DNA from: Microcystis elabens FACHB-917
GTDB taxonomy: Bacteria; Cyanobacteriota; Cyanobacteriia; PCC-6307; Cyanobiaceae
Direction of reading: 5' to 3'
Assembly: GCF_014698445.1 (NCBI RefSeq)
Contig: NZ_JACJSZ010000015.1
Span: forward strand, 1-63,070
Length of the DNA stretch: 63,070 bases
The translations under genes and the position numbers were made by a program. Under the pieces are notes generated by a model. That model had not been told where the DNA came from. It saw only the letters and a list, made by a program, of their open reading frames with translations, and made no database searches. Below, piece by piece: positions 1-63,070 of the stretch (the first letter of the stretch is position 1; each line of letters opens with the position of its first letter).

Positions 1-745
1 TGGCAGTGGAAGCTGCTGCAACCACCACTTCGGTGGCATCGGTCACCAAGGCAGCCGTTACTTCAGCTGTCGTACCGCTCACCGTTTGAGCGTTGCTCAC
101 CGTCACCGTGCCGGTGGTGCCAGAGCCAACTGCACTCAGATCAGCGGCCTGCTGCGTTCCGCTCGCATCGCTGATCGTGATGACGACATCGGAATCATCT
201 GCCAACACAGCATCCAATGCCGCTGTTCGTATTCCACCGCTGGCCAGATTGGCAAGCGTATCGGTGATACCCGCCGAAAACGCCAATGAGGTTGATATCG
301 AGGCACCAAGATTACTTCCCTGAGCAACAGAAACAGTATCGCTTACAGCGACACTGCCAGCACCATTAATTGAAACACCCGTCAGGATACTGCTGTTGCT
401 GGTTAGAAGCGCTCCACCACCCACGGCAATGGTAAGCGTTCCAAAGTTGCCAGTAAAAACCGTATTGGCGGCAACATCACCAATCCGAGTACCGGCGACT
501 GTGATGAGACTCAGGTCTGCTGCTGGCGTTTGATCAATCGCTGTGACGACTAAATTGCCGTCGCCAGTGATCGATGTCCCGTTGGCCCGGGCAGCAGTGA
601 TTGAGACCGTAAAGCCTGAAGCAACATTCAGCGAATCAGTGCTAGCTGTGAACGATGCAGCATTAAACCCAGCCTGACTCCAGGGGTTACCAGAAGAACC
701 ATCGCCATTCCCGGACGTTGGTGCCCCAAAATAGTAATTTGCCAT
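1..745 (-). CDS. Large repetitive extracellular protein, N-terminal part (runs off the window)
   Basis: An open frame of 248 codons without a stop starts at the ATG at 745 and continues past the window edge, so only the N-terminus is seen. The protein is rich in Ala, Thr, Ser, Val and Gly with almost no charged patches. It opens with MANYYFGAPTSGNGDG and has no classical signal peptide. Its distal part (about residues 180-245) has alternating beta-type segments such as VVITISDASGT, then a DLSAVGSGTTGTVTVSNA stretch, resembling units I associate with giant cyanobacterial cell-surface proteins. The ATG shares its A with the TGA of the upstream gene, which indicates translational coupling. GC content is visibly lower than in the housekeeping genes. 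A surface or secreted role is inferred; the function is unknown. Confidence 0.75.
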   Translation of the reverse strand, partial: MANYYFGAPTSGNGDGSSGNPWSQAGFNAASFTASTDSLNVASGFTVSITAARANGTSITGDGNLVVTAIDQTPAADLSLITVAGTRIGDVAANTVFTGNFGTLTIAVGGGALLTSNSSILTGVSINGAGSVAVSDTVSVAQGSNLGASISTSLAFSAGITDTLANLASGGIRTAALDAVLADDSDVVITISDASGTQQAADLSAVGSGTTGTVTVSNAQTVSGTTAEVTAALVTDATEVVVAAASTA

Positions 746-3700
746 CAGCCAACCCCACCATGCGCCGTCGGCGCTTCACCTAACCCATTCCCGGTGGTGG
801 AGCCAAAGGCAAAGTTACTCTTATTGAACGTGCCGCCAGCAACATTCACCGTGCCCATGCTGATCGAGCCCTGGCTCCAGTTGCCATCTGCGTCGAACAT
901 CAGCTGGCGGGTGTCGGTGGCGTAGGCGATGGAGGGGGAGCCCATGCCGAGGCGTTGGATGTCGGCGAGGGTGCCGACGACGATGCCAACGCGGTTGCTG
1001 CCATCGGCGCTGGCCTCCTGCACGCTGAGATCGCCGCTGGCGTTCACACCGAAGATGGCACCCTTCTGCTCCCAGAGCTCCTGGGTGACGCTGGCCAGGG
1101 AATTGCTGATTTCGAGCACATCACCGCCGTCGCCCGCCTGGAAATTACGGATCGTGTCGATGCTGCCGATCCGCTCGTTACCTGCGTTGCTGAGGAGCAC
1201 ACCGGTATCCCAGAGGGTTTCCTTCTGGGTTTGCGTGAGGGTGGCCCAGAGCGGTTGATCGGCAAGATCGTTGCCGAGGAAGGAGTTGTTGGACGCCCGC
1301 AGGGCAGCACCACCTTCCGAGAACAAAAAGCGATCCACGCCACTGCCGCCGGTCATGACGTCCTGCCCGTAACCTCCATCGAACACCGAGCCATCGCCGG
1401 AGCCCACCTGGAGGATGTCGTTGCCGATGCCACCCCAGAGCACGTTGTTCTGGGAGGGGCCGCCACTGCCATCGGCAGCACCGATGCGCAAGAGGTCATT
1501 GCCGATGCCGCCCCAGAGTGAACTGGCTTTGGCGCGATCGAGATCGATCGAATCGTTGCCGATGGAGGTGTAGAGATGGCTGCCATTGCTGGAGCCAGCG
1601 ATCAGATCATTGCCAATGCCGGTGTTAGCGGTGGAGTTGCGGATGCCATCAAAGCCGCCAATGCTGCCGTCTTTGGCGGAGCGGTCGAGGAATACCGAAT
1701 CGTTGAGGATGCCGTCGCCGTCGGCGTCGAATTCGGCCTCCACTTCATTGAGGATCTTGCCGAAGATGACGTCGTTGCCCAGGCCGGTATACATGCCAGT
1801 GGCATGGATGCCGGCAGTGTCGGCTTTACCGGCGGCAGCCAGGGATAGCTGCGGTGCGGCAATGCCGCCAAAGCCGCGGATAACGTCATTGCCCTGGTTT
1901 GTAAATAGCAAACTACTGCTAATACCAATGCCCTGCAGCTGCTGCAGATCTGTTTGGCCGGCCTGCAGATTGGAGCCAGTAGCTATATCGATTGTGGCGA
2001 GACCACGACCGGTGATAGTGGTAGCAAGGGTGGGGGCGCCAGAGATCAACGAGGAATCAATGCCAACGGCATTGCCATTGAGTGAAATGGGCTCATCACC
2101 GGCGCGAACGCTGCCATCCACCAGTAGGCTGGCGGCGGCAACACCATTGATCGAGGCCGTGCCATCGCCATTACCGAAGGGAACCGCCTTAATTTGATAA
2201 CGGTCGATAGCCTTGGCATCGGCGGTTGCAGAACCCTGCAGGCTGGTGCCATCGGTGGCTAGCAACTGAGCTTGCGCTGCCACAACAGCATTCGGCTGAC
2301 CGTAAAACATGTAAGCCGGCAGGATCACCGGCGTGGGCGTAGGTGTAAAGCTGCCAACGCGTACGCCGAGATCGTTGTTGTCTGGCTCTCGGGGTGACTG
2401 ACGTAACGGATCAGTGAGCAGCAGATCTTCAATACTGAAACCAGACCGACCGGTGCTGAGAAAATGCGCAATCGCATCTTGATTGGCAGCTGGATAAGCA
2501 AATAGTGTATATGGACTTCCGGAAGTTGGCACCACCTTGGCATAGGGAACAATCAGACTGGTTTCATTGACAGAAACCGTGAACTCGGCGGTCTGTTGAT
2601 CCGCCGGCACCTGAAAGTCCTGCAGCTCACTTACCAGATTGCCTGGCCGCAAGGCTTCACGTTCGTAATCAGTTGCGCCCGGTAGCAACACGCGACCATC
2701 AGCTGCTACTACAGCGCCATTGGCACCAAGAACACGGTAATAGCCTAGAACGGAGTCGTAATTAGCGTCCCGCTGCAGCGTAAAGGTTGTGGTGTAGGCC
2801 CCATCGGAGTTACGAAAATCAAGCAGCGGCAGCGGCTGCCGACTTGCCTGGCTGATACTTGCTGTGAGGTCGTTGTAATCGGGTTCTTGGCCAATAAAGG
2901 GCGGGCTCAGATCCTCAATGGCAAGAGTGTTGCCGCTGAGAGCCAGAAACTGATTAAAGGCAGCCGCTTCATTGAAGCCAAACACCTGCACCCCCTCGGG
3001 GCTGCCAGCTGTGCGCAAGGTGGCGAAAGGTGCCAGCAGGCCAGTCTCATCGACGTAGACAGCCCTGCTGTTGCTGCCGTCTTGCGGGAGGGAGAGATTC
3101 TGTAATTCCGTAACCAGATTGTCCGGGGCCAGGGCGGCAGCTGCATAGCCAGCCTCACCGGGCTTCAGGATCTGGCCAGTGGCCGTGCGGACGTTGCCTT
3201 CCTTATTGATGACGCGGTAAAAACCAAGCGTATTGGTTGCGCTGGCGCTTCGAAATAACTCCAGATTGGTAGTTGCCAGGCCACCACTATCGCTGAAGTC
3301 AAACAGTGGGGTGTTGCCACTGCCTGTAACCAGCAACGGTTGCTGCAGCAGACCAGGCGCCGCCTGAGCCGCCAGGATTGAATCGGTATCCAGCCGCTGG
3401 CCTTCAGGCCTTAATGGCTGGCGGTTAGAGAACTCGCCACTGCCTTCAAGGCCGCGCACCCGCGCGGTGGCTGTGAGCGTGCTGGTGGGCGAGCTGCCGG
3501 CAACGGGGCCGAGCACCGAGCCGGAGCCTGCGGTGGCTGAAGCGCTCAAGGGGTTGTCGGTGCTGCCGATCAGCAGGGAACCGCCGTAGCGATCGAGATA
3601 GCTGAGGTTGGCCAGACCGATGTTGGTGGCCAACGCCTCAGCGCTGGTGTCACCGCGGCCACTGGCAAAGGCACTAGCGACGGCATCGCCGTCGATCTGG

Positions 3701-3966
3701 CCACCACCAGAGGCAATCGAGAGATTGAGGCTGTTGAAGAAGGCCTCATCAACCAGGCCTTCGTAATACCGGGAATAGCCAGCGCCGATGCCGCGGGCGG
3801 TGGCGGTGGCGGCGGTGAGCTCGCTGCCCTCGATGGTTCGCGCGGTGGCGCTGGCCGAAGGGCTGGTGGTGAGACGCAGAAAACTGCCCGCCAACAGATC
3901 ACTGTCCGGCTCGAAGCGCAGGGCGACCGAGCGGGATGTGGCTGTGGTAGGCAGCAATGCAGCCAT
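745..3966 (-). CDS. RTX-type calcium-binding surface/secreted protein with two DUF4114-like domains
   Basis: 1073 residues. The N-terminal ~190 residues are Ala/Thr/Ser-rich, similar in style to the 1389-residue neighbour. Two related domains of about 165 residues follow (roughly 200-375 and 380-550). Each contains an LG(F/Y)YRV motif, a LxPG...Y turn and a terminal EDL...P-D-(Y/N)-ND motif, the pattern of DUF4114-like domains of extracellular cyanobacterial proteins. Residues about 690-900 carry several GNDxIxG-type nonapeptides (GNDVIRGFGG, GNDLIAGSS, GGIGNDLLRIG), the RTX calcium-binding signature normally linked to type I secretion without a cleaved signal. None is seen here. The gene lies 129 bp downstream of the 1389-residue gene and is coupled to the next gene through a shared TGATG. 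The middle portion is noticeably less GC-rich than the ends, suggesting mosaic origin. Confidence 0.8.
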   Translation of the reverse strand: MAALLPTTATSRSVALRFEPDSDLLAGSFLRLTTSPSASATARTIEGSELTAATATARGIGAGYSRYYEGLVDEAFFNSLNLSIASGGGQIDGDAVASAFASGRGDTSAEALATNIGLANLSYLDRYGGSLLIGSTDNPLSASATAGSGSVLGPVAGSSPTSTLTATARVRGLEGSGEFSNRQPLRPEGQRLDTDSILAAQAAPGLLQQPLLVTGSGNTPLFDFSDSGGLATTNLELFRSASATNTLGFYRVINKEGNVRTATGQILKPGEAGYAAAALAPDNLVTELQNLSLPQDGSNSRAVYVDETGLLAPFATLRTAGSPEGVQVFGFNEAAAFNQFLALSGNTLAIEDLSPPFIGQEPDYNDLTASISQASRQPLPLLDFRNSDGAYTTTFTLQRDANYDSVLGYYRVLGANGAVVAADGRVLLPGATDYEREALRPGNLVSELQDFQVPADQQTAEFTVSVNETSLIVPYAKVVPTSGSPYTLFAYPAANQDAIAHFLSTGRSGFSIEDLLLTDPLRQSPREPDNNDLGVRVGSFTPTPTPVILPAYMFYGQPNAVVAAQAQLLATDGTSLQGSATADAKAIDRYQIKAVPFGNGDGTASINGVAAASLLVDGSVRAGDEPISLNGNAVGIDSSLISGAPTLATTITGRGLATIDIATGSNLQAGQTDLQQLQGIGISSSLLFTNQGNDVIRGFGGIAAPQLSLAAAGKADTAGIHATGMYTGLGNDVIFGKILNEVEAEFDADGDGILNDSVFLDRSAKDGSIGGFDGIRNSTANTGIGNDLIAGSSNGSHLYTSIGNDSIDLDRAKASSLWGGIGNDLLRIGAADGSGGPSQNNVLWGGIGNDILQVGSGDGSVFDGGYGQDVMTGGSGVDRFLFSEGGAALRASNNSFLGNDLADQPLWATLTQTQKETLWDTGVLLSNAGNERIGSIDTIRNFQAGDGGDVLEISNSLASVTQELWEQKGAIFGVNASGDLSVQEASADGSNRVGIVVGTLADIQRLGMGSPSIAYATDTRQLMFDADGNWSQGSISMGTVNVAGGTFNKSNFAFGSTTGNGLGEAPTAHGGVG

Positions 3967-4032
3967 GAACAGTTAGTGATGTCCGGGAGACCGGAAGCTG
4001 TAGGTAGAAAAAGGACGCACCCAAGCAGCCAA

Positions 4033-4086
4033 GGAGACCAGGCCAGTGGTGACTTGGTCTCCCGAGAAGGGCGCCAGATGGCGCCC
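4033..4086 (-). terminator. Two adjacent hairpins after the 1389-residue repeat gene
   Basis: Just downstream of the stop at 4096 (minus strand) lies GGGCGCC-4 nt-GGCGCCC at 4069-4086. A second inverted repeat follows, GGAGACCA/TGGTCTCC at 4033-4062. Neither has a good T-run, so this may be a weak or processing-type terminator that reduces readthrough into the RTX gene rather than stopping it. Confidence 0.45.
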
Positions 4087-4095
4087 CGAACCTGA

Positions 4096-7000
4096 TCAGG
4101 CGCCTGCGCTGCCCGCCACGGAGCTGGCGAAGGAACGGGAATCGGAGTTGGCCGAAGCGTTCAGCGAACCACTGCCAATGATCGAGATGTTGTAACCGGA
4201 GAGGCCAACGGCGTCACTGCTGGCGGTGGCGATGGCATTGCCGGCAACCGAGGTGGCGGTGACGGTGTTGCTCAGCTGTGCGATAGCGGAGATGCCACCG
4301 TTGACACTGATGGTGCCGCCGCCACCGGTATTGAAGATGCCGTAGGCATCGGCATTGCTGGTGCCTGTCGCATTCCCGCCAACAGAGGTGGCGGTGACAT
4401 CAAAGTCACCCAGTGACGTACCCCTCACCAGATTGGTGCCGGACTGACCCGCAATGATGTCCGCATCCTTGATACCGAAGATCTCAGAAAGCGTGTTGGT
4501 CGCGATGGCCGTATCGGTGGTGGCATTACCGGTGTTGGAAGCCACCACACTGCCGCCGGCGATCACCTGGCCGGAGATGTCACCATCCCTGGGGCCAGCG
4601 GTGAGCACGGTGCCACCATCGAAGCCGACGATACCGGCGCCGTCGAAGTTGCCGTTGGCCAGAGCTGTGCCATCGGTGGTGGCGGCGGTCACGGTCACCT
4701 GGTTGGCGAGGGTGCCGCCAGCGGTGAGGGTGCCGATCACCGCCAGGCCGGAAATGTTGCCGGCGCCGTTGATGGTGATGTCCGTCGCTGCATCGCCGGT
4801 GAGGTCGATACCTTGCACCTGCACATCTCCATCGGCGGCGGCATTGCCGACGGTGGTCTGGGCCATGGCGGAGCCGGAGGCAAAGCCGTTACCGGTCACA
4901 TTGCCCGTGTCGCTGATCACGATCGAGTCGTCAGCGCCCTGATCGATACCGCTGGAGAGCAGATCAAGGTTGGCGGTGGCGTCATCGGCGAAACCGGTTG
5001 CTCCAACCGTGGTGGCGGCGGCGGTGCCCACCAGGGTGGTCTGGCCGGTGATGTTGCCGTCGTTGCCGATGCTGATCTTGCTGTTCAAGATGCCGTCGCC
5101 GGTCTGGAAGGCATCAGCAGTGGCTGCACCGATGGTGGAGCTGGCGGTGGCATTCAGCGTGGAAGCCGCCACGGCGGTGGTGTTGGCACTGCCGCCGACG
5201 GTGAGATCGGAAGCATTGATCGCAATCACCGAAGCATCAGTGTCGCCGGCGTCGGCATCCGCATCACCAGCCACGCCGGTGGCGGTGGCGGTGAGGTTGC
5301 TGATCGCATCGGAGCGGATGCCGGCGGTGGCACTGCCGCCGAGAAGAAGCGGGCTGCTGTCAATACCGATCACATCAGCATCGAGGCCACTGGCTGCAGT
5401 GGTGATACCAGTGTCGTTGACGTTGCTGGCGGTTGCGGTACCCGTCAACTGGGCACCAACGCTCAGCTTGGTCAGGTCTGCGCCGACATTGACATTCGTG
5501 GATGCGATACCGGTAATGTCGTCTGCATTGGCAACCGATGCTGTTACTTCTGTAGTGGCGCCTGCGATATCGCCAACATTGCTGGCCGTGGCCGTCTGGC
5601 TGCTGACGGCAGTGGCGGTCACCGCAGCATTGCCGCCGGTGACAATGCCGACAGCCGTTGAAGCGCTATCAAGGTTGATGCCGGAAACGGCATCATTGTT
5701 GACCGTTGCGCTTACACCAACAGCGCCAGTTGTGTCCGCATCCGTTGCAGCCGCTGTGGCACTGCTGGTGCTGGTGGCCGTACCGGTGATCGTGCCGTTG
5801 GCGCCGGTGGTCACCGTGCCGGTGCCATCACCCAGACCAGCCGTGAGGTTGACGTCGGTGTTGGCCTTGGCATCGCCGTCGGTGGTGAGTGCCGACGACG
5901 TGGTGGTGCCTGTGGCGGTACCGGAGACGGTGCCGGCGGCGCCGACGCTCAGAACTTGGCCAGTGAGATCGATACCGAGGTTGTTATCGATCAGGGTGTC
6001 GGCGGTGGCATCAGCCTTGGTGCCGCTGGCGGCAGCGCTGGCCGACAGGGTGGCCGCACCGGTGACCGTGCCGCCGGCACCGATGGTGGTGTTCAGCGCA
6101 TCAGCCAGGAAGGCGATGTTGTCGCTGGTGCTTCCTGTTTCGCCAGCCCGCGCGATCGCTTCATCCGCAGTGCTGTCATCACCTGTGGTGGCGGCCGTGG
6201 CCTGCAGGGTGAGGCCGGCCGTGGTGGCGATCGTGCCACCGGCGCCGATGTTCACCGCAGCATCGGCCTCAAAGCCGATGTTCTGAGCCACTTCGGAGGT
6301 GGCGGTGGCGTCATCGTCGACGCTGGTGGCGGCGGCCTTACCGGTGAGCGTGGCGCCAGCGTTGATCGTGCCTGTAGCACCGATGGTGACGGCTTCGCTC
6401 AGCAAACCTTGCGATTGGCCCGCATCCACCGTGGCCACAGCCGCGTTGGTGACGGTGCCAGCGGTGGCGTTGAGGGTGCTGTTGGCGGTGGCATTCAAGG
6501 TGCCGCCGGCACCGATCGAGAGCAGACCAGCGCCGTCTGTGGTGATGCCGAAGACGTCCAGAGCGTCTGTGCCGTCGCCACCGGCGATGGCGGTGGCATC
6601 GGCTTCAACGGAGGTGGCAGTGGCATCAGCTGCGACGGTGGCACCACCGGTGATCGTGCCGGCATCGCCGATGGTGAGGGTGCTGGCAGCGCCGACCATC
6701 TCAAGGCCGACGACCTTGTCGGCACCGGCGAGGGCTCTGGCATCGTCGGTGCCCCCTGTTCCAGCAGTGGTGCCAACGTTGGAAGCAGTGGCGTCGAGGT
6801 TGACGTTGCCGGTGGCCAGGATCGTGCCGCCGGCACCGATCGTGCTGGCACCCGATGCGTTCAGGCTGACGCCGGTCGCGGCAACTGTTGAGGTGCTGAT
6901 GGCCTCAGCGCCGCCATCCACGGCCGTGGCGGTGGCGGCCGAGGTGAGCGCCGAAGTACCGGCCAGGCTCAGGTTGGCACCAGCCGTGAGGCCGGTGGCA

Positions 7001-8265
7001 CCAGCGCCTGCGTCGGTGCCATCACCGAGCTGCACACCAATCAAGGTGCCGCTGGTGCCGGTTGCTTTGGATTCCTCGGTGGTGGCATCGCCGGAGGTGG
7101 CGGCCGTGGTGGTGAGGTTGGCGCTGGCGTTACCGATGACGCCGAAGCTGCCGGCGGCCGTGGCTGAATCGCCGATCGTCAGGGCATCGAGCTGGATCGC
7201 CCGGCTGTCGGTGAGCGTGTTGCTGGCGGTGGCGTCCACATCCGTGGAGGTGGCCGATGTGGTCGACAGGGTGTCGGCGAAGGCCCGGATCGAGGCGTCA
7301 TCACCCACCAGGAACGTGTCGGCCTGGATGCCGTCAACGGCACCGAGGGTGGTGGTGGCGCTGGCATCGCCATCAACACTCACCGCAGTGGCGGTGGAGC
7401 CCACATAGGCGCGGGCCGTGATCGTGGCGTCGCCGCCGGCACTCAGTACGTTGCTGACTGCGGTGTTAGTTCCGGTGGCAGCCGTGATGCCGGAGATGGC
7501 CGCGCTGTCGACGGTGGCGGTGGCATCACCTGTGTCATCACCGCCCACTGTGGTGGCGCTGGCGCTGAGGGTGATGCGATCCGCCAGGGTGCCGGCGTTG
7601 GCGGTGATGGTGGCGCTGTCGCCGAAGGCAAAGTCGGACGTGGCCGCTGTGGTGCCATCACCCAGGCCACTGATGGCCGCGATAGTGGTGGCATCGGTGT
7701 CAGCCGTGGCAGCCGCTGGGCTGGCGGCAGAGCCCGTGGTGGTGGCAGTGCTGGCCACATCGGCGTCCACATTGGCCGTCAGCGTGCCGCCGCCGCCGAC
7801 GCTGACGCCGATGTCCTGCAGGCCGAAGGTTTCGGTGATCAGGCCGGTCGCCGTCGCGTCCTTGTCGGTGCTGGTGGCCGTGGCGGTGGCGGTGTTGCCA
7901 ACCTGCACGTCGAGCGTGGAGCCGGCGCCGGCGGTGAAGTCAACGTCGTCGGCCTTGCCGGCATCGATGAAGCCACCGGCTTCCCCGGTGAACTTGGCCT
8001 CTGCGAGGGCGGTGTCGTCCACCGAGGTGGCAGCCGCCGTGGCGGTGCCGGTTTCCGAAATCGCGTAGGTGGCGCTGCCACCGACCGTCACGGAGGAATC
8101 GAGAACGCCGACGGCTTCGGTGACGGTGGCTTTGGCCTCGGAAGTACCAACCACCGTGGTGGCGGTGGATTCAGCGTTGGCCAGGGCTACCGCGGATCCG
8201 CTCAGATCATCACCAAGGAGGATCGTGCTGGTATCAACGGCGACTGATTGGGCGGTGTTGGCCAT
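4096..8265 (-). CDS. 1389-residue Ala/Thr/Gly-rich beta-strand repeat protein
   Basis: An extremely biased protein built mainly from Ala, Thr, Gly, Asp, Ser, Val and Ile. I see no Trp, Cys or His and only a handful of Lys, Arg and aromatic residues. It consists of roughly two dozen imperfect units averaging about 58 residues. Each carries an (I/V)G-x-x-GT(I/V)TGxA core (examples: TIGDAGTITGGA, TIGATGTINAGA, SVGAAGTVSGTA) followed by a TATAxSVDxDATA segment and a short GI/GL link. Such a regular Gly/Thr/Val pattern fits a beta-solenoid or stacked beta-strand repeat protein at the cell surface. There is no N-terminal signal peptide (MANTAQSVAVDTS) and no RTX motif in the protein itself. It is transcribed toward the RTX gene and divergently from the methyltransferase gene. 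The function is unknown; adhesin, S-layer-like or motility-surface roles are possible. Confidence 0.85.
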   Translation of the reverse strand: MANTAQSVAVDTSTILLGDDLSGSAVALANAESTATTVVGTSEAKATVTEAVGVLDSSVTVGGSATYAISETGTATAAATSVDDTALAEAKFTGEAGGFIDAGKADDVDFTAGAGSTLDVQVGNTATATATSTDKDATATGLITETFGLQDIGVSVGGGGTLTANVDADVASTATTTGSAASPAAATADTDATTIAAISGLGDGTTAATSDFAFGDSATITANAGTLADRITLSASATTVGGDDTGDATATVDSAAISGITAATGTNTAVSNVLSAGGDATITARAYVGSTATAVSVDGDASATTTLGAVDGIQADTFLVGDDASIRAFADTLSTTSATSTDVDATASNTLTDSRAIQLDALTIGDSATAAGSFGVIGNASANLTTTAATSGDATTEESKATGTSGTLIGVQLGDGTDAGAGATGLTAGANLSLAGTSALTSAATATAVDGGAEAISTSTVAATGVSLNASGASTIGAGGTILATGNVNLDATASNVGTTAGTGGTDDARALAGADKVVGLEMVGAASTLTIGDAGTITGGATVAADATATSVEADATAIAGGDGTDALDVFGITTDGAGLLSIGAGGTLNATANSTLNATAGTVTNAAVATVDAGQSQGLLSEAVTIGATGTINAGATLTGKAAATSVDDDATATSEVAQNIGFEADAAVNIGAGGTIATTAGLTLQATAATTGDDSTADEAIARAGETGSTSDNIAFLADALNTTIGAGGTVTGAATLSASAAASGTKADATADTLIDNNLGIDLTGQVLSVGAAGTVSGTATGTTTSSALTTDGDAKANTDVNLTAGLGDGTGTVTTGANGTITGTATSTSSATAAATDADTTGAVGVSATVNNDAVSGINLDSASTAVGIVTGGNAAVTATAVSSQTATASNVGDIAGATTEVTASVANADDITGIASTNVNVGADLTKLSVGAQLTGTATASNVNDTGITTAASGLDADVIGIDSSPLLLGGSATAGIRSDAISNLTATATGVAGDADADAGDTDASVIAINASDLTVGGSANTTAVAASTLNATASSTIGAATADAFQTGDGILNSKISIGNDGNITGQTTLVGTAAATTVGATGFADDATANLDLLSSGIDQGADDSIVISDTGNVTGNGFASGSAMAQTTVGNAAADGDVQVQGIDLTGDAATDITINGAGNISGLAVIGTLTAGGTLANQVTVTAATTDGTALANGNFDGAGIVGFDGGTVLTAGPRDGDISGQVIAGGSVVASNTGNATTDTAIATNTLSEIFGIKDADIIAGQSGTNLVRGTSLGDFDVTATSVGGNATGTSNADAYGIFNTGGGGTISVNGGISAIAQLSNTVTATSVAGNAIATASSDAVGLSGYNISIIGSGSLNASANSDSRSFASSVAGSAGA

Positions 8266-8413
8266 GAAGGGGAAAGGAGTGAAAAGGGGGAAGTTGAACT
8301 TCTGAACAAACGACCCCCAAGGGGACGTCCATCTACATTCCCCCCTCAGCCCTCCTTAAGCACGCGAATTACGCCAACTCGCAGGCGAGACTCTGCGTAA
8401 ACCTGCGGATCAT

Positions 8414-8470
8414 CATTGTAAACAATGCGCTTTGTCGCTGAAGCGCAAGCGCGCTGATGCGCATCAGCGC
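8414..8470. promoter_or_regulatory. Palindrome-rich divergent control region
   Basis: The 272-bp gap between the divergent repeat-protein and methyltransferase genes contains a perfect 22-bp palindrome at 8449-8470 (CGCGCTGATGC and its complement). It is preceded by ATTGT-AA-ACAAT at 8414-8425 and an inverted pair GCGCTT/AAGCGC at about 8427-8445. The symmetry and position suggest operator sites for a dimeric regulator, though a hairpin in a leader RNA is also possible. The rest of the gap holds no convincing ORF. Confidence 0.4.
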
Positions 8471-8537
8471 GTGAGCTGGTGCACTCATTGCCCTCCCAGC
8501 TTCGATCCAGCAGCCTGGTCTGCTACGCCAACGCCGC

Positions 8538-10034
8538 ATGTCCTGGGATCACGGCTACTTCAGCTCCACCTCCTACACCTCGGGCTTTTATCGCGAGCTG
8601 GCGCCGGCCTGGCTGGATTTCGCCGCCCTGCTCAAGGGTCACCAGCCACCGCGCAGCCACGAAGGTGATGCCTTTACCTACCTGGAGCTCGGCAGCGGCA
8701 TGGGGTTGGGCCTCTGCCTGCTTGCTGCCGCCTACCCGGAAGGCCGCTTCACAGGCGTCGACTTCCAGCCCGATCACATCGTCCACAGCCGCCGGCTGGC
8801 CCAGCAGCTCGGACTGGGCAACATCCAGTTCCAGGAGGCCGACTTCCTCAGCCTCGCCGCCGACCCCGGCCCGCTGGCGGCCGCTCACCAATACGTCGTT
8901 GCCCATGGCATCGCCACCTGGATCACCGCGCCGATCCAGCAGGCGCTGTTGCAGCTTGCTGCCGCAGCGCTCAATCCAGGCGGCATCTTCTACTGCTCCT
9001 ACAACACCTTTCCCGGCTGGCTCGGCGCCAGCGCCTTCCAGCATCTCGTTGAACGCATCCGCCAACGCCAGGCTGAGGCCAGCGCCGCCCAGGCGTTTCA
9101 GCAGGCCGCCGCCAGCCTCACCAGCCTGCTTGGCAGCGAAGAGAGCCCTTCTGCCCTTGCCCTGGCCCAGCCGGCCCTGCGCCGCCGGCTGGCCCAGATC
9201 CCCAATCAGAATGCCGCCTATCTCCTGCAGGAATATGCCAACCAGGGCTGGCAGCCCCTCTACGTGGACCAACTGCATCAACGTTGCGCCGCCCACAAGT
9301 TGCGCTTTCACGCCAGCGCCACCCTGCCGGAGAACTTCCTGGAGCTGCTGCCCGCCAATGTGCGCCCGGCGGTGCAGGCCGCCAGCGATCCAGCCCTGCG
9401 CCAGAGCCTCCAGGACCTGGCGATCAACCAGTCGTTTCGCCGTGATCTCTTCCTGCGCGGCGTTGCCACCAGCACCGAGGGCGAACTGCGCCAGCGCCTC
9501 AGCCCGATCATGCTGCGGCTGCAGGAGGCTCCCTCCACCGACAGCTACCGCTTCGACACCAGCTTCGGCCAGGTGAGCGGTGTGGCGGAGCGCTACCAGC
9601 AGCTGGAAGCCTGCCTGGCCAACGGTCCGCGCAGCTTTGGCCAGCTACTCGACGACACCCAGCTGCAGCTGGGGGAGCTGGCCAAGCTCCTGGCGTTGCT
9701 GCTGCACGCCGGCCGCATTTGCTTCGATCGCTCTGCCTGCGCCGATTTTGAGCGGGCCCGGCACGTCAATGACCAGCTGCTCAGCCTGATCGTCAGCGGC
9801 CGCCCCTATGCCCATCTGGTTGCCCCGGCCATTGGCGGCGGTGTGGGGTTTTCGCTGGTGGAGGCCCTGCTGCTTGAGGGTCAGCGCCGCCATCTGGGCG
9901 GCCAGGAGCTGGAGCAGCACCTGCAGCAGGGCCTGGCCGGCCTCGGCCGAAGCCTCCAGGGCGAAGCCGCCGAGAAGCTCACGGCCTTCGCCGAACGGCA
10001 GCCCCGCCTCCAGGCCCTGGGTGTGCTGCCATAG
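8538..10034 (+). CDS. SAM-dependent methyltransferase with C-terminal methyltransferase-regulatory-type region
   Basis: 498 residues. A class I SAM-binding fold is clear. Motif I is LELGSGMGLG (about residues 49-58), the acidic end of strand beta2 is in FTGVDFQPDHI, and a later CSYNTFPGW motif is characteristic of proteins that pair a methyltransferase domain with a 'methyltransferase regulatory domain' (PF10119 type) in the second half. Rickettsial members of this architecture methylate lysines of the outer-membrane protein OmpB. Here the gene is divergent from the large surface repeat proteins, so modification of a surface protein is an attractive inference, but the substrate is not shown by sequence. 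ATG at 8538 begins just before the conserved N-terminal segment. The downstream J-domain gene follows within about 50 bp, probably in the same transcript. Confidence 0.8.
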   Translation: MSWDHGYFSSTSYTSGFYRELAPAWLDFAALLKGHQPPRSHEGDAFTYLELGSGMGLGLCLLAAAYPEGRFTGVDFQPDHIVHSRRLAQQLGLGNIQFQEADFLSLAADPGPLAAAHQYVVAHGIATWITAPIQQALLQLAAAALNPGGIFYCSYNTFPGWLGASAFQHLVERIRQRQAEASAAQAFQQAAASLTSLLGSEESPSALALAQPALRRRLAQIPNQNAAYLLQEYANQGWQPLYVDQLHQRCAAHKLRFHASATLPENFLELLPANVRPAVQAASDPALRQSLQDLAINQSFRRDLFLRGVATSTEGELRQRLSPIMLRLQEAPSTDSYRFDTSFGQVSGVAERYQQLEACLANGPRSFGQLLDDTQLQLGELAKLLALLLHAGRICFDRSACADFERARHVNDQLLSLIVSGRPYAHLVAPAIGGGVGFSLVEALLLEGQRRHLGGQELEQHLQQGLAGLGRSLQGEAAEKLTAFAERQPRLQALGVLP

Positions 10035-10081
10035 GCCCGGCCCTGCTGTTCACCCTGGCGATCCTCGCGGCCCTGTGGCTG

Positions 10082-10549
10082 GTGTGCTGGGGCGGCCTGT
10101 CGGCCTACCTGGCCCTGATGGACCGCCTCACCCAGGCCTCCCGTGACTGCATCGCCAGTGAGCGGTTCCAGCAGCGGGCCCAGGAGCAGCAGCGCACCCT
10201 CACCGAAGCCCTGCGCCGCCAGCGGGGGTGGTCGATCACCGATCTCGACGGCCAGCGCCGCTGGCTGGAATTGACCCAGCTAGCCAGCTTTCAGCAGAGC
10301 TGTTACGGGGAGCTGGAGCTCCAGCAGGGCTGCAGCTGGGCGGAGCTGCGCCGCCACTGGCGCCGCAACAGCCTGCGCTGGCATCCCGACCACGGTGGCG
10401 ACCCCAACCAGTGGCTGCGCAAGCAGCGGGCCTATGACGCCCTGCGCCAGCTGGGGGGCGACACCCTGGCCAGCCGGCTGGTGCGCGGGGGGGCCAGCCG
10501 GCGAAGCCTGTTGCCCCCCCCGCGGCGGCGGCGCTGGCCCTGGCGATGA
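10082..10549 (+). CDS. Small membrane-anchored J-domain protein
   Basis: 155 residues from a GTG start. The C-terminal half has a J-domain-like segment with an intact HPD motif (residues 101-103, in LRWHPDHGGDP) preceded by an amphipathic helix rich in Arg/Trp, and it ends in a very basic tail (PPPRRRRWPWR). J-domains recruit and stimulate DnaK. The first residues are hydrophobic. In-frame codons upstream of the GTG, right up to the preceding methyltransferase stop, encode a longer Leu/Ala-rich transmembrane-like stretch but offer no ATG, GTG or TTG. The true start is therefore uncertain: a CTG at about 10043 or a small frameshift is possible. There is no Gly/Phe region or zinc finger, so this is not a general DnaJ. 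Confidence 0.65.
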   Translation: MCWGGLSAYLALMDRLTQASRDCIASERFQQRAQEQQRTLTEALRRQRGWSITDLDGQRRWLELTQLASFQQSCYGELELQQGCSWAELRRHWRRNSLRWHPDHGGDPNQWLRKQRAYDALRQLGGDTLASRLVRGGASRRSLLPPPRRRRWPWR

Positions 10550-10628
10550 GGTGCATTTTACATTTTTTTGCATACTTTCTTTTGCGCATTCAGCACAGAG
10601 GTAATCCTACCGTCAGGTCATATCCAGC

Positions 10629-11798
10629 TTGTGTTGTCCGTTGCCGCACGAACTGCTCGAGGGCAAGGCCGATACCTATCAGCACTTTCTGTCCTCTGAG
10701 GCGAAGATCAGCCTCGTCGAGTTCTCCGACGACTTTCACTTCCGCATCCAGACTATCGAAAGCCCAACGTTGCTGGTGCGGCACATCAGCACCTACGGAC
10801 AGGCCACGAACCAGGGCGAACTGTCCGATGCCTTCTTCGCGCTGATGCTCAGCTTCCACCCCGGTGGCTATAGCAGCACCGACCCTCTCAGCAACGCCGG
10901 CCCCCATCCCCCAGGCCCAACCCTGCACTGGCACCTCGCCAACTGCAGTTGCGTCAGCCACCATTGCAACTCGAAAGTCACCTATTTGCGCCTGGAAAGC
11001 GCCGCCCTGCTGCGTGAACTCTCCGCCCAGGCGATCACGGTGTCCCAGCTCAACAGCCTCCAGAGCGTGGCGGCACCAGCCAGCCTGGTGCACCTGATTG
11101 AAGACCTGGCAGAGCAACTCGCATACACCGATCTCAACCAACACCTCACGATCATCGAAGCATTTTTCAACCGGCTCGGCCAGGAGCTTAGGCACTTGCT
11201 GGGCCCGCCCACAGGCAGCGACGCCAACGCCGCAGGCCACATCTCGATCACCATGGCGTGGATGATGTCTCGGCTCAGCGAGTCGATCAGCCTGCAGAAA
11301 TTGGCCAAAGCCATCGGCCTGACCCCCCGCAGCGTGCAGGCCTGCTTCAAGAACAGTTTGGGCATTTCTCCCATGCGCTGGTTGAAACTGGCCCGCATGA
11401 GCCAGTTACGGCAATATCTCTGGAGTGCCGAGAATAAGCATCTCTCAATTAAGCAAATGATGGGCCTCTCCGGACTCAGCGACACAAGCCTTAATCGCCA
11501 GTGCTACGAAAACTTATATGGGGTCAGTCCCAGGGAAGAACGGCATCAAAGAGAGGCCCACGCAAAGCAACAGAGAGGTGGTGAAAATGCTCCTCTGCAC
11601 CTTCAATTCGAAAGTCTAAAAGCAGCCATTCAATATCTCAATGCATTGGACAAGCACAGCAGTGACATAAATAGATCTTACAAAATCATCATGCTGATCA
11701 AGTCAATCACCGACGACCGCAGCAATCGCGCAGCAAAGAAGCCGTCTCTCCGTCCCGATGATGGGCAGTCCAGGTCTGCTTCTTCAGTGACGGCCTGA
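10629..11798 (+). CDS. AraC-family transcriptional regulator
   Basis: 389 residues from a TTG start; an alternative start is possible because no strong ribosome-binding site is visible. The N-terminal ~190 residues are an unidentified sensor-like region. Residues about 205-310 form a typical AraC double helix-turn-helix: helix pair SLQKLAKAIGLTPRSVQACF, then a GISPMRWLKLARM linker, then a second pair ending in LYGVSP. The C-terminal ~80 residues are polar with an uncertain role. The gene is preceded by an AT-rich stretch (about 10550-10615) that likely holds its promoter. No obvious target operon lies directly downstream. The divergent palindromes at 8.4 kb are too distant to link by sequence alone. 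Confidence 0.8.
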   Translation: MCCPLPHELLEGKADTYQHFLSSEAKISLVEFSDDFHFRIQTIESPTLLVRHISTYGQATNQGELSDAFFALMLSFHPGGYSSTDPLSNAGPHPPGPTLHWHLANCSCVSHHCNSKVTYLRLESAALLRELSAQAITVSQLNSLQSVAAPASLVHLIEDLAEQLAYTDLNQHLTIIEAFFNRLGQELRHLLGPPTGSDANAAGHISITMAWMMSRLSESISLQKLAKAIGLTPRSVQACFKNSLGISPMRWLKLARMSQLRQYLWSAENKHLSIKQMMGLSGLSDTSLNRQCYENLYGVSPREERHQREAHAKQQRGGENAPLHLQFESLKAAIQYLNALDKHSSDINRSYKIIMLIKSITDDRSNRAAKKPSLRPDDGQSRSASSVTA

Positions 11799-11894
11799 TA
11801 TCACGCCCCTGTTGCTACAAGGCAAACTCAACGGCCAACATTTTCACAGCCATCCGGACCGCTGAAAGGGCTTGCATATTTCAGCAAACCAATA

Positions 11895-12134
11895 TCACCT
11901 TTTCTCGGTGAGCTCTTGATGGATCAACCTGGCCATCAGGGCCGAGAGTGTGGTGTCTTGGTCAAGCGCATGCAACCGAAACTGACGGAGAAGGCTGCGA
12001 GGCAGGCTGACAGTGACGCGGCCCATCGGCTCGGAGTTCACAGAACTCTCAGTGCTCTCAGTAGGAATTTCATTTGCTGCAACCTGATTGCCATGAAGGA
12101 GAATTGACTGAGTTTTAAAAGCAGCGTTGTGCAT
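11895..12134 (-). CDS. Small ribbon-helix-helix protein
   Basis: 79 residues. The C-terminal half (GRVTVSLPRSLLRQF, then TTLSALMARLIHQEL) matches a ribbon-helix-helix DNA-binding fold: a short beta strand followed by two helices, as in CopG/Arc-type repressors and many antitoxins. The N-terminal ~35 residues are polar and unstructured-looking. No toxin-like ORF is adjacent: the region upstream on the same strand contains only a broken gene. It could be an orphan antitoxin or a small autoregulator. Confidence 0.6.
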   Translation of the reverse strand: MHNAAFKTQSILLHGNQVAANEIPTESTESSVNSEPMGRVTVSLPRSLLRQFRLHALDQDTTLSALMARLIHQELTEKR

Positions 12135-12152
12135 ATCCTTCGGATTAAGCCT

Positions 12153-12582
12153 CTAAATACTAACCAGCTTCAATTCAAACGCCGCGCCTATTGGCCCAAA
12201 CTCTTCGCAATCCAGCCGCTTGCCTCGCATTAGAACAGCTTCGCCCAGGCCGCACACCAACGCCTTAGCAGTGTTACGATCTACGAATTTATGGTCGCCG
12301 CCATATGGGGCTGCAGCAAGGTGTAATACCATGACGGTAGCTTGCGCTGTTAATTCGTCTATTGTTATGGCACAGGAAAGCCGGATTATGGAATTCGCAG
12401 CCGCCAGAGCAATATTCTCAGTTGGTTGTTCACCTCAATACTTCCCCAGCGCGTCAATGTGGTCTGCCGCAGCAGATTGACATTAAACCTGATTGGTCAA
12501 TAGCAGGAATGGCAGAAGCTTTTTCTGTGCCGCCATCACCACGGAAGCGATAGCTGAGACGCTGATGACCAATCAAACGCAT
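12153..12582 (-). pseudogene. Remnant of an unidentified small gene (frameshift plus in-frame stop)
   Basis: Two protein-like reading segments lie head to tail on the minus strand. The first is a 42-codon ORF from ATG 12582 to a TGA at 12454-12456 (begins MRLIGHQRLSYRFRGDGG). The second frame runs through 12470-12153 and reads ADHIDALGKY, an in-frame TGA at 12435-12437, GEQPTENIALAAANS and then a well-formed C-terminus including APYGGDHKFVDRNTAK and ending ELKLVSI at 12153. Its last 59 codons (ATG 12332 to TAG 12153) could be translated alone. Natural-looking composition on both sides of the lesions suggests a once intact ~140-residue protein. I do not recognise the family. This fills most of the otherwise gene-free 12135-12626 interval. 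Confidence 0.5.
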
Positions 12583-12626
12583 TTGGTTAATCTAGCCGAC
12601 TAGCCGATTCCCTTGAGGACCGCGAC

Positions 12627-13135
12627 ATGTTCAGCCTCTGCCGCAAGGTCCGGCAGCATCAACCGAAGGTCAGAATCCTGCTGATCCTCAGCCGAGGCTT
12701 TTCCGCATCGGCCTTCCTGGAGATCGATGCACTGGTCGATGCCGCGATTGATGAGCGCGATATCGGCGGCGAGGAGCATCCGATCGTGAAAGCCTTCATG
12801 GCGATCGTGCGCGCTGGCCGCTACCACATCCCGTCGTTGCGGCAGCCACACCACGGGGTACCAGGCCCTCCAGCCCCCGAGCAGCGCTCCAGGGAGCCCA
12901 AGCTGACGCCGCGGCAGCAGGAGATGCTGGAGCTGCTCGGCCGGGGGCTGAGGATCGCCAGATCGCCAGAGGCACGGGGCTCAGCTATGAATCAGCTCGC
13001 AGCTACGTGAAAGCCGTACGGCGCAAGCTGGGCAGCAACAACCGACTGGCGGCGGCGGCCTGGTCCTGGCGGCAACAAGCTGGCGGAACATCCCCCCGAT
13101 TTGAGGGGGGTGATCAGCCCTACGGTTTGCCCTGA
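12627..13135 (+). pseudogene. Truncated and frameshifted LuxR/NarL-type response regulator
   Basis: The first frame (12627-13010) encodes a partial receiver-like segment ending in VRAGRYHIPS, then LTPRQQEMLELLGRGL, the start of a LuxR helix-turn-helix. It then drifts into nonsense. Shifting frame at about 12951 restores the rest of the domain: DRQIARGTGLSYESARSYV, then KAVRRKLGSNNRLAA, continuing to a TGA at 13133-13135. A single base is therefore missing relative to an intact gene. The N-terminus is also short: the receiver segment carrying the phospho-acceptor Asp is absent and the frame is closed upstream by TAA. Both lesions argue for a decayed regulator, although a sequencing error could explain the frameshift alone. 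Confidence 0.7.
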
Positions 13136-13228
13136 TCCTGCTGCAGAATGCAGTTAGTTTGGAGGCATCGCCTGATGACGAGGAGCTCCCCCATCTCGAC
13201 CTGGGCCAATCGACAGCCCTTCGCCTCC

Positions 13229-13393
13229 ATGACGATGAATGTGAAATCATTCAAGAAGCTCTCGGTGTTATTACCAGCCGAACTTCACCTGCGGGCCAAG
13301 CGTCAGGCCGTGCTGAAAGATCAGACATTGACCGACCTGATCATTTCACTCCTCTTGGAGTATCTCGAATCGGCCGAGCAAGAGGAAGCCTAG
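13229..13393 (+). CDS. Small ribbon-helix-helix-like protein
   Basis: About 54 residues from ATG 13229; a second ATG two codons later at 13235 is equally plausible. The sequence KKLSVLLPAELHLRAKRQA followed by LKDQTLTDLIISLLLEYLES has the strand-helix-helix pattern and hydrophobic spacing of ribbon-helix-helix repressors or antitoxins. Upstream in-frame codons to 13148 look non-coding. No toxin partner is adjacent: a cyclophilin gene lies convergent downstream. It is a second such orphan within 1.3 kb. Confidence 0.55.
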   Translation: MTMNVKSFKKLSVLLPAELHLRAKRQAVLKDQTLTDLIISLLLEYLESAEQEEA

Positions 13394-13432
13394 GGCAAAG
13401 AATTCGCTTCCGGGTCGGCCAACCACCGATAG

Positions 13433-13451
13433 CCCTCCCCGATGGGGAGGG
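13433..13451. terminator. Hairpin between convergent genes
   Basis: A perfect 8-bp inverted repeat CCCTCCCC-GAT-GGGGAGGG lies between the end of the small ribbon-helix-helix gene and the end of the cyclophilin gene. No T-tract follows on either strand, but the position between convergent ends supports a shared terminator-like role. Confidence 0.45.
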
Positions 13452-13459
13452 GCAGAACG

Positions 13460-13900
13460 TCACTCCTGGATCGTCACTTTATTGATGCGGCTGCCGTTCT
13501 TGAGCGCCAGCACCAAATCGATGTTCTCGGTGTGGCCAAAAACAGTGTGCTGGCCATCGAGGTGGGGCTGGGGGGCGTGGCACAGGAAGAACTGACTGCC
13601 GCCGGTGTTGCGCCCGGCATGGGCCATCGACAGGCTGCCGGCCTTGTGCTTCTGGGCGTTGATCTCGCAGGGAATCGTGTAGCCGGGGCCGCCGGTGCCG
13701 GCCGTGCCGCGGGCGCCTTCACGGCTGTTGGGGCACCCCCCCTGAGCCATGAAGCCTTCGATCACCCGGTGAAAGGCGAGGCCGTCGTAGAAGCCGTCCT
13801 TGGAGAGCTTGACGAAATTCGCCACGGTGCCGGGGGCATCGGCGTCGAACAGATCGATGGTGATCAGGCCGGCGTCTGTGTCCATCAGGGCCTTGGTCAC
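13460..13900 (-). CDS. Peptidyl-prolyl cis-trans isomerase, cyclophilin type
   Basis: About 146 residues. The cyclophilin core is clear: [15 protein letters not shown], then [29 protein letters not shown], and [10 protein letters not shown] near the end. The catalytic Arg of the FHR motif and the Gln/Phe residues of the pocket are present. It catalyses proline isomerisation during folding and, lacking a signal peptide, is probably cytoplasmic. The frame stays open upstream to 13960, but homologous cyanobacterial proteins begin with a TKALMDT-like N-terminus, so GTG at 13900 was chosen over the ATGs at 13960 and 13885. It is divergent from mtnP, with very close starts. Confidence 0.9.
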
Positions 13901-13949
13901 GGTCGAGGAGGCAAACTTCGACTGTATCCGTCCAGGGCACCCCGCTTCC

Positions 13950-14897
13950 ATGGCCAGCACCGAGCCCCGTTCCGCATCGCCCCAGGCCAGCGGTCTGCCG
14001 AGCCCCGACCTTGCCCGTGCCCGCCTCGGGGTGCTCGGGGGCAGCGGCCTCTATGCCATGGAGGGCCTGGAGGACGTGCGTGAGCTCGCGGTCGACACCC
14101 CCTACGGCCCCCCCTCCGACAGCCTGCGGATCGGCCGGATCGGTGATCTGGAGGTGGTCTTCCTGGCCCGCCATGGCCGCCACCACACCTTCACGCCCAG
14201 CGAGGTTCCCTACCGGGCCAACCTCTGGGCCCTGCGCTCCCTCGGGGTGCGCTGGATCCTGTCGGTGTCGGCCGTCGGTTCGCTCCAGGACAGCGTGCGG
14301 CCGCTTGACATGGTGGTGCCCGATCAGTTCATCGATCGCACCATGCAGCGGCCGCTCACCTTCTTCGGCGAGGGGCTGGTGGCCCATGTGGGCAATGCCG
14401 ATCCCTATTGCTCCGTGCTGTCCAGGGTGCTCGGGGATGTGAGTGACAGCCTCATGCCGGAGGGTCGCCAGCTGCACCGCGGCGGCACCTACCTCTGCAT
14501 GGAGGGGCCGGCCTTCTCCACCCGGGCCGAATCCGAGCTGTACCGGTCGTGGGGTTGCACGGTGATCGGCATGACCAACCACACCGAGGCGAGGCTGGCC
14601 CGGGAGGCGGAAATGGCCTATGCCACCCTGGCGATGGTGACCGATTACGACTGCTGGCACGCGATGCATGATGCGGTCACGGTCGAGCTGGTGATCGACA
14701 ATCTCCGCGCCAATGCGGCCCTGGCCCAGGAGATCGTGCGGCTGGCGGCCGAGCGGCTGGAGGTCCTGCGTCCCCCCAGCCCGGCCCACCATGCCCTGCG
14801 GGACGCCCTGATGACCCCGGCCGCCCAGGTGCCGCCGGCCACCCGACGGCGCACCGAGCTGTTCACCGCTCCCTACTGGGGCGCCTACACCGGCTGA
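13950..14897 (+). CDS. mtnP: S-methyl-5'-thioadenosine phosphorylase
   Basis: 315 residues. It belongs to the purine nucleoside phosphorylase superfamily and cleaves methylthioadenosine with phosphate to adenine and 5-methylthioribose-1-phosphate in methionine salvage. Visible motifs are GVLGGSGLY (phosphate loop, residues 27-35), the RHGRHH segment (74-79), the AVGSLQ motif, a [12 protein letters not shown] substrate loop and GMTNHTEA near residue 210. ATG 13950 was chosen because the frame upstream overlaps the cyclophilin gene and is unlike the family. The C-terminal 40 residues are slightly longer than in many homologues. Confidence 0.9.
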
Positions 14898-14928
14898 GAT
14901 CCTGGAGACCCCCCCCACGGAGCAAGCC

Positions 14929-15657
14929 ATGGATAGCTGGGAGTACCTGGTGATCCACATCAATGTGGAGCCTCCCAAAGCAGCGGCCCCTGGGGCCGCA
15001 GCCGATGCTCCCGCTACCGAGGCGCCCGGCAGCCGGGAGGGGGGCAACGCCCGGATCTTTTCCGAATCGTTTCTGAAACAGGAGTTCCCCCACCGCTACC
15101 AAGGGGGTGCCGGCGAGAGGGGGGTGGGCCCACCGCAGCAGCATCCAGCCCAGCAACTGCAAGGCTTCCTCAACGGCCATGGCAGCCAGGGATGGGAGCT
15201 GATCGGGGTGTTTCCGGTGGGGGTGCTCTCCATGCTGATCTTCCGGCGCAGCAAGCTGGTGGAGCCCCAGGCCAAGGTTTCCCTGGAGGCCCTCAACAGC
15301 CGCCTCGAGGCCCTGGAGCGCAGACTGCTGCCCGAACCGGCAACGCCGCTCCAGCAGACCACCGCCCGCACCAGCAGCGAGGCTGACCTGCTGAGCCCGG
15401 CCCAGCTGGCCAGCTGGGCCACCGAAGCAACCTTGCCCAGCAGCAGGGCCGCCCAGGCCATCGGCCTGCGCTCTGCCTCCAGCCTGGCCAACCATGGCGC
15501 CCGTTACGGCTATCCACCCGGTCTCTGTAAAGCCGGGCCCAACGGCCTGGTGGCCATTTACACCGGTACGGGCCCAGCCCCAGGTGGCGGCAAGCAGCGA
15601 CGCCTGTGGATCGTGGTGCCCGCCGAACGCCTGGCGAACCGATCCAGCGCCAGCTGA
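14929..15657 (+). CDS. Conserved hypothetical protein with DUF4177-like N-terminal region
   Basis: 242 residues. Two short segments, WEYLVIHINVE near the start and GSQGWELIGVFPVG around residue 85, resemble the two halves of a DUF4177-like fold, separated here by a Pro/Ala-rich insert. Residues 105-125 may form a short coiled coil (LEALNSRLEALERRLL). The C-terminal third (RAAQAIGLRSASSLANHGARY onward) looks like a small helix-turn-helix-like or basic module. There is no signal peptide or membrane segment. It sits 31 bp after mtnP and convergent with murQ. The function is unknown. Confidence 0.7.
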   Translation: MDSWEYLVIHINVEPPKAAAPGAAADAPATEAPGSREGGNARIFSESFLKQEFPHRYQGGAGERGVGPPQQHPAQQLQGFLNGHGSQGWELIGVFPVGVLSMLIFRRSKLVEPQAKVSLEALNSRLEALERRLLPEPATPLQQTTARTSSEADLLSPAQLASWATEATLPSSRAAQAIGLRSASSLANHGARYGYPPGLCKAGPNGLVAIYTGTGPAPGGGKQRRLWIVVPAERLANRSSAS

Positions 15658-15677
15658 TCCAGCCGGGGGCCCGCCGC

Positions 15678-16598
15678 TCAATCGGCGGCCATCGCGGCCT
15701 GGGCCGATCGCAGGCAGCCGCCACTGGAAGCCAGACCCTGGGCGGCGGTGGCCGCATCCTGGCCCGTCATCGCCATGAGCAGGGCCAGCTTCACCGAGCC
15801 ATCCGCGGCCCCCAGCAACGCGGCGGCCTGGGGGCGATCGACGCCAGCCAGGTCGCAGAGGATGCGCAGGGCCCGATCCTCCAGCTTGCTGTTGGTCACG
15901 GCCACATCCACCATGCGGTTGCCGTAAACCTTCCCCAGCCGCACCATCACGCCGGTGGAGAGAATATTTAAAGCCATCTTGGTGGCGGTGCCCGCCTTGA
16001 GCCGGGTGGAGCCGGTCAGCAGCTCGGGGCCGGTCAGCAGGCGGATGTCGATGTCACAGGGCATCGGCACCTGCTCGGTGGGCACACAGGCCATGGCCAC
16101 GGTCAGGGCCCCGATGGCGCGGCCGTGGGCCAGCCCGCCGAGCACATAGGGGGTGGTGCCGCCGGCGGCGATGCCCACCAGGGCATCCGCCGGGCCGAAC
16201 CCCCGCTCGATGAGATCGTCGCGGCCGGCCTCCCGCCGATCCTCCAGCCCTTCGGAGCTGCGCAGCAGGGCCGCCGCCCCTCCCGCCAGCACCCCCTGCA
16301 CAAGCTCGGGGGGACTGCAGAAGGTGGGCGGACACTCGGCCGCATCCAGCACCCCGAGACGTCCGGAGGTTCCGGCCCCCAGGTAGAAGAGGCGCCCGCC
16401 GCCGGAGAGGCGCGCCGCGATGGCGTCGATGGCGGCCGTCAGGGCCCCGGCGGCGGCGGCCACCGCCTGCTGGGGCAGCAGGTCGTTGGCGCAGAAGAGC
16501 TCCACCAGGCTGGCCGTCGGCAGCTGGTCGAGGTGCTCGCTGGCCGGGTTGGGCCGCTCGGTGAGCAGGTGGCCCCTGTCGGCTCCTGGGTTGCTCAA
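15678..16598 (-). CDS. murQ: N-acetylmuramic acid 6-phosphate etherase
   Basis: 306 residues. It carries a SIS sugar-isomerase fold with the family signature LGAGTSGRLGVLDAAECPPTF region around residues 72-92, followed by AAGGTTPYV and a second MurQ block, STRLKAGTATKMALN. The enzyme cleaves the lactyl ether of MurNAc-6-phosphate to GlcNAc-6-phosphate and lactate in peptidoglycan recycling. It starts inside the last codons of the DUF3110 gene (4-bp ATGA overlap), so the two are co-translated, and it ends the dnaK-dnaJ-DUF3110-murQ series. No MurNAc kinase or PTS gene is nearby. Confidence 0.93.
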   Translation of the reverse strand: MSNPGADRGHLLTERPNPASEHLDQLPTASLVELFCANDLLPQQAVAAAAGALTAAIDAIAARLSGGGRLFYLGAGTSGRLGVLDAAECPPTFCSPPELVQGVLAGGAAALLRSSEGLEDRREAGRDDLIERGFGPADALVGIAAGGTTPYVLGGLAHGRAIGALTVAMACVPTEQVPMPCDIDIRLLTGPELLTGSTRLKAGTATKMALNILSTGVMVRLGKVYGNRMVDVAVTNSKLEDRALRILCDLAGVDRPQAAALLGAADGSVKLALLMAMTGQDAATAAQGLASSGGCLRSAQAAMAAD

Positions 16599-17026
16599 AG
16601 CAGGCCCTCGAGGCGACGGCGGAAAGCCTCCAGCTCCGCATCGCCGGCCGGGCCAGGGAGATCGGCCGCCTCGGAGCCCGCCGGCTCCTCCTTCCAGCCC
16701 GTCACGTCCATGTTGCGCTCGGGGGGGGCGAGCAGCAGCCGCTCCTCCTCGCTCTCGGGCATGAATCCGCTCGGCACGAAGCGGGCCTCATAGCCCGCTT
16801 CGGCGCAGAAGTCCTCCAGATCCTGGCGATTGAGGGCCTCGACACAGGGAACCGGAAAGTCCTGGGCTTCGAGCAGCCCTGCGTAGCGCTCGGCGTCGTC
16901 GGGGTTCTCGAACAGCAGCACCACCGTGCGACCGCCGAGCTCGAGCGAGTGGATGCCTTCCTGGTCGCTGCCCGGGTCGAACAGCAGGACATGCACCGGG
17001 TTGGGTGGGAGACCGCCGTCAGTCAC
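16595..17026 (-). CDS. DUF3110 family protein
   Basis: 143 residues. It has the cyanobacterial/plant DUF3110 pattern: an N-terminal VHVLLFDPGSDQEGIHSLE strand-turn region, a VVLLFENPDDAERYAGLLEAQ block, then a Cys-containing VPCVEALNRQDLEDFC segment and a GFMPESEEERLLLAPPE tail. The family has no established function. It lies 30 bp after dnaJ and overlaps murQ by four bases, in the same operon as the chaperone genes. Confidence 0.88.
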   Translation of the reverse strand: MTDGGLPPNPVHVLLFDPGSDQEGIHSLELGGRTVVLLFENPDDAERYAGLLEAQDFPVPCVEALNRQDLEDFCAEAGYEARFVPSGFMPESEEERLLLAPPERNMDVTGWKEEPAGSEAADLPGPAGDAELEAFRRRLEGLL

Positions 17027-17056
17027 AGCGTCATGGATGGGGCGTCGGCCAGTGTC

Positions 17057-17995
17057 TCATCCGCCGGCGGCGTTCTGCTCCCGGTCCAGCTCCCGCAGGC
17101 GCCGGAACAGGGCCTCCTCGGCCTCGGTCGGCCTCTCCGGAACGACGATCCGCACCTCCACCAGCTGGTCGCCCCGCTGCTCACCCAGACGCTGCCCCCG
17201 CTGCCGCAACCGCAGCAGCCGGCCGCTGGAGGATCCGGGCGGCACCCGCAGCCGCACGGGGCCCTCCAGGGTGGGCACCACCGCCTGGCAGCCGAGGGCG
17301 GCATCGGCGGGATGGAGATCCAGCTGGTAGTGCACCCGCAGGCCATCGATGCGCAACCCTTCCGCCGTGCGCACCCGCAGCTGCAGGAAGTGATCGGCGC
17401 CGCCGGCCGCCACTCCGGCCAGCCGCAGTCGCCAGCCATCCCCCGCCAGGGGCGGCGTCCAGACCTCCACCACCGTGCCGTCGTGCAGCTCCAGCTCCAG
17501 CCTCTGCCCGCCGAGGGCCTGCTTCGGGGTGAGGGTCACGAGGGTTTCCTGGTCGGTGGCGGCCATCACCGGTGGCGGCGAAGCCGGCGCCGTTGCCACC
17601 TCGCCCGACGCGGGGGGCTCCTCCTCGACGGGTTCCTCCTCCCAGTCGGGGGGGGTGCGGCGCTCCTGGCCGAAGAGTTGCGCCAGGTAGTCCTCGAAGC
17701 GGGGAAAACCCGTGGCGAAGGGATCGCTGTCGAGACCGGCGCTCTCCTCCCCCTCGCCGGCCTCCCAGGCGCGTCGGCGCACCGGATCGGAGAGCACCGC
17801 ATAGGCCTCGTTGACGCGCTTGAAGCGAGCCTCCGCCACCGGGTCATTGCCGTTGAGGTCGGGGTGCCAGCGGCGGGCCTGCTGGCGGAAGGCCCGCTTG
17901 ATGCTGGCCGCGTCGGCGCCAGGAGCCAGGCCGAGCACCTCCCAGTGATCACGGGCGGCGCTGGCCGCCGGGTCCGACGTGGATGATGGGTTCAC
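17057..17995 (-). CDS. dnaJ: DnaJ-type co-chaperone
   Basis: 312 residues. An N-terminal J-domain (about 16-80) carries HPD at residues 44-46 (RRWHPDLNG). A long acidic, Pro-rich linker (85-145) follows, then a CTD-type substrate-binding region from about residue 160 onward. There is no CxxCxGxG zinc finger, so it is a type II/CbpA-like J protein. It would deliver unfolded substrates to the DnaK encoded only 5 bp upstream. No membrane segment is present. Confidence 0.9.
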   Translation of the reverse strand: MNPSSTSDPAASAARDHWEVLGLAPGADAASIKRAFRQQARRWHPDLNGNDPVAEARFKRVNEAYAVLSDPVRRRAWEAGEGEESAGLDSDPFATGFPRFEDYLAQLFGQERRTPPDWEEEPVEEEPPASGEVATAPASPPPVMAATDQETLVTLTPKQALGGQRLELELHDGTVVEVWTPPLAGDGWRLRLAGVAAGGADHFLQLRVRTAEGLRIDGLRVHYQLDLHPADAALGCQAVVPTLEGPVRLRVPPGSSSGRLLRLRQRGQRLGEQRGDQLVEVRIVVPERPTEAEEALFRRLRELDREQNAAGG

Positions 17996-18000
17996 GTCCC

Positions 18001-20148
<2,148 letters not shown>

Positions 20149-20191
20149 GGAAATCCTGATGGCGGCCCAACGCTACCGGAGCCCGTCGACC

Positions 20192-20210
20192 GTTAAACCG
20201 AACTTAAACG
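20192..20210 (+). promoter_or_regulatory. Candidate Pho box upstream of pstCAB
   Basis: Two 8-bp direct repeats, GTTAAACC and CTTAAACG, are separated by 3 bp (GAA). This is the 11-bp periodicity and xTTAAAxx core of cyanobacterial PhoB/SphR binding sites. The element ends 63 bp upstream of the pstC start. Activation under phosphate limitation is inferred. Confidence 0.55.
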
Positions 20211-20272
20211 GGCCGGCGGAAACTCGTGCTGAGATCAGGAGCAACGTCCATGCCGACGGGCACCATGGCTGC

Positions 20273-21226
20273 ATGAGGAGCTCCCCTTCCACCGACGCGT
20301 TCACCCTCAGACGGCGTCCACCCCAGGAAAAGCTGGTCGACATCGGCTTCCGTCAGCTCACCCTGGTGCTGGCCGCCTCCGTTGGTGTTGTCCTTCTGGC
20401 GATCTTTCTGACTGTGTTCAGCGGCGCCAAGGAGGCCATGGGCGTCTTTGGCCTCCGCTTCCTGACCACCTCCGCCTGGGACCCCGTCAATGAGCAGTAC
20501 GGGGCCCTGATCGCCATCTACGGCACCTTGGTCACCTCCATCCTGTCCCTGCTGATCGCCGTTCCCATCGGTCTGGGGACGGCGATCTTCATCACCGAGG
20601 ACCTGCTCCCCCGCCGGATCCGGGATGTCATCGGTCTGCTGGTCGAGCTGCTGGCCGCCATCCCCTCGGTGGTTCTCGGCCTGTGGGCGATCTTCGTGAT
20701 GGAACCGGCCATCCGTCCCTTCCTCTCCCTGCTGCATACCACGCTCGGATGGATGCCCTTCTTCGCCACCCAGCCGCAGGGGCCCGGCACGGCTCCGGCG
20801 ATCCTGATCCTGGTGGTGATGGTGCTGCCGATCATCACCGCCATCTCCCGCGACGCCCTCAATCAGGTGCCGATCGAGCTACGCCAGGGGGCCTACGGGG
20901 TGGGCACCACCAGGTGGGGAGCGATCTTCAACGTCATCCTGCCAGCGGCTATCTCCTCGATCATGGGCGGTGTGATGCTCTCCCTCGGCAGGGCCATGGG
21001 GGAAACGATGGCAGTGACCATGATCATCGGCAACTCCCTCAACTTCAGCGTGTCGCTGCTGGCACCGGGAAACACGATCGCCTCCATGCTGGCCAACCAG
21101 TTCGGTGAGGCCGATGGGATCCAGGTGTCGGCCCTGATGTATGCGGCGGTGATTCTGATGATCCTCACCTTCGTGGTCAACGTGATGGCGCAGTGGATCG
21201 TGCGGCGCCTGAGCCTGCGCTACTGA
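20273..21226 (+). CDS. pstC: Phosphate ABC transporter permease PstC
   Basis: 317 residues. It has six hydrophobic membrane segments, the first at about residues 28-48 after a charged N-terminus. The ABC permease coupling loop is around AYGVGTTRWGAIFNVILPAA, and the GRAMGETMAVTMIIGN motif is typical of PstC. Together with PstA it forms the inner-membrane channel for phosphate import. ATG 20273 was chosen because it follows an AGGAG-like site (20237-20241 region) and precedes the expected N-terminus; the longer upstream frame crosses the Pho box and dnaK. No pstS precedes it here, so the binding protein must be encoded elsewhere. Confidence 0.94.
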   Translation: MRSSPSTDAFTLRRRPPQEKLVDIGFRQLTLVLAASVGVVLLAIFLTVFSGAKEAMGVFGLRFLTTSAWDPVNEQYGALIAIYGTLVTSILSLLIAVPIGLGTAIFITEDLLPRRIRDVIGLLVELLAAIPSVVLGLWAIFVMEPAIRPFLSLLHTTLGWMPFFATQPQGPGTAPAILILVVMVLPIITAISRDALNQVPIELRQGAYGVGTTRWGAIFNVILPAAISSIMGGVMLSLGRAMGETMAVTMIIGNSLNFSVSLLAPGNTIASMLANQFGEADGIQVSALMYAAVILMILTFVVNVMAQWIVRRLSLRY

Positions 21227-21267
21227 CCCCACCCGTCCTCTCCCCCACGCCACGACAGTCCCAGGCC

Positions 21268-22176
21268 ATGAGCGTTTCCACACCCCCAGGCATCAGTCAG
21301 TTCACAGAGCGACTGACCCTCCATTACGACCCGGCGCTGAAGCGCAACCGCTTCAACCAGATCGCCAACACCGTGGCGGCCGTCTTCTCCGCGATGGCTG
21401 TCATCCCCCTGTTTCTGGTTATCATCTATGTGCTGATCCAGGGGGGCCGGCTGCTGAGCCTGCGCCTGCTGACCGAACTGCCCCCCGCCCCGGGCCTCGA
21501 AGGCGGTGGCATCGGCAACGCCATCCTCGGCACGATCGTCGTCACCACCATCGCCTCGCTGATCGCCATTCCCGTTGGCGTGGGTGGGGGTGTCTACCTC
21601 TCGGAATATGCCCAGAACGGCTGGTTCTCCAGGTTCGTGCGGTTCGGCAACGACATTCTCGCGGGTGTGCCCTCGATCATCAGCGGCGTCTTCATCTATT
21701 CCCTCATCGTCGCCACACGGATCTTCTTCGACCAGAGCTTCAGTGCCATGGCCGGCGGCATCGCCCTCTCGGTCCTGATGCTGCCCACCGTGATCAAGAC
21801 CACCTACGAGGGCCTGCTGCTCGTCCCGCAGGAGATGCGCATGGGTGCCTACGGGGTGGGAGCCTCCCGCTTCGTCACCATCACACGCATCACCCTGCCG
21901 GCGGCTTTCACCCCCATTGCCACCGGGGTCGTTCTGGGCATCGCCAGGGCGGCCGGTGAAACGGCCCCGCTGATCTTTACCGCCCTTTTCTCCCCCTTCT
22001 GGCCCGAGGGTCTGTTCAATCCGATCGCCACCATGTCGGTGCTGATCTTCAACTTCGCGATCATGCCCTACGAGGCGCAGAACGAACTGGCCTGGGCCGC
22101 TTCCTTCGTGCTGGTGATCATGATTCTCGGAGCCAACCTCCTGGCGCGCTGGATCAGCCACGCCACCCGTGGCTGA
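21268..22176 (+). CDS. pstA: Phosphate ABC transporter permease PstA
   Basis: 302 residues. It has multiple transmembrane segments, the PstA-type GGIGNAILGTIVVT and AGVPSIISGVF motifs, and the coupling loop AYGVGASRFVTITRITLPAA, followed by GIARAAGETAPLIFTALF. It is the partner of PstC in the phosphate channel. ATG 21268 starts 41 bp after the pstC stop. The upstream in-frame extension to 21193 overlaps pstC and lacks family similarity. Confidence 0.94.
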   Translation: MSVSTPPGISQFTERLTLHYDPALKRNRFNQIANTVAAVFSAMAVIPLFLVIIYVLIQGGRLLSLRLLTELPPAPGLEGGGIGNAILGTIVVTTIASLIAIPVGVGGGVYLSEYAQNGWFSRFVRFGNDILAGVPSIISGVFIYSLIVATRIFFDQSFSAMAGGIALSVLMLPTVIKTTYEGLLLVPQEMRMGAYGVGASRFVTITRITLPAAFTPIATGVVLGIARAAGETAPLIFTALFSPFWPEGLFNPIATMSVLIFNFAIMPYEAQNELAWAASFVLVIMILGANLLARWISHATRG

Positions 22177-22226
22177 TCCTTCCTGGTCAACTCCTGCCTC
22201 AGGCTTGATTTTCCTTCGTTCCTGAC

Positions 22227-23039
22227 ATGACCTCCTCCTCCCCTTCCTCCACCGTGGCCAGCGACATCTGCATGTCGCTGCAGGACGTCACCATCTCCTA
22301 CGGCAGTTTCGAGGCGGTCAAGAACGTCTACATGGATCTGCCCAAGGGCAAGGTGACCGCCTTCATCGGCCCCTCGGGCTGCGGCAAGAGCACGGTGCTG
22401 CGGGCACTCAACCGCATGAACGACCTGATCCCCGGCTGCACCCTCAAGGGCCGGGTGATCTTCGATCAGCACGATCTGTACGACAAGCGGGTGGATCCGG
22501 TGGAGGTCAGGCGTCGCATAGGCATGGTGTTCCAGAAGCCCAATCCCTTCCCCAAGTCGATCTACGAGAACATCGCCTTCGGCGCCCGGATCAACGGCTA
22601 CAAGGGCGACATGGATGAGCTGGTCGAGCGGTCCCTGCGCAAGGCGGCCGTCTGGGACGAATGCAAGGACAAGCTCAAGGAGAGCGGCTTCTCCCTCTCC
22701 GGCGGCCAGCAGCAGCGCCTCTGCATCGCCCGCGCCATCGCCACCGAGCCGGAGGTGATCCTGATGGACGAACCCTGCTCGGCCCTCGATCCGATCTCGA
22801 CCCTCAAGATCGAGGAGACGATGCACGAGCTGAAGCGCAGCTACACGATCATGATCGTCACCCACAACATGCAGCAGGCGGTGCGTGTGGCCGACATGAC
22901 CGCCTTCTTCAATGCCGAGGCGGTCGAAGGCGGCTCCGGCAAGGTGGGCTACCTGGTGGAATTCAACGAAACCGAGAACATCTTCAACTCCCCCAGCCAG
23001 CAGTCGACTCTCGACTATGTGAGCGGACGTTTCGGCTGA
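22227..23039 (+). CDS. pstB: Phosphate ABC transporter ATP-binding protein PstB
   Basis: 270 residues. Walker A is GPSGCGKST (about residues 46-54), the ABC signature is [10 protein letters not shown], Walker B is [13 protein letters not shown] and the switch is VTHNMQQA. The NRMNDLIPG and [15 protein letters not shown] segments are diagnostic of PstB. It powers phosphate import by PstCA. It is the last gene of the pst operon, followed by a hairpin terminator. Confidence 0.96.
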
Positions 23040-23088
23040 GTCTCCCCCCGGGGACGCCACCATCAGGCCATCGACCGTGAATCGTCAT

Positions 23089-23117
23089 CCCCAGGATTAG
23101 CAACCTGGGGTATTTCT
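23089..23117 (+). terminator. Terminator of pstCAB
   Basis: A CCCCAGG-8 nt-CCTGGGG stem-loop at 23089-23110 is followed by TATTTCT. It lies 50 bp after the pstB stop and before the oppositely oriented tRNA-Ser. Confidence 0.6.
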
Positions 23118-23186
23118 CTGAGCCATCGGACCCTGCGGCCGTCTAAGCCATGGCCGTGTCAGTGGAATCCTGCTGTGCTGAAATAG

Positions 23187-23213
23187 AAAAAAGCCGGCCC
23201 ATCGGACCGGCTT
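23187..23213 (-). terminator. Rho-independent terminator of tRNA-Ser
   Basis: On the minus strand, directly after the tRNA 3' end, AAGCCGG and CCGGCTT arms enclose a short loop and run into TTTTTT. This is a strong intrinsic terminator. Confidence 0.75.
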
Positions 23214-23220
23214 CATGGAA

Positions 23221-23307
23221 CGGAGAGGGAGGGATTCGAACCCTCGATAGAGTTGCCCCTATACAGCATTTCCAGTGCTGCGCCTTCGACCACTCGGCCA
23301 CCTCTCC
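23221..23307 (-). tRNA. tRNA-Ser (anticodon GGA)
   Basis: The 87-nt element folds as a class II tRNA. The acceptor arm is GGAGAGG/CCTCTCC, the anticodon loop contains CTGGAAAT with anticodon GGA, and a long variable arm is present. The T-arm loop is GGTTCGAATCC. The discriminator base is G. The CCA end is not encoded, as is common in cyanobacteria. Confidence 0.95.
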
Positions 23308-23395
23308 AGCGGCTTAATGGGGCAGGTGGCAATGTAGCAGGGGCTGCACCTGGCCCCCCGCCGCTCTCGCCCCTCTCCCCCCGGCCCAGCGCCTC

Positions 23396-23764
23396 ATGAC
23401 CTGCACCCACCCGATCACGGTCCACTGGCGACAGGCCGGCCGCGTCATCCGCCTCGATGTTCCGGAAGAGGAGTACATCCTGCGCAGCTTCGAGGCCCAG
23501 GGCGAACCGTTGCCCTTCAGCTGTCGCAACGGCTGCTGCACGGCCTGTGCCGTGCGGGTGCTGGAGGGCCGCATCGACCAGCGTGAGGCCCTTGGCCTCT
23601 CGAAGCAGCTGCGCGAGGAGGGCTACGGCCTGCTCTGCGTCGCCCGGGCCACCGGTCCGCTGGAGGTGGAGACCCAGGACGAGGACGAGGTGTACGACCG
23701 CCAGTTCGGCCGCTTCTTCGGCCGCGGTCGGGTGCGTCCCGGCCTGCCCCTGGACGACGAATGA
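23396..23764 (+). CDS. Plant-type [2Fe-2S] ferredoxin
   Basis: 122 residues. The cluster ligands fit C43-x4-C48-x2-C51-x29-C81 (SCRNGCCTACAVRV, then LLCVARA), the plant-type ferredoxin arrangement; an extra Cys at 47 is present. A C-terminal extension of about 25 residues (FGRFFGRGRVRPG) is Arg/Phe-rich and longer than in PetF. It is an electron carrier whose partner is unknown. It shares an ATGA overlap with the phosphatase-like gene that follows, so it is co-translated. Confidence 0.92.
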   Translation: MTCTHPITVHWRQAGRVIRLDVPEEEYILRSFEAQGEPLPFSCRNGCCTACAVRVLEGRIDQREALGLSKQLREEGYGLLCVARATGPLEVETQDEDEVYDRQFGRFFGRGRVRPGLPLDDE

Positions 23765-24675
23765 CCTCCCTCTGTCAACGGGCCCTGGCCGGCTCCGGGC
23801 TGGAGGCCGCCGAACTGGAGCGCCTGCTGAAGGTGGCTCGCGAGGCCGCCGAAGCCGGAGGCCGCGAGCTTCGCCGCCACTTCGGCCGCCTGGAGAAGGT
23901 GAAGGAGAAGGGCTCCGCAGGCAACCTGGTCACCGAGGCCGACCTGGCGGCCGAAGCCGCCGTGCTGGCGGTGCTGGCGGCCGGCACCCCCACCGTCGCC
24001 GTGCTGGCCGAGGAGAGCGGGCGCCTGGACGGCCAGGGCGACCTGCTCTGGTGTGTCGACCCCCTCGACGGCACCACCAACTACGCCCACGGCTACCCCT
24101 TCTTCGGTACCTCCGTGGGGCTGAGCTGGCGGGGTCTGCCCCTGCTCGGCGCCCTGGAGGTACCGGTGCTGGAGGAGCACTACTGGGCTGCTCCGGGTCT
24201 GGGGGCCTGGTGCAACGGCCGCCGGCTGAGCGTCAGTGACTGCGGCGCCCTGGCGGATTCCCTGCTCGTCACCGGCTTCTCCTACGACCGGGTGCGGCGA
24301 CTCGACAACAACTACGCCGAGTTCGCCTGGTTCACCCACCGCAGCCATGGCGTGCGCCGGGCGGGGGCGGCGGCGGTCGATCTGGCCTTCGTCGCCGCCG
24401 GCCGGGTGGACGGCTACTGGGAACGGGGCCTGTCCCCCTGGGACCTGGTGGCCGGCGTGGTTCTGGTGGAGGAGGCCGGCGGCCAGGTGTGCGCCTATGA
24501 CGGCGGTCCCCTCGATCTGGCCGACGGGCGGGTGATCGCCTGCACCCCCGCCCTGCGCCAGCCCCTGATCGAGGGCCTGGCCCTCTGCCGCCCCCTCAGC
24601 GGCGCCAGCTTCGGCGCCCCGGAGCTGGATGCCACCGCCGGCGCCCCGGCCGGCGGTGCTGCCGGCGCTCCATAG
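23761..24675 (+). CDS. Inositol monophosphatase family protein
   Basis: 304 residues. It has the metal-dependent phosphatase motif WCVDPLDGTTNYAHG (residues 97-111), the upstream AEESG motif (about 84-88) and the C-terminal motif SPWDLVAGVVLVEEAGG. These carry the Asp/Glu ligands for Mg2+. It hydrolyses a phosphate monoester such as myo-inositol-1-phosphate, but substrate choice cannot be read from the sequence. The last ~35 residues are Ala/Gly-rich. It overlaps the preceding ferredoxin gene by four bases. Confidence 0.92.
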   Translation: MTSLCQRALAGSGLEAAELERLLKVAREAAEAGGRELRRHFGRLEKVKEKGSAGNLVTEADLAAEAAVLAVLAAGTPTVAVLAEESGRLDGQGDLLWCVDPLDGTTNYAHGYPFFGTSVGLSWRGLPLLGALEVPVLEEHYWAAPGLGAWCNGRRLSVSDCGALADSLLVTGFSYDRVRRLDNNYAEFAWFTHRSHGVRRAGAAAVDLAFVAAGRVDGYWERGLSPWDLVAGVVLVEEAGGQVCAYDGGPLDLADGRVIACTPALRQPLIEGLALCRPLSGASFGAPELDATAGAPAGGAAGAP

Positions 24676-24711
24676 GATCCGCCCCAGCCCTCCGCACCAG
24701 CACTCCCCCCC

Positions 24712-25899
24712 ATGGCCCTCCAACCTGCCGCCGGCGCCCGGGACCTCAACCCGGGTCAGGTGGACAGCAACCGGCGACTCTGCGACCTGCTGGCGACGGT
24801 GTACCGCCTCTGGGGGTACCAGGAGGTGGCCCCGCCCACCATCGAGCGGCTCGACACCCTCGAGGCCGGCGGCGCGATCGCCGAACGGGAGCTGGTGCGG
24901 CTGGCGGCGGACGAACCCCTCGGCCTGCGGCCGGAGCTCACCGCGCCGATCGCACGGGCCGCCAGCACCCGCATGCTGGGCCGGCCCCGCCCCCTGCGGC
25001 TCTGGGCCAGCGGCACCACCTTCCGCAGTTTCATCGGCGATGGCGGCGGCCAGCGGATCAGCGAACAGCTGCAGAGCGGCGTGGAGCTGCTCGGCGAGCC
25101 CTCCGCCGCCGCCGACACGGAGCTGATGCACCTGCTGCTGGCGGCCGTGGGCACCCTGGAGCTGGCCTCCGAGCACCGGCCGACCCTGCTGGTGGGCCAC
25201 CACGGCCTGCTCAGCGCCCTGCTCAGCCAGGTGCCGGACGAGCAGCGCTCCGCGGCGCGTCATGCCCTCACCGACTTCGATCCCCTCGCCCTCGGTGCTC
25301 TGGCCCTGCCCGACAGCCAGCGCCAGCGGCTCATGGCCCTGATCGGCCTGCGGGGCGAGCCGGTGCGGGTGCTCTACCAGCTGGAGCAGTGGCTCGGGCC
25401 GGTGCCGCTGCTGGAGTCCCTGGCCGCCACCCTGGCCAGCGTTCAGGAGCCGGCCGCCGCCCAGGGGGTGCGGCTGCAGCTGGATCCCACCTTCCAGCCC
25501 CACTTCGATCTCTACGACGGTCTGGTGTTCAAGCTCGTCTGCCAGGGCGCCGATGCTCCGGTGGCGATCGCCAGCGGCGGCCGCTACGACGGCCTGGTGG
25601 GCCGCTTCTGCGGCGACACCGCCCAGGCGGCCGGCACCGGCTTCGGCTTCGACGTGGAGGCCATCCGCGATCTGCTCGAACCGGCGTCCAACGCCCCGGC
25701 CGAGGCGGCAGCCCCGGGTCCCTGGCTGGTGGCCAGCGCCACCGCCGCGGGGCTCGGAGCGGCCCTGCAGCGCATGACGGAACTGCACCGTCGCCGCGAG
25801 GCCGCCGAACTCTGCACCCAGCCCTGCGCCGATCAGGCGGTGGCCGAGCGGCTGGCGGCGGAACGGGGCTGCCGCGGTGCCCTGTGGCTGCCTGCCTAG
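24712..25899 (+). CDS. hisZ: ATP phosphoribosyltransferase regulatory subunit HisZ
   Basis: 395 residues with a histidyl-tRNA-synthetase-like catalytic fold that lacks the anticodon-binding domain. Motif 2-like LWASGTTFRS and the motif 3-like stretch AIASGGRYDGLVGRF are visible. HisZ pairs with short-form HisG to control the first step of histidine synthesis. ATG 24712 directly follows the phosphatase gene. Length fits the family (about 380-400). Confidence 0.9.
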   Translation: MALQPAAGARDLNPGQVDSNRRLCDLLATVYRLWGYQEVAPPTIERLDTLEAGGAIAERELVRLAADEPLGLRPELTAPIARAASTRMLGRPRPLRLWASGTTFRSFIGDGGGQRISEQLQSGVELLGEPSAAADTELMHLLLAAVGTLELASEHRPTLLVGHHGLLSALLSQVPDEQRSAARHALTDFDPLALGALALPDSQRQRLMALIGLRGEPVRVLYQLEQWLGPVPLLESLAATLASVQEPAAAQGVRLQLDPTFQPHFDLYDGLVFKLVCQGADAPVAIASGGRYDGLVGRFCGDTAQAAGTGFGFDVEAIRDLLEPASNAPAEAAAPGPWLVASATAAGLGAALQRMTELHRRREAAELCTQPCADQAVAERLAAERGCRGALWLPA

Positions 25900-25926
25900 G
25901 ATCCAGCCGCTGCCTCTTCCGCGTCG

Positions 25927-26154
25927 ATGGCCCACTCGATCGTCACCAACGTCTGTGAGGGTGTGGCCGACTGCGTCGACGCCTGTCCGGTGGCCTGCAT
26001 CCATCCCGGGAAGGGGGCGAACCGGAAGGGAACGGCCTTCTACTGGATCGATTTCGACACCTGCATCGACTGCGGCATCTGCCTGCAGGTGTGTCCGGTG
26101 CCGGGGGCGATCCTGCCCGAGGAGCGGCCCGATCTGCAGCAGCCCGGCCTATGA
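25927..26154 (+). CDS. Bacterial-type ferredoxin with two Fe-S cluster motifs
   Basis: 75 residues with eight Cys at positions 10, 16, 20, 24, 46, 49, 52 and 56. The second set, CIDCGICLQVCP, is a classic [4Fe-4S] motif. The first set, CEGVADCVDACPVAC, has the irregular spacing of 7Fe/8Fe ferredoxins. It is soluble and cytoplasmic, a low-potential electron carrier. It lies between hisZ and htpG with short gaps; no redox partner is adjacent. Confidence 0.93.
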   Translation: MAHSIVTNVCEGVADCVDACPVACIHPGKGANRKGTAFYWIDFDTCIDCGICLQVCPVPGAILPEERPDLQQPGL

Positions 26155-26241
26155 CATCCCCTGGTTCGGGGACCCCACCCTCGGCGCCCTTGAGCGGCCG
26201 CGCACCCCCACCTAAGTTCAGGTTGATTCTTCTCTCTCGCC

Positions 26242-28161
26242 ATGACGGTGCTGGAACAGGGCCAGATTCAGATCCACACCGAGAACATCTTCCCGATCAT
26301 CAAGAAGGCCGTCTACTCCGGCCATGAGGTGTTCCTGCGGGAGCTGGTCAGCAACGGTGTCGATGCCATCAGCAAGCGCCGCATGGCCGCCATGGCGGGC
26401 GACTGCAGCGAGGGCGATGAAGGGACGATCGCCATCCGCATCGACCGGGAGGCGAAGACCCTCACCATCAGCGACAACGGCATCGGCATGACCGCCGAGG
26501 AGGTGAAGCGCTACATCAACCAGGTGGCCTTCTCCAGCGCCGAAGACTTCCTCGAGAAGTACAAAAGCGAGAGCGATGCCATCATCGGCCACTTTGGCCT
26601 GGGCTTCTATTCGAGCTTCATGGTGGCCTCGCGTGTGGAGCTGGTCAGCCTCAGCGCCAGGCCCGGTGCCGAGGCGGTGCGCTGGAGCTGCGACGGCTCC
26701 CCCAACTTCAGCCTCGAAGGTGCCGAGCGCTCCGAACCTGGCACCGACGTGATCCTGCACCTGATGGAGGAGGAACTGGAGTACATCGAGCCCTCCAGGA
26801 TCCGCACCCTGATCACCACCTACTGCGACTTCCTGCCGGTGGCCGTGCAGCTGGACGGCGAGACGGTCAACAAGCGGGAGGCCCCCTGGCGCAAGAGCCC
26901 CCGCGACCTCGGCGACGACGACTACATCGCCCTCTACCGCTATCTCTACCCCTTCCAGGGTGATCCCCTGCTCTGGGTGCACCTCAACACCGACTATCCC
27001 TACAACCTGCAGGGCATTCTCTATTTCCCCAGGATCACCGGCCGGGCCGACTGGGAGAAGGGGGAGATCCGGCTCTACTGCAACCAGGTGTTCGTCAGCG
27101 ATTCGATCAAAGAGGTGGTGCCCCGCTACCTGCTGCCCCTGCGCGGCGTGATCGATTCGCCCGACATCCCCTTGAACGTGAGCCGCAGCGCCCTCCAGAC
27201 AGACCGCCGGGTGCGCTCGATCGGTGGCTTCGTGGCCAAGAAGGTGGGCGACCGCCTCAAGGAACTGCATCGCGACGAGCCGGCCCGCTACGCCGAGATC
27301 TGGGATTCCCTGGCCCCCTTCATCAAGATCGGCGCCATGGAGGACGACAAGTTCGCCGACCAGGTGGCCAACCTGATCCTGTTCGGCACCACCGCGGCGG
27401 CCGCCGAGCCCGCGGCGGAGGGCGAGGAGGCGCTCGCCCCCGACCCGATCGCCACCGAGGGCCGCACTTACACCACCCTGGCCGGCTACCGCGGCCGGCT
27501 GCCGGCCGACAACGCCACCAGGATCCTCTACTGCACCGATGAGGCCGGCCAGGCCGGGGCCCTCGCCCTCTGGAAGGGCCAGGGGGCCGAGGTGCTGCTG
27601 GCCGACACCCTGATCGATTCCCAGTTCATCCCCTGGCTGGAGGCCCGCCACGGCGACCTGCGCTTCCAGCGGGTCGACGCCGAACTCGACGCCAGCCTGC
27701 ACGAACCGGAGAGCGAGCTGGCGGACGCCGACGGCGTGGACAGCGGTGAGAAGCTGCGGGGTCTGTTCAAGACCGCCCTCGCCAACGACAAGATCACCAT
27801 CCAGGTGCAGTCGCTGAAAGGGGAAGGCTCCCCGGCAGCCCTGATCCTGCTGCCCGAGCAGATGCGCCGTCTCAACGACATGGGGGCGCTGATGGAGCAG
27901 CGGCTGCCGGGCCTGCCCGAGCACCACGTGCTGCTGGTCAACCGCCGGCACCCTCTGGTGGAGGGCCTGCTGAAGCTCTCCTCCGGTGCCGTGATCACCA
28001 CAGGCGGCAGCTCCCCCAGCCTGCAGCTTGCCGAGGACCTGAGCCGCCACATCTACGAGATGGCTCGCCTGGCGGTGGGGGGCCTCGAGCCCAACCAGCT
28101 GGCCGGCTTCCAGCAGCGCAGTGCCGACCTGATGGGGCAGCTGATGCAGCGCGGCCTCTGA
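26242..28161 (+). CDS. htpG: Hsp90-family chaperone HtpG
   Basis: 639 residues. The N-terminal GHKL ATPase domain shows NGVDAISKRR, the SDNGIGMT nucleotide loop (about 72-79) and GHFGLGFYSSFMV. The middle domain includes LPLRGVIDSPDIPLNVSR with the conserved catalytic-loop Arg region, followed by a C-terminal dimerisation domain. It is an ATP-dependent chaperone in the cytoplasm. An AT-richer promoter-like stretch (about 26212-26240) precedes the ATG. Confidence 0.96.
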   Translation: MTVLEQGQIQIHTENIFPIIKKAVYSGHEVFLRELVSNGVDAISKRRMAAMAGDCSEGDEGTIAIRIDREAKTLTISDNGIGMTAEEVKRYINQVAFSSAEDFLEKYKSESDAIIGHFGLGFYSSFMVASRVELVSLSARPGAEAVRWSCDGSPNFSLEGAERSEPGTDVILHLMEEELEYIEPSRIRTLITTYCDFLPVAVQLDGETVNKREAPWRKSPRDLGDDDYIALYRYLYPFQGDPLLWVHLNTDYPYNLQGILYFPRITGRADWEKGEIRLYCNQVFVSDSIKEVVPRYLLPLRGVIDSPDIPLNVSRSALQTDRRVRSIGGFVAKKVGDRLKELHRDEPARYAEIWDSLAPFIKIGAMEDDKFADQVANLILFGTTAAAAEPAAEGEEALAPDPIATEGRTYTTLAGYRGRLPADNATRILYCTDEAGQAGALALWKGQGAEVLLADTLIDSQFIPWLEARHGDLRFQRVDAELDASLHEPESELADADGVDSGEKLRGLFKTALANDKITIQVQSLKGEGSPAALILLPEQMRRLNDMGALMEQRLPGLPEHHVLLVNRRHPLVEGLLKLSSGAVITTGGSSPSLQLAEDLSRHIYEMARLAVGGLEPNQLAGFQQRSADLMGQLMQRGL

Positions 28162-28183
28162 GGCCGGCGGACGGGCGAAGCGG

Positions 28184-28201
28184 GGCGCCTAACGTGGCGC
28201 C
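28184..28201 (+). promoter_or_regulatory. GGCGCC pair abutting the start codon of the solute-binding protein gene
   Basis: Two GGCGCC hexamers six bases apart end immediately before ATG 28202. They can form a hairpin covering the position where a ribosome-binding site would be. This could lower translation initiation, or be chance in GC-rich DNA. Confidence 0.25.
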
Positions 28202-29578
28202 ATGGCCGCCCGTCCCCCCTTCTGCAGCCTGCGGCGGTGGCGTTCGCTCCCGAAGCTGCTGACGATGGCCCTGCTGGCCGTGGCGTTGGCGACGGCGCTG
28301 CTGGTATCGCAGGCCGGCTCCTCCAGCGCCCTCCTATCGGGCGGCCAGGCGGTGGCCGCCGAAGCGGTGAAGGTGAAGGTGCTGATGCCCGCCCCCCTGG
28401 CCGACGCGGTGGCAGGGCCGGTGGCCCAGTTCAACGCCAGCGGTTCCGGGGTGGCCCTGGAGGTGATCCGCGGGCCCCTCGATACCGACACCATCTCCGA
28501 TCTGGCCAGCGGCAGCCTGCTGCTCGGGGAGGCCCCCTTCGACCTGCTGCTGGTGGATGTCAGCTGGCTGGCCCGCTACGTGGCCGCCGGCTGGTTCGAG
28601 CCCCTGGAGCGCTGGTTCGGGCCCGAGGTGATGGCGGCGATGGAGCCCGGCGCCCGCCTGGGCAACAGCCTGAACGGCCATCTCTGGCGCATGCCCCTCA
28701 CCGGGGACACCGGCCTGCTCTACTGGCGCACCGATCTGATGGAGCGCCCGCCGCGGGACACCGAGGAGCTGGTGGCGATCTCCCGCGACCTGCAGCGCCG
28801 CGGCAAGGTGCGATGGGGCTACCTCTGGCAGGGCCGCCAGTACGAGGGACTGAGCTGCGTGATGTTGGAGGTGCTGCAGGCCTTCGGAGCCCGCTGGTGG
28901 GACGGCGCCACCGCACACACGGAGCTGAACAGCCCGGAAGCCGTGGCCGCGGCGCGGTGGCTTGCGGGACTGCTGCGGGACGGGGTGAGCCCGCCGGCGG
29001 TGGCCAGCTACGCCGAGAACGACACCCTGCAGGCCTTCGCCGCGGGGGAGGCGGCCTTCCTGCGCAACTGGCCCTACGCCTGGCGGGAGATCGAAAAGGG
29101 CGAGGGCCCGATGAAGGGCAGGGTGGGCGTCACGGCGATGGTGGGGGCCCCCGGGCAGCAGGGCGGAGGCACCCTGGGCACCTGGGGCCTCTCTCTGGTC
29201 AAGGGCAGCCCCCACCCGGAGGCGGCGGTGGCGGCGATCCGCTGGCTCACGGGCCCGGTCGTGCAGCGCCAGCTCGCCATCGAGCAGGGCTATGCCCCCA
29301 CCTGGAGCCGGCTCTACGACGACCCTGATCTGCAGCGCCGCGCCCCGCTGCTGGCGGTGCAGCGCCAGGCGCTGCAGCATCCCCAGCTGCGGCCGCCCAC
29401 GCCGGCCTATGCCCAGCTCAGCGATCTGCTGGCGCGGCAGGTGAACGGCATGCTCACCGGTCAGGAGGGCCCGGTCCCGACCATGGCCGCCGCCCAGCGC
29501 CAGAGCCTGCAGGTGCTGCGCTCCCTGTCGGGCCCGGCGGGCCCGTCTCCAGCCGGCTCCCCGGAGGTGGGCCCATGA
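28202..29578 (+). CDS. ggtB: ABC transporter sugar/osmolyte-binding protein (GgtB-like)
   Basis: 458 residues. An N-terminal basic stretch and hydrophobic core (LLTMALLAVALATALLV) form a signal sequence. The mature part is a family 1 extracellular solute-binding protein with MPLTGDTGLLYWRTDLM, GLSCVMLEVLQAFGARWWDG and AAFLRNWPYAW motifs seen in binding proteins for trehalose-, maltose- and glucosylglycerol-type solutes. It heads a tight binding protein-permease-permease-ATPase operon whose order matches cyanobacterial ggt loci. In cyanobacteria Ggt recovers glucosylglycerol, sucrose and trehalose leaked from cells. Solute specificity is inferred from family and context. Confidence 0.8.
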   Translation: MAARPPFCSLRRWRSLPKLLTMALLAVALATALLVSQAGSSSALLSGGQAVAAEAVKVKVLMPAPLADAVAGPVAQFNASGSGVALEVIRGPLDTDTISDLASGSLLLGEAPFDLLLVDVSWLARYVAAGWFEPLERWFGPEVMAAMEPGARLGNSLNGHLWRMPLTGDTGLLYWRTDLMERPPRDTEELVAISRDLQRRGKVRWGYLWQGRQYEGLSCVMLEVLQAFGARWWDGATAHTELNSPEAVAAARWLAGLLRDGVSPPAVASYAENDTLQAFAAGEAAFLRNWPYAWREIEKGEGPMKGRVGVTAMVGAPGQQGGGTLGTWGLSLVKGSPHPEAAVAAIRWLTGPVVQRQLAIEQGYAPTWSRLYDDPDLQRRAPLLAVQRQALQHPQLRPPTPAYAQLSDLLARQVNGMLTGQEGPVPTMAAAQRQSLQVLRSLSGPAGPSPAGSPEVGP

Positions 29579-30462
29579 AAGCCCGCATGGCCAGCCTGCT
29601 GCTGATGGCGCCGGCCCTGCTGCTGCTGGCGGCGGTGTTCCTCTATCCGCTGCTGCGCTACGGCTGGCTGAGCGTCCACGCCAGTTCCGTGCTCACCGGG
29701 CTGGTGCCGGTGCCGAACGGGGGAGCCAACTGGGGGCGCCTGCTCGGCGATGCCCGTTTCTGGCAGGACGCGGCCCAGACCCTGCGCTTCGCCCTCTGCT
29801 CGGTGACGCTGGAGCTGGTCGGCGGCATGGGGCTGGCGCTGCTGCTGCACCAGCCCCTGCGGGGACGGGGGACCCTCCGGGCCCTGGCCCTGCTGCCCTG
29901 GGCCCTGCCCACCACCGTGATGGCCCTGGGCTGGCGGTGGATCCTCAACGATCCCCACGGACCCCTCAACGCCGCCCTCCGCTCCCTCGGCGGCCGTAGC
30001 TACGGCTTCCTCTCCACCCCCTCCACCACCTGGTTCTTCGTGGTCGTGGCGGACGTCTGGAAGACCCTGCCGTTCGTGGCCCTGCTGCTGCTGGCCGGGC
30101 TCCAGACCATTCCCGAGGATCTGGAGGAGGCCCTGCGGCTGGAGGGCGCCGGCCGGCTGCAGATCCTGCGCCTCCTCACCCTGCCGCTGCTGGTGCCCTA
30201 TCTCGCCCTGGCCCTGCTGTTCCGGATGGCCCAGGCGCTTGGGGTGTTCGACCTGATTCAGGTGCTCACGGGCGGGGGCCCGGCCGGCAGCACCGAGAGC
30301 CTGGCCCTCTACGCCTACCTCAACGCCATGCGGTTCCTCGACTTCGGCTATGCCGCCACAGTGATGCTCGCCACCTTCCTGCTGCTGGCCGCACTGCTCG
30401 GAGGCGGCTGGCTGCTCTGGCGGCGCGGCGGCCTGCAGCGCCGGCGGGAGGGAGCCGCATGA
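29575..30462 (+). CDS. ggtC: ABC transporter permease, MalF/GgtC-like
   Basis: 295 residues with about six membrane spans and an N-terminal hydrophobic stretch LLLMAPALLLLAAVFLYPLL. The EAA coupling motif is EEALRLEGAGRLQILRLLTLP (about 183-203). It overlaps the binding-protein gene by four bases and the next permease by four, so the operon is translationally coupled. Confidence 0.82.
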   Translation: MKARMASLLLMAPALLLLAAVFLYPLLRYGWLSVHASSVLTGLVPVPNGGANWGRLLGDARFWQDAAQTLRFALCSVTLELVGGMGLALLLHQPLRGRGTLRALALLPWALPTTVMALGWRWILNDPHGPLNAALRSLGGRSYGFLSTPSTTWFFVVVADVWKTLPFVALLLLAGLQTIPEDLEEALRLEGAGRLQILRLLTLPLLVPYLALALLFRMAQALGVFDLIQVLTGGGPAGSTESLALYAYLNAMRFLDFGYAATVMLATFLLLAALLGGGWLLWRRGGLQRRREGAA

Positions 30463-31253
30463 GGTTGCTGGTGCTGCTCTGGAGCCTGGGGCCCCTGCTC
30501 TGGCAGCTGCGCACCTCCCTGCTGCGCCCGGAGGCGCTGGTGGCCCCGCTGCTGGACGGCAACCCCTGGACGCTGGCCAACTACCGGCTGGTGCTCTCCG
30601 GCGATCCGCCCTTCTGGCGCTACCTGGGCAACAGCACCCTGGTGGCCCTGGCCACCACCCTGCTCACCCTGCTGCTGGCGGTGCCCTGCGCCTACGGACT
30701 GCAGCAGCAGCGGGGCCTGCTGCGCTGGGGGATGGGCCTGGCTCTGGTGACGGCGGCGATGTTCCCCACCGTGCTGCTGTTCCTGGCGCTGCTGGAGATC
30801 GCCCGCAGTCTCGGCCTGGGCAATCACCTGCTCGCCCTCAGCCTGCCCTATGCGGGCCTGTCGCTGCCGCTGGCGGTGCTGCTGCTGCGCGCCGCCTTCG
30901 CCGATCTGCCGGTGGAGCTGGAGGATGCGGCCCGGCTGGAGGGCCTGGGGCTCGGTCAGCGGCTGCGGCACGTGCTGCTGCCGCTGCTGGGGCCGGCCCT
31001 GGCCAGCACGGCGATCCTGGTGTTCCTGGCCAGCTGGAACGAGTACGCCATCGCCCTCAGCTGGATCAGCCGCAGCGACCTGCTCACCCTGCCGATCGCC
31101 ATCGCCCGGATCGGCGGCGGCTCGGTGTTCACCATCCCCTATGGCGCCTTCGCCGCCGCCACGGTGCTGGGCAGCCTGCCCCTGCTGCTGCTGATGCTGC
31201 TGGCCCAGCGACCCATCGTCGCGGGCCTGACCCGCGGGGCGGTGAAGGGATGA
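30459..31253 (+). CDS. ggtD: ABC transporter permease, MalG/GgtD-like
   Basis: 264 residues with multiple membrane spans. The EAA motif is VELEDAARLEGLGLGQRL (about 152-169) followed by VLLPLLGPALA. It is the second permease of the pair. It starts in the ATGA overlap with ggtC and ends in an ATGA overlap with the ATPase gene. It is slightly shorter than typical MalG proteins at the N-terminus. Confidence 0.82.
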   Translation: MRLLVLLWSLGPLLWQLRTSLLRPEALVAPLLDGNPWTLANYRLVLSGDPPFWRYLGNSTLVALATTLLTLLLAVPCAYGLQQQRGLLRWGMGLALVTAAMFPTVLLFLALLEIARSLGLGNHLLALSLPYAGLSLPLAVLLLRAAFADLPVELEDAARLEGLGLGQRLRHVLLPLLGPALASTAILVFLASWNEYAIALSWISRSDLLTLPIAIARIGGGSVFTIPYGAFAAATVLGSLPLLLLMLLAQRPIVAGLTRGAVKG

Positions 31254-32260
31254 CGACGGCAGCGGCGGCGGGTCTGGAGCTGCGCCGGCTGAGCCGGGAG
31301 GTGGCTGGTCGCCGGGTGCTGGACCGGCTCGATCTGGCGGTCGCCCCCGGCGAATGCCTTGCCCTGCTGGGGCCGAGCGGCTGCGGCAAGTCCACCACCC
31401 TACGTCTGATCGCGGGGCTGGATCCCGCCAGTGCCGGCCAGGTGCTGCTGGACGGTGAGGACCTGGGCGCCCTCAGCCCGGGCGAACGGCAGGTGGCGAT
31501 GGTGTTCCAGAGCTATGCGCTTTACCCCCACCTGAGCGTGGAAGGCAACCTGGAGCTGGGGCTGAAGGTGCGCGGGGTGCCCGCTGCCGAACGCCAGCGG
31601 CGGCTCGGCGCCGTCCTCGCCCTGCTGCAGCTCGAGGACCTGCGCCAGCGCCGGCCCGCCCAGCTCTCCGGTGGCCAGCGCCAGCGGGTGGCCCTGGCCC
31701 GGGCCCTGCTGCGCCAGCCGCGGATCATGCTGCTGGATGAGCCGATGAGCAACCTCGACGCCCAGCTGCGGGAGGAGCTGCGGCCGGAACTGCGGCGGCT
31801 GCTCTGCGGCCAGGAGCAGCCTGTGATCTACGTCACCCACGACCAGCAGGAAGCCGTGGGCATGGCCGACCGGATCGCCCTCCTCGATGCCGGCCGGCTG
31901 CAGCAGGTGGGCCAGCCGCGGGATCTCTACGACGATCCGGCCAACCGGTTCGTGGCCAGCTTCCTGGGGCGGCCGGCGATCAACCTGCTGGCGATCGCAC
32001 CGGGGCGCCAGCTGGGCCTGCGGCCCGAGCACCTGCGGCTGGATGACGACGGGAGGGTTGAGGCTCGGCTGCTGCGGCGCGAATGGTGGGGTCATCAGCA
32101 GCTGCTCTGGCTCGAGAGCCGCTGGGGGCCGCTGCGGGTGCTCTGCGACCCCGCGGTGCCGGTCCCGACGCAGCCGCGTCTGGCCTGGCAGCGGCAGCAC
32201 GAACTCTGGTTCGATCCCCTCAGCGGTGACCGGCTCCACGGACAGGAGCTCGTTTGGTAA
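31250..32260 (+). CDS. ggtA: ABC transporter ATP-binding protein, MalK/GgtA-like
   Basis: 336 residues. Walker A is GPSGCGKST (about 43-51), the signature LSGGQRQRV, Walker B IMLLDEPMSNLD and the switch VTHDQQEA. The C-terminal ~100 residues form a short TOBE/regulatory domain as in MalK. It energises the GgtCD channel. In Synechocystis ggtA is separate from ggtBCD; here all four genes are contiguous, as in many picocyanobacteria. Confidence 0.85.
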   Translation: MTTAAAAGLELRRLSREVAGRRVLDRLDLAVAPGECLALLGPSGCGKSTTLRLIAGLDPASAGQVLLDGEDLGALSPGERQVAMVFQSYALYPHLSVEGNLELGLKVRGVPAAERQRRLGAVLALLQLEDLRQRRPAQLSGGQRQRVALARALLRQPRIMLLDEPMSNLDAQLREELRPELRRLLCGQEQPVIYVTHDQQEAVGMADRIALLDAGRLQQVGQPRDLYDDPANRFVASFLGRPAINLLAIAPGRQLGLRPEHLRLDDDGRVEARLLRREWWGHQQLLWLESRWGPLRVLCDPAVPVPTQPRLAWQRQHELWFDPLSGDRLHGQELVW

Positions 32261-32308
32261 AGTCCCAGACTGGCTCAGGCCTGCATCGTCCACCGTCGTC
32301 ACATCGTC

Positions 32309-32545
32309 ATGTCCCGGGTCTGTCAGCTCACCGGCAAGCGCGCCAACAACGGCATGGCCGTCAGCCATTCCCACGTGCGCACCAAGAAGCTGCAGCAGGT
32401 GAATCTGCAGGAGCGGCGTCTGTGGTGGGCCGAGGGCAACCGCTTCGTCAAGCTGCGCGTCTCCACCCGGGCCCTCAAGACGATTCAGAAGAAGGGTCTC
32501 GGCGCCTACGCCAAGGAGATGGGCGTCAATCTGGCCAAGGTCTGA
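32309..32545 (+). CDS. rpmB: 50S ribosomal protein L28
   Basis: 78 residues. [20 protein letters not shown] followed by [16 protein letters not shown] and the [20 protein letters not shown] tail is canonical bacterial L28. A single Cys in the CQLTGKR motif is retained without the second Zn-ligand pair. It is a basic protein of normal length, independent from the ggt operon, 48 bp downstream. Confidence 0.96.
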
Positions 32546-32593
32546 TCATCCGGCCGGCCTCGCTAGGGTCCAGCTCTTGAGGAAAGGCTGGAT

Positions 32594-33163
32594 GTGAATC
32601 GACGCACGTTTCTGGGGGGCGTCCTGCTGGCCGCCTCCAGCCTGCTGGTCCGTCCTGGCCGGGCCCTGGCTCTGGGCGGCACCCTTCCGGAGCTCGATCA
32701 ACCAGCACCCCCGTTCGAGCTCGATGGTGTCGCTCCGTCGCCCGATGTCGAGGTCGTGCCGACCCACCGCAGCCAGGCGGACTTCCGAGGCCGCTGGCTG
32801 GCCCTCTACTTCTATCCCAAGGACTTCACCAGCGGCTGCACCCTCGAAGCCCGGGGGTTCCAGCGAGATCTGGAAGCCTTCCACGCCCACGGCGCCGAGG
32901 TGGTGGGTGTGAGCGCCGATGACCCGGACGCCCACCTGTCCTTCTGCAGCAGCGAGGGTCTGGCCTATCCGCTGCTCTCCGATCCGGGCGGGGCCGTCAG
33001 CCGCCGCTACGGCTCCTGGCTGGCCCCGTTCTCGGCCCGTCACACCTTTCTGATCGATCCGGACGGGGTGCTGCGGGCCCGCTGGGTGGCGGTCAGGCCG
33101 TCCGGCCACAGCCAGGAGGTGCTCGCCGAGCTTGTTCGGCTGCAGGGGGACGGCGTGGTCTGA
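32594..33163 (+). CDS. Tat-exported peroxiredoxin (PrxQ/Bcp-like)
   Basis: 189 residues from GTG. The N-terminus NRRTFLGGVLLAASSLLV is a twin-arginine signal, predicting export to the thylakoid lumen or periplasm. The thioredoxin-fold core contains LYFYPKDFTSGCTLEARGF with the peroxidatic Cys at 82. The usual PrxQ resolving Cys five residues later is Arg87; another Cys at 118 (FCSSEG) may substitute. It would reduce peroxides or hydroperoxides using an external thiol donor. Confidence 0.85.
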   Translation: MNRRTFLGGVLLAASSLLVRPGRALALGGTLPELDQPAPPFELDGVAPSPDVEVVPTHRSQADFRGRWLALYFYPKDFTSGCTLEARGFQRDLEAFHAHGAEVVGVSADDPDAHLSFCSSEGLAYPLLSDPGGAVSRRYGSWLAPFSARHTFLIDPDGVLRARWVAVRPSGHSQEVLAELVRLQGDGVV

Positions 33164-33224
33164 GCCGCCACCCCGCACCGCCATACCGCGCCCCCACCCC
33201 CCGCTGCGCAATCGGCCGGGCTGA

Positions 33225-34256
33225 TCAGCCCTCCAGGGCCTCCAGCACCGTCCGGTGCACCTGGCTCTGGCGGCGCAGGACGCCGATACCGGCCTGATCG
33301 GGCGGCAGATCCAGCACACTGGCCCAGCTCTGCTGGAGGGTCGCGGGCGGCGGGACGTCCAGGTCGTGGCAGGGGCAGCCGATGCCGGCCGCCGCGGCGG
33401 CCACCTTGGGGTCGTAGCTGAGGGCCGCGCAGGGGCTGCCGGCCAGGGCCGCCAGGATCAGCCCGTGCAGCCGCATGGCCAGCACCAGCCCCGCCTGGGC
33501 GAACGCCGCCATGGCGTCACCGGGGGTCTCAAGAGCCAGCTCCCTGCTGCGGGCGGCAAGGGCCGGGCCCACCAGCCCCTGTGCCCTGAGCCCGGCCAGC
33601 AGACCCCGGTCCTGGTCCTGGTGGAAGGGCAGCCAGAGCACCTCCCGGTCGGCCGCCACCGCCAGCCCCTCGAGGGCCTGCAGGTATACGCGCCAGGCCG
33701 CGGTGTCGAGCTGGTGCACCGGCCGCAGGCAGACCACGATCGCGCCGCCCCGGCCGCTCCAGGCGCTGGCGGGCAGGGCCCAGACCGGATCGCTGCCCTC
33801 CGGAGCGTCCACGCCCCAGCGCCTCGCCTGCGCCGCTGAGGCCGGATCCCGCCAGCTGATCGCCGTGGCCAGGGGCAGCAGCCCCCGCACCAGAACGCGG
33901 CTGCGGCGGCGGCGCAGGGGCCCCAGTCCCTGCCCCCAGAGGAGCACGGGCTTGCCGCGGGTCCGGGCCGCCAGCATCAGGGCGCCGTAGTACAGGAGGC
34001 TGAGGAAGCTGGTGGCGTCCTGGAGCAGGCTGCCGCCGCCGAGCACCAGGGCATCACAGCGGCCGAGGCTCGCCAGCACCGCCTTCAACCGACGGCGGTC
34101 GGTGGTCTCCACCCCGAAGCGCTCCCGCACAAGGGCCTGGTCATGGGCCGTGACCAGGGGACGGCAACCCGCCGGCAGCTGGCCGAGCAGCACCTCCAGC
34201 AGGGCGTCGTCGCCGAGGTTGTGCTCCCCGTAGTAGCCGCAGATCAGAGCTCGCAT
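33225..34256 (-). CDS. csaB: Polysaccharide pyruvyl transferase CsaB
   Basis: 343 residues. The N-terminal ICGYYGEHNLGDDALLE motif, the LGGGSLLQDATSFLSLLYY block and the C-terminal RLHGLILAA-x-AYDPK-type region define the CsaB family. It adds ketal-linked pyruvate to cell-wall or S-layer-anchoring polysaccharide. In this strain a cell-surface glycan role fits the presence of large surface proteins, but no direct genetic link is seen. It is divergent from the DUF2499 gene. Confidence 0.88.
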   Translation of the reverse strand: MRALICGYYGEHNLGDDALLEVLLGQLPAGCRPLVTAHDQALVRERFGVETTDRRRLKAVLASLGRCDALVLGGGSLLQDATSFLSLLYYGALMLAARTRGKPVLLWGQGLGPLRRRRSRVLVRGLLPLATAISWRDPASAAQARRWGVDAPEGSDPVWALPASAWSGRGGAIVVCLRPVHQLDTAAWRVYLQALEGLAVAADREVLWLPFHQDQDRGLLAGLRAQGLVGPALAARSRELALETPGDAMAAFAQAGLVLAMRLHGLILAALAGSPCAALSYDPKVAAAAAGIGCPCHDLDVPPPATLQQSWASVLDLPPDQAGIGVLRRQSQVHRTVLEALEG

Positions 34257-34311
34257 CCGACGCAGCGGCGGGTCCGGCTCCGTACATTACGGATCGCACC
34301 AGGCCCCGCCC

Positions 34312-34629
34312 ATGCACGCGCTGTCGCTGCCCACCTGGTGGATCCACATCACCTCGGTGCTGGAATGGATGCTGGCGATCCTGGCCGTGCAGGCCTTCGG
34401 CCACCGGCGGCGGCAAGGGGGCTGGCGCTGGCTGGCCCTGGCCATGGTGCCGGCCCTGGTGAGCGCGATGGCCGCCTGCACCTGGCATCTATACGACAAC
34501 AGCGAGGCCCTCAGGGGCCTGGTGGTGCTGCAGGCCGGCCTCACCGCCCTCGGCAACGGGGCGATGGCCCTGGCCGCCTGGAACCTGCTGCGCCAGCAAC
34601 GCCTCGCCCCGGAGGACGAGCCTTCGTGA
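34312..34629 (+). CDS. DUF2499 (Ycf49-like) membrane protein
   Basis: 105 residues with three predicted membrane helices, beginning LPTWWIHITSVLEWMLAIL and including WRWLALAMVPALVSAMAACTWH. This is typical of the DUF2499 family conserved in cyanobacteria and plastids. Its stop overlaps the GTG start of the DUF3593 gene (GTGA), a pairing common in cyanobacteria. Function is unknown; a thylakoid or envelope role is likely. Confidence 0.88.
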   Translation: MHALSLPTWWIHITSVLEWMLAILAVQAFGHRRRQGGWRWLALAMVPALVSAMAACTWHLYDNSEALRGLVVLQAGLTALGNGAMALAAWNLLRQQRLAPEDEPS

Positions 34630-34985
34630 CCCCGTCCCTCGCCGCCTGGTTCGAGGGCCTGGCTGGCGTCGATCCGGCCCCCTTCTTCGTGCTGTCCCTG
34701 CTTCCCTACCTGGCCTTCCTGTGGTGGGCCCGCCAGGTACGGGCCTTCCCACGGCTGGCGCTGCGGGGTTTCCAGCTGACGCTTCTGTTCGTGGCGGTCA
34801 CGATCGCCGCCGCGGTGGTGGCCCAGCAGCTCTACGGCCGGCAGCTGGCGGACGTCGATCCCCTCCATGGCGGTGCCGAAGCCTTCCTGACCCTGAGCAA
34901 CCTGGTGGTGCTGCTGGGGTTCCGGCTGCTGCCGACGGAACCCCCGGCGGCGGGCTCGGACGGCACCCAGGTGAACAAGTCTTAA
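34626..34985 (+). CDS. DUF3593 membrane protein
   Basis: 119 residues from GTG 34626. It has about three hydrophobic helices (FFVLSLLPYLAFLWW, LTLLFVAVTIAAAVVAQQLY, LSNLVVLLGFRLL). The DUF3593 family is usually encoded next to DUF2499, as here with a 4-bp overlap. Function is unknown. Confidence 0.85.
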   Translation: MTPSLAAWFEGLAGVDPAPFFVLSLLPYLAFLWWARQVRAFPRLALRGFQLTLLFVAVTIAAAVVAQQLYGRQLADVDPLHGGAEAFLTLSNLVVLLGFRLLPTEPPAAGSDGTQVNKS

Positions 34986-35040
34986 GGGGGCGGGGCACGG
35001 CCCGCCCTGACCCGGAAGATGGGGCGTCGCCACGTGCATC

Positions 35041-35298
35041 ATGATCGCTCCTCTCCTGGCCATGGCTCCCGCTTCGATCAGCTGGTCCCCGAAGGTGGCC
35101 CTGGTCATGATCGTCTGCAACGTCATCGCCATCGCCATCGGCAAGGCCACCATCCAGCAGCAGAACGTCGGCCTCAAGCTGCCCAGCGACAACTTCTTCG
35201 GCGGCTTCAGCCACGGCGCCATGCTCGGCACCACCAGCCTGGGCCACATCCTCGGCATGGGCGCGATCCTGGGCCTGGCCTCCCGCGGCGTTCTCTGA
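35041..35298 (+). CDS. psaK: Photosystem I reaction centre subunit PsaK
   Basis: 85 residues with two transmembrane helices separated by a stromal loop. The segment GKATIQQQNVGLKLPSDNFF, then GGFSHGAMLGTTSLGHILG, is diagnostic of PsaK. PsaK sits at the edge of photosystem I. There is no cleavable presequence beyond the hydrophobic first helix. Confidence 0.95.
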   Translation: MIAPLLAMAPASISWSPKVALVMIVCNVIAIAIGKATIQQQNVGLKLPSDNFFGGFSHGAMLGTTSLGHILGMGAILGLASRGVL

Positions 35299-35305
35299 GG
35301 TTGCT

Positions 35306-35335
35306 GCTCGGCCGGCGTATCAGCACCAGCCGAGC
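35306..35335. terminator. Hairpin between psaK and the convergent oxidoreductase gene
   Basis: Arms GCTCGGC and GCCGAGC are separated by 16 nt, eight bases after the psaK stop. No U-run follows, so it is a weak terminator candidate. Confidence 0.35.
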
Positions 35336-35338
35336 CCC

Positions 35339-36640
35339 TCAACGCCAGCCGAGCAGGTACGGCAGTGCCCTGAGCCCGTAGCGCTCGAACCGATAGCCGA
35401 ACAGCAGGGCCGAGAGATCCTCCGCCCTGCTCGATTCCAGCCCCCGCAACACCTGATCCAGCCGGCCATCGGCTGCGGGCCCGTGCAGCCCCAGCCAGGT
35501 GCGCCGGGCGAGGCGGCCGCTGAGTGACCAGCGCCAGCCCAGAGCCCGGCGCAACTGGGGGGCGTAATCCCGCAGGGCCCCCTTCACCGTTGACGTACCC
35601 CCCGCAGCCGTGAGGGCCCGCTGCAAGAGGGGCGCCAGGACGGCGCTGCTGGTCAGGGCGTGGCGGATCCCTTCACCGCCGAGCAGGTTGGCGGTGCTGA
35701 CCGCATCCCCCAGCCCCACCAGCCGGCCGCGCTGGTGCGGCTCCCGCCGTCGGATCGTGCTGCGCACCAGGCCGCCGTGGCGGTCGAGCACCGCGAAGGG
35801 CTCGCTGCAGGCCCCGTTGACCGCCCCGCCCTCGCTCAGCAGGCGGCGGCCGAGATCGTTGATCAAACCCCCAAGGGGAGGTTGCCGGCGCTGGGGGTCC
35901 ACCAGCCGGCAGACGCCAAGCTTCAGCACCCCGGGCTGCATCGGGAAGACCCAGCCGTAACCCTGGGGCACCCAGTCGCTGCCCAGGCAGAAGCTGAGCC
36001 GGTCGGCCCAGCGCTCCCAGCTGGAGGGGGACACCCGCAGCAGCGATTCCAGCCCGGCGGCCCGTACCAGCCCATCGCGCCGGCGGTCCGTCACAGGCGG
36101 ATCCCCCAGCAGGGCCCGTGCGTGGCCGCTGGCATCCACGGTCCAGTCGCTGCTGACCTGCAGCATGCTGCCGTCGCAGCGGCGCAGCAGGGTCACGATC
36201 CCCTCGCCCTCCTGACGGCTGGAGCAGGCGAGCAGCCCCAGCAGCACCCGCCCGCCCCAGCGACGGCACTGGTCGGCCTGCCACTGACGCAGGGCTCCGA
36301 AATCCAGAACCACCCCGAGCGGATCGGGGGAGGCCCAGCGCCGGGTGGCGGACCCGGGGCCGATCAGCTGCCACTCCCGCCAGCGGCTGCCCACCACCTC
36401 CGCCGGCAGGCCCAGGCGCGTCATGGTCTCGATCGGCAGGGCGGCGCTGCTGAAGGCGGAGCGGCCCAGGTCGACGAGCCGGTCGACCAGGATCACATCC
36501 ACCCCCTGGAGGGCCAGACGGCGGGCCAGGTCTCCGCCCGACGGCCCGGCCCCCACCACCAGCACCTGGCAGCGGAGGGACGAGTCAGACGGCAAGGGCG
36601 GTGGGAATGGCGGCGCGGAAGACGGGCCCGAAGCGCTCAA
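35339..36640 (-). CDS. FAD-dependent oxidoreductase (geranylgeranyl-reductase/halogenase-like)
   Basis: 433 residues. The dinucleotide motif is [18 protein letters not shown] (about 27-44), followed by an E/D-type VILVDR. A later [21 protein letters not shown] is the second FAD-binding motif of the PHBH/GGR fold. Substrate is unknown; the family includes prenyl reductases and cyclases of isoprenoid metabolism, which would suit its place after dxs. Start ATG 36640 overlaps the dxs 3' end by 56 bp; a TTG near 36594 would shorten the overlap. Confidence 0.8.
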
Positions 36641-38504
36641 GAATCCGCTCGGCCATCTGGGATGGGGTCAGTCCCAGCCGCTCCTTGCTCTGGGAGGGAC
36701 TGGCATGGTCCACCAGCACGTCGGGGATGCCGAGACGCAGGACCGGCACGGGCAGATCGTGGTCGTTGAGGGATTCCACCACCGCCGCCCCGAAGCCACC
36801 GGGCAGGGCCCCCTCCTCCATCGTCACCACCCGGCCGATGCGGCGAGCCAGGGGCAGGATCAGGGCCTCATCGAGGGGCCGCAGGAAGCGGGCGTTGACC
36901 ACCGCCGCCCGAAGCCCCTGCTCCTGCAGCAGGCCGGCGGTGGCCATCGCCGGCGCCACCATGGCCCCGTAGGCCACGATCAGCAGGTCGTCGCCATCGG
37001 CGAGCAGTTCACCGCGGCCGATCTCCAGCGGCTGCCAGCCTTCATCCATCAACGGCACGCCTTCGCCTTCCCCGCGGGGGATGCGGATGGCGCAGGGCCC
37101 ATCGTGGGCGATCGACGTGACCAGCATGCGCTGCAGCTCCGCCTCGTCCTTCGGTGCCATCACCGTGAAGTTGGGCACGGCCCGCAGGTAGCTGATGTCG
37201 TACTGGCCCTGGTGGGTGGGGCCGTCGGCCCCGACGATGCCGGCCCGGTCGAGCACGAAGGTGACCGGCAGCTTCTGGATGCCCACGTCATGGATGAGCT
37301 GGTCGTAGGCCCGCTGCAGGAAGGTGCTGTAGATCGCCACCACCGGCCGCAGGCCCTCGCAGGCCATCCCCGCCGCCATGGTGACGGCGTGCTGCTCGGC
37401 GATACCCACATCGAAGTACTGCTGGGGCAGGGCCTTCTCCAGCAGATCCAGGCCCGTGCCGGTGGCCATGGCGGCGGTGATGCCCACCACCCGGGAATCC
37501 TGCTCGCAGATCTTGACCAGGGTCTGGCCGAACACCTTGCTCCAGCTGGGGGGCTTGGGCTTGCTGGAGGGGTAGGCCTTGCCGGTGGCCAGGTCGAAGG
37601 CCGACTGGGCGTGGTAGCCCACCTGGTCGGCCTCGGCGTAAGGGTAGCCCTTGCCCTTGGTGGTGGCGACATGCACCAGCACAGGGCCCTCGCAGCGGTG
37701 GGCCGCCTGGAAGGTGCGCACCATTTCGGGAATGTCGTGGCCGTCGATCGGGCCCACGTAGGTGAAGCCCAGCTCCTCGAACACGGCGCCCACCTTGGGG
37801 ACCGCCAGCCTCTTCATGCTCTCCTTGAGGGTCTTGAGCTCGGTGGGCAGCTCCCCGTGCAGGAAGGGCAGGTGCTTCACCGCCTCCTCGGCGCTGCCGG
37901 AGAGGAACTGCACCGGCTTGCTGAGCCGCATGCGGTTGAGATGGGTGGAGAGGGCCCCCACCGGCGGTGAGATCGACATGTCGTTGTCGTTCAGCACCAC
38001 CAGGAGCTTGGTGCGCGGCAGGTGGCCCGCATGGTTGATCGCCTCCAAGGCCATGCCGCCGGTGAGGGCGCCGTCACCGATGACGGCCACGCATTTGAAG
38101 TCCTCGCCGCGGCGGTCGCGGGCCAGGGCCATGCCGAGCGCGGCCGAGATGCTGGTGGAGGCGTGGCCGGCGCCGAAGTGGTCGAAGCGGCTCTCGCTGC
38201 GCTTGAGATATCCGGCCACGCCGCCCTGCTGGCGCAGAGTGTGGAAATCCTTGTAGCGGCCCGTCACCAGCTTGTGGGGATAGGCCTGGTGGCCGACATC
38301 CCAAACCACTCGGTCGTGGTCCAGGTCGAGGGTCTGATAAAGGGCGAGGGTGAGTTCGACGACCCCCAGGCCCGGACCCAGGTGACCGCCGCTGCTGGCC
38401 ACCACCTCCAGGTGCTTCTCGCGGATCTGGCGAGCCATGGCCTCGAGTTCTGCGGTGCTCAGGCCGTGCAGCTGATTCGGATGGCTCAGCTCGCTCAGAT
38501 GCAT
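36585..38504 (-). CDS. dxs: 1-deoxy-D-xylulose-5-phosphate synthase
   Basis: 639 residues. It is a transketolase-like enzyme with the ThDP motif [18 protein letters not shown], the GHD phosphate-site region and the pyrimidine-domain motif [16 protein letters not shown]. It condenses pyruvate and glyceraldehyde-3-phosphate in the first step of the MEP isoprenoid pathway that supplies carotenoids, phytol and quinones. Length is normal. It is divergent from ilvA. Confidence 0.96.
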
Positions 38505-38600
38505 GCCCGTCCTTGCTTTTGGATGGCCAATCTACGGGGTTCGCCCCTGGGCACGGCGGCGGATGCCACCGTTCCGGGGTCGGGTTGCGACACTGGAGCC

Positions 38601-40208
<1,608 letters not shown>

Positions 40209-40249
40209 GGCCTGCGATACGTTGCCGCCACGCCGTGCCGGACGTTCCC

Positions 40250-40864
40250 ATGGCCGAACCCGACCCCCTGGCTGCGACCGGTGAGCCCTCCGCCGCTGAG
40301 CTCTCCGCGGCCGCCACGCCGGGACTGTCTCTGCCGGCCCGGCTGGAGGCGATCCTCTATCTGAAGGGTCGGCCCCTGGAGCTCGGGGAACTGGCCGCCA
40401 TCGCCGGCATCAACCGGGACGAGACCGAGCTGGCCCTGATCACCCTGATGGCCGACTACGCCCACCGGGACACTGCCCTGGAGATCCACCAGGAGGGCCA
40501 GCACTACGCCCTGCAGCTGCGCGCCGGTCTGGGGGATCTGGTGCAGAACCTGCTGCCGGTGGATCTCTCCGTCGCCGCCCTGCGGACCCTGGCCACCATC
40601 GCCCTCAAGAAGCGCCTGCTGCAGTCGGAGCTGGTGGAACTGCGGGGATCGGGGGCCTACGACCACATCAGGGAGCTCCTGGCCCAGGACTTCATCGAAC
40701 GGCGCCGCCAGAGCGACGGCCGCTCCTACTGGCTGAGCCTGAGCGAGAAGTTCCATCGCACCTTCTCCCTCAAGGCCGACGACCTGGCCGCACTGGGCTC
40801 TCGCCTGGCGGCCGCCGACACGGCCGGACCGCCCCCGCCTCCCGACGAGGAAGCGGCTCCATAG
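40250..40864 (+). CDS. scpB: Segregation and condensation protein ScpB
   Basis: 204 residues. The winged-helix pair is recognisable: LEAILYLKGRPLELGELA, QHYALQLRAGL, then LVELRGSGAYDHIRELL and RRRQSDGRSYWLSLSEKF. It binds kleisin ScpA and SMC in the chromosome condensin complex. Its low-complexity N- and C-termini are acidic and Pro-rich. ATG 40250 is in good context; the longer upstream frame lies antisense-like within ilvA. Confidence 0.9.
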   Translation: MAEPDPLAATGEPSAAELSAAATPGLSLPARLEAILYLKGRPLELGELAAIAGINRDETELALITLMADYAHRDTALEIHQEGQHYALQLRAGLGDLVQNLLPVDLSVAALRTLATIALKKRLLQSELVELRGSGAYDHIRELLAQDFIERRRQSDGRSYWLSLSEKFHRTFSLKADDLAALGSRLAAADTAGPPPPPDEEAAP

Positions 40865-40915
40865 AGTTGGTCCATCCGTCGGCGCAAGCCCGCAGCCCCC
40901 TTCCCCGACCCCTCC

Positions 40916-41206
40916 ATGAGCATTCTCGTCTTCCTGCTCCAGGTGCTGGCCCAGACCCTGAGCATCTACCTCCTGGTGCTGCTGGTCCGGGTGTTGCTGA
41001 GCTGGTTCCCCAACCTCGACTGGAGCAACCCGGTGCTCTCCAGCGTCAGCGCCATCACCGACCCCTATCTCAACGCCTTCCGGGGGCTGATTCCGCCCCT
41101 CGGCGGCCTGGATCTCTCGGCCCTGGTGGCCTTCATCGCCCTGCAGCTGGCCCAGAGCCTGCTGGGGGCCTCGATCGCCACCCTCTCCGGCGGCCTGCCC
41201 TACTGA
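40916..41206 (+). CDS. YggT/Ycf19 family membrane protein
   Basis: 96 residues with two hydrophobic regions (LLVLLVRVLLSWFPNLDW and LVAFIALQLAQSLL) and the ITDPYLNAFRGLIPPLGGLDLS motif typical of YggT/Ycf19. The family is implicated in nucleoid or thylakoid organisation in cyanobacteria and plastids. It ends 7 bp inside the convergent hypothetical gene. Confidence 0.9.
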   Translation: MSILVFLLQVLAQTLSIYLLVLLVRVLLSWFPNLDWSNPVLSSVSAITDPYLNAFRGLIPPLGGLDLSALVAFIALQLAQSLLGASIATLSGGLPY

Positions 41207-41775
41207 GGCTCGTCGCCCCCGGATGCGGCCAGGGCCTCCTCCAGGGGCAGGAGTTCGTCATCCACGCCGGCACGGGTGCGCACCGGGGCACGGAAGCCCC
41301 GGGCCTTGACGCTGCGGCTGACCAGCGGGCCGGGGGTGCCGGCGGGTACCGCCAGCCGCAGGGCGAAGATGGAGCGGCCGGGGGGCACGTCACCGATCGA
41401 TCCCACCCGGGTGCGGTTGGGCAGCACCGGTTCGCCACTGGCGTCGAGGATCAGGCCGAAGACGTCGGTGTCCACCACCGGCTTCGCTCCAGGATTCACC
41501 ACGATGCCGCGCAGGGCCCAGCAGGTGGCGCCGCTGGGACGGGGCTGGGTGGGCTGGGTGGCCGGATCATCGGCGGGACAGGGCTCCAGCACCACCTCCG
41601 ACACCGTCAGGTCGGTGGCGCCGACCTGGGCGGGGGCGACGACGAGCACCAGCAGCACGAGCGACAGGCGCGCCAGCAGCCGGATCAGGGGCCCGACCCG
41701 GGTGGCGACCGACCTGCCGGCCCGGCTGCCGGCTGGGGTCCTGGTTCCCGGAGCAACGGTCCTTGCCTGAATCAC
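41200..41775 (-). CDS. Conserved cyanobacterial exported hypothetical protein
   Basis: 191 residues. After about 30 basic residues there is a signal-like helix LIRLLARLSLVLLVLVVAPAQVGA, then a mature ~140-residue domain with conserved-looking strands (WALRGIVVNPGAKPVVDTDVF, SIFALRLAVP) and two Cys (about 66 and 85). The predicted location is the periplasm or lumen. It begins in a 4-bp ATGA overlap with the MazG-like gene. Function is unknown. Confidence 0.75.
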   Translation of the reverse strand: MIQARTVAPGTRTPAGSRAGRSVATRVGPLIRLLARLSLVLLVLVVAPAQVGATDLTVSEVVLEPCPADDPATQPTQPRPSGATCWALRGIVVNPGAKPVVDTDVFGLILDASGEPVLPNRTRVGSIGDVPPGRSIFALRLAVPAGTPGPLVSRSVKARGFRAPVRTRAGVDDELLPLEEALAASGGDEPQ

Positions 41776-42101
41776 CGCCGATCGCCGCTGCCTCCGATCA
41801 CGTTACGGTTCGCCCGGTCGGCCAGCTTGGCCAGATTGGCGGCGGCCACATCGTCGAGATCGAGCCCCAGCTCCGTGGCCAGCTGGGCCACGTACCAGAG
41901 CACGTCCCCCAGTTCCAGCCGCAGGTCGTCGCGCACCTCGGGCCCGAACACCCCTCCCCGGTCCCGCAGCACCTTCTTCACCTTGTCGGCCACCTCGCCG
42001 GCCTCGCCGCACAGGCCGAGGGTGGGATAAAGCAGGTTGCTGCCGGCATCGGGATAGCGAGCCGTCTCACGGGAGCGTTGCTGGTAGTCCTGAAAGTTCA
42101 T
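41772..42101 (-). CDS. MazG-like nucleotide pyrophosphohydrolase
   Basis: 109 residues, a single MazG-type four-helix domain. The metal-binding acidic residues appear in GLCGEAGEVADKVKK and LRLELGDVLWYVAQLA. It is predicted to hydrolyse (deoxy)nucleoside triphosphates to monophosphates, a house-cleaning role. It is coupled to the exported hypothetical gene and divergent from pyk with a 59-bp gap. Confidence 0.88.
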   Translation of the reverse strand: MNFQDYQQRSRETARYPDAGSNLLYPTLGLCGEAGEVADKVKKVLRDRGGVFGPEVRDDLRLELGDVLWYVAQLATELGLDLDDVAAANLAKLADRANRNVIGGSGDRR

Positions 42102-42160
42102 TCCAAGCGCGCCCCAGGCAAGTCAGGATGGTAGTTTCCGGCCTTGTCCTAGGTCGTTCC

Positions 42161-43945
42161 ATGGCCCCCAGCGATCTCATGCGTCGCACAAAGATCGTGG
42201 CCACGATCGGTCCCGCCACCGAGTCGCCTGAGGTGCTGCGGCAGCTGATCGCCGCCGGCGCGACCACCTTCCGTCTCAACTTTTCCCACGGCGATCACAG
42301 CGACCACGCCGACCGCATCGCCATCATCCGCCAGGTGGCCCACGAACTGGGCGTCCACATCGGCATCCTCCAGGATCTCCAGGGCCCCAAGATCCGCCTG
42401 GGCCGCTTCCAGGCCGGCCCCATCACCCTGGCCAAGGGGGATCCCTTCTCGCTCACTTCCCGCGCCGTCAACTGCGACAGCACCATCGCAACCGTCACCT
42501 ACGACCGGCTGGCGGACGAGGTGACCAACGGCAGTCGCATCCTGCTGGACGACGGCCGGGTGGAGATGGTGGTGGTGGACGTCGACGGCCCTGGCCAGAC
42601 CCTGAAGTGTCGGGTGACGGTGGGCGGGGTGCTCTCCAACAACAAGGGGGTGAACTTCCCCGATGTGCAGCTCTCGATCCGGGCCCTGACCCCCAAGGAC
42701 CGCCGCGACCTCGCCTTCGGCCTGCAGCAGGGCGTCGACTGGGTGGCCCTGAGCTTCGTGCGCAACCCCTCCGACATGCTGGAGATCCGCGAGCTGATCC
42801 GCAGCCAGGGCCATGACACACCGGTGGTGGCCAAGATCGAGAAGTTCGAGGCCATCGACGCCATCGACGCGATCCTGCCCCTCTGCGACGGCGTGATGGT
42901 GGCCCGCGGCGATCTCGGGGTGGAGATGCCCGCCGAGGAGGTGCCGCTGCTGCAGAAGGAACTGATCCGCAAGGCCAACAGCCTCGGCATCCCGATCATC
43001 ACCGCCACCCAGATGCTCGATTCGATGGCGTCCTGCCCCAGGCCCACCCGGGCCGAGGTGAGCGATGTGGCCAACGCCATCCTCGACGGCACCGACGCGG
43101 TGATGCTCTCCAACGAGACGGCCGTGGGCGACTACCCCGTGGAGGCGGTGGCCACCATGGACCAGATCGCCCGCCGCATCGAACGCGATTATCCCCAGCG
43201 GGTGCTGGACAGCCACATGGCCACCACCATCCCCAACGCCATCTGTCAGGCGGTCAGCAGCATCGCCCGGCAGCTCAATGCGGCGGCGATCCTGCCCCTC
43301 ACCAAGACCGGCTCCACGGCCCGCAACGTCAGCAAGTTCCGCCCCAGCACCCCGATCCTGGCGATCACCTCCGATGTCACGGTGGCCCGCCAGCTGCAGC
43401 TGGTGTGGGGGGTCAACCCCCTGCTCATCCACGACGAATCCAGCAGCAGCCGCACCTTCAGTGTCGCCATGGCCACGGCCCAGCAGCTGGGCCTCCTGGG
43501 CGCCGGTGACCTGGTGGTCCAGACCGCCGGCACCCTGGAGGGGGTGAGCGGCTCCACTGACCTGGTCAAGGTGGGCATCGTCTCGGCCGTCATGGGTCGC
43601 GGCGTCGGCATCGGCAGCGGCACCGTCAGCGGCAAGGTGCGGCTGGCCAGCTCGCCCGAGGATGCGGCCCGCCTGGAGGCGGGCGAGATCCTGGTGGTGC
43701 GCGAGACCAGCGCCGCCTACCTGGAGGCGATCCGCAAGGCCCGCGGCGTCATCGCCGAGGAGGAGGGACGCCAGAGTCACGCCGCCGTGATCGCCGAGCG
43801 TCTGGGGGTGCCCGTGATCGTCGGGGTGGCCAATGCCACCCTTGAACTGCGCATGGGCGAGGTGGTGACACTTGAGATCCAGGAGGGGGTCGTTCACCGG
43901 GGCCCCCGCAGTCCCCACCCTTCGGCGGTGCCCTCGTTCCTTTAG
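42161..43945 (+). CDS. pyk: Pyruvate kinase with C-terminal PEP-utilizer-like domain
   Basis: 594 residues. The barrel core is clear: RRTKIVATIGPATES at the start, RLNFSHGDH, VAKIEKFEAIDAID, MVARGDLGVEMP and TATQMLDSMA. After the usual C-domain an extra ~100-residue domain contains EEGRQSHAAVIAERLGVPVI, the mobile phosphohistidine-like fold found in Bacillus and cyanobacterial enzymes. It makes pyruvate and ATP from PEP and ADP. ATG 42161 was preferred over the GTG at 42128, which lacks family similarity. Confidence 0.95.
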   Translation: MAPSDLMRRTKIVATIGPATESPEVLRQLIAAGATTFRLNFSHGDHSDHADRIAIIRQVAHELGVHIGILQDLQGPKIRLGRFQAGPITLAKGDPFSLTSRAVNCDSTIATVTYDRLADEVTNGSRILLDDGRVEMVVVDVDGPGQTLKCRVTVGGVLSNNKGVNFPDVQLSIRALTPKDRRDLAFGLQQGVDWVALSFVRNPSDMLEIRELIRSQGHDTPVVAKIEKFEAIDAIDAILPLCDGVMVARGDLGVEMPAEEVPLLQKELIRKANSLGIPIITATQMLDSMASCPRPTRAEVSDVANAILDGTDAVMLSNETAVGDYPVEAVATMDQIARRIERDYPQRVLDSHMATTIPNAICQAVSSIARQLNAAAILPLTKTGSTARNVSKFRPSTPILAITSDVTVARQLQLVWGVNPLLIHDESSSSRTFSVAMATAQQLGLLGAGDLVVQTAGTLEGVSGSTDLVKVGIVSAVMGRGVGIGSGTVSGKVRLASSPEDAARLEAGEILVVRETSAAYLEAIRKARGVIAEEEGRQSHAAVIAERLGVPVIVGVANATLELRMGEVVTLEIQEGVVHRGPRSPHPSAVPSFL

Positions 43946-43972
43946 AACCGAAGTCATTCCGGCTGCGTCGCC

Positions 43973-45202
43973 ATGGCCTCCAAGCTGCCCCTGAGCGAGA
44001 CCGTGGCCATGGCGCTGCTGACGCTGCGCTCCAACCGTCTGCGCAGCCTGCTCACCATGCTCGGCATCGTCATCGGCAATGCGTCGGTGATCACCCTGGT
44101 GGGGGTGGGCCGCGGGGCCCAGAATCTGGCCGAAAGCCAGCTCAGCACCCTCGGCGCCAACGTGCTGTTCGTGGTGCCGGGCAACAACGACACCCGGCGC
44201 CAGGGCATCGAGACCCCCCGCACCCTGGTGCTCGAGGACGCCAAGGCGATCGCCGAGCAGGTGCCGAGTGTGCGTCGGGTCGCCCCCCAGATCACCCTCA
44301 ACGAGGTGGCCCAGGCCGGGGGCTTCAGCTCCACGGTCTCGGTCTCGGGGGTGACGCCGGAATTCCTGCCGGTCCGCAGTTTCGAGGTGGCCCGGGGCCG
44401 CTTCATCGACCAGCGCGATGTGCTGGGCGCCCGCAACGTGGTGGTGATCGGACCTGACCTGCAGGAGAAGCTGATGCCCACGGGGGAGGCCCTGGGCCGC
44501 CAGCTGCGCATCCGTGACAAGTCCTTCGAGGTGATCGGCATCCTGGAGCCGAAGGGGGCGGTGTTCGGCTCCAACCAGGACGAGAACGCCTACATCCCCC
44601 TGACCACGATGGTGAGCCAGCTGAGCGGGCGGGATCCCACCTTCGGCATCAGCCTCACCTTCATCAGCGTGGAGGCGAGGGATGAGGCCAGCACCGGGGC
44701 AGCCGCCTTTCAGATCACCAACCTGCTGCGCCAGCGCCACCGCATCCTGCGGGAGGACGACTTCGCCGTGCGCTCCCAGAAGGATGCCCTCACGATCGTG
44801 GGCACGATCACCGGCGGTCTCACCCTGATGCTCGGCGCCATCGGCGCCGTCTCCCTGCTGGTGGGCGGGATCGGCATCATGAACATCATGCTGGTCTCGG
44901 TGAGCGAACGCACCGAGGAGATCGGCCTGCGCAAGGCCCTCGGCGCACGCAGCAGCGACGTGCTGCTCCAGTTCCTGGTGGAGTCCCTGGTGCTGGCCAG
45001 CCTGGGCGGGGTGATCGGCAGCGCCATGGGTCTGGGGACCATGGCCTTGGTGGCGGCCTTCACCCCCCTGCCGGCCACCATCGAGGCCAGCACCGTCCTG
45101 CTGACGGTGGGGCTCTCCGGCTCGATCGGCCTGTTCTTCGGGGTCGTGCCGGCCAGGCGCGCCGCCCGGCTGGATCCGATCACGGCACTGCGAAGCCTCT
45201 GA
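43973..45202 (+). CDS. ABC transporter permease, MacB/FtsX type
   Basis: 409 residues. One transmembrane helix near the N-terminus (LRSLLTMLGIVIGNASVITLVGVG) is followed by a ~220-residue periplasmic MacB core domain. Three C-terminal helices then carry the FtsX motif IGIMNIMLVSVSERTEEIGLRKALGAR. Such permeases work with a separate ATPase and often an HlyD-type adaptor in export or lipoprotein handling; no ATPase is adjacent here. Confidence 0.9.
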   Translation: MASKLPLSETVAMALLTLRSNRLRSLLTMLGIVIGNASVITLVGVGRGAQNLAESQLSTLGANVLFVVPGNNDTRRQGIETPRTLVLEDAKAIAEQVPSVRRVAPQITLNEVAQAGGFSSTVSVSGVTPEFLPVRSFEVARGRFIDQRDVLGARNVVVIGPDLQEKLMPTGEALGRQLRIRDKSFEVIGILEPKGAVFGSNQDENAYIPLTTMVSQLSGRDPTFGISLTFISVEARDEASTGAAAFQITNLLRQRHRILREDDFAVRSQKDALTIVGTITGGLTLMLGAIGAVSLLVGGIGIMNIMLVSVSERTEEIGLRKALGARSSDVLLQFLVESLVLASLGGVIGSAMGLGTMALVAAFTPLPATIEASTVLLTVGLSGSIGLFFGVVPARRAARLDPITALRSL

Positions 45203-45290
45203 ACAGAAGAAAAGATTAAGACTGACAATCCGTCGCCTTCGTCACCGAATCCCCACAGCCGCAATGGCTTGATGGCATCGATGTCGCCAC

Positions 45291-45599
45291 ATGAAGGTGT
45301 TGGATCAACTGGCTCGGACGGAACAGGTGGATTGCGGCTACCGGAACGGATCCGACCGCATGGTCATCCTGCGCTGCATCGGGCCGGAGCAGTTCTTCCT
45401 CGAACGGGTCGTCTTTCCTTTCGAACTCCTGACCTTTCAGTGTCCGGACCGGAGCGAGGTGGAGATCTGGACCCACGGCCTGGGCGGGCCGGAGCTGCTC
45501 GAATCGATCGAGGCCCGCGAACTGATCATGGAATCGGCCCCTGTGCCCGAGGGTGCCACCGGTGGCATCGAGCTCAACCCCTGGCTGCAGGCCAGCTGA
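45291..45599 (+). CDS. DUF1830 family protein
   Basis: 102 residues. It matches the cyanobacterial DUF1830 pattern: VDCGYRNGSDRMVILRCIGPEQFFLERVVFP with two Cys, then FPFELLTFQCP and an acidic tail. There is no signal peptide. The family function is unknown. It stands between the MacB-type permease and ftsH with its own small upstream gap. Confidence 0.85.
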   Translation: MKVLDQLARTEQVDCGYRNGSDRMVILRCIGPEQFFLERVVFPFELLTFQCPDRSEVEIWTHGLGGPELLESIEARELIMESAPVPEGATGGIELNPWLQAS

Positions 45600-45686
45600 G
45601 CCCCCCCGCTGAGACGTGCCGGGCGAGCCCTCGTACTCCCGGTCCCGGGCCCCGCGCTCTTAAGGTTGTTCAAAAGCTTCACAACC

Positions 45687-47666
45687 ATGAATCAGCGCTG
45701 GCGTGTCCTTGCCCTCTGGCTGCTGCCAGTCGCCGTGGCCCTGTTCCTGGGCTGGCAGCTGCTGAGTTCCGGGGGGCGTCTGGCCCCTGCCGGCGCCGGC
45801 GTTGACACCAGCGCTCCCCGCAATGCGGCTGTGGCCCGCATGAGCTACGGGCGTTTCCTCGACTACGTCGAGGCGGGTCGCGTCACCGCCGTTGATATCT
45901 TCGACGGAGGGCGCACCGCCGTGATCGAGGCCGTCGATCCCGACCTCGACAACCGTGTGCAGCGTCTGCGGGTCGATCTGCCTGGCGTGGCGCCGGAGCT
46001 GATCAACAAACTCAAGGATCAGGGCATCAGCTTCGATGTCCATCCGCCGAAATCCACCCCACCGGCCCTGGGGCTGCTGGGCAACCTGCTCTTCCCGCTG
46101 CTGCTGATCGGCTCGCTGATCTTCCTGGCCCGCCGTTCCTCCGGCATGCCCGGTGGTCCCGGCCAGGCGATGCAGTTCGGCAAGTCCAAGGCCCGTTTCG
46201 CGATGGAAGCGGAAACCGGCGTCAAATTCGACGATGTAGCCGGGGTCGAGGAGGCCAAGCAGGATCTGCAGGAGGTGGTCACCTTCCTCAAGACACCGGA
46301 GCGTTTCACCTCCGTGGGAGCCAAAATTCCCCGCGGCGTGCTGCTCGTGGGCCCTCCCGGCACCGGCAAGACCCTGCTGGCCAAGGCGATCGCCGGCGAG
46401 GCCGGCGTCCCCTTCTTCTCCCTCTCCGGTTCGGAATTCGTCGAGATGTTCGTCGGCGTGGGCGCCAGCCGGGTCCGCGACCTGTTCAAGCGGGCCAAGG
46501 AGAACAGCCCCTGCCTGATCTTCATCGATGAGATCGATGCCGTCGGCCGTCAGCGGGGAGCCGGCATCGGCGGCGGCAACGATGAGCGGGAGCAGACCCT
46601 CAACCAGCTGCTCACCGAGATGGATGGCTTCGAGGGCAACAGCGGCATCATCATCATCGCCGCCACCAACCGGCCGGACGTCCTGGATTCGGCCCTGATG
46701 CGCCCCGGCCGCTTCGATCGCCAGGTGCAGGTCGACGCCCCCGACATCAAGGGCCGTCTCTCAATCCTCAAGGTGCACAGCCGCAACAAGAAGCTGGCCG
46801 ACGACGTCTCCCTCGAGATGATCGCCCGCCGCACCCCCGGCTTCACCGGCGCCGACCTGGCCAACCTGCTCAATGAGGCGGCGATCCTCACCGCCCGGCG
46901 CCGCAAGGAGGCCACCGGCCTGGCTGAAATCGACGACGCCGTCGACCGCATCATCGCCGGCATGGAGGGCAAGCCCCTCACCGATGGTCGCAGCAAGCGT
47001 CTGATTGCTTACCACGAAGTCGGCCACGCCCTGGTGGGCACCCTGGTGAAACAGCACGACCCGGTCCAGAAGGTCACTCTGATCCCCCGTGGACAGGCCC
47101 AGGGCCTCACCTGGTTCGCCCCCGACGAGGAGCAGATGCTCGTCAGCCGTGCCCAGCTGCGGGCCCGGATCATGGGCGCCCTGGGGGGCCGTGCGGCCGA
47201 GGACGTGGTGTTCGGCCATTCGGAGGTGACCACCGGTGCCGGCGGCGACATTCAGCAGGTGGCCGCGATGGCCCGGCAGATGGTGACCCGTTTCGGCATG
47301 AGCGACCTGGGTCCGATGTCCCTGGAGGCCGGCAACCAGGAGGTGTTCCTGGGCCGCGACCTCATGACCCGCAGCGACGTCTCCGATGCCATCGCCCATC
47401 GGATCGATGAGGCCGTCCGCCAGATCGTCCAGAGCTCCTACGCCGACACGGTCAAGCTGGTGGCGGACCACCGGGCCTGCATGGACCGGCTGGTGGAACT
47501 GCTGATCGAGAAGGAAAGTCTCGATGGTGACGAATTCCGGCTGATCGTCTCCGAGTTCGCCTCGATTCCCGACAAGGATCGCTTCTCCCCCCTGCTCACC
47601 GCCGCCGACCTGGCGAGTGCCTCCCCTCAGGGTGCGGCCGTGGCCAAGACCAGCGAAGCCCCCTGA
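45687..47666 (+). CDS. ftsH: ATP-dependent zinc metalloprotease FtsH
   Basis: 659 residues from ATG 45687; an in-frame TTG at 45666 is an unlikely alternative. There are two membrane helices (about 5-25 and 130-148) with a lumenal/periplasmic domain between. The AAA module has Walker A GPPGTGKT (222-229), Walker B LIFIDEID and the [12 protein letters not shown]. The zinc protease site HEVGH is near 443-447. It degrades damaged membrane proteins, and in cyanobacteria thylakoid FtsH complexes turn over photosystem II D1. Confidence 0.95.
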
Positions 47667-47707
47667 GCTCTGGTTTCGGCGCCGTCAGAATCACCCCCAT
47701 CAAAAAC

Positions 47708-47732
47708 GGCCTGCTCCAGCAGGTCCTTTTTT
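47708..47732. terminator. Bidirectional rho-independent terminator between ftsH and clpP
   Basis: A CCTGCT-CC-AGCAGG stem is flanked by AAAAA on the left and TTTTTT on the right, giving a U-run on both strands. It lies between the convergent ends of ftsH and clpP. Confidence 0.8.
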
Positions 47733-47748
47733 GTGGACGCCCCCGGGC

Positions 47749-48339
47749 TCAGACGGGGCGAACGGGCCGCTTCTCGATCACCTTGTCGATCAAGCCGTAG
47801 GTCATCGCTTCGGCCGGTGACATGAAGAAATCCCGGTCGGTGTCGATCTGGATCCGCTCCAGATCCTGACCGGTGCGGCTGGCCAGCTCGCGATTCAGCT
47901 TGTCTTTCAGGTAGAGGATCTCATCGGCCTGGATGCGGATGTCGCTGGCCTGGCCGCGGGCCCCACCGAGGGGCTGGTGAATCATGATCCGGGAATGGCT
48001 GAGGCTGCTCCGCTTGCCCTTGGCGCCGGCGCAGAGCAGGAAGGCTCCCATGCTGGCCGCAAGGCCCACGCAGACGGTCTGAACGTCGGGTTTGATGTGC
48101 TGCATGGTGTCAAAGATGCCGAGCCCGTCGTAAACTGAACCACCCGGGGAATTGACATAGAGGAAGATATCCTTCTCAGGATCTTCGGCTTCCAGAAACA
48201 GCAGCTGGGCCACCACACGGTTGGCGGACTCCGCCGTCACCGGTTCGCCGAGGAAGATGATCCTCTCGCGCAGCAGGCGGGAATAGATGTCAAAGGCTCT
48301 TTCACCGCGACCCGACTCCTCGATGACGATCGGGATCAT
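47749..48339 (-). CDS. clpP: ATP-dependent Clp protease proteolytic subunit
   Basis: 196 residues. The catalytic triad is visible as Ser96 (GLAASMGAF), His121 ([11 protein letters not shown]) and Asp170. The [17 protein letters not shown] oxyanion region is intact, so this is an active ClpP rather than a ClpR. It forms the barrel protease with Clp ATPases. Divergent from thf1. Confidence 0.95.
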
Positions 48340-48434
48340 GGGCTCCAGACAGGCGATTGAAACGATCCTACCCAGCGGCCGATCGGGTCGAGTGCCTGCA
48401 GCGCTATGGTCGCTGCAACGAAGAATCCAACCGC

Positions 48435-49130
48435 GTGAGCGCTGCTCTCACCGTCGCCGACAGCAAGCGCGCCTTCCATGGCGCCTTCCCCCATGTCATC
48501 GGTCCCCTCTACCGGCGCATGGTCGACGAACTGCTGGTGGAGCTCCACCTGCTGAGCCGTCAGAAGGGGTTCCAGACCGATCCCCTGTTCGCCGTCGGGC
48601 TGGTCCAGGTCTTCGACGGCTTCGCCCGGGGCTACCGGCCCGAGGCCCAGAAGGGTCCGCTGTTCAATGCCCTCTGCGCCTCCTCCGGTTTCGATGGCCC
48701 AGGGCTGCGTCGCCAGTGTGAGGAGGCCATGGCCGCCATGGGGCGCCACAGCCAGCCCGAGGTGCGTCAGTGGATCGAGCGTCAGGGGGAGGGGGCTCCG
48801 GCGCCGGTGGCCACCGCCCTGGCCAGCATCCGCCGGCCCGACTTCCACTACTCCCGTCTGATGGCCGTGGGCCTGCTCGCCCTGCTGGAGCAAGCGCTCG
48901 CCGACGACGCCATGGAGCCGCAGGCCCTGCGCCAGCTGGCCCACGAGATCGGTGAATCCATCGGCCTGCTGCGCGAGCGCCTCGACAAGGACCTCGCCCT
49001 CTACGCCAGCAACCTCGAGAAGATGTCCATGGCCGTGGAACTGATGGAGGAGACCGTGGCTGCGGAGCGGCGCCGCCGGGAGCGCCAGGCCGTCAGCGGC
49101 TCACCTGAAGGCGTCCCCTCAGCCAGCTGA
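48435..49130 (+). CDS. thf1: Photosystem II biogenesis protein Psb29/Thf1
   Basis: 231 residues from GTG 48435; the frame is open to a TTG at 48357, but homologues begin near [10 protein letters not shown]. The helical THF1 domain shows [41 protein letters not shown] and [18 protein letters not shown]-terminal coiled-coil-like region ([21 protein letters not shown]) follows. Thf1 stabilises thylakoid FtsH and supports PSII repair, in keeping with neighbouring ftsH and clpP. It overlaps the convergent DUF3352-like gene by 38 bp. Confidence 0.92.
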
Positions 49131-50496
49131 AGCCGGTGCCGCCGGTGGCCGATTCGCCGGGAAGGATTTCCAGCCATAGCTGATCGGCTTTCCGGACCAG
49201 CTCCGGCGGCGATTCGGGCAGCAGGCCCAGCCCGTCGAGGCCCCGGGGGCGAACCCGCAGCCAGAGTTCACCGCTGGCGGGGGCGGCCGCACCGGCGATG
49301 GCCATGGCTTGCCGGCGGGCCGGCACCGGTCCGAGGAACAGCAGCAGTTGGGGGGCCGCTCCGCTCTCGCCGATCCAGCGCCACCCCCCCAGCACCACCC
49401 CGTCCTGCCGGCTCCAGGTGGCGGCCACCGCCTGGGATGGGGCCGCGCCGGACGGGCCATCCTTCAGCCCCTGGGCCTGCAGGGCCTTGGCCAGCCCCTG
49501 GAGCAGCTGGCGCCATCCCTCGCGATCCGGACCCACCGCCACCTGGAGCTCAAGCGAGGCCTGGAAGGCACCGGTGGCCTGCGGCTGGAGCCGCAGCCGG
49601 AAAGGGGAGCGCCTCAGCAGGGCGAGCCCCCTGGTGTCGATGCCGTAGCGGGCGGCCAGGGGATCGCGGATCAGCTGGCGGGCCAGCAGCCCGCGGAACA
49701 GCTGCTCCAGGGAGGAGCCCTGCAGTTCCAGCAGCAGGTCGGCGGGAAGGGGCGGCCTCGAGGAGGCCGGCAGCTCCGGGGACCGCAAAGCCACCATGGG
49801 GCTGGTGGAGGCCGGGCGGTCGGACGCTTCACCTCGCCAGCGCACCTCGGAGCCTTCCAGCGACAGGGAGAGGCATCCCTCCTGGTAGGCCTCCAGCAGG
49901 GGGGCCAGTGGCCCCAGAAGGGCTCCGAGCCCTGTGGCACTCCAGAACACCCCCTGGCCGCTCTCCAGCCGGGGCAGGCAGGCACTGAACAGCCCACGGC
50001 CCGCTCGCTGACCTGGCCGCAGCTGGTCCTGCAGCAGACGCCGGGAGAGGGGATCGGGAGCCACCACCAGCAGGTTCCCCACCCGCAGACCCTGGGCCGG
50101 CAGGGGCCGCCGGACTCCCGCGCCGGCGTTCTCCTGCACCACCAGGTAGGCGCCCCCATCAGTGTGGGTGCCCCAGAACTGCCACCAGGTGCGGCGCTGC
50201 TCGCGCCACAGCCGTGTGGCCGGACCTTCGCCCAGGCGGTCGCGCCAGAGGGCAGGGACCGGCCGCTCCGGGCTGGCGGGGAAGCTCTGCAGCAGGCTGC
50301 TCACCGCCATCAGCTGCTCGAGCCCCTGGGCCCTGGGCCGGGGCCAGCACCACAGGGCCAGGCCAGGCAGCAGCAGCAGCAGCAACAGTGTGACCGTGGT
50401 CAGCGGCAACGGCGGCGGGCCCGGCAGGTGGACGGTGAGCCGGGGCAGGGCCGGAGCCGCCAGCGCGTAGCGCAGACGATGGAACGGGCGGCTCAT
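49093..50496 (-). CDS. DUF3352-like membrane-anchored protein
   Basis: 467 residues. A single N-terminal transmembrane helix (TTVTLLLLLLLPGLALWCW) anchors a large extracytoplasmic region with scattered motifs of the cyanobacterial DUF3352 family (GVFWSATGLGALLGPLAPLLEAY, then LEDGWRWIGE-like repeats). It has an Arg/Gly/Pro-rich composition. Function is unknown. The 3' end overlaps thf1. Confidence 0.7.
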   Translation of the reverse strand: MSRPFHRLRYALAAPALPRLTVHLPGPPPLPLTTVTLLLLLLLPGLALWCWPRPRAQGLEQLMAVSSLLQSFPASPERPVPALWRDRLGEGPATRLWREQRRTWWQFWGTHTDGGAYLVVQENAGAGVRRPLPAQGLRVGNLLVVAPDPLSRRLLQDQLRPGQRAGRGLFSACLPRLESGQGVFWSATGLGALLGPLAPLLEAYQEGCLSLSLEGSEVRWRGEASDRPASTSPMVALRSPELPASSRPPLPADLLLELQGSSLEQLFRGLLARQLIRDPLAARYGIDTRGLALLRRSPFRLRLQPQATGAFQASLELQVAVGPDREGWRQLLQGLAKALQAQGLKDGPSGAAPSQAVAATWSRQDGVVLGGWRWIGESGAAPQLLLFLGPVPARRQAMAIAGAAAPASGELWLRVRPRGLDGLGLLPESPPELVRKADQLWLEILPGESATGGTGFSWLRGRLQVSR

Positions 50497-50628
50497 GGAA
50501 TCGCCGGCGGGGTGGAGCCAGGGAGGGGGGCGGCGAGGGTGCCGATGGATGGACAGACTGAATGATCCGTGCCCTTCCGGAGCGTTGGTTCGGCCGGCCT
50601 CACCCCGGAGAAGCCCCGGGAAGGCCCA

Positions 50629-50793
50629 TCAGCGGTTCCGGCCCTCGCTGGAGCGGCGTCGCCGCCTGTCGAGCCACTCGACGGTGGAGAGGTAGATCAC
50701 CCCGACGGTCACGAAAAGCAGAAGGCCGGAGGCGAGGCCCGCCAGGAGCGTGGTGGTGGGGAAGGCCAGATCAGAAACCGATGCTGTTGTCAC
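50629..50793 (-). CDS. Small single-helix membrane protein, NdhP-like
   Basis: 54 residues from GTG 50793, a start inside petN (23-bp overlap, different frame). One hydrophobic helix ([23 protein letters not shown]) is followed by [14 protein letters not shown]. The helix-VEW-x-DRRR arrangement resembles the NDH-1 small subunit NdhP, but I assign this only tentatively. No other start codon in frame gives a sensible short protein. Co-transcription with petN is likely. Confidence 0.5.
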
Positions 50794-50872
50794 CGTTGCG
50801 GCCCCACACCACCATGGCGATCGAAAAGGTGAAGATGGCCGCCAGAGCGGACCAGCCAAGGGTGATCAACAT
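50771..50872 (-). CDS. petN: Cytochrome b6f complex subunit PetN
   Basis: 33 residues, [14 protein letters not shown] followed by [19 protein letters not shown]. The [11 protein letters not shown] motif at the end of one transmembrane helix is diagnostic of PetN, the small subunit VIII of cytochrome b6f. It is too short for common gene-length cut-offs. Divergent from clpS. Confidence 0.93.
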
Positions 50873-50935
50873 CGGGGCCGGTTCAGAACTCCGCGCATGT
50901 TACCTACGCTGGTGACCGGCAGCCGTTGCAGCCCT

Positions 50936-51229
50936 ATGGTCGTCGCTCCCTCGAGAAGTCCCGCCCCGGTCGGCCAGCTCCGGTCGGAGCGCTATCCCAG
51001 CGTCAACGTGATCGTGCTCGATGACGACGTGAACACCTTCCAGCACGTGGTCGAGGCGCTGGTGCGCCATCTGCCCGGCATGCAGCCCGACCGGGCTTGG
51101 GAGCTGGCCCACCGGATCGACGGCGAGGGTTCGGCGGTGGTCTGGAGCGGCCCGCTCGAGCAGGGGGAGCTCTACCACCAGCTGCTCGCAGCCGAAGGGC
51201 TGACGATGGCCCCCCTGGGCCACGGCTGA
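50936..51229 (+). CDS. clpS: ATP-dependent Clp protease adaptor ClpS
   Basis: 97 residues from ATG 50936. The core VNVIVLDDDVNTFQHVVEAL includes the conserved DDD-NT motif that contacts N-degrons. A later AHRIDGEGSAVVWSGPLEQGE segment matches ClpS. It delivers N-end-rule substrates to ClpC/A. The upstream longer frame overlaps petN and is not conserved. Confidence 0.92.
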   Translation: MVVAPSRSPAPVGQLRSERYPSVNVIVLDDDVNTFQHVVEALVRHLPGMQPDRAWELAHRIDGEGSAVVWSGPLEQGELYHQLLAAEGLTMAPLGHG

Positions 51230-51238
51230 GCAGCAACC

Positions 51239-51514
51239 ATGGCCCGGCTGGTGATCACCCACAGCACCTATGTCGAAGGCCTGATCCCGTTGCTGAGGCG
51301 GCTGGCGACCCTGGCGGAGATCGACACGATCACGCCGGCTGTGATCACCCGGGTGAGGGGACGCAGCCCCGGCCTGCGGCTGCGGGTGTCGAGTCCGATC
51401 ACCGGGGGGCACAAGCTTCTGGCCCGCCGGGGCAACACCGCCCAGGAGGTGTTCGTGGTCACCCGGCTGAGCCGGGATCAGCTGCAGGAGGAGCTGGATC
51501 GGCTGACGAACTGA
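51239..51514 (+). CDS. DUF2103 family protein
   Basis: 91 residues, ten bases after clpS. THSTYVEGLIPLLRRLA, then ITPAVITRVRG and the GGHKLLARRGNTAQEVFVVT segment match the DUF2103 family (putative metal-binding, cyanobacterial/archaeal). Function is unknown. The 3' end overlaps the convergent hypothetical gene by 56 bp. Confidence 0.85.
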   Translation: MARLVITHSTYVEGLIPLLRRLATLAEIDTITPAVITRVRGRSPGLRLRVSSPITGGHKLLARRGNTAQEVFVVTRLSRDQLQEELDRLTN

Positions 51515-51935
51515 GCAGGCTCGTGGGGGCCACCCGTTCGTAGACGGCCGGGCTGCTGAAGCGGCCGTAGGCGCCGCTGTCGCGGAACCAGCTGGCGCCG
51601 TCCACCTCCTGCAGATCGGCGGGGCGGAGTCCCCAGCGGTGCTCGAGATAGGCCGCAGCCGCGACCGCATCGAAGCGGGGCTGGCCCCAGGCCACGATCG
51701 CCAGGGCCAGGGCACGGATCCGCAGGGCACCCGCGGGACTTTCCTGGATCTCCTCCTCCAGCAGGAAGGTGCGGAACGCGCCATCGGCCTCCCCTTCCAG
51801 GGGGTACTTCTGGAGATAAAGGGCCCGGGCCCGGGGGAACACCGGGCCGGGCGCGCGGGCGAGCAGGCGCTCGAAGGCCTGCTGGAAACATGGGAGCTCG
51901 CTGGTCACGGAGGCAACGGCACCAGTCACCAGCAT
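51459..51935 (-). CDS. Conserved hypothetical protein
   Basis: 158 residues, mostly helical and soluble. Motifs include LPCFQQAFERLLARAPGPVF, RALALAIVAWGQPRFDAVAA and EVDGASWFRDSGAYGRFSSP. The C-terminal ~20 residues are Pro/Ala-rich and overlap the DUF2103 end. I do not recognise the family. It follows purK on the same strand after a 223-bp gap. Confidence 0.65.
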   Translation of the reverse strand: MLVTGAVASVTSELPCFQQAFERLLARAPGPVFPRARALYLQKYPLEGEADGAFRTFLLEEEIQESPAGALRIRALALAIVAWGQPRFDAVAAAAYLEHRWGLRPADLQEVDGASWFRDSGAYGRFSSPAVYERVAPTSLLSSSADPAPPAADPGSAG

Positions 51936-52021
51936 GCCGGCCCGGCAGCGGTGGGGATGGGGTGAAAAGGGGTGGACCGCCGTGCCGTCTTGCCCCAGTG
52001 TTCGACCTGGATGAACCAGAA

Positions 52022-52106
52022 GGGGAGTCAGGGGCGGGGCTTCGTTTCCGGCAATGAAGCCGGTCTACGTTGCCGTCACTGAAGACTCCCCGTGTCGAAA
52101 GGGAGT
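52022..52106. other. Nested and mutually exclusive inverted repeats in the purK downstream gap
   Basis: Arms GGGGAGT (52022-52028) and ACTCCCC (52085-52091) enclose an inner GGCTTC/GAAGCC hairpin (52038-52061). A second copy of GGGAGTCAG at 52101-52109 can pair with the same ACTCCC arm. The rest of the gap (51936-52158) has no ORF. It could be the purK terminator or a structured leader for the next gene. Confidence 0.35.
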
Positions 52107-52158
52107 CAGATCAGAAAACTGTGAAAGGCAGTCACCAACAAAGCAGTCCATACCCATC

Positions 52159-53442
52159 CTAGGCGGCTGCGCGAGGCAGCGGCCAGATCGCGCGCACCTC
52201 GGCAAGCAGCCGCTGCCGCTCCAGCTCCCGCTCCTCCGCGGTGCGGCCCTGCAGCAGCAGGGTGAGGTGCCCCAGCTTGCGGCCCACAGCACCGCCCCGC
52301 TTGCCGTACCAGTGCAGGTGGGCGCCGGGGAGGGCCTCCAGGGCCCGCCGCCGCTCCAGCTGGTCGTCATCGCCCGCCTCCGGCGCGAGAAGGTTGACCA
52401 TCAACGCCCCGGGCACTATCGCTTCGATCGAGCCCATCGGCAGGCCGGCGACGATCCGCACCTGCTGGGCGAACTGGCTGGTGCAGCAGGCCTCGATCGT
52501 CAGATGGCCGGAGTTGTGGGTACGGGGCGCCAGCTCGTTGACCTGCAGGCCCGAGGGACCGTAGAAGAACTCGATCGACAGCACCCCCACGTAATCCAGG
52601 GCGGTCAGCAGGGAGGCGGCTACGTTGCGGGCGAAGACCTCGACGCGGTGGTCCACCGGCGCGGGGAAGAGCACCCAGTCGCAGACGCGGCTGTGCTGGT
52701 GGGTCTGCACCAGGGGATAGCAGGCCACCTGCCCCTGCCGGTCGCGGCAGGCCACGAGTGCCAGTTCCCGCTGGAACGGCACCAGTTCCTCCAGGATCCA
52801 GGCGTCCGGATCGACGCACGCGAGCAACTGCTCGAGCGCCGCCTGGTCGGCGACCGGAACCGTGCCCCGACCGTCGTAGCCGCCACGGCTGGCCTTGGCC
52901 ATCAGGGGAAAGGCGAACCCGTCGGGGAGCCGCGGCGTCGCCGGCACCGGCAGGGGCGGTGGCGGGCCCGCCAGGGGAAGCGCATCGCCAGGGCCGATCG
53001 GCGGCAGGGGAGGCTCCGGCTGGAGCACATCGGCCAGGAGACACCAGCGGGGGGCGGGCAGATGGAGGTCGCCGAGCAGCTGCCGCTGGCCCGCCTTGCT
53101 GACCAGGGGCTGGAGCGCGTCCAGTCCCGGCAGGAAGCGCAGCCCGGACCCCTCCAGGTCCCGCAGGGCCTCGAGGGGGATCCATTCGTTCTCGAAACTG
53201 ATCGCCCCGCAGCGACCGGCCAGCTCCCGGGTGGCGTTCACGTCATCCACCGGCGCCAGCACCACACTGGCGGCGGCGCGGGTGGCCGGATCCTCGGGTC
53301 CGGGTGTCTGCACGTGCACGGCGACGCCGAGGTCCAGCGCCGCCTCGGCCAGCATCCAGGCCAGCTGGCCACCGCCGACGATGCCGATGGCGTCGAGCGG
53401 TGCCGGCGTGGTCTGGGCAAGGGGATCGGCGATGGTCTGCAC
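52159..53442 (-). CDS. purK: 5-(carboxyamino)imidazole ribonucleotide synthase
   Basis: 427 residues. An N-terminal Rossmann-like motif IGIVGGGQLAWMLAEAALDLG precedes an ATP-grasp domain with FPLMAKASRGGYDGRG and VLSIEFFYGPSGLQVNELAPRTHNSGH. The enzyme carboxylates AIR in an ATP-dependent manner in purine synthesis. An Ala/Pro-rich insert (about 150-185) makes it somewhat longer than PurK of about 390 residues. Confidence 0.93.
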   Translation of the reverse strand: MQTIADPLAQTTPAPLDAIGIVGGGQLAWMLAEAALDLGVAVHVQTPGPEDPATRAAASVVLAPVDDVNATRELAGRCGAISFENEWIPLEALRDLEGSGLRFLPGLDALQPLVSKAGQRQLLGDLHLPAPRWCLLADVLQPEPPLPPIGPGDALPLAGPPPPLPVPATPRLPDGFAFPLMAKASRGGYDGRGTVPVADQAALEQLLACVDPDAWILEELVPFQRELALVACRDRQGQVACYPLVQTHQHSRVCDWVLFPAPVDHRVEVFARNVAASLLTALDYVGVLSIEFFYGPSGLQVNELAPRTHNSGHLTIEACCTSQFAQQVRIVAGLPMGSIEAIVPGALMVNLLAPEAGDDDQLERRRALEALPGAHLHWYGKRGGAVGRKLGHLTLLLQGRTAEERELERQRLLAEVRAIWPLPRAAA

Positions 53443-53510
53443 CCTGACGATCGGTGACTCGGAGCGCAGACCAGCCTGCCATCAGGGCGTCGAGCCGCCG
53501 CGACGGGGGC

Positions 53511-54407
53511 TCACTGGAGCGGATTCTCGGCGGCGAAGGCGTAACGGAGAAGGCTGAGCAGCAGCACGATCAGAAACAGCGCCAGACCCACGGTGCAGGC
53601 GTAGCTGATCTCCAGCTCGGAAAAGGCCTGGTCGTAGACGTAGTAGACGATCGTGCGGGTGCTGTCGGCCGGGCCTCCCTGGGTCATCAGATAGACCTCC
53701 TCGAACACCTTGGTGGCCCCGATGGCCGAGATCACCGCCACCAGCGTGATGTAGGGCCGCAGCAGGGGCAGGGTGATGTCCAGATGGCGGCGCCAGCCCT
53801 CGCTGCCGTCGAGGGCCGCCGCCTCGTAGAGATCGGCGGAGATCCCCTGCAGGCCGGCCAGGAAGATGACCATGTAGTAGCCGAGGCCCTTCCAGAGGGT
53901 CACGAGCATCACCGAGGGCAGGGCCAGGCCCGTGGAGGTGAGGAAGCCGATCGGCGAGAAACGATCCCCCAGCAGGGCCCCTAGCCAGCCGTTGACCAGG
54001 CCGTTCTCGGCATAGAGCCAGCGGAAGGCGATCGCCGCCACCACCAGCGACACCAGCACCGGGGTGTAGAAGGCGCCGCGGAACCAGTGGATGCCCGGCA
54101 GCTGGCGGTTGACCAGCACCGCCAGGGCCAGGGATCCGAGCACGATCGGTGGCACCACCCCCGCCAGGTAGAGGAAGGTGGTTCCGGTGACCCGGAGCAG
54201 CATCGGGTCGGCCAGCAGGCGGCGGAAGTTGGCCAGGCCCACGAAGGTGAGCGGCTCGCTCACGTCCAGCCCGGTGCGGGTGAAGCTGATCACCAGGGCC
54301 ATCGCCGCCGGGATCAGCACCGACACGGCGAGCAACGCCAGGGCCGGGCTCAGGAACCCCCAGGCGGTTCGGGTGGCCACCGGTGCGGTGGTGTTGGGTG
54401 GAGCCAT
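53511..54407 (-). CDS. Sugar ABC transporter permease, MalF type (orphan)
   Basis: 298 residues from ATG 54407. It has six membrane helices, beginning GFLSPALALLAVSVLIPAAMAL. The EAA motif is YEAAALDGSEGWRRHLDITLPLL. Family GTxFLYLAGVVPPIVLGSLALA and TRTIVYYVYDQAF segments match carbohydrate importers. No binding protein, second permease or ATPase is adjacent, so its partners must be elsewhere. Divergent from recQ. Confidence 0.87.
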   Translation of the reverse strand: MAPPNTTAPVATRTAWGFLSPALALLAVSVLIPAAMALVISFTRTGLDVSEPLTFVGLANFRRLLADPMLLRVTGTTFLYLAGVVPPIVLGSLALAVLVNRQLPGIHWFRGAFYTPVLVSLVVAAIAFRWLYAENGLVNGWLGALLGDRFSPIGFLTSTGLALPSVMLVTLWKGLGYYMVIFLAGLQGISADLYEAAALDGSEGWRRHLDITLPLLRPYITLVAVISAIGATKVFEEVYLMTQGGPADSTRTIVYYVYDQAFSELEISYACTVGLALFLIVLLLSLLRYAFAAENPLQ

Positions 54408-54489
54408 TGAGGCATCCTGCCGGAGCCGGGGCGTTGCACAATCGGGGCCGAGGCAGGAGCCCGCCGGTGCCGTCCGATCACCGCTGCCC

Positions 54490-56388
<1,899 letters not shown>

Positions 56389-56395
56389 GGGTGAA

Positions 56396-56839
56396 TCACC
56401 ATTTCTTGTAGGGCAGGAACTTCCCGCACATCGTGACCTTGACGCGATCGCCGGCCGGATCGGGAACCTTGTCGACCTCGAGCGTGAAGTCGATGGCGCT
56501 CATGATGCCGTCGCCGAACTTTTCCTGGATGACGTCCTTCAGGGGCAGGCCATACACCTGCATGATTTCATAGAAGCGATAGATGAGAGGATCGGTGGGG
56601 ACCACCGGATCAAGGCAGCCCTTCACAGGCGGCGTGACCAGATCGGCCTTGAGGGAGGAATCGAGGCCGAGGGAGCGGATCAGCAGGTCCGCTTCCTCGG
56701 GTGAAGCCGTGGACTGACCGTAGAAGAGGCTGGCGATCCACACCTCATCCCGCCCCAGCAGAGCTTCAAGGTCGGCGAAACTGAGTGCTTTGGCACGCTT
56801 GGCGGCCAACAGAGTCTGGGAGAGAGCCGAAAGAGCCAT
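56396..56839 (-). CDS. cynS: Cyanate hydratase (cyanase)
   Basis: 147 residues from ATG 56839. Catalytic residues Arg88, Glu91 and Ser114 are in place ([13 protein letters not shown], then GIMSAIDF). An N-terminal helix-turn-helix-like domain precedes the catalytic domain. It decomposes cyanate with bicarbonate to ammonia and CO2, giving usable nitrogen. The open frame extends upstream to 56974, but that part has no family similarity. It is the last gene of the cyn operon. Confidence 0.96.
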
Positions 56840-56903
56840 GGCGGAACTCTGCAAGAAGTGGTTGGTGAAGACGTGGCAGGCGCCACCTGAACAGGCTGGG
56901 GGT

Positions 56904-57857
56904 TCAGGTGTGCTCCTCCACGGCACGGGTTTCGTTGAGAAGGTGCTCCTCGAGCCGCAGCTTGATCGAAACAAAATCGGGATGCTGTTCGACCACGCTG
57001 CGCTGGCGCGGTCGAAGCGGTGGGAGGTTGATCACCTCGGCAATCCTGGCGGCGGGACCGCACGACATCAACACGATCTGGTCGGAGAGCAACAACGCCT
57101 CCTCGATGCTGTGGGTGATCAACACCACGGTGAGGCGATTCTCCTCCCAGATCCGCAGGACCTCCTCCTGCAGATAGCTGCGTGTAAGGGCATCAAGCGC
57201 ACCAAATGGCTCATCCATCAGTAGGATTCTTGGCTTGATCGAGAGAGCGCGGGCAATGGCCACCCGCTGCTTCATGCCTCCGGAGATCTGTTTCGGGTAG
57301 CGATGCATGGCCCTCTCGAGCCCCACCAAGGTGAGATATTCGCGGGCCCGTTCTCTTGCCTGTCGGCGGCTGAGTTCAGGACAGGCCGACTCCACGGCAT
57401 ATTCGACGTTGCCGAGGGCGGTGAGCCAGGGCATCAGCGCATAGTTCTGGAAGATGATGCCCCGGTCGGGGCCCGGACCCCGAACCCGCTCCCCTTCCAC
57501 CAGGATCTGGCCAGCACTGGGACTGTCCAGACCGGCGATCAGATTGAGGAGGGTGGATTTGCCGCAACCGGAGGGGCCGATGATCGAAACGAACGTGTTC
57601 TTCTCGATGTTAAGACTCGCGTCCCGCAGAGCCACGTAGCCAGTGCGAGGAAGGCGCCTGAGAGAGGCAAACAGACCTGGCTCCGAACTGAACACCTTGC
57701 TCACTGCCTCCACCCTCACCTGGGCGTCAAGGAAGCGTCTACCGAGTTGATTCGTGGGGCTTGAGGTCTGGGCAGAGGAGGTCATGGGGCGACAGGGAAC
57801 TGCGAAGGATGGGAAGGAGAGGGATGCCACCCGATCGATGGCTGGGCCATGGTTCAC
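56904..57857 (-). CDS. cynD: Cyanate ABC transporter ATP-binding protein (NrtD/CmpD-like)
   Basis: 317 residues from GTG 57857, which overlaps the permease stop (GTGA); ATG 57785 is an alternative giving 293 residues. Walker A is GPSGCGKST, the signature [14 protein letters not shown], Walker [12 protein letters not shown] and the switch [13 protein letters not shown]. It belongs to the nitrate/sulfonate/bicarbonate/cyanate ATPase group. It energises uptake of cyanate feeding CynS. It ends 64 bp before cynS. Confidence 0.88.
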
Positions 57858-58639
57858 TCCTGATAGTCGAATCGCTTCTGCAGCAGGCCGAAGAGCTGAT
57901 CGAGAAGAAGGCCAGCAACGCCGATCACGATGATGGCGGCGAAGATATTGGGAAGCGAAAGGTTATTCCACTCATTCCAAATGAAGTAGCCGATGCCACT
58001 TCCCAGCAGCATCTCAGCCGCCACAATCACCAACCAGGCCGTTCCCATCGAAATGCGCATTCCAGCCAGGATATTGGGCATCACTGCAGGCAACACCACC
58101 TTCACCACAGTGCGGAACTGACTGGCGCCAAGGGAACGAGATACCTTGAGAAAATCAGGATTGATGGAGGTGACGCCGAAGGCAGTATTGATCAGTGTTG
58201 GCCAAATGCTGGAAATGAAAATCACAAAAATGCCGGTCATCTCCGAATCCCGGAAAATGAAAAGGCCGATCGGCAGCCAAGCCAGCGGTGAAACGGGCTT
58301 GAGAAGTTGCACGAAAGGGTTCACCGAGGATTCGGCGATGCGGGAGATGCCTACCAGAAGACCCAGCGGCACGGCAACGATCACAGCGAGTCCGTAGCCG
58401 ATCAGCACCCTGCGCAGACTGATCAGCAAATTGGTGCCGATACCCAGATCATTGGGGCCGTTGTTGAAGAACGGATCCGAGAGCCACCAGGCCAGTTCCT
58501 GGAGGGTCTTGATAGAACCGGGGAAGTTCTTGCCGAGTACCCCCTGACTGGCAAGAACCTGCCAGGCAAGCAAGGCAATCCCCACACTTATGCAGGAGAT
58601 TGCAATGGCCAGCAGTCGGGGAAGGCGACGTTCAGGCAT
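57854..58639 (-). CDS. cynB: Cyanate ABC transporter permease (NrtB-like)
   Basis: 261 residues with about six membrane helices. The coupling motif is DFLKVSRSLGASQFRTVVKVVLPAVMPNI, and GMRISMGTAWLVIVAAEMLLGSGIGYFIWNEWN is typical of the NrtB/CmpB/SsuC family. Codon and base use is less GC-rich than recQ or aroB. It lies between the binding-protein and ATPase genes. Confidence 0.88.
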   Translation of the reverse strand: MPERRLPRLLAIAISCISVGIALLAWQVLASQGVLGKNFPGSIKTLQELAWWLSDPFFNNGPNDLGIGTNLLISLRRVLIGYGLAVIVAVPLGLLVGISRIAESSVNPFVQLLKPVSPLAWLPIGLFIFRDSEMTGIFVIFISSIWPTLINTAFGVTSINPDFLKVSRSLGASQFRTVVKVVLPAVMPNILAGMRISMGTAWLVIVAAEMLLGSGIGYFIWNEWNNLSLPNIFAAIIVIGVAGLLLDQLFGLLQKRFDYQE

Positions 58640-58690
58640 GAATGAAGAACATGCTAGGGGTACTACACTGCTCAGGTTGGGGACGGGAAA

Positions 58691-60313
58691 TCAGAATCCG
58701 TCTCGTTTCTTCTGATCCTGGATGTATTGCATCGGTTGCTTGGGATTGAAGGTGTCGAAGGCGAGCTTCTCGACCCGGAACTGATCGCTGGGAGGGGTAA
58801 GACCCATGGCCCTCATCAGCTCCTGCGCCTCACTTGTCAGGAAAATGGATGCACTGTTGGTATTGAAGTCACCAGCCTGGATCATGCTGGCGGCTTTGCC
58901 GAGGTCCCAGCGCACCAGCTGCGACTGGATCCAGTTGGAGAAACCTTGCCAGGGGTAGGGATTGAAATCAATGCGGTCCGGCACATCAAGGGTCTTGCCG
59001 AGGCCGTTCTCGAACTTGCCGGTGAGCACAGCCTCCACCACTTCGGTCGGTTGATTGAGGAAAGCCCGACCAGAGATGGCCTTGGCAATCTCAGCGCGAT
59101 TTTCCCGCTTGTGAGCAAAGTTTGCGGCCTCGATAATTGATTTGTTGAGAGCCTGGAAGGTGAGGGGATTCTCCTTGATCCATGGCTCTCCAGCGGCAAA
59201 GGCACAGCACGGATGACCTTCCCACAGATCCTTTGTGAGCAGGTGAATGAACCCTGCGTCCTCATAAACAGCCCTCTGGTTGAACGGATCCGGCATCAGC
59301 ATGGCGTCGAGATCGCCGGCAACCAGCTGGGCGATGCTGTCAGGCGGGGGAACAGGACGGATCTGTACATCTGTGTCAGGATTGATACCCCCATGTGCCA
59401 GGTAGTAGCGCAGCAGAAGATTGTGCATCGAGAAGGGGAACGGTACGCCGATCACAAAACCCTTGAAGTCCTTTGCCTCGTTCACTTTGCCGGCGTGACG
59501 CTTGGCAACGGTGATCGCTTGTCCATTGATGTTCTCGATACTGGCAAGCTTGACGCTGAAGGGAGATGACCCAAGGCCCAGTGTCATCGCGATCGGCATT
59601 GGAGCCAGCATGTGATAGGCATCAAGCTCACCAGCGATGGCGGAGTCGCGCACGGCACCCCAGCTGGGCATCTTCACAACTTCCACATTCATGCCATAGC
59701 GCTCATAGAATCCCATGGGCTTCGCCATGATGATGGGGGTGGCACAGGTGATCGGAATAAAACCAACTCTGAGAGACTTCTTCTCGAGCTTTCCCACATC
59801 CACCGGGCCACCCCCACCGGCTTCTTCACGTTTGACGCCGCAGTTGGTGAGGGTGACCAGGGCTGCACCGGCGGCAAGTCCCTTGAGAAAGGTGCGACGG
59901 CCGAAGGGGTTAGAAGTGGTCACCTTGCTGAAGAACCGCCCCGCCTGGGGCCCGAAGGCGGCGGCGAAGGCCTGATCCAGGCCGCCGGCTTCATCGGCAA
60001 GCACGCGCAGCAGCGCTTCGCGGCGGGGATCCCCCTGGGAAGCGTTCCGGAAGAACAGCTCCTGGCGCAGCTCAGCGGTGGAGATGGCTTCGGCGATGGG
60101 ATAGGCCTCGGCGTTCACCAGGCCCATGCGTTGCAGATCCTCCATCAGCTGCTCAGGTTCCTGAGGCATGTCGCCGAGGAACGACTCGTGACTGGCCGGT
60201 GACTGCAGGCAGGAGGAGCAGGCGCAGCCAACGGCATGGTGAGCTTTCAGGCTCCCGATCGCCGTGGAGGCCGACTGGGAACCGGCGAATGGACCACAGT
60301 CGGTAACGAGCAC
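58691..60313 (-). CDS. cynA: Cyanate/nitrate-type ABC transporter binding protein with Cys-motif N-terminal extension
   Basis: 540 residues from GTG 60313; the start is uncertain and no clear ribosome-binding site is seen. The C-terminal ~380 residues are an NrtA/CmpA/CynA-type binding protein (LRVGFIPITCATPIIMAKPMGFYERYG, ENINGQAITVAKR, PFSMHNLLLRYYLA). Before it is a twin-arginine/lipobox-like signal (NPFGRRTFLKG, then LVTLTNCG) near residue 135. It is preceded by an unusual ~130-residue N-terminal region with the HHAVGCACSSC motif. That extension would have to be on the cytoplasmic side or cleaved. Similar His/Cys-rich leaders occur in some proteobacterial relatives. Confidence 0.85.
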   Translation of the reverse strand: MLVTDCGPFAGSQSASTAIGSLKAHHAVGCACSSCLQSPASHESFLGDMPQEPEQLMEDLQRMGLVNAEAYPIAEAISTAELRQELFFRNASQGDPRREALLRVLADEAGGLDQAFAAAFGPQAGRFFSKVTTSNPFGRRTFLKGLAAGAALVTLTNCGVKREEAGGGGPVDVGKLEKKSLRVGFIPITCATPIIMAKPMGFYERYGMNVEVVKMPSWGAVRDSAIAGELDAYHMLAPMPIAMTLGLGSSPFSVKLASIENINGQAITVAKRHAGKVNEAKDFKGFVIGVPFPFSMHNLLLRYYLAHGGINPDTDVQIRPVPPPDSIAQLVAGDLDAMLMPDPFNQRAVYEDAGFIHLLTKDLWEGHPCCAFAAGEPWIKENPLTFQALNKSIIEAANFAHKRENRAEIAKAISGRAFLNQPTEVVEAVLTGKFENGLGKTLDVPDRIDFNPYPWQGFSNWIQSQLVRWDLGKAASMIQAGDFNTNSASIFLTSEAQELMRAMGLTPPSDQFRVEKLAFDTFNPKQPMQYIQDQKKRDGF

Positions 60314-60337
60314 GGCAGAAGCTGTCGGAAGAAGAGG

Positions 60338-60379
60338 ACCGTAAGGGTCACCACCGTTGACGCCCGTAACTGTTGATAC
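60338..60379 (-). promoter_or_regulatory. NtcA-activated promoter of the cyn operon
   Basis: The consensus NtcA site GTA-N8-TAC is perfect at 60366-60379 (GTAACTGTTGATAC). On the minus strand a TACGGT -10 box (TAN3T) at 60343-60338 follows at a spacing of 22 nt, the canonical class II NtcA promoter. It lies between cynA and aroB and predicts activation under nitrogen limitation. Confidence 0.75.
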
Positions 60380-60416
60380 TTCGCACTCCTAGCCTCACCT
60401 CTGTTCTCAGCCGGCC

Positions 60417-61568
60417 ATGATGAGCACCTCCGACACTCCTCTGCGCACCATCCGCGTGGAACTGGAGGCCGATCCCTACCCTGTGGTGATCGGTTGGGGA
60501 GCCCTGAAGCGGCTCGGCGCGCTGCTTCTGGAGCAGGGGATCGGCACCGGTACCCGATTGCTCGTGGTCACCAACCCGGTGGTGCGTGAGCACTACGGCG
60601 AAGTGGCCCTGGAGAGCCTGTCCGCCGCCGCCTACCGGAGCCATCTGCTGGAGGTGGAGGCGGGAGAAGATCAGAAAACGCCTGCCACCGTGGCGCGGAT
60701 ACATGACGCCGCCTTCGAGGCGCGGCTGGAGCGCAGCTCCCTGATCGTCGCCCTCGGCGGCGGTGTGGTGGGGGACATGGCCGGCTTCGCCGCCGCCACC
60801 TGGCTGCGGGGTATCGCCGTGGTGCAGGTGCCCACCACCCTGCTGGCGATGGTGGATGCGGCCATCGGCGGCAAGACCGGCGTCAACCACCCCGGCGGCA
60901 AGAACCTGATCGGCGCCTTCCACCAGCCGAAGCTGGTGCTGATCGACCCCCTGGTGCTGGCGACCCTGCCGGAGCGGGAGTTCCGGGCCGGCATGGCGGA
61001 GGTGATCAAGTACGCCGTCATCGGCGATGAACGGCTCTTCCAGGACCTGGAGGCGGCTGCCGAGCGGGATCCCCGGCGGGGTCTGGCCAGCCGGGAGGCC
61101 CTGGGCCCGGTGCTTCTGGGGCGTCTGCTGGAGCGCTCGGCCGCCGCCAAGGCCCGGGTGGTGGCGGCGGATGAACGGGAGGGGGGGCTGCGGGCGATCC
61201 TCAACTACGGCCACACCCTGGGCCATGCCGTGGAGAATCTCAGCGGCTACGGCACCTGGCTGCACGGCGAGGCCGTCGGTCTGGGGATGCTTGCGGCCGG
61301 CGACATCGCCGTGGCCATGGGTCTCTGGAGCCAGGCGGACCAGGACCGGCAGCGTCGCCTGGTCGCCGCTGCCGGCCTGCCCATGGCGTGGCCGGACCTG
61401 GATCCGCAGGCGGTGCTGGCGTCCCTACAGGCGGACAAGAAGGTGCGCCAGGGCAAGGTGCGTTTCGTGCTGCCCACCGGTGTGGGCTCGGTCACGATCC
61501 GAGACGACGTCGAACCCGCCACGATCAAGGCCGCCCTCGCGGTCGCCCGTTCGATCGGCGCCCCCTGA
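60417..61568 (+). CDS. aroB: 3-dehydroquinate synthase
   Basis: 383 residues; two adjacent ATGs (60417 and 60420) are equivalent starts. The NAD-binding motif is [21 protein letters not shown]. The Zn-site region includes [10 protein letters not shown] (about residue 195) and the His-containing [11 protein letters not shown]. It converts DAHP to 3-dehydroquinate in the shikimate pathway. Divergent from the cyn promoter, but the NtcA -10 spacing fits only the cyn direction. Confidence 0.95.
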
Positions 61569-61706
61569 CATGGCGGCCCGATCCTGGGGGCTCCTGCCGC
61601 CCCTGGCGCCGGAGCAGGGGCATCAACCGTGGTCTTTCGCTGACAGTGAGGGCGCGATCCCCCTGGATCGGGGACCATCACCGGAAGGTTTTCTTCACCA
61701 CGGTCC

Positions 61707-62801
61707 ATGAGCCTTCGTCCCAGCCGGTTCAAAGACATCCTGAGCCAGCCGCTGCGACGACTCGGCGCCCTGGCCAGAACTGTCGGGCTCGGGGGCCAGG
61801 GGGTGCCGCTCCAGCCCTATGCCCCTGTCGCCCCGGTGGAGGAGCCATCGGCCGCCACGGATCCGACCCCGCCGCCGCCCGCCTCCGGCGCGGCGCCGCA
61901 GGAGGGCGGCAGCGGAGCCAGCTGGGTGGCCTTCATTCCCCGTGATCCCCAGTGGTCCCAGGTGCGCTGGTTCATCGAGCCGGCCCAGCGGGAGCGGGCC
62001 CAGGCCGAAGGGGCCACCCAGCTGTGCCTGCGCGTCGCCGACGTGACGGGCCTCGACGGTGGATCCACCCATCCCCACACCCTCCAGGAGGTGGTGGTCG
62101 ACAGCCAGGCCAGCGAGTGGTATCTGCCTGTGCCCCTCTCCGGACGCGACTACAGGGTGGAACTGGGCTTCCGCAAGGGTGGCAGCGGCGGCTGGATCTC
62201 CATGGCCCTCTCCGCCACCGCCCACGTACCGGTTCTCGAGGGTCCGGCCCTGACGGCCCCCGATCCCTTCGTCGCCTTCTCCATGCCACCCGCCGCCGAA
62301 CCGGCGCCGGAGGCGATGCCGGGACGGGAGATCGTCAACGATCTGCACGAACGGCTCTACCAGAGCGCCACCACCCCCTGGCGCCGCCTGGGCCGCGGTT
62401 CGGAGGCCTTCCACGAGATCGATTCCGCTGCCGGACTGCACGGGGGTGGCGACTTCTCCGCCTCCGGGGCCGGCCCCTGGGCCTCCGGACGCAGCGGCTC
62501 GGGCATCGGCGGGGTGGCTCCCCGGCAGCGTTCCTTCTGGCTGGTGGCCGACGCTGAACTGATCGTCTATGGGGCCACCGACCCTTCGGCCCGCCTCAGC
62601 ATCGGCGGTGAGGTGGTTCCGCTCTCCGCCGACGGCACGTTCCGCCTGCAGGTGCCCTTCCGCGACGGGCAGCAGCTTTACCCGATCGAGGCCCTGGCGG
62701 CCGATGGCGAACAGAAGCGCAGCATCACGATGGAATTCCGACGCACCACGCCCCACGCCAACGTGAACCCCCGGGACGAGGCCCAGAGCGAGTGGTTTTA
62801 A
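61707..62801 (+). CDS. DUF4912 domain protein
   Basis: 364 residues. A Pro/Ala-rich N-terminal ~70 residues lead to a DUF4912-like domain (WVAFIPRDPQWSQVRWFIE, LCLRVADVTG, EWYLPVPLSGRDYRVELGF). Further on, QRSFWLVADAELIVYGATDPSARLSIGG resembles the second half of the family. It is probably soluble, with no signal peptide. The family has no known function. A 138-bp gap after aroB holds no gene. Confidence 0.8.
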   Translation: MSLRPSRFKDILSQPLRRLGALARTVGLGGQGVPLQPYAPVAPVEEPSAATDPTPPPPASGAAPQEGGSGASWVAFIPRDPQWSQVRWFIEPAQRERAQAEGATQLCLRVADVTGLDGGSTHPHTLQEVVVDSQASEWYLPVPLSGRDYRVELGFRKGGSGGWISMALSATAHVPVLEGPALTAPDPFVAFSMPPAAEPAPEAMPGREIVNDLHERLYQSATTPWRRLGRGSEAFHEIDSAAGLHGGGDFSASGAGPWASGRSGSGIGGVAPRQRSFWLVADAELIVYGATDPSARLSIGGEVVPLSADGTFRLQVPFRDGQQLYPIEALAADGEQKRSITMEFRRTTPHANVNPRDEAQSEWF

Positions 62802-62862
62802 GCCAAGGGTCTTCACCGGGTGGCTGTCTCTGGGAGGGGTTGCCGAATGGCCCTGAGAGGCC

Positions 62863-62991
62863 TCAGTGGCTCTCGCGCAACTGCTCGGTGCAGATCGTGA
62901 TGCATTCACCGTCATCCAGGGAGCAGGTGGTGATGCAGGCGAAATAGCGCTCGACGGGGTCTTCGCTCCCTGACTGACGGACACATCTCAT
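62863..62991 (-). CDS. Small twin-CX3C protein
   Basis: 42 residues from ATG 62991, too short for usual gene callers. Its core CITTCSLDDGECITIC gives Cys at 19, 23, 30 and 34: two CX3C pairs separated by six residues, after an EDPVERYFA helix start. This suggests a helical hairpin held by disulfides or binding a metal. It resembles short picocyanobacterial hypothetical proteins I recall but cannot name. The remaining DNA to the window end (62992-63070) shows no supported feature. Confidence 0.5.
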   Translation of the reverse strand: MRCVRQSGSEDPVERYFACITTCSLDDGECITICTEQLRESH

Positions 62992-63070
62992 CCGAAACCG
63001 TCATGCGATTGCCATCGCCGCCGTGGGTGGAGGCAGCGGTGGGAGTTCAATCCGCGAGAACCAAGGCTTT

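What the first reader, a model, noticed from the sequence alone, without database searches (positions are those of the whole stretch)
8538..10034. Possible surface-protein methyltransferase, by analogy with rickettsial OmpB lysine methyltransferases
The architecture (class I SAM domain plus regulatory-type second half) matches enzymes known in Rickettsia to methylate an outer-membrane protein. Here the gene is divergent from huge surface proteins. The repeat protein has only about a dozen Lys residues, so targets would be few and testable.
Basis: partly seen in the sequence, partly recalled or inferred. Interest (0 to 1): 0.5.

Follow-up and report, generated by a model that had tools for sequence, protein, structure and literature searches.

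The report
Methyltransferase paired with cyanobacterial surface fibres
A picocyanobacterial gene encodes an enzyme of the family that methylates outer-membrane proteins in Rickettsia and Acinetobacter, and its relatives often sit beside genes for large surface fibres or pilus parts, so it probably decorates such fibres, although nothing yet shows that lysines of its neighbour are the target.

Summary
ORF 8538-10034 (+, 498 aa) has a class I SAM domain and PF10119 (E 1.3e-18). Its closest solved relatives are the Rickettsia OmpB lysine methyltransferases PKMT2/PKMT1, by sequence and over the predicted fold (Z 25.6, residues 9-498). The AdoMet-binding Asp and His are conserved (D75, H123). A published relative, Acinetobacter KmtA, methylates an adhesin, and its cluster already contains many cyanobacteria (PMC11784438).

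The new part is context. In 6 of the 7 loci of its clade the gene is divergent from the same giant low-lysine repeat protein, a predicted beta-solenoid. In the genus 34 of 41 homologues lie within 5 kb of a type IV prepilin motif or a giant surface-type ORF, against 9 of 106 control genes. At least six abut minor-pilin genes. Outside picocyanobacteria 12 of 31 lie beside giant surface-type ORFs.

Against the lysine reading: the repeat protein has 12 Lys in 1389 residues, and Lys is among its least conserved residues.

Verdict: a new member of a known kind, with plausible new substrates (pilins, secreted solenoids). Activity and residue specificity are untested.

The parts
8538..10034 (+). Methyltransferase, 498 aa, KmtA/PKMT-like
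8670..9035 (+). Class I SAM domain, residues 45-166 (D75 and H123 are the predicted AdoMet contacts)
9213..9458 (+). PF10119, residues 226-307 (FRRD motif at 300-303)
8266..8537 (.). Intergenic region between the divergent genes; presumed shared control region (inferred)
   Evidence: only the part next to the enzyme's start is well conserved
4096..8265 (-). Giant repeat protein, 1389 aa, 12 Lys; residues 726-1389 predicted as a beta-solenoid; candidate substrate
745..3966 (-). RTX-like protein, 1073 aa, 12 Lys; second candidate substrate
   Evidence: (weak RTX matches below cut-off)
2..745 (-). Start of a third protein of this kind, no Lys in 248 aa, runs off the contig
   Evidence: no Pfam match
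10082..10549 (+). J-domain-like protein with HPD motif (true start probably upstream, with a hydrophobic N-terminus), found after the enzyme gene in 6 loci
   Evidence: (PF00226 22.8 bits, below cut-off 27.8)
10629..11798 (+). AraC-type regulator, found after the J-like gene in 6 loci

Best explanation
The gene encodes a cytosolic, SAM-dependent protein methyltransferase of the outer-membrane PKMT family, KmtA-like. It most likely methylates side chains (lysine being the default expectation) of the large exported surface proteins encoded beside it, while they are still unfolded in the cytosol and before export, probably by a type I system, and so tunes how much fibre is displayed or how sticky it is. 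Shown: family, fold, AdoMet residues, conserved gene pairing, and the tie between enzyme clade and neighbour class. Inferred: activity, substrate, residue, compartment, export route and effect.
For: PF10119 and SAM domain. Best PDB relatives PKMT2/PKMT1 and a fold match over residues 9-498. D75/H123 invariant in 36 aligned sequences. Signature S[YF][NK][TC]xPGW in 74 of 85 homologues against 1 of 962 other called proteins. Divergent repeat protein in 6 of 7 loci of the clade. 34 of 41 genus homologues within 5 kb of a prepilin motif or giant surface ORF against 9 of 106 control genes. Neighbour classes follow the enzyme tree, 4 changes against 22.9 in shuffles. Giant adhesin, enzyme and ABC exporter consecutive in L154. 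KmtA and PKMT precedents (PMC11784438).
Against: Few and poorly conserved Lys in the candidate substrates. 19 of 31 homologues outside picocyanobacteria have no giant surface ORF within 5 kb, and several sit beside housekeeping genes. L089 of the same clade lacks the divergent repeat protein. No activity data. The related loci are not independent.
Confidence: 0.5

Rival explanations
1. It acts on the surface proteins but not on lysine: it methylates another side chain, or a sugar that a glycosyltransferase has put on the Thr/Ser-rich repeats.
For: Lys is scarce and poorly kept. A TPR protein with a GT41 glycosyltransferase domain lies beside a homologue in L054 (Pfam); a clustered relative lies in L081 and similar-looking genes by size and sequence in L070 and L071. 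Glycosyltransferases surround the Azospirillum plasmid homologues.
Against: All solved full-length relatives are protein lysine methyltransferases, and KmtA and the PKMTs act on lysine (PMC11784438). In the own genome the only GT41 matches lie on another contig and are weak.
Confidence: 0.22
2. It is a protein lysine methyltransferase, but its substrate is another surface protein encoded elsewhere, for example a major pilin; the neighbour is only a fellow passenger.
For: KmtA-like enzymes have no known sequence consensus (PMC11784438). Relatives of the repeat domain without an adjacent enzyme exist in other genomes. A major-pilin-like gene with 9 Lys in 149 residues lies beside the homologue in L071.
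Against: The pairing with the repeat protein persists although that protein diverges to 59% and less, and neighbour class follows the enzyme tree.
Confidence: 0.18
3. It is a small-molecule methyltransferase that happens to lie in surface-variable regions.
For: The SAM domain alone matches many small-molecule enzymes (Z about 16-18), and some homologues sit beside housekeeping genes.
Against: The only matches over nearly the whole length are protein methyltransferases; prepilin genes directly abut several homologues.
Confidence: 0.1

Closest known systems
Rickettsia PKMT1 / PKMT2 (OmpB lysine methyltransferases; PDB 5dnk, 5doo)
   Same: Domain order, predicted fold over residues 9-498 (Z 25.6 to 22.6), AdoMet Asp and His, SYNTxPGW signature
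   Different: About 17% identity in the structural alignment; OmpB-recognition residues L103/I130 are F76/F103 here; neighbour is a giant low-Lys repeat protein in a free-living cyanobacterium
Acinetobacter sp. Tol 5 KmtA (methylates the trimeric autotransporter AtaA; PMC11784438, cluster A)
   Same: Type A cluster is reported to hold many Cyanobacteriota; KmtA too lacks L103/I130 (paper)
   Different: KmtA's target has 234 Lys in 3630 residues (paper), the neighbour here 12 in 1389; no direct alignment with KmtA was possible
Mycobacterium tuberculosis Rv2067c (histone H3K79 methyltransferase, PDB 8hkr)
   Same: Second-best fold match that extends beyond the SAM domain (Z 17.2, residues 6-396)
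   Different: Shorter and weaker match; a secreted enzyme acting on a host histone (search listing of PMC10739865 only)
FliB flagellin lysine methylase
   Same: Methylates a surface filament (named in PMC11784438)
   Different: A different enzyme family as far as I recall; not compared here

Membership tests
[quoted passage not shown]
[quoted passage not shown]
   Z 25.6, 378 aligned, residues 9-498; Foldseek TM about 0.56, so domain placement differs somewhat
[quoted passage not shown]
   D75 and H123, invariant in 36 sequences (residue roles from PMC11784438)
[quoted passage not shown]
   Needs mass spectrometry or an enzyme assay
OM PKMT type R (Rickettsia type) | OmpB-recognition residues L103 and I130 | tested here: not met
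   F76 and F103 at the aligned positions
OM PKMT type A (KmtA type) | Charged motif of cluster A at KmtA Lys282-Arg295 | tested here: inconclusive
   FRRD at 300-303 is invariant in 36 sequences and lies in the corresponding region, but the KmtA sequence was not at hand
OM PKMT type A (KmtA type) | Falls in cluster A in a sequence clustering or tree | not tested
   No KmtA sequence; the paper says many Cyanobacteriota appear only in cluster A

The most novel reading that the evidence does not exclude
A dedicated surface-fibre methylation module in picocyanobacteria: one enzyme lineage has diversified together with its neighbours, one clade built into type IV minor-pilin operons and another paired with a lysine-poor, probably type I secreted beta-solenoid, and it modifies these fibres at residues other than, or besides, lysine. 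That would be methylation of pilin fibres by this family and a residue specificity not known for it.
Probability: 0.22. Interest if true: 0.68.

Novelty: new member of a known kind. Interest (0 to 1): 0.45.

Why it matters
[quoted passage not shown] The gene pairing seen here names candidate substrates, minor pilins and large secreted solenoids, in free-living picocyanobacteria. If true, methylation of surface fibres would be part of attachment or aggregation in such cells, and the prediction can be tested directly in cultured strains.

Tried and rejected
Chance ORF: rejected, since orthologues at 79-90% identity align over all 498 residues. A link between Lys number or position and the enzyme: tried, negative.

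Idea that homologues outside cyanobacteria without a giant surface neighbour would sit beside TonB receptors, as on some plasmids: not borne out. Of ten neighbours scanned none was a TonB receptor (GH31, YcaO, peroxidase, UvrB, RecG, HlyD, chemotaxis receptor, ABC transporter, PRA isomerase, one without a match). Plasmid neighbourhoods: 12 of 26 hit records viewed, 11 of them annotated: RTX, DUF4214, bluetail or calcium-binding proteins in 6, a FepA-type receptor in 3, type VI secretion genes in 1, none of these in 1.

Foldseek gave no PDB match at E <= 0.001 for the solenoid; OmpB was not among the rows shown, which excludes nothing.

Literature, held library only: PF10119 in 0 papers; 'methyltransferase regulatory domain' in 1, on another subject by its title; 'lysine methylation' + 'cyanobacteria' + 'pilin' in 0; 'minor pilin' + 'cyanobacteria' + 'methyltransferase' + 'operon' in 8, none on this by title; 'KmtA' + 'lysine methylation' in 1, PMC11784438. 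Of PMC11784438 I read outline, abstract and sections 6 and 8. All other papers were seen as search listings only.

Limits of the counts. The genus homologues are related and not independent. Of the 28 of 41 with a prepilin motif within 5 kb, 11 belong to the lepA/NifU clade and several of these share one pilin island with a pilin-clade copy; 9 of 41 lie within 1 kb. One search left out the second view of a gene seen in both L057 and L058, and the two unfetched fragments G027:C181 and G027:C92; the four rows with E from 2e-5 to 6e-4 (generic SAM domain) were not treated as homologues. L005 and L055 count as misses because the contig end cuts their repeat protein. The 20 control stretches were set at roughly even steps in two single-contig genomes (G001, G007) and placed so as to avoid the known homologues. 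The prepilin and surface-ORF screens are my own sequence rules; the ORF limit was 450 aa and 350 aa, and one search has no control. Some bin titles there (Akkermansia, Opitutae, Cytophagaceae) look doubtful; I put L150 (Cytophagaceae title) with the picocyanobacteria and L090 and L143 with the others.

Full report
WHAT IS THERE. The ORF at 8538-10034 (+) encodes 498 residues. Pfam finds a class I SAM domain (45-166) and PF10119 (226-307, E 1.3e-18). No NCBIfam model reaches its cut-off. The best PDB sequence relatives are Rickettsia typhi PKMT2 (E 2.1e-22) and R. prowazekii PKMT1 (E 9.2e-19), well ahead of the next entry (E 7.4e-5, SAM domain only). An AlphaFold2 model built with 35 relatives has pLDDT 88.3 and pTM 0.89. 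It matches PKMT2/PKMT1 over residues 9-498 (Z 25.6 to 22.6). The next row, METTL6, has Z 18.0 within residues 2-310. The mycobacterial lysine methyltransferase Rv2067c has Z 17.2 over 6-396. Foldseek TM-scores of about 0.56 show that domains are placed somewhat differently.

RESIDUES. D75 and H123 align with RpPKMT1 D102 and H146, which bind AdoMet according to PMC11784438; the PDB chain is numbered one higher. Both are invariant in the 36 aligned sequences. A signature S[YF][NK][TC]xPGW, present in both Rickettsia enzymes, occurs in 74 of 85 homologue proteins and in 1 of 962 other called proteins. The OmpB-recognition residues L103 and I130 are F76 and F103 here. KmtA also lacks both (paper), so in this respect the enzyme is like KmtA and not like the Rickettsia type.

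THE GENE PAIR. Divergent from the enzyme lies a 1389-aa repeat protein (4096-8265, -), followed by an RTX-like 1073-aa protein (745-3966, -) and the start of a third protein at the contig end. The enzyme's nearest relatives are in four genomes of the genus (79-85% identity), in Synechococcus sp. CS-1331 (90%) and in a Synechococcus UW140 bin (L089, 77%); the tree joins these seven as one clade (100/99). In six of the seven, the window included, the enzyme is divergent from a homologue of the repeat protein and is followed by a J-domain-like protein and an AraC-type regulator. In G033 and G027 the repeat protein is cut by the contig end. In L089 it is absent: no relative is found upstream, and a small-residue-rich 438-aa ORF lies upstream on the same strand. 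The repeat protein evolves fast (59% identity in G026, 54% and 41% over parts in G022 and G027), so the pairing outlasts its sequence.

WHAT THE REPEAT PROTEIN IS. Residues 726-1389 were folded with 16 relatives: pLDDT 93.7, pTM 0.92, all beta. Foldseek finds no PDB match at E <= 0.001. The structural second look gives solenoids: CsgA Z 17.8, EtpA adhesin Z 17.6 (332 aligned, rmsd 2.6), an RTX antifreeze solenoid Z 16.8, and other adhesins; repeats reach such values easily. I read it as a secreted, adhesin-like beta-solenoid. By eye it has no signal peptide. The genome has HlyB-like ABC exporters, the best at 721.9 bits against a family cut-off of 725.55. Type I export of this protein is inferred.

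RELATIVES AND THEIR NEIGHBOURS. In the genus 28 of 42 genomes have a match, one of them (G023) only a weak generic one. I fetched the neighbourhoods. Of 41 homologues, 28 lie within 5 kb of a prepilin motif and 6 within 5 kb of a giant small-residue-rich ORF, together 34. Among 106 control genes the figures are 4, 5 and 9. The limits of these counts are told in Tried and rejected. In L057, L059 and L061 the enzyme gene overlaps by four bases the last gene of a run made of a 561-572-aa prepilin-like protein, three minor prepilins and a 175-178-aa protein. In L066, L067 and L069 it follows a minor prepilin by 1-11 bases. PF07963 matches four of the five small prepilin-like proteins scanned, one of them just below its cut-off; the three large ones scanned have no Pfam match.

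A tree of 52 sequences separates a repeat-protein clade, a pilin group and a clade found between lepA and a NifU-like gene. The four neighbour labels, which I assigned, need 4 changes against 22.9 in shuffles; four rows had no label and several branches are long.

BEYOND THE GENUS SET. Among 16 further picocyanobacterial-type loci, 9 lie within 5 kb of a prepilin motif and 3 within 5 kb of a giant surface ORF. Among 31 other loci, 12 lie within 5 kb of a giant surface ORF and 19 do not. In L154 (Dongia) a giant adhesin of more than 3,200 aa, the enzyme, a C39-type ABC exporter and a protein that looks like a membrane fusion protein are consecutive. In two purple sulfur bacteria the upstream gene is an RTX protein with DUF4214. 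On plasmids 6 of 11 annotated neighbourhoods have RTX, DUF4214, bluetail or calcium-binding proteins and 3 have a FepA-type receptor. Against this, several of the others sit beside UvrB, RecG, YcaO and the like.

THE LYSINE QUESTION. The repeat protein has 12 Lys in 1389 residues and the RTX-like protein 12 in 1073. Against CS-1331 (1198 of 1372 residues identical) 6 of 12 Lys are kept; against G026 (807 of 1364) 1 of 12; one Lys column is shared by all five long sequences. Pairwise Lys retention is below overall identity in all four candidate substrate families: 0.25 against 0.54 (repeat), 0.49 against 0.78 (RTX-like), 0.55 against 0.68 and 0.40 against 0.58 (large prepilin-like). It is also lower in the enzyme itself, 0.70 against 0.84, so this is partly the usual behaviour of exposed Lys. 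Relatives of the repeat domain that lie away from any enzyme gene have between 0 and 29 Lys in the aligned part, so Lys number does not follow the pairing. KmtA and the Rickettsia enzymes have no known sequence consensus (paper), so unspecific methylation of scattered Lys stays possible. The data do not favour conserved Lys sites.

HOW IT MOST LIKELY WORKS. AdoMet is in the cytosol, so the substrate would be met before export. The most economical reading is methylation of the exported neighbour before it leaves the cell. By analogy with KmtA, whose loss raised adhesin display, adhesion and slowed growth (paper), it would tune surface display or stickiness. Family and pairing are shown; activity, residue and effect are inferred.

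NOVELTY. The kind of enzyme is known, and its presence in cyanobacteria is in print (PMC11784438). In the searches named in Tried and rejected I found no record of the link to minor-pilin operons or to this solenoid. Hence: new member of a known kind, interest 0.45, with the bolder reading in the section on the most novel reading.

Noticed in passing
window 4099-6090 (-): The last 664 residues of the repeat protein give a confident all-beta model (pLDDT 93.7) with many strands of 13-18 residues, yet no PDB match at E <= 0.001: possibly an unusually wide solenoid.
   Followed up: partly
L003 4522-6084 (own genome, contig C92): Second PF10119 enzyme of the genome, between a lepA and a NifU-like gene as in 11 relatives; here an RTX protein of 951 aa lies 1.45 kb away.
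   Followed up: partly
L057 1-6400, L059 9100-14800, L061 1-5800: Minor-pilin operons that hold the enzyme lie in low-GC islands (0.45-0.51 for these genes) in otherwise higher-GC genomes, which suggests horizontal transfer.
   Followed up: no
L054 3434-5764; similar genes in L081 7015-9531, L070 11835-13796, L071 6203-8425: TPR protein with a GT41 (OGT-like) glycosyltransferase domain near homologues; Pfam was run only on the L054 copy.
   Followed up: partly
L179, L182, L184 (plasmids): PF10119-type enzymes beside or near FepA-type TonB siderophore receptors in Haematobacter, Paracoccus and Acidovorax.
   Followed up: no
L181 7941-9476: A homologue directly after tssG inside a type VI secretion operon of Aureimonas.
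   Followed up: no
L041 and L044: Relatives of the repeat domain with 0 and 1 Lys in about 670-680 residues, while others have up to 29.
   Followed up: no
window 10034-10549 (+): The J-like gene is open upstream of its first ATG/GTG/TTG; relatives start earlier with a hydrophobic segment, so a start codon may be unusual or changed here.
   Followed up: no
window 17057-20148 (-): DnaJ and Hsp70 genes lie side by side within 10 kb of the enzyme; a link to surface-protein export is only a thought.
   Followed up: no
L090 7984-9603 and 9815-13891: A lake bin titled Akkermansia muciniphila carries a 56%-identical enzyme beside a 1358-aa beta-helix/Calx-beta protein: transfer between phyla or a mislabelled bin.
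   Followed up: no
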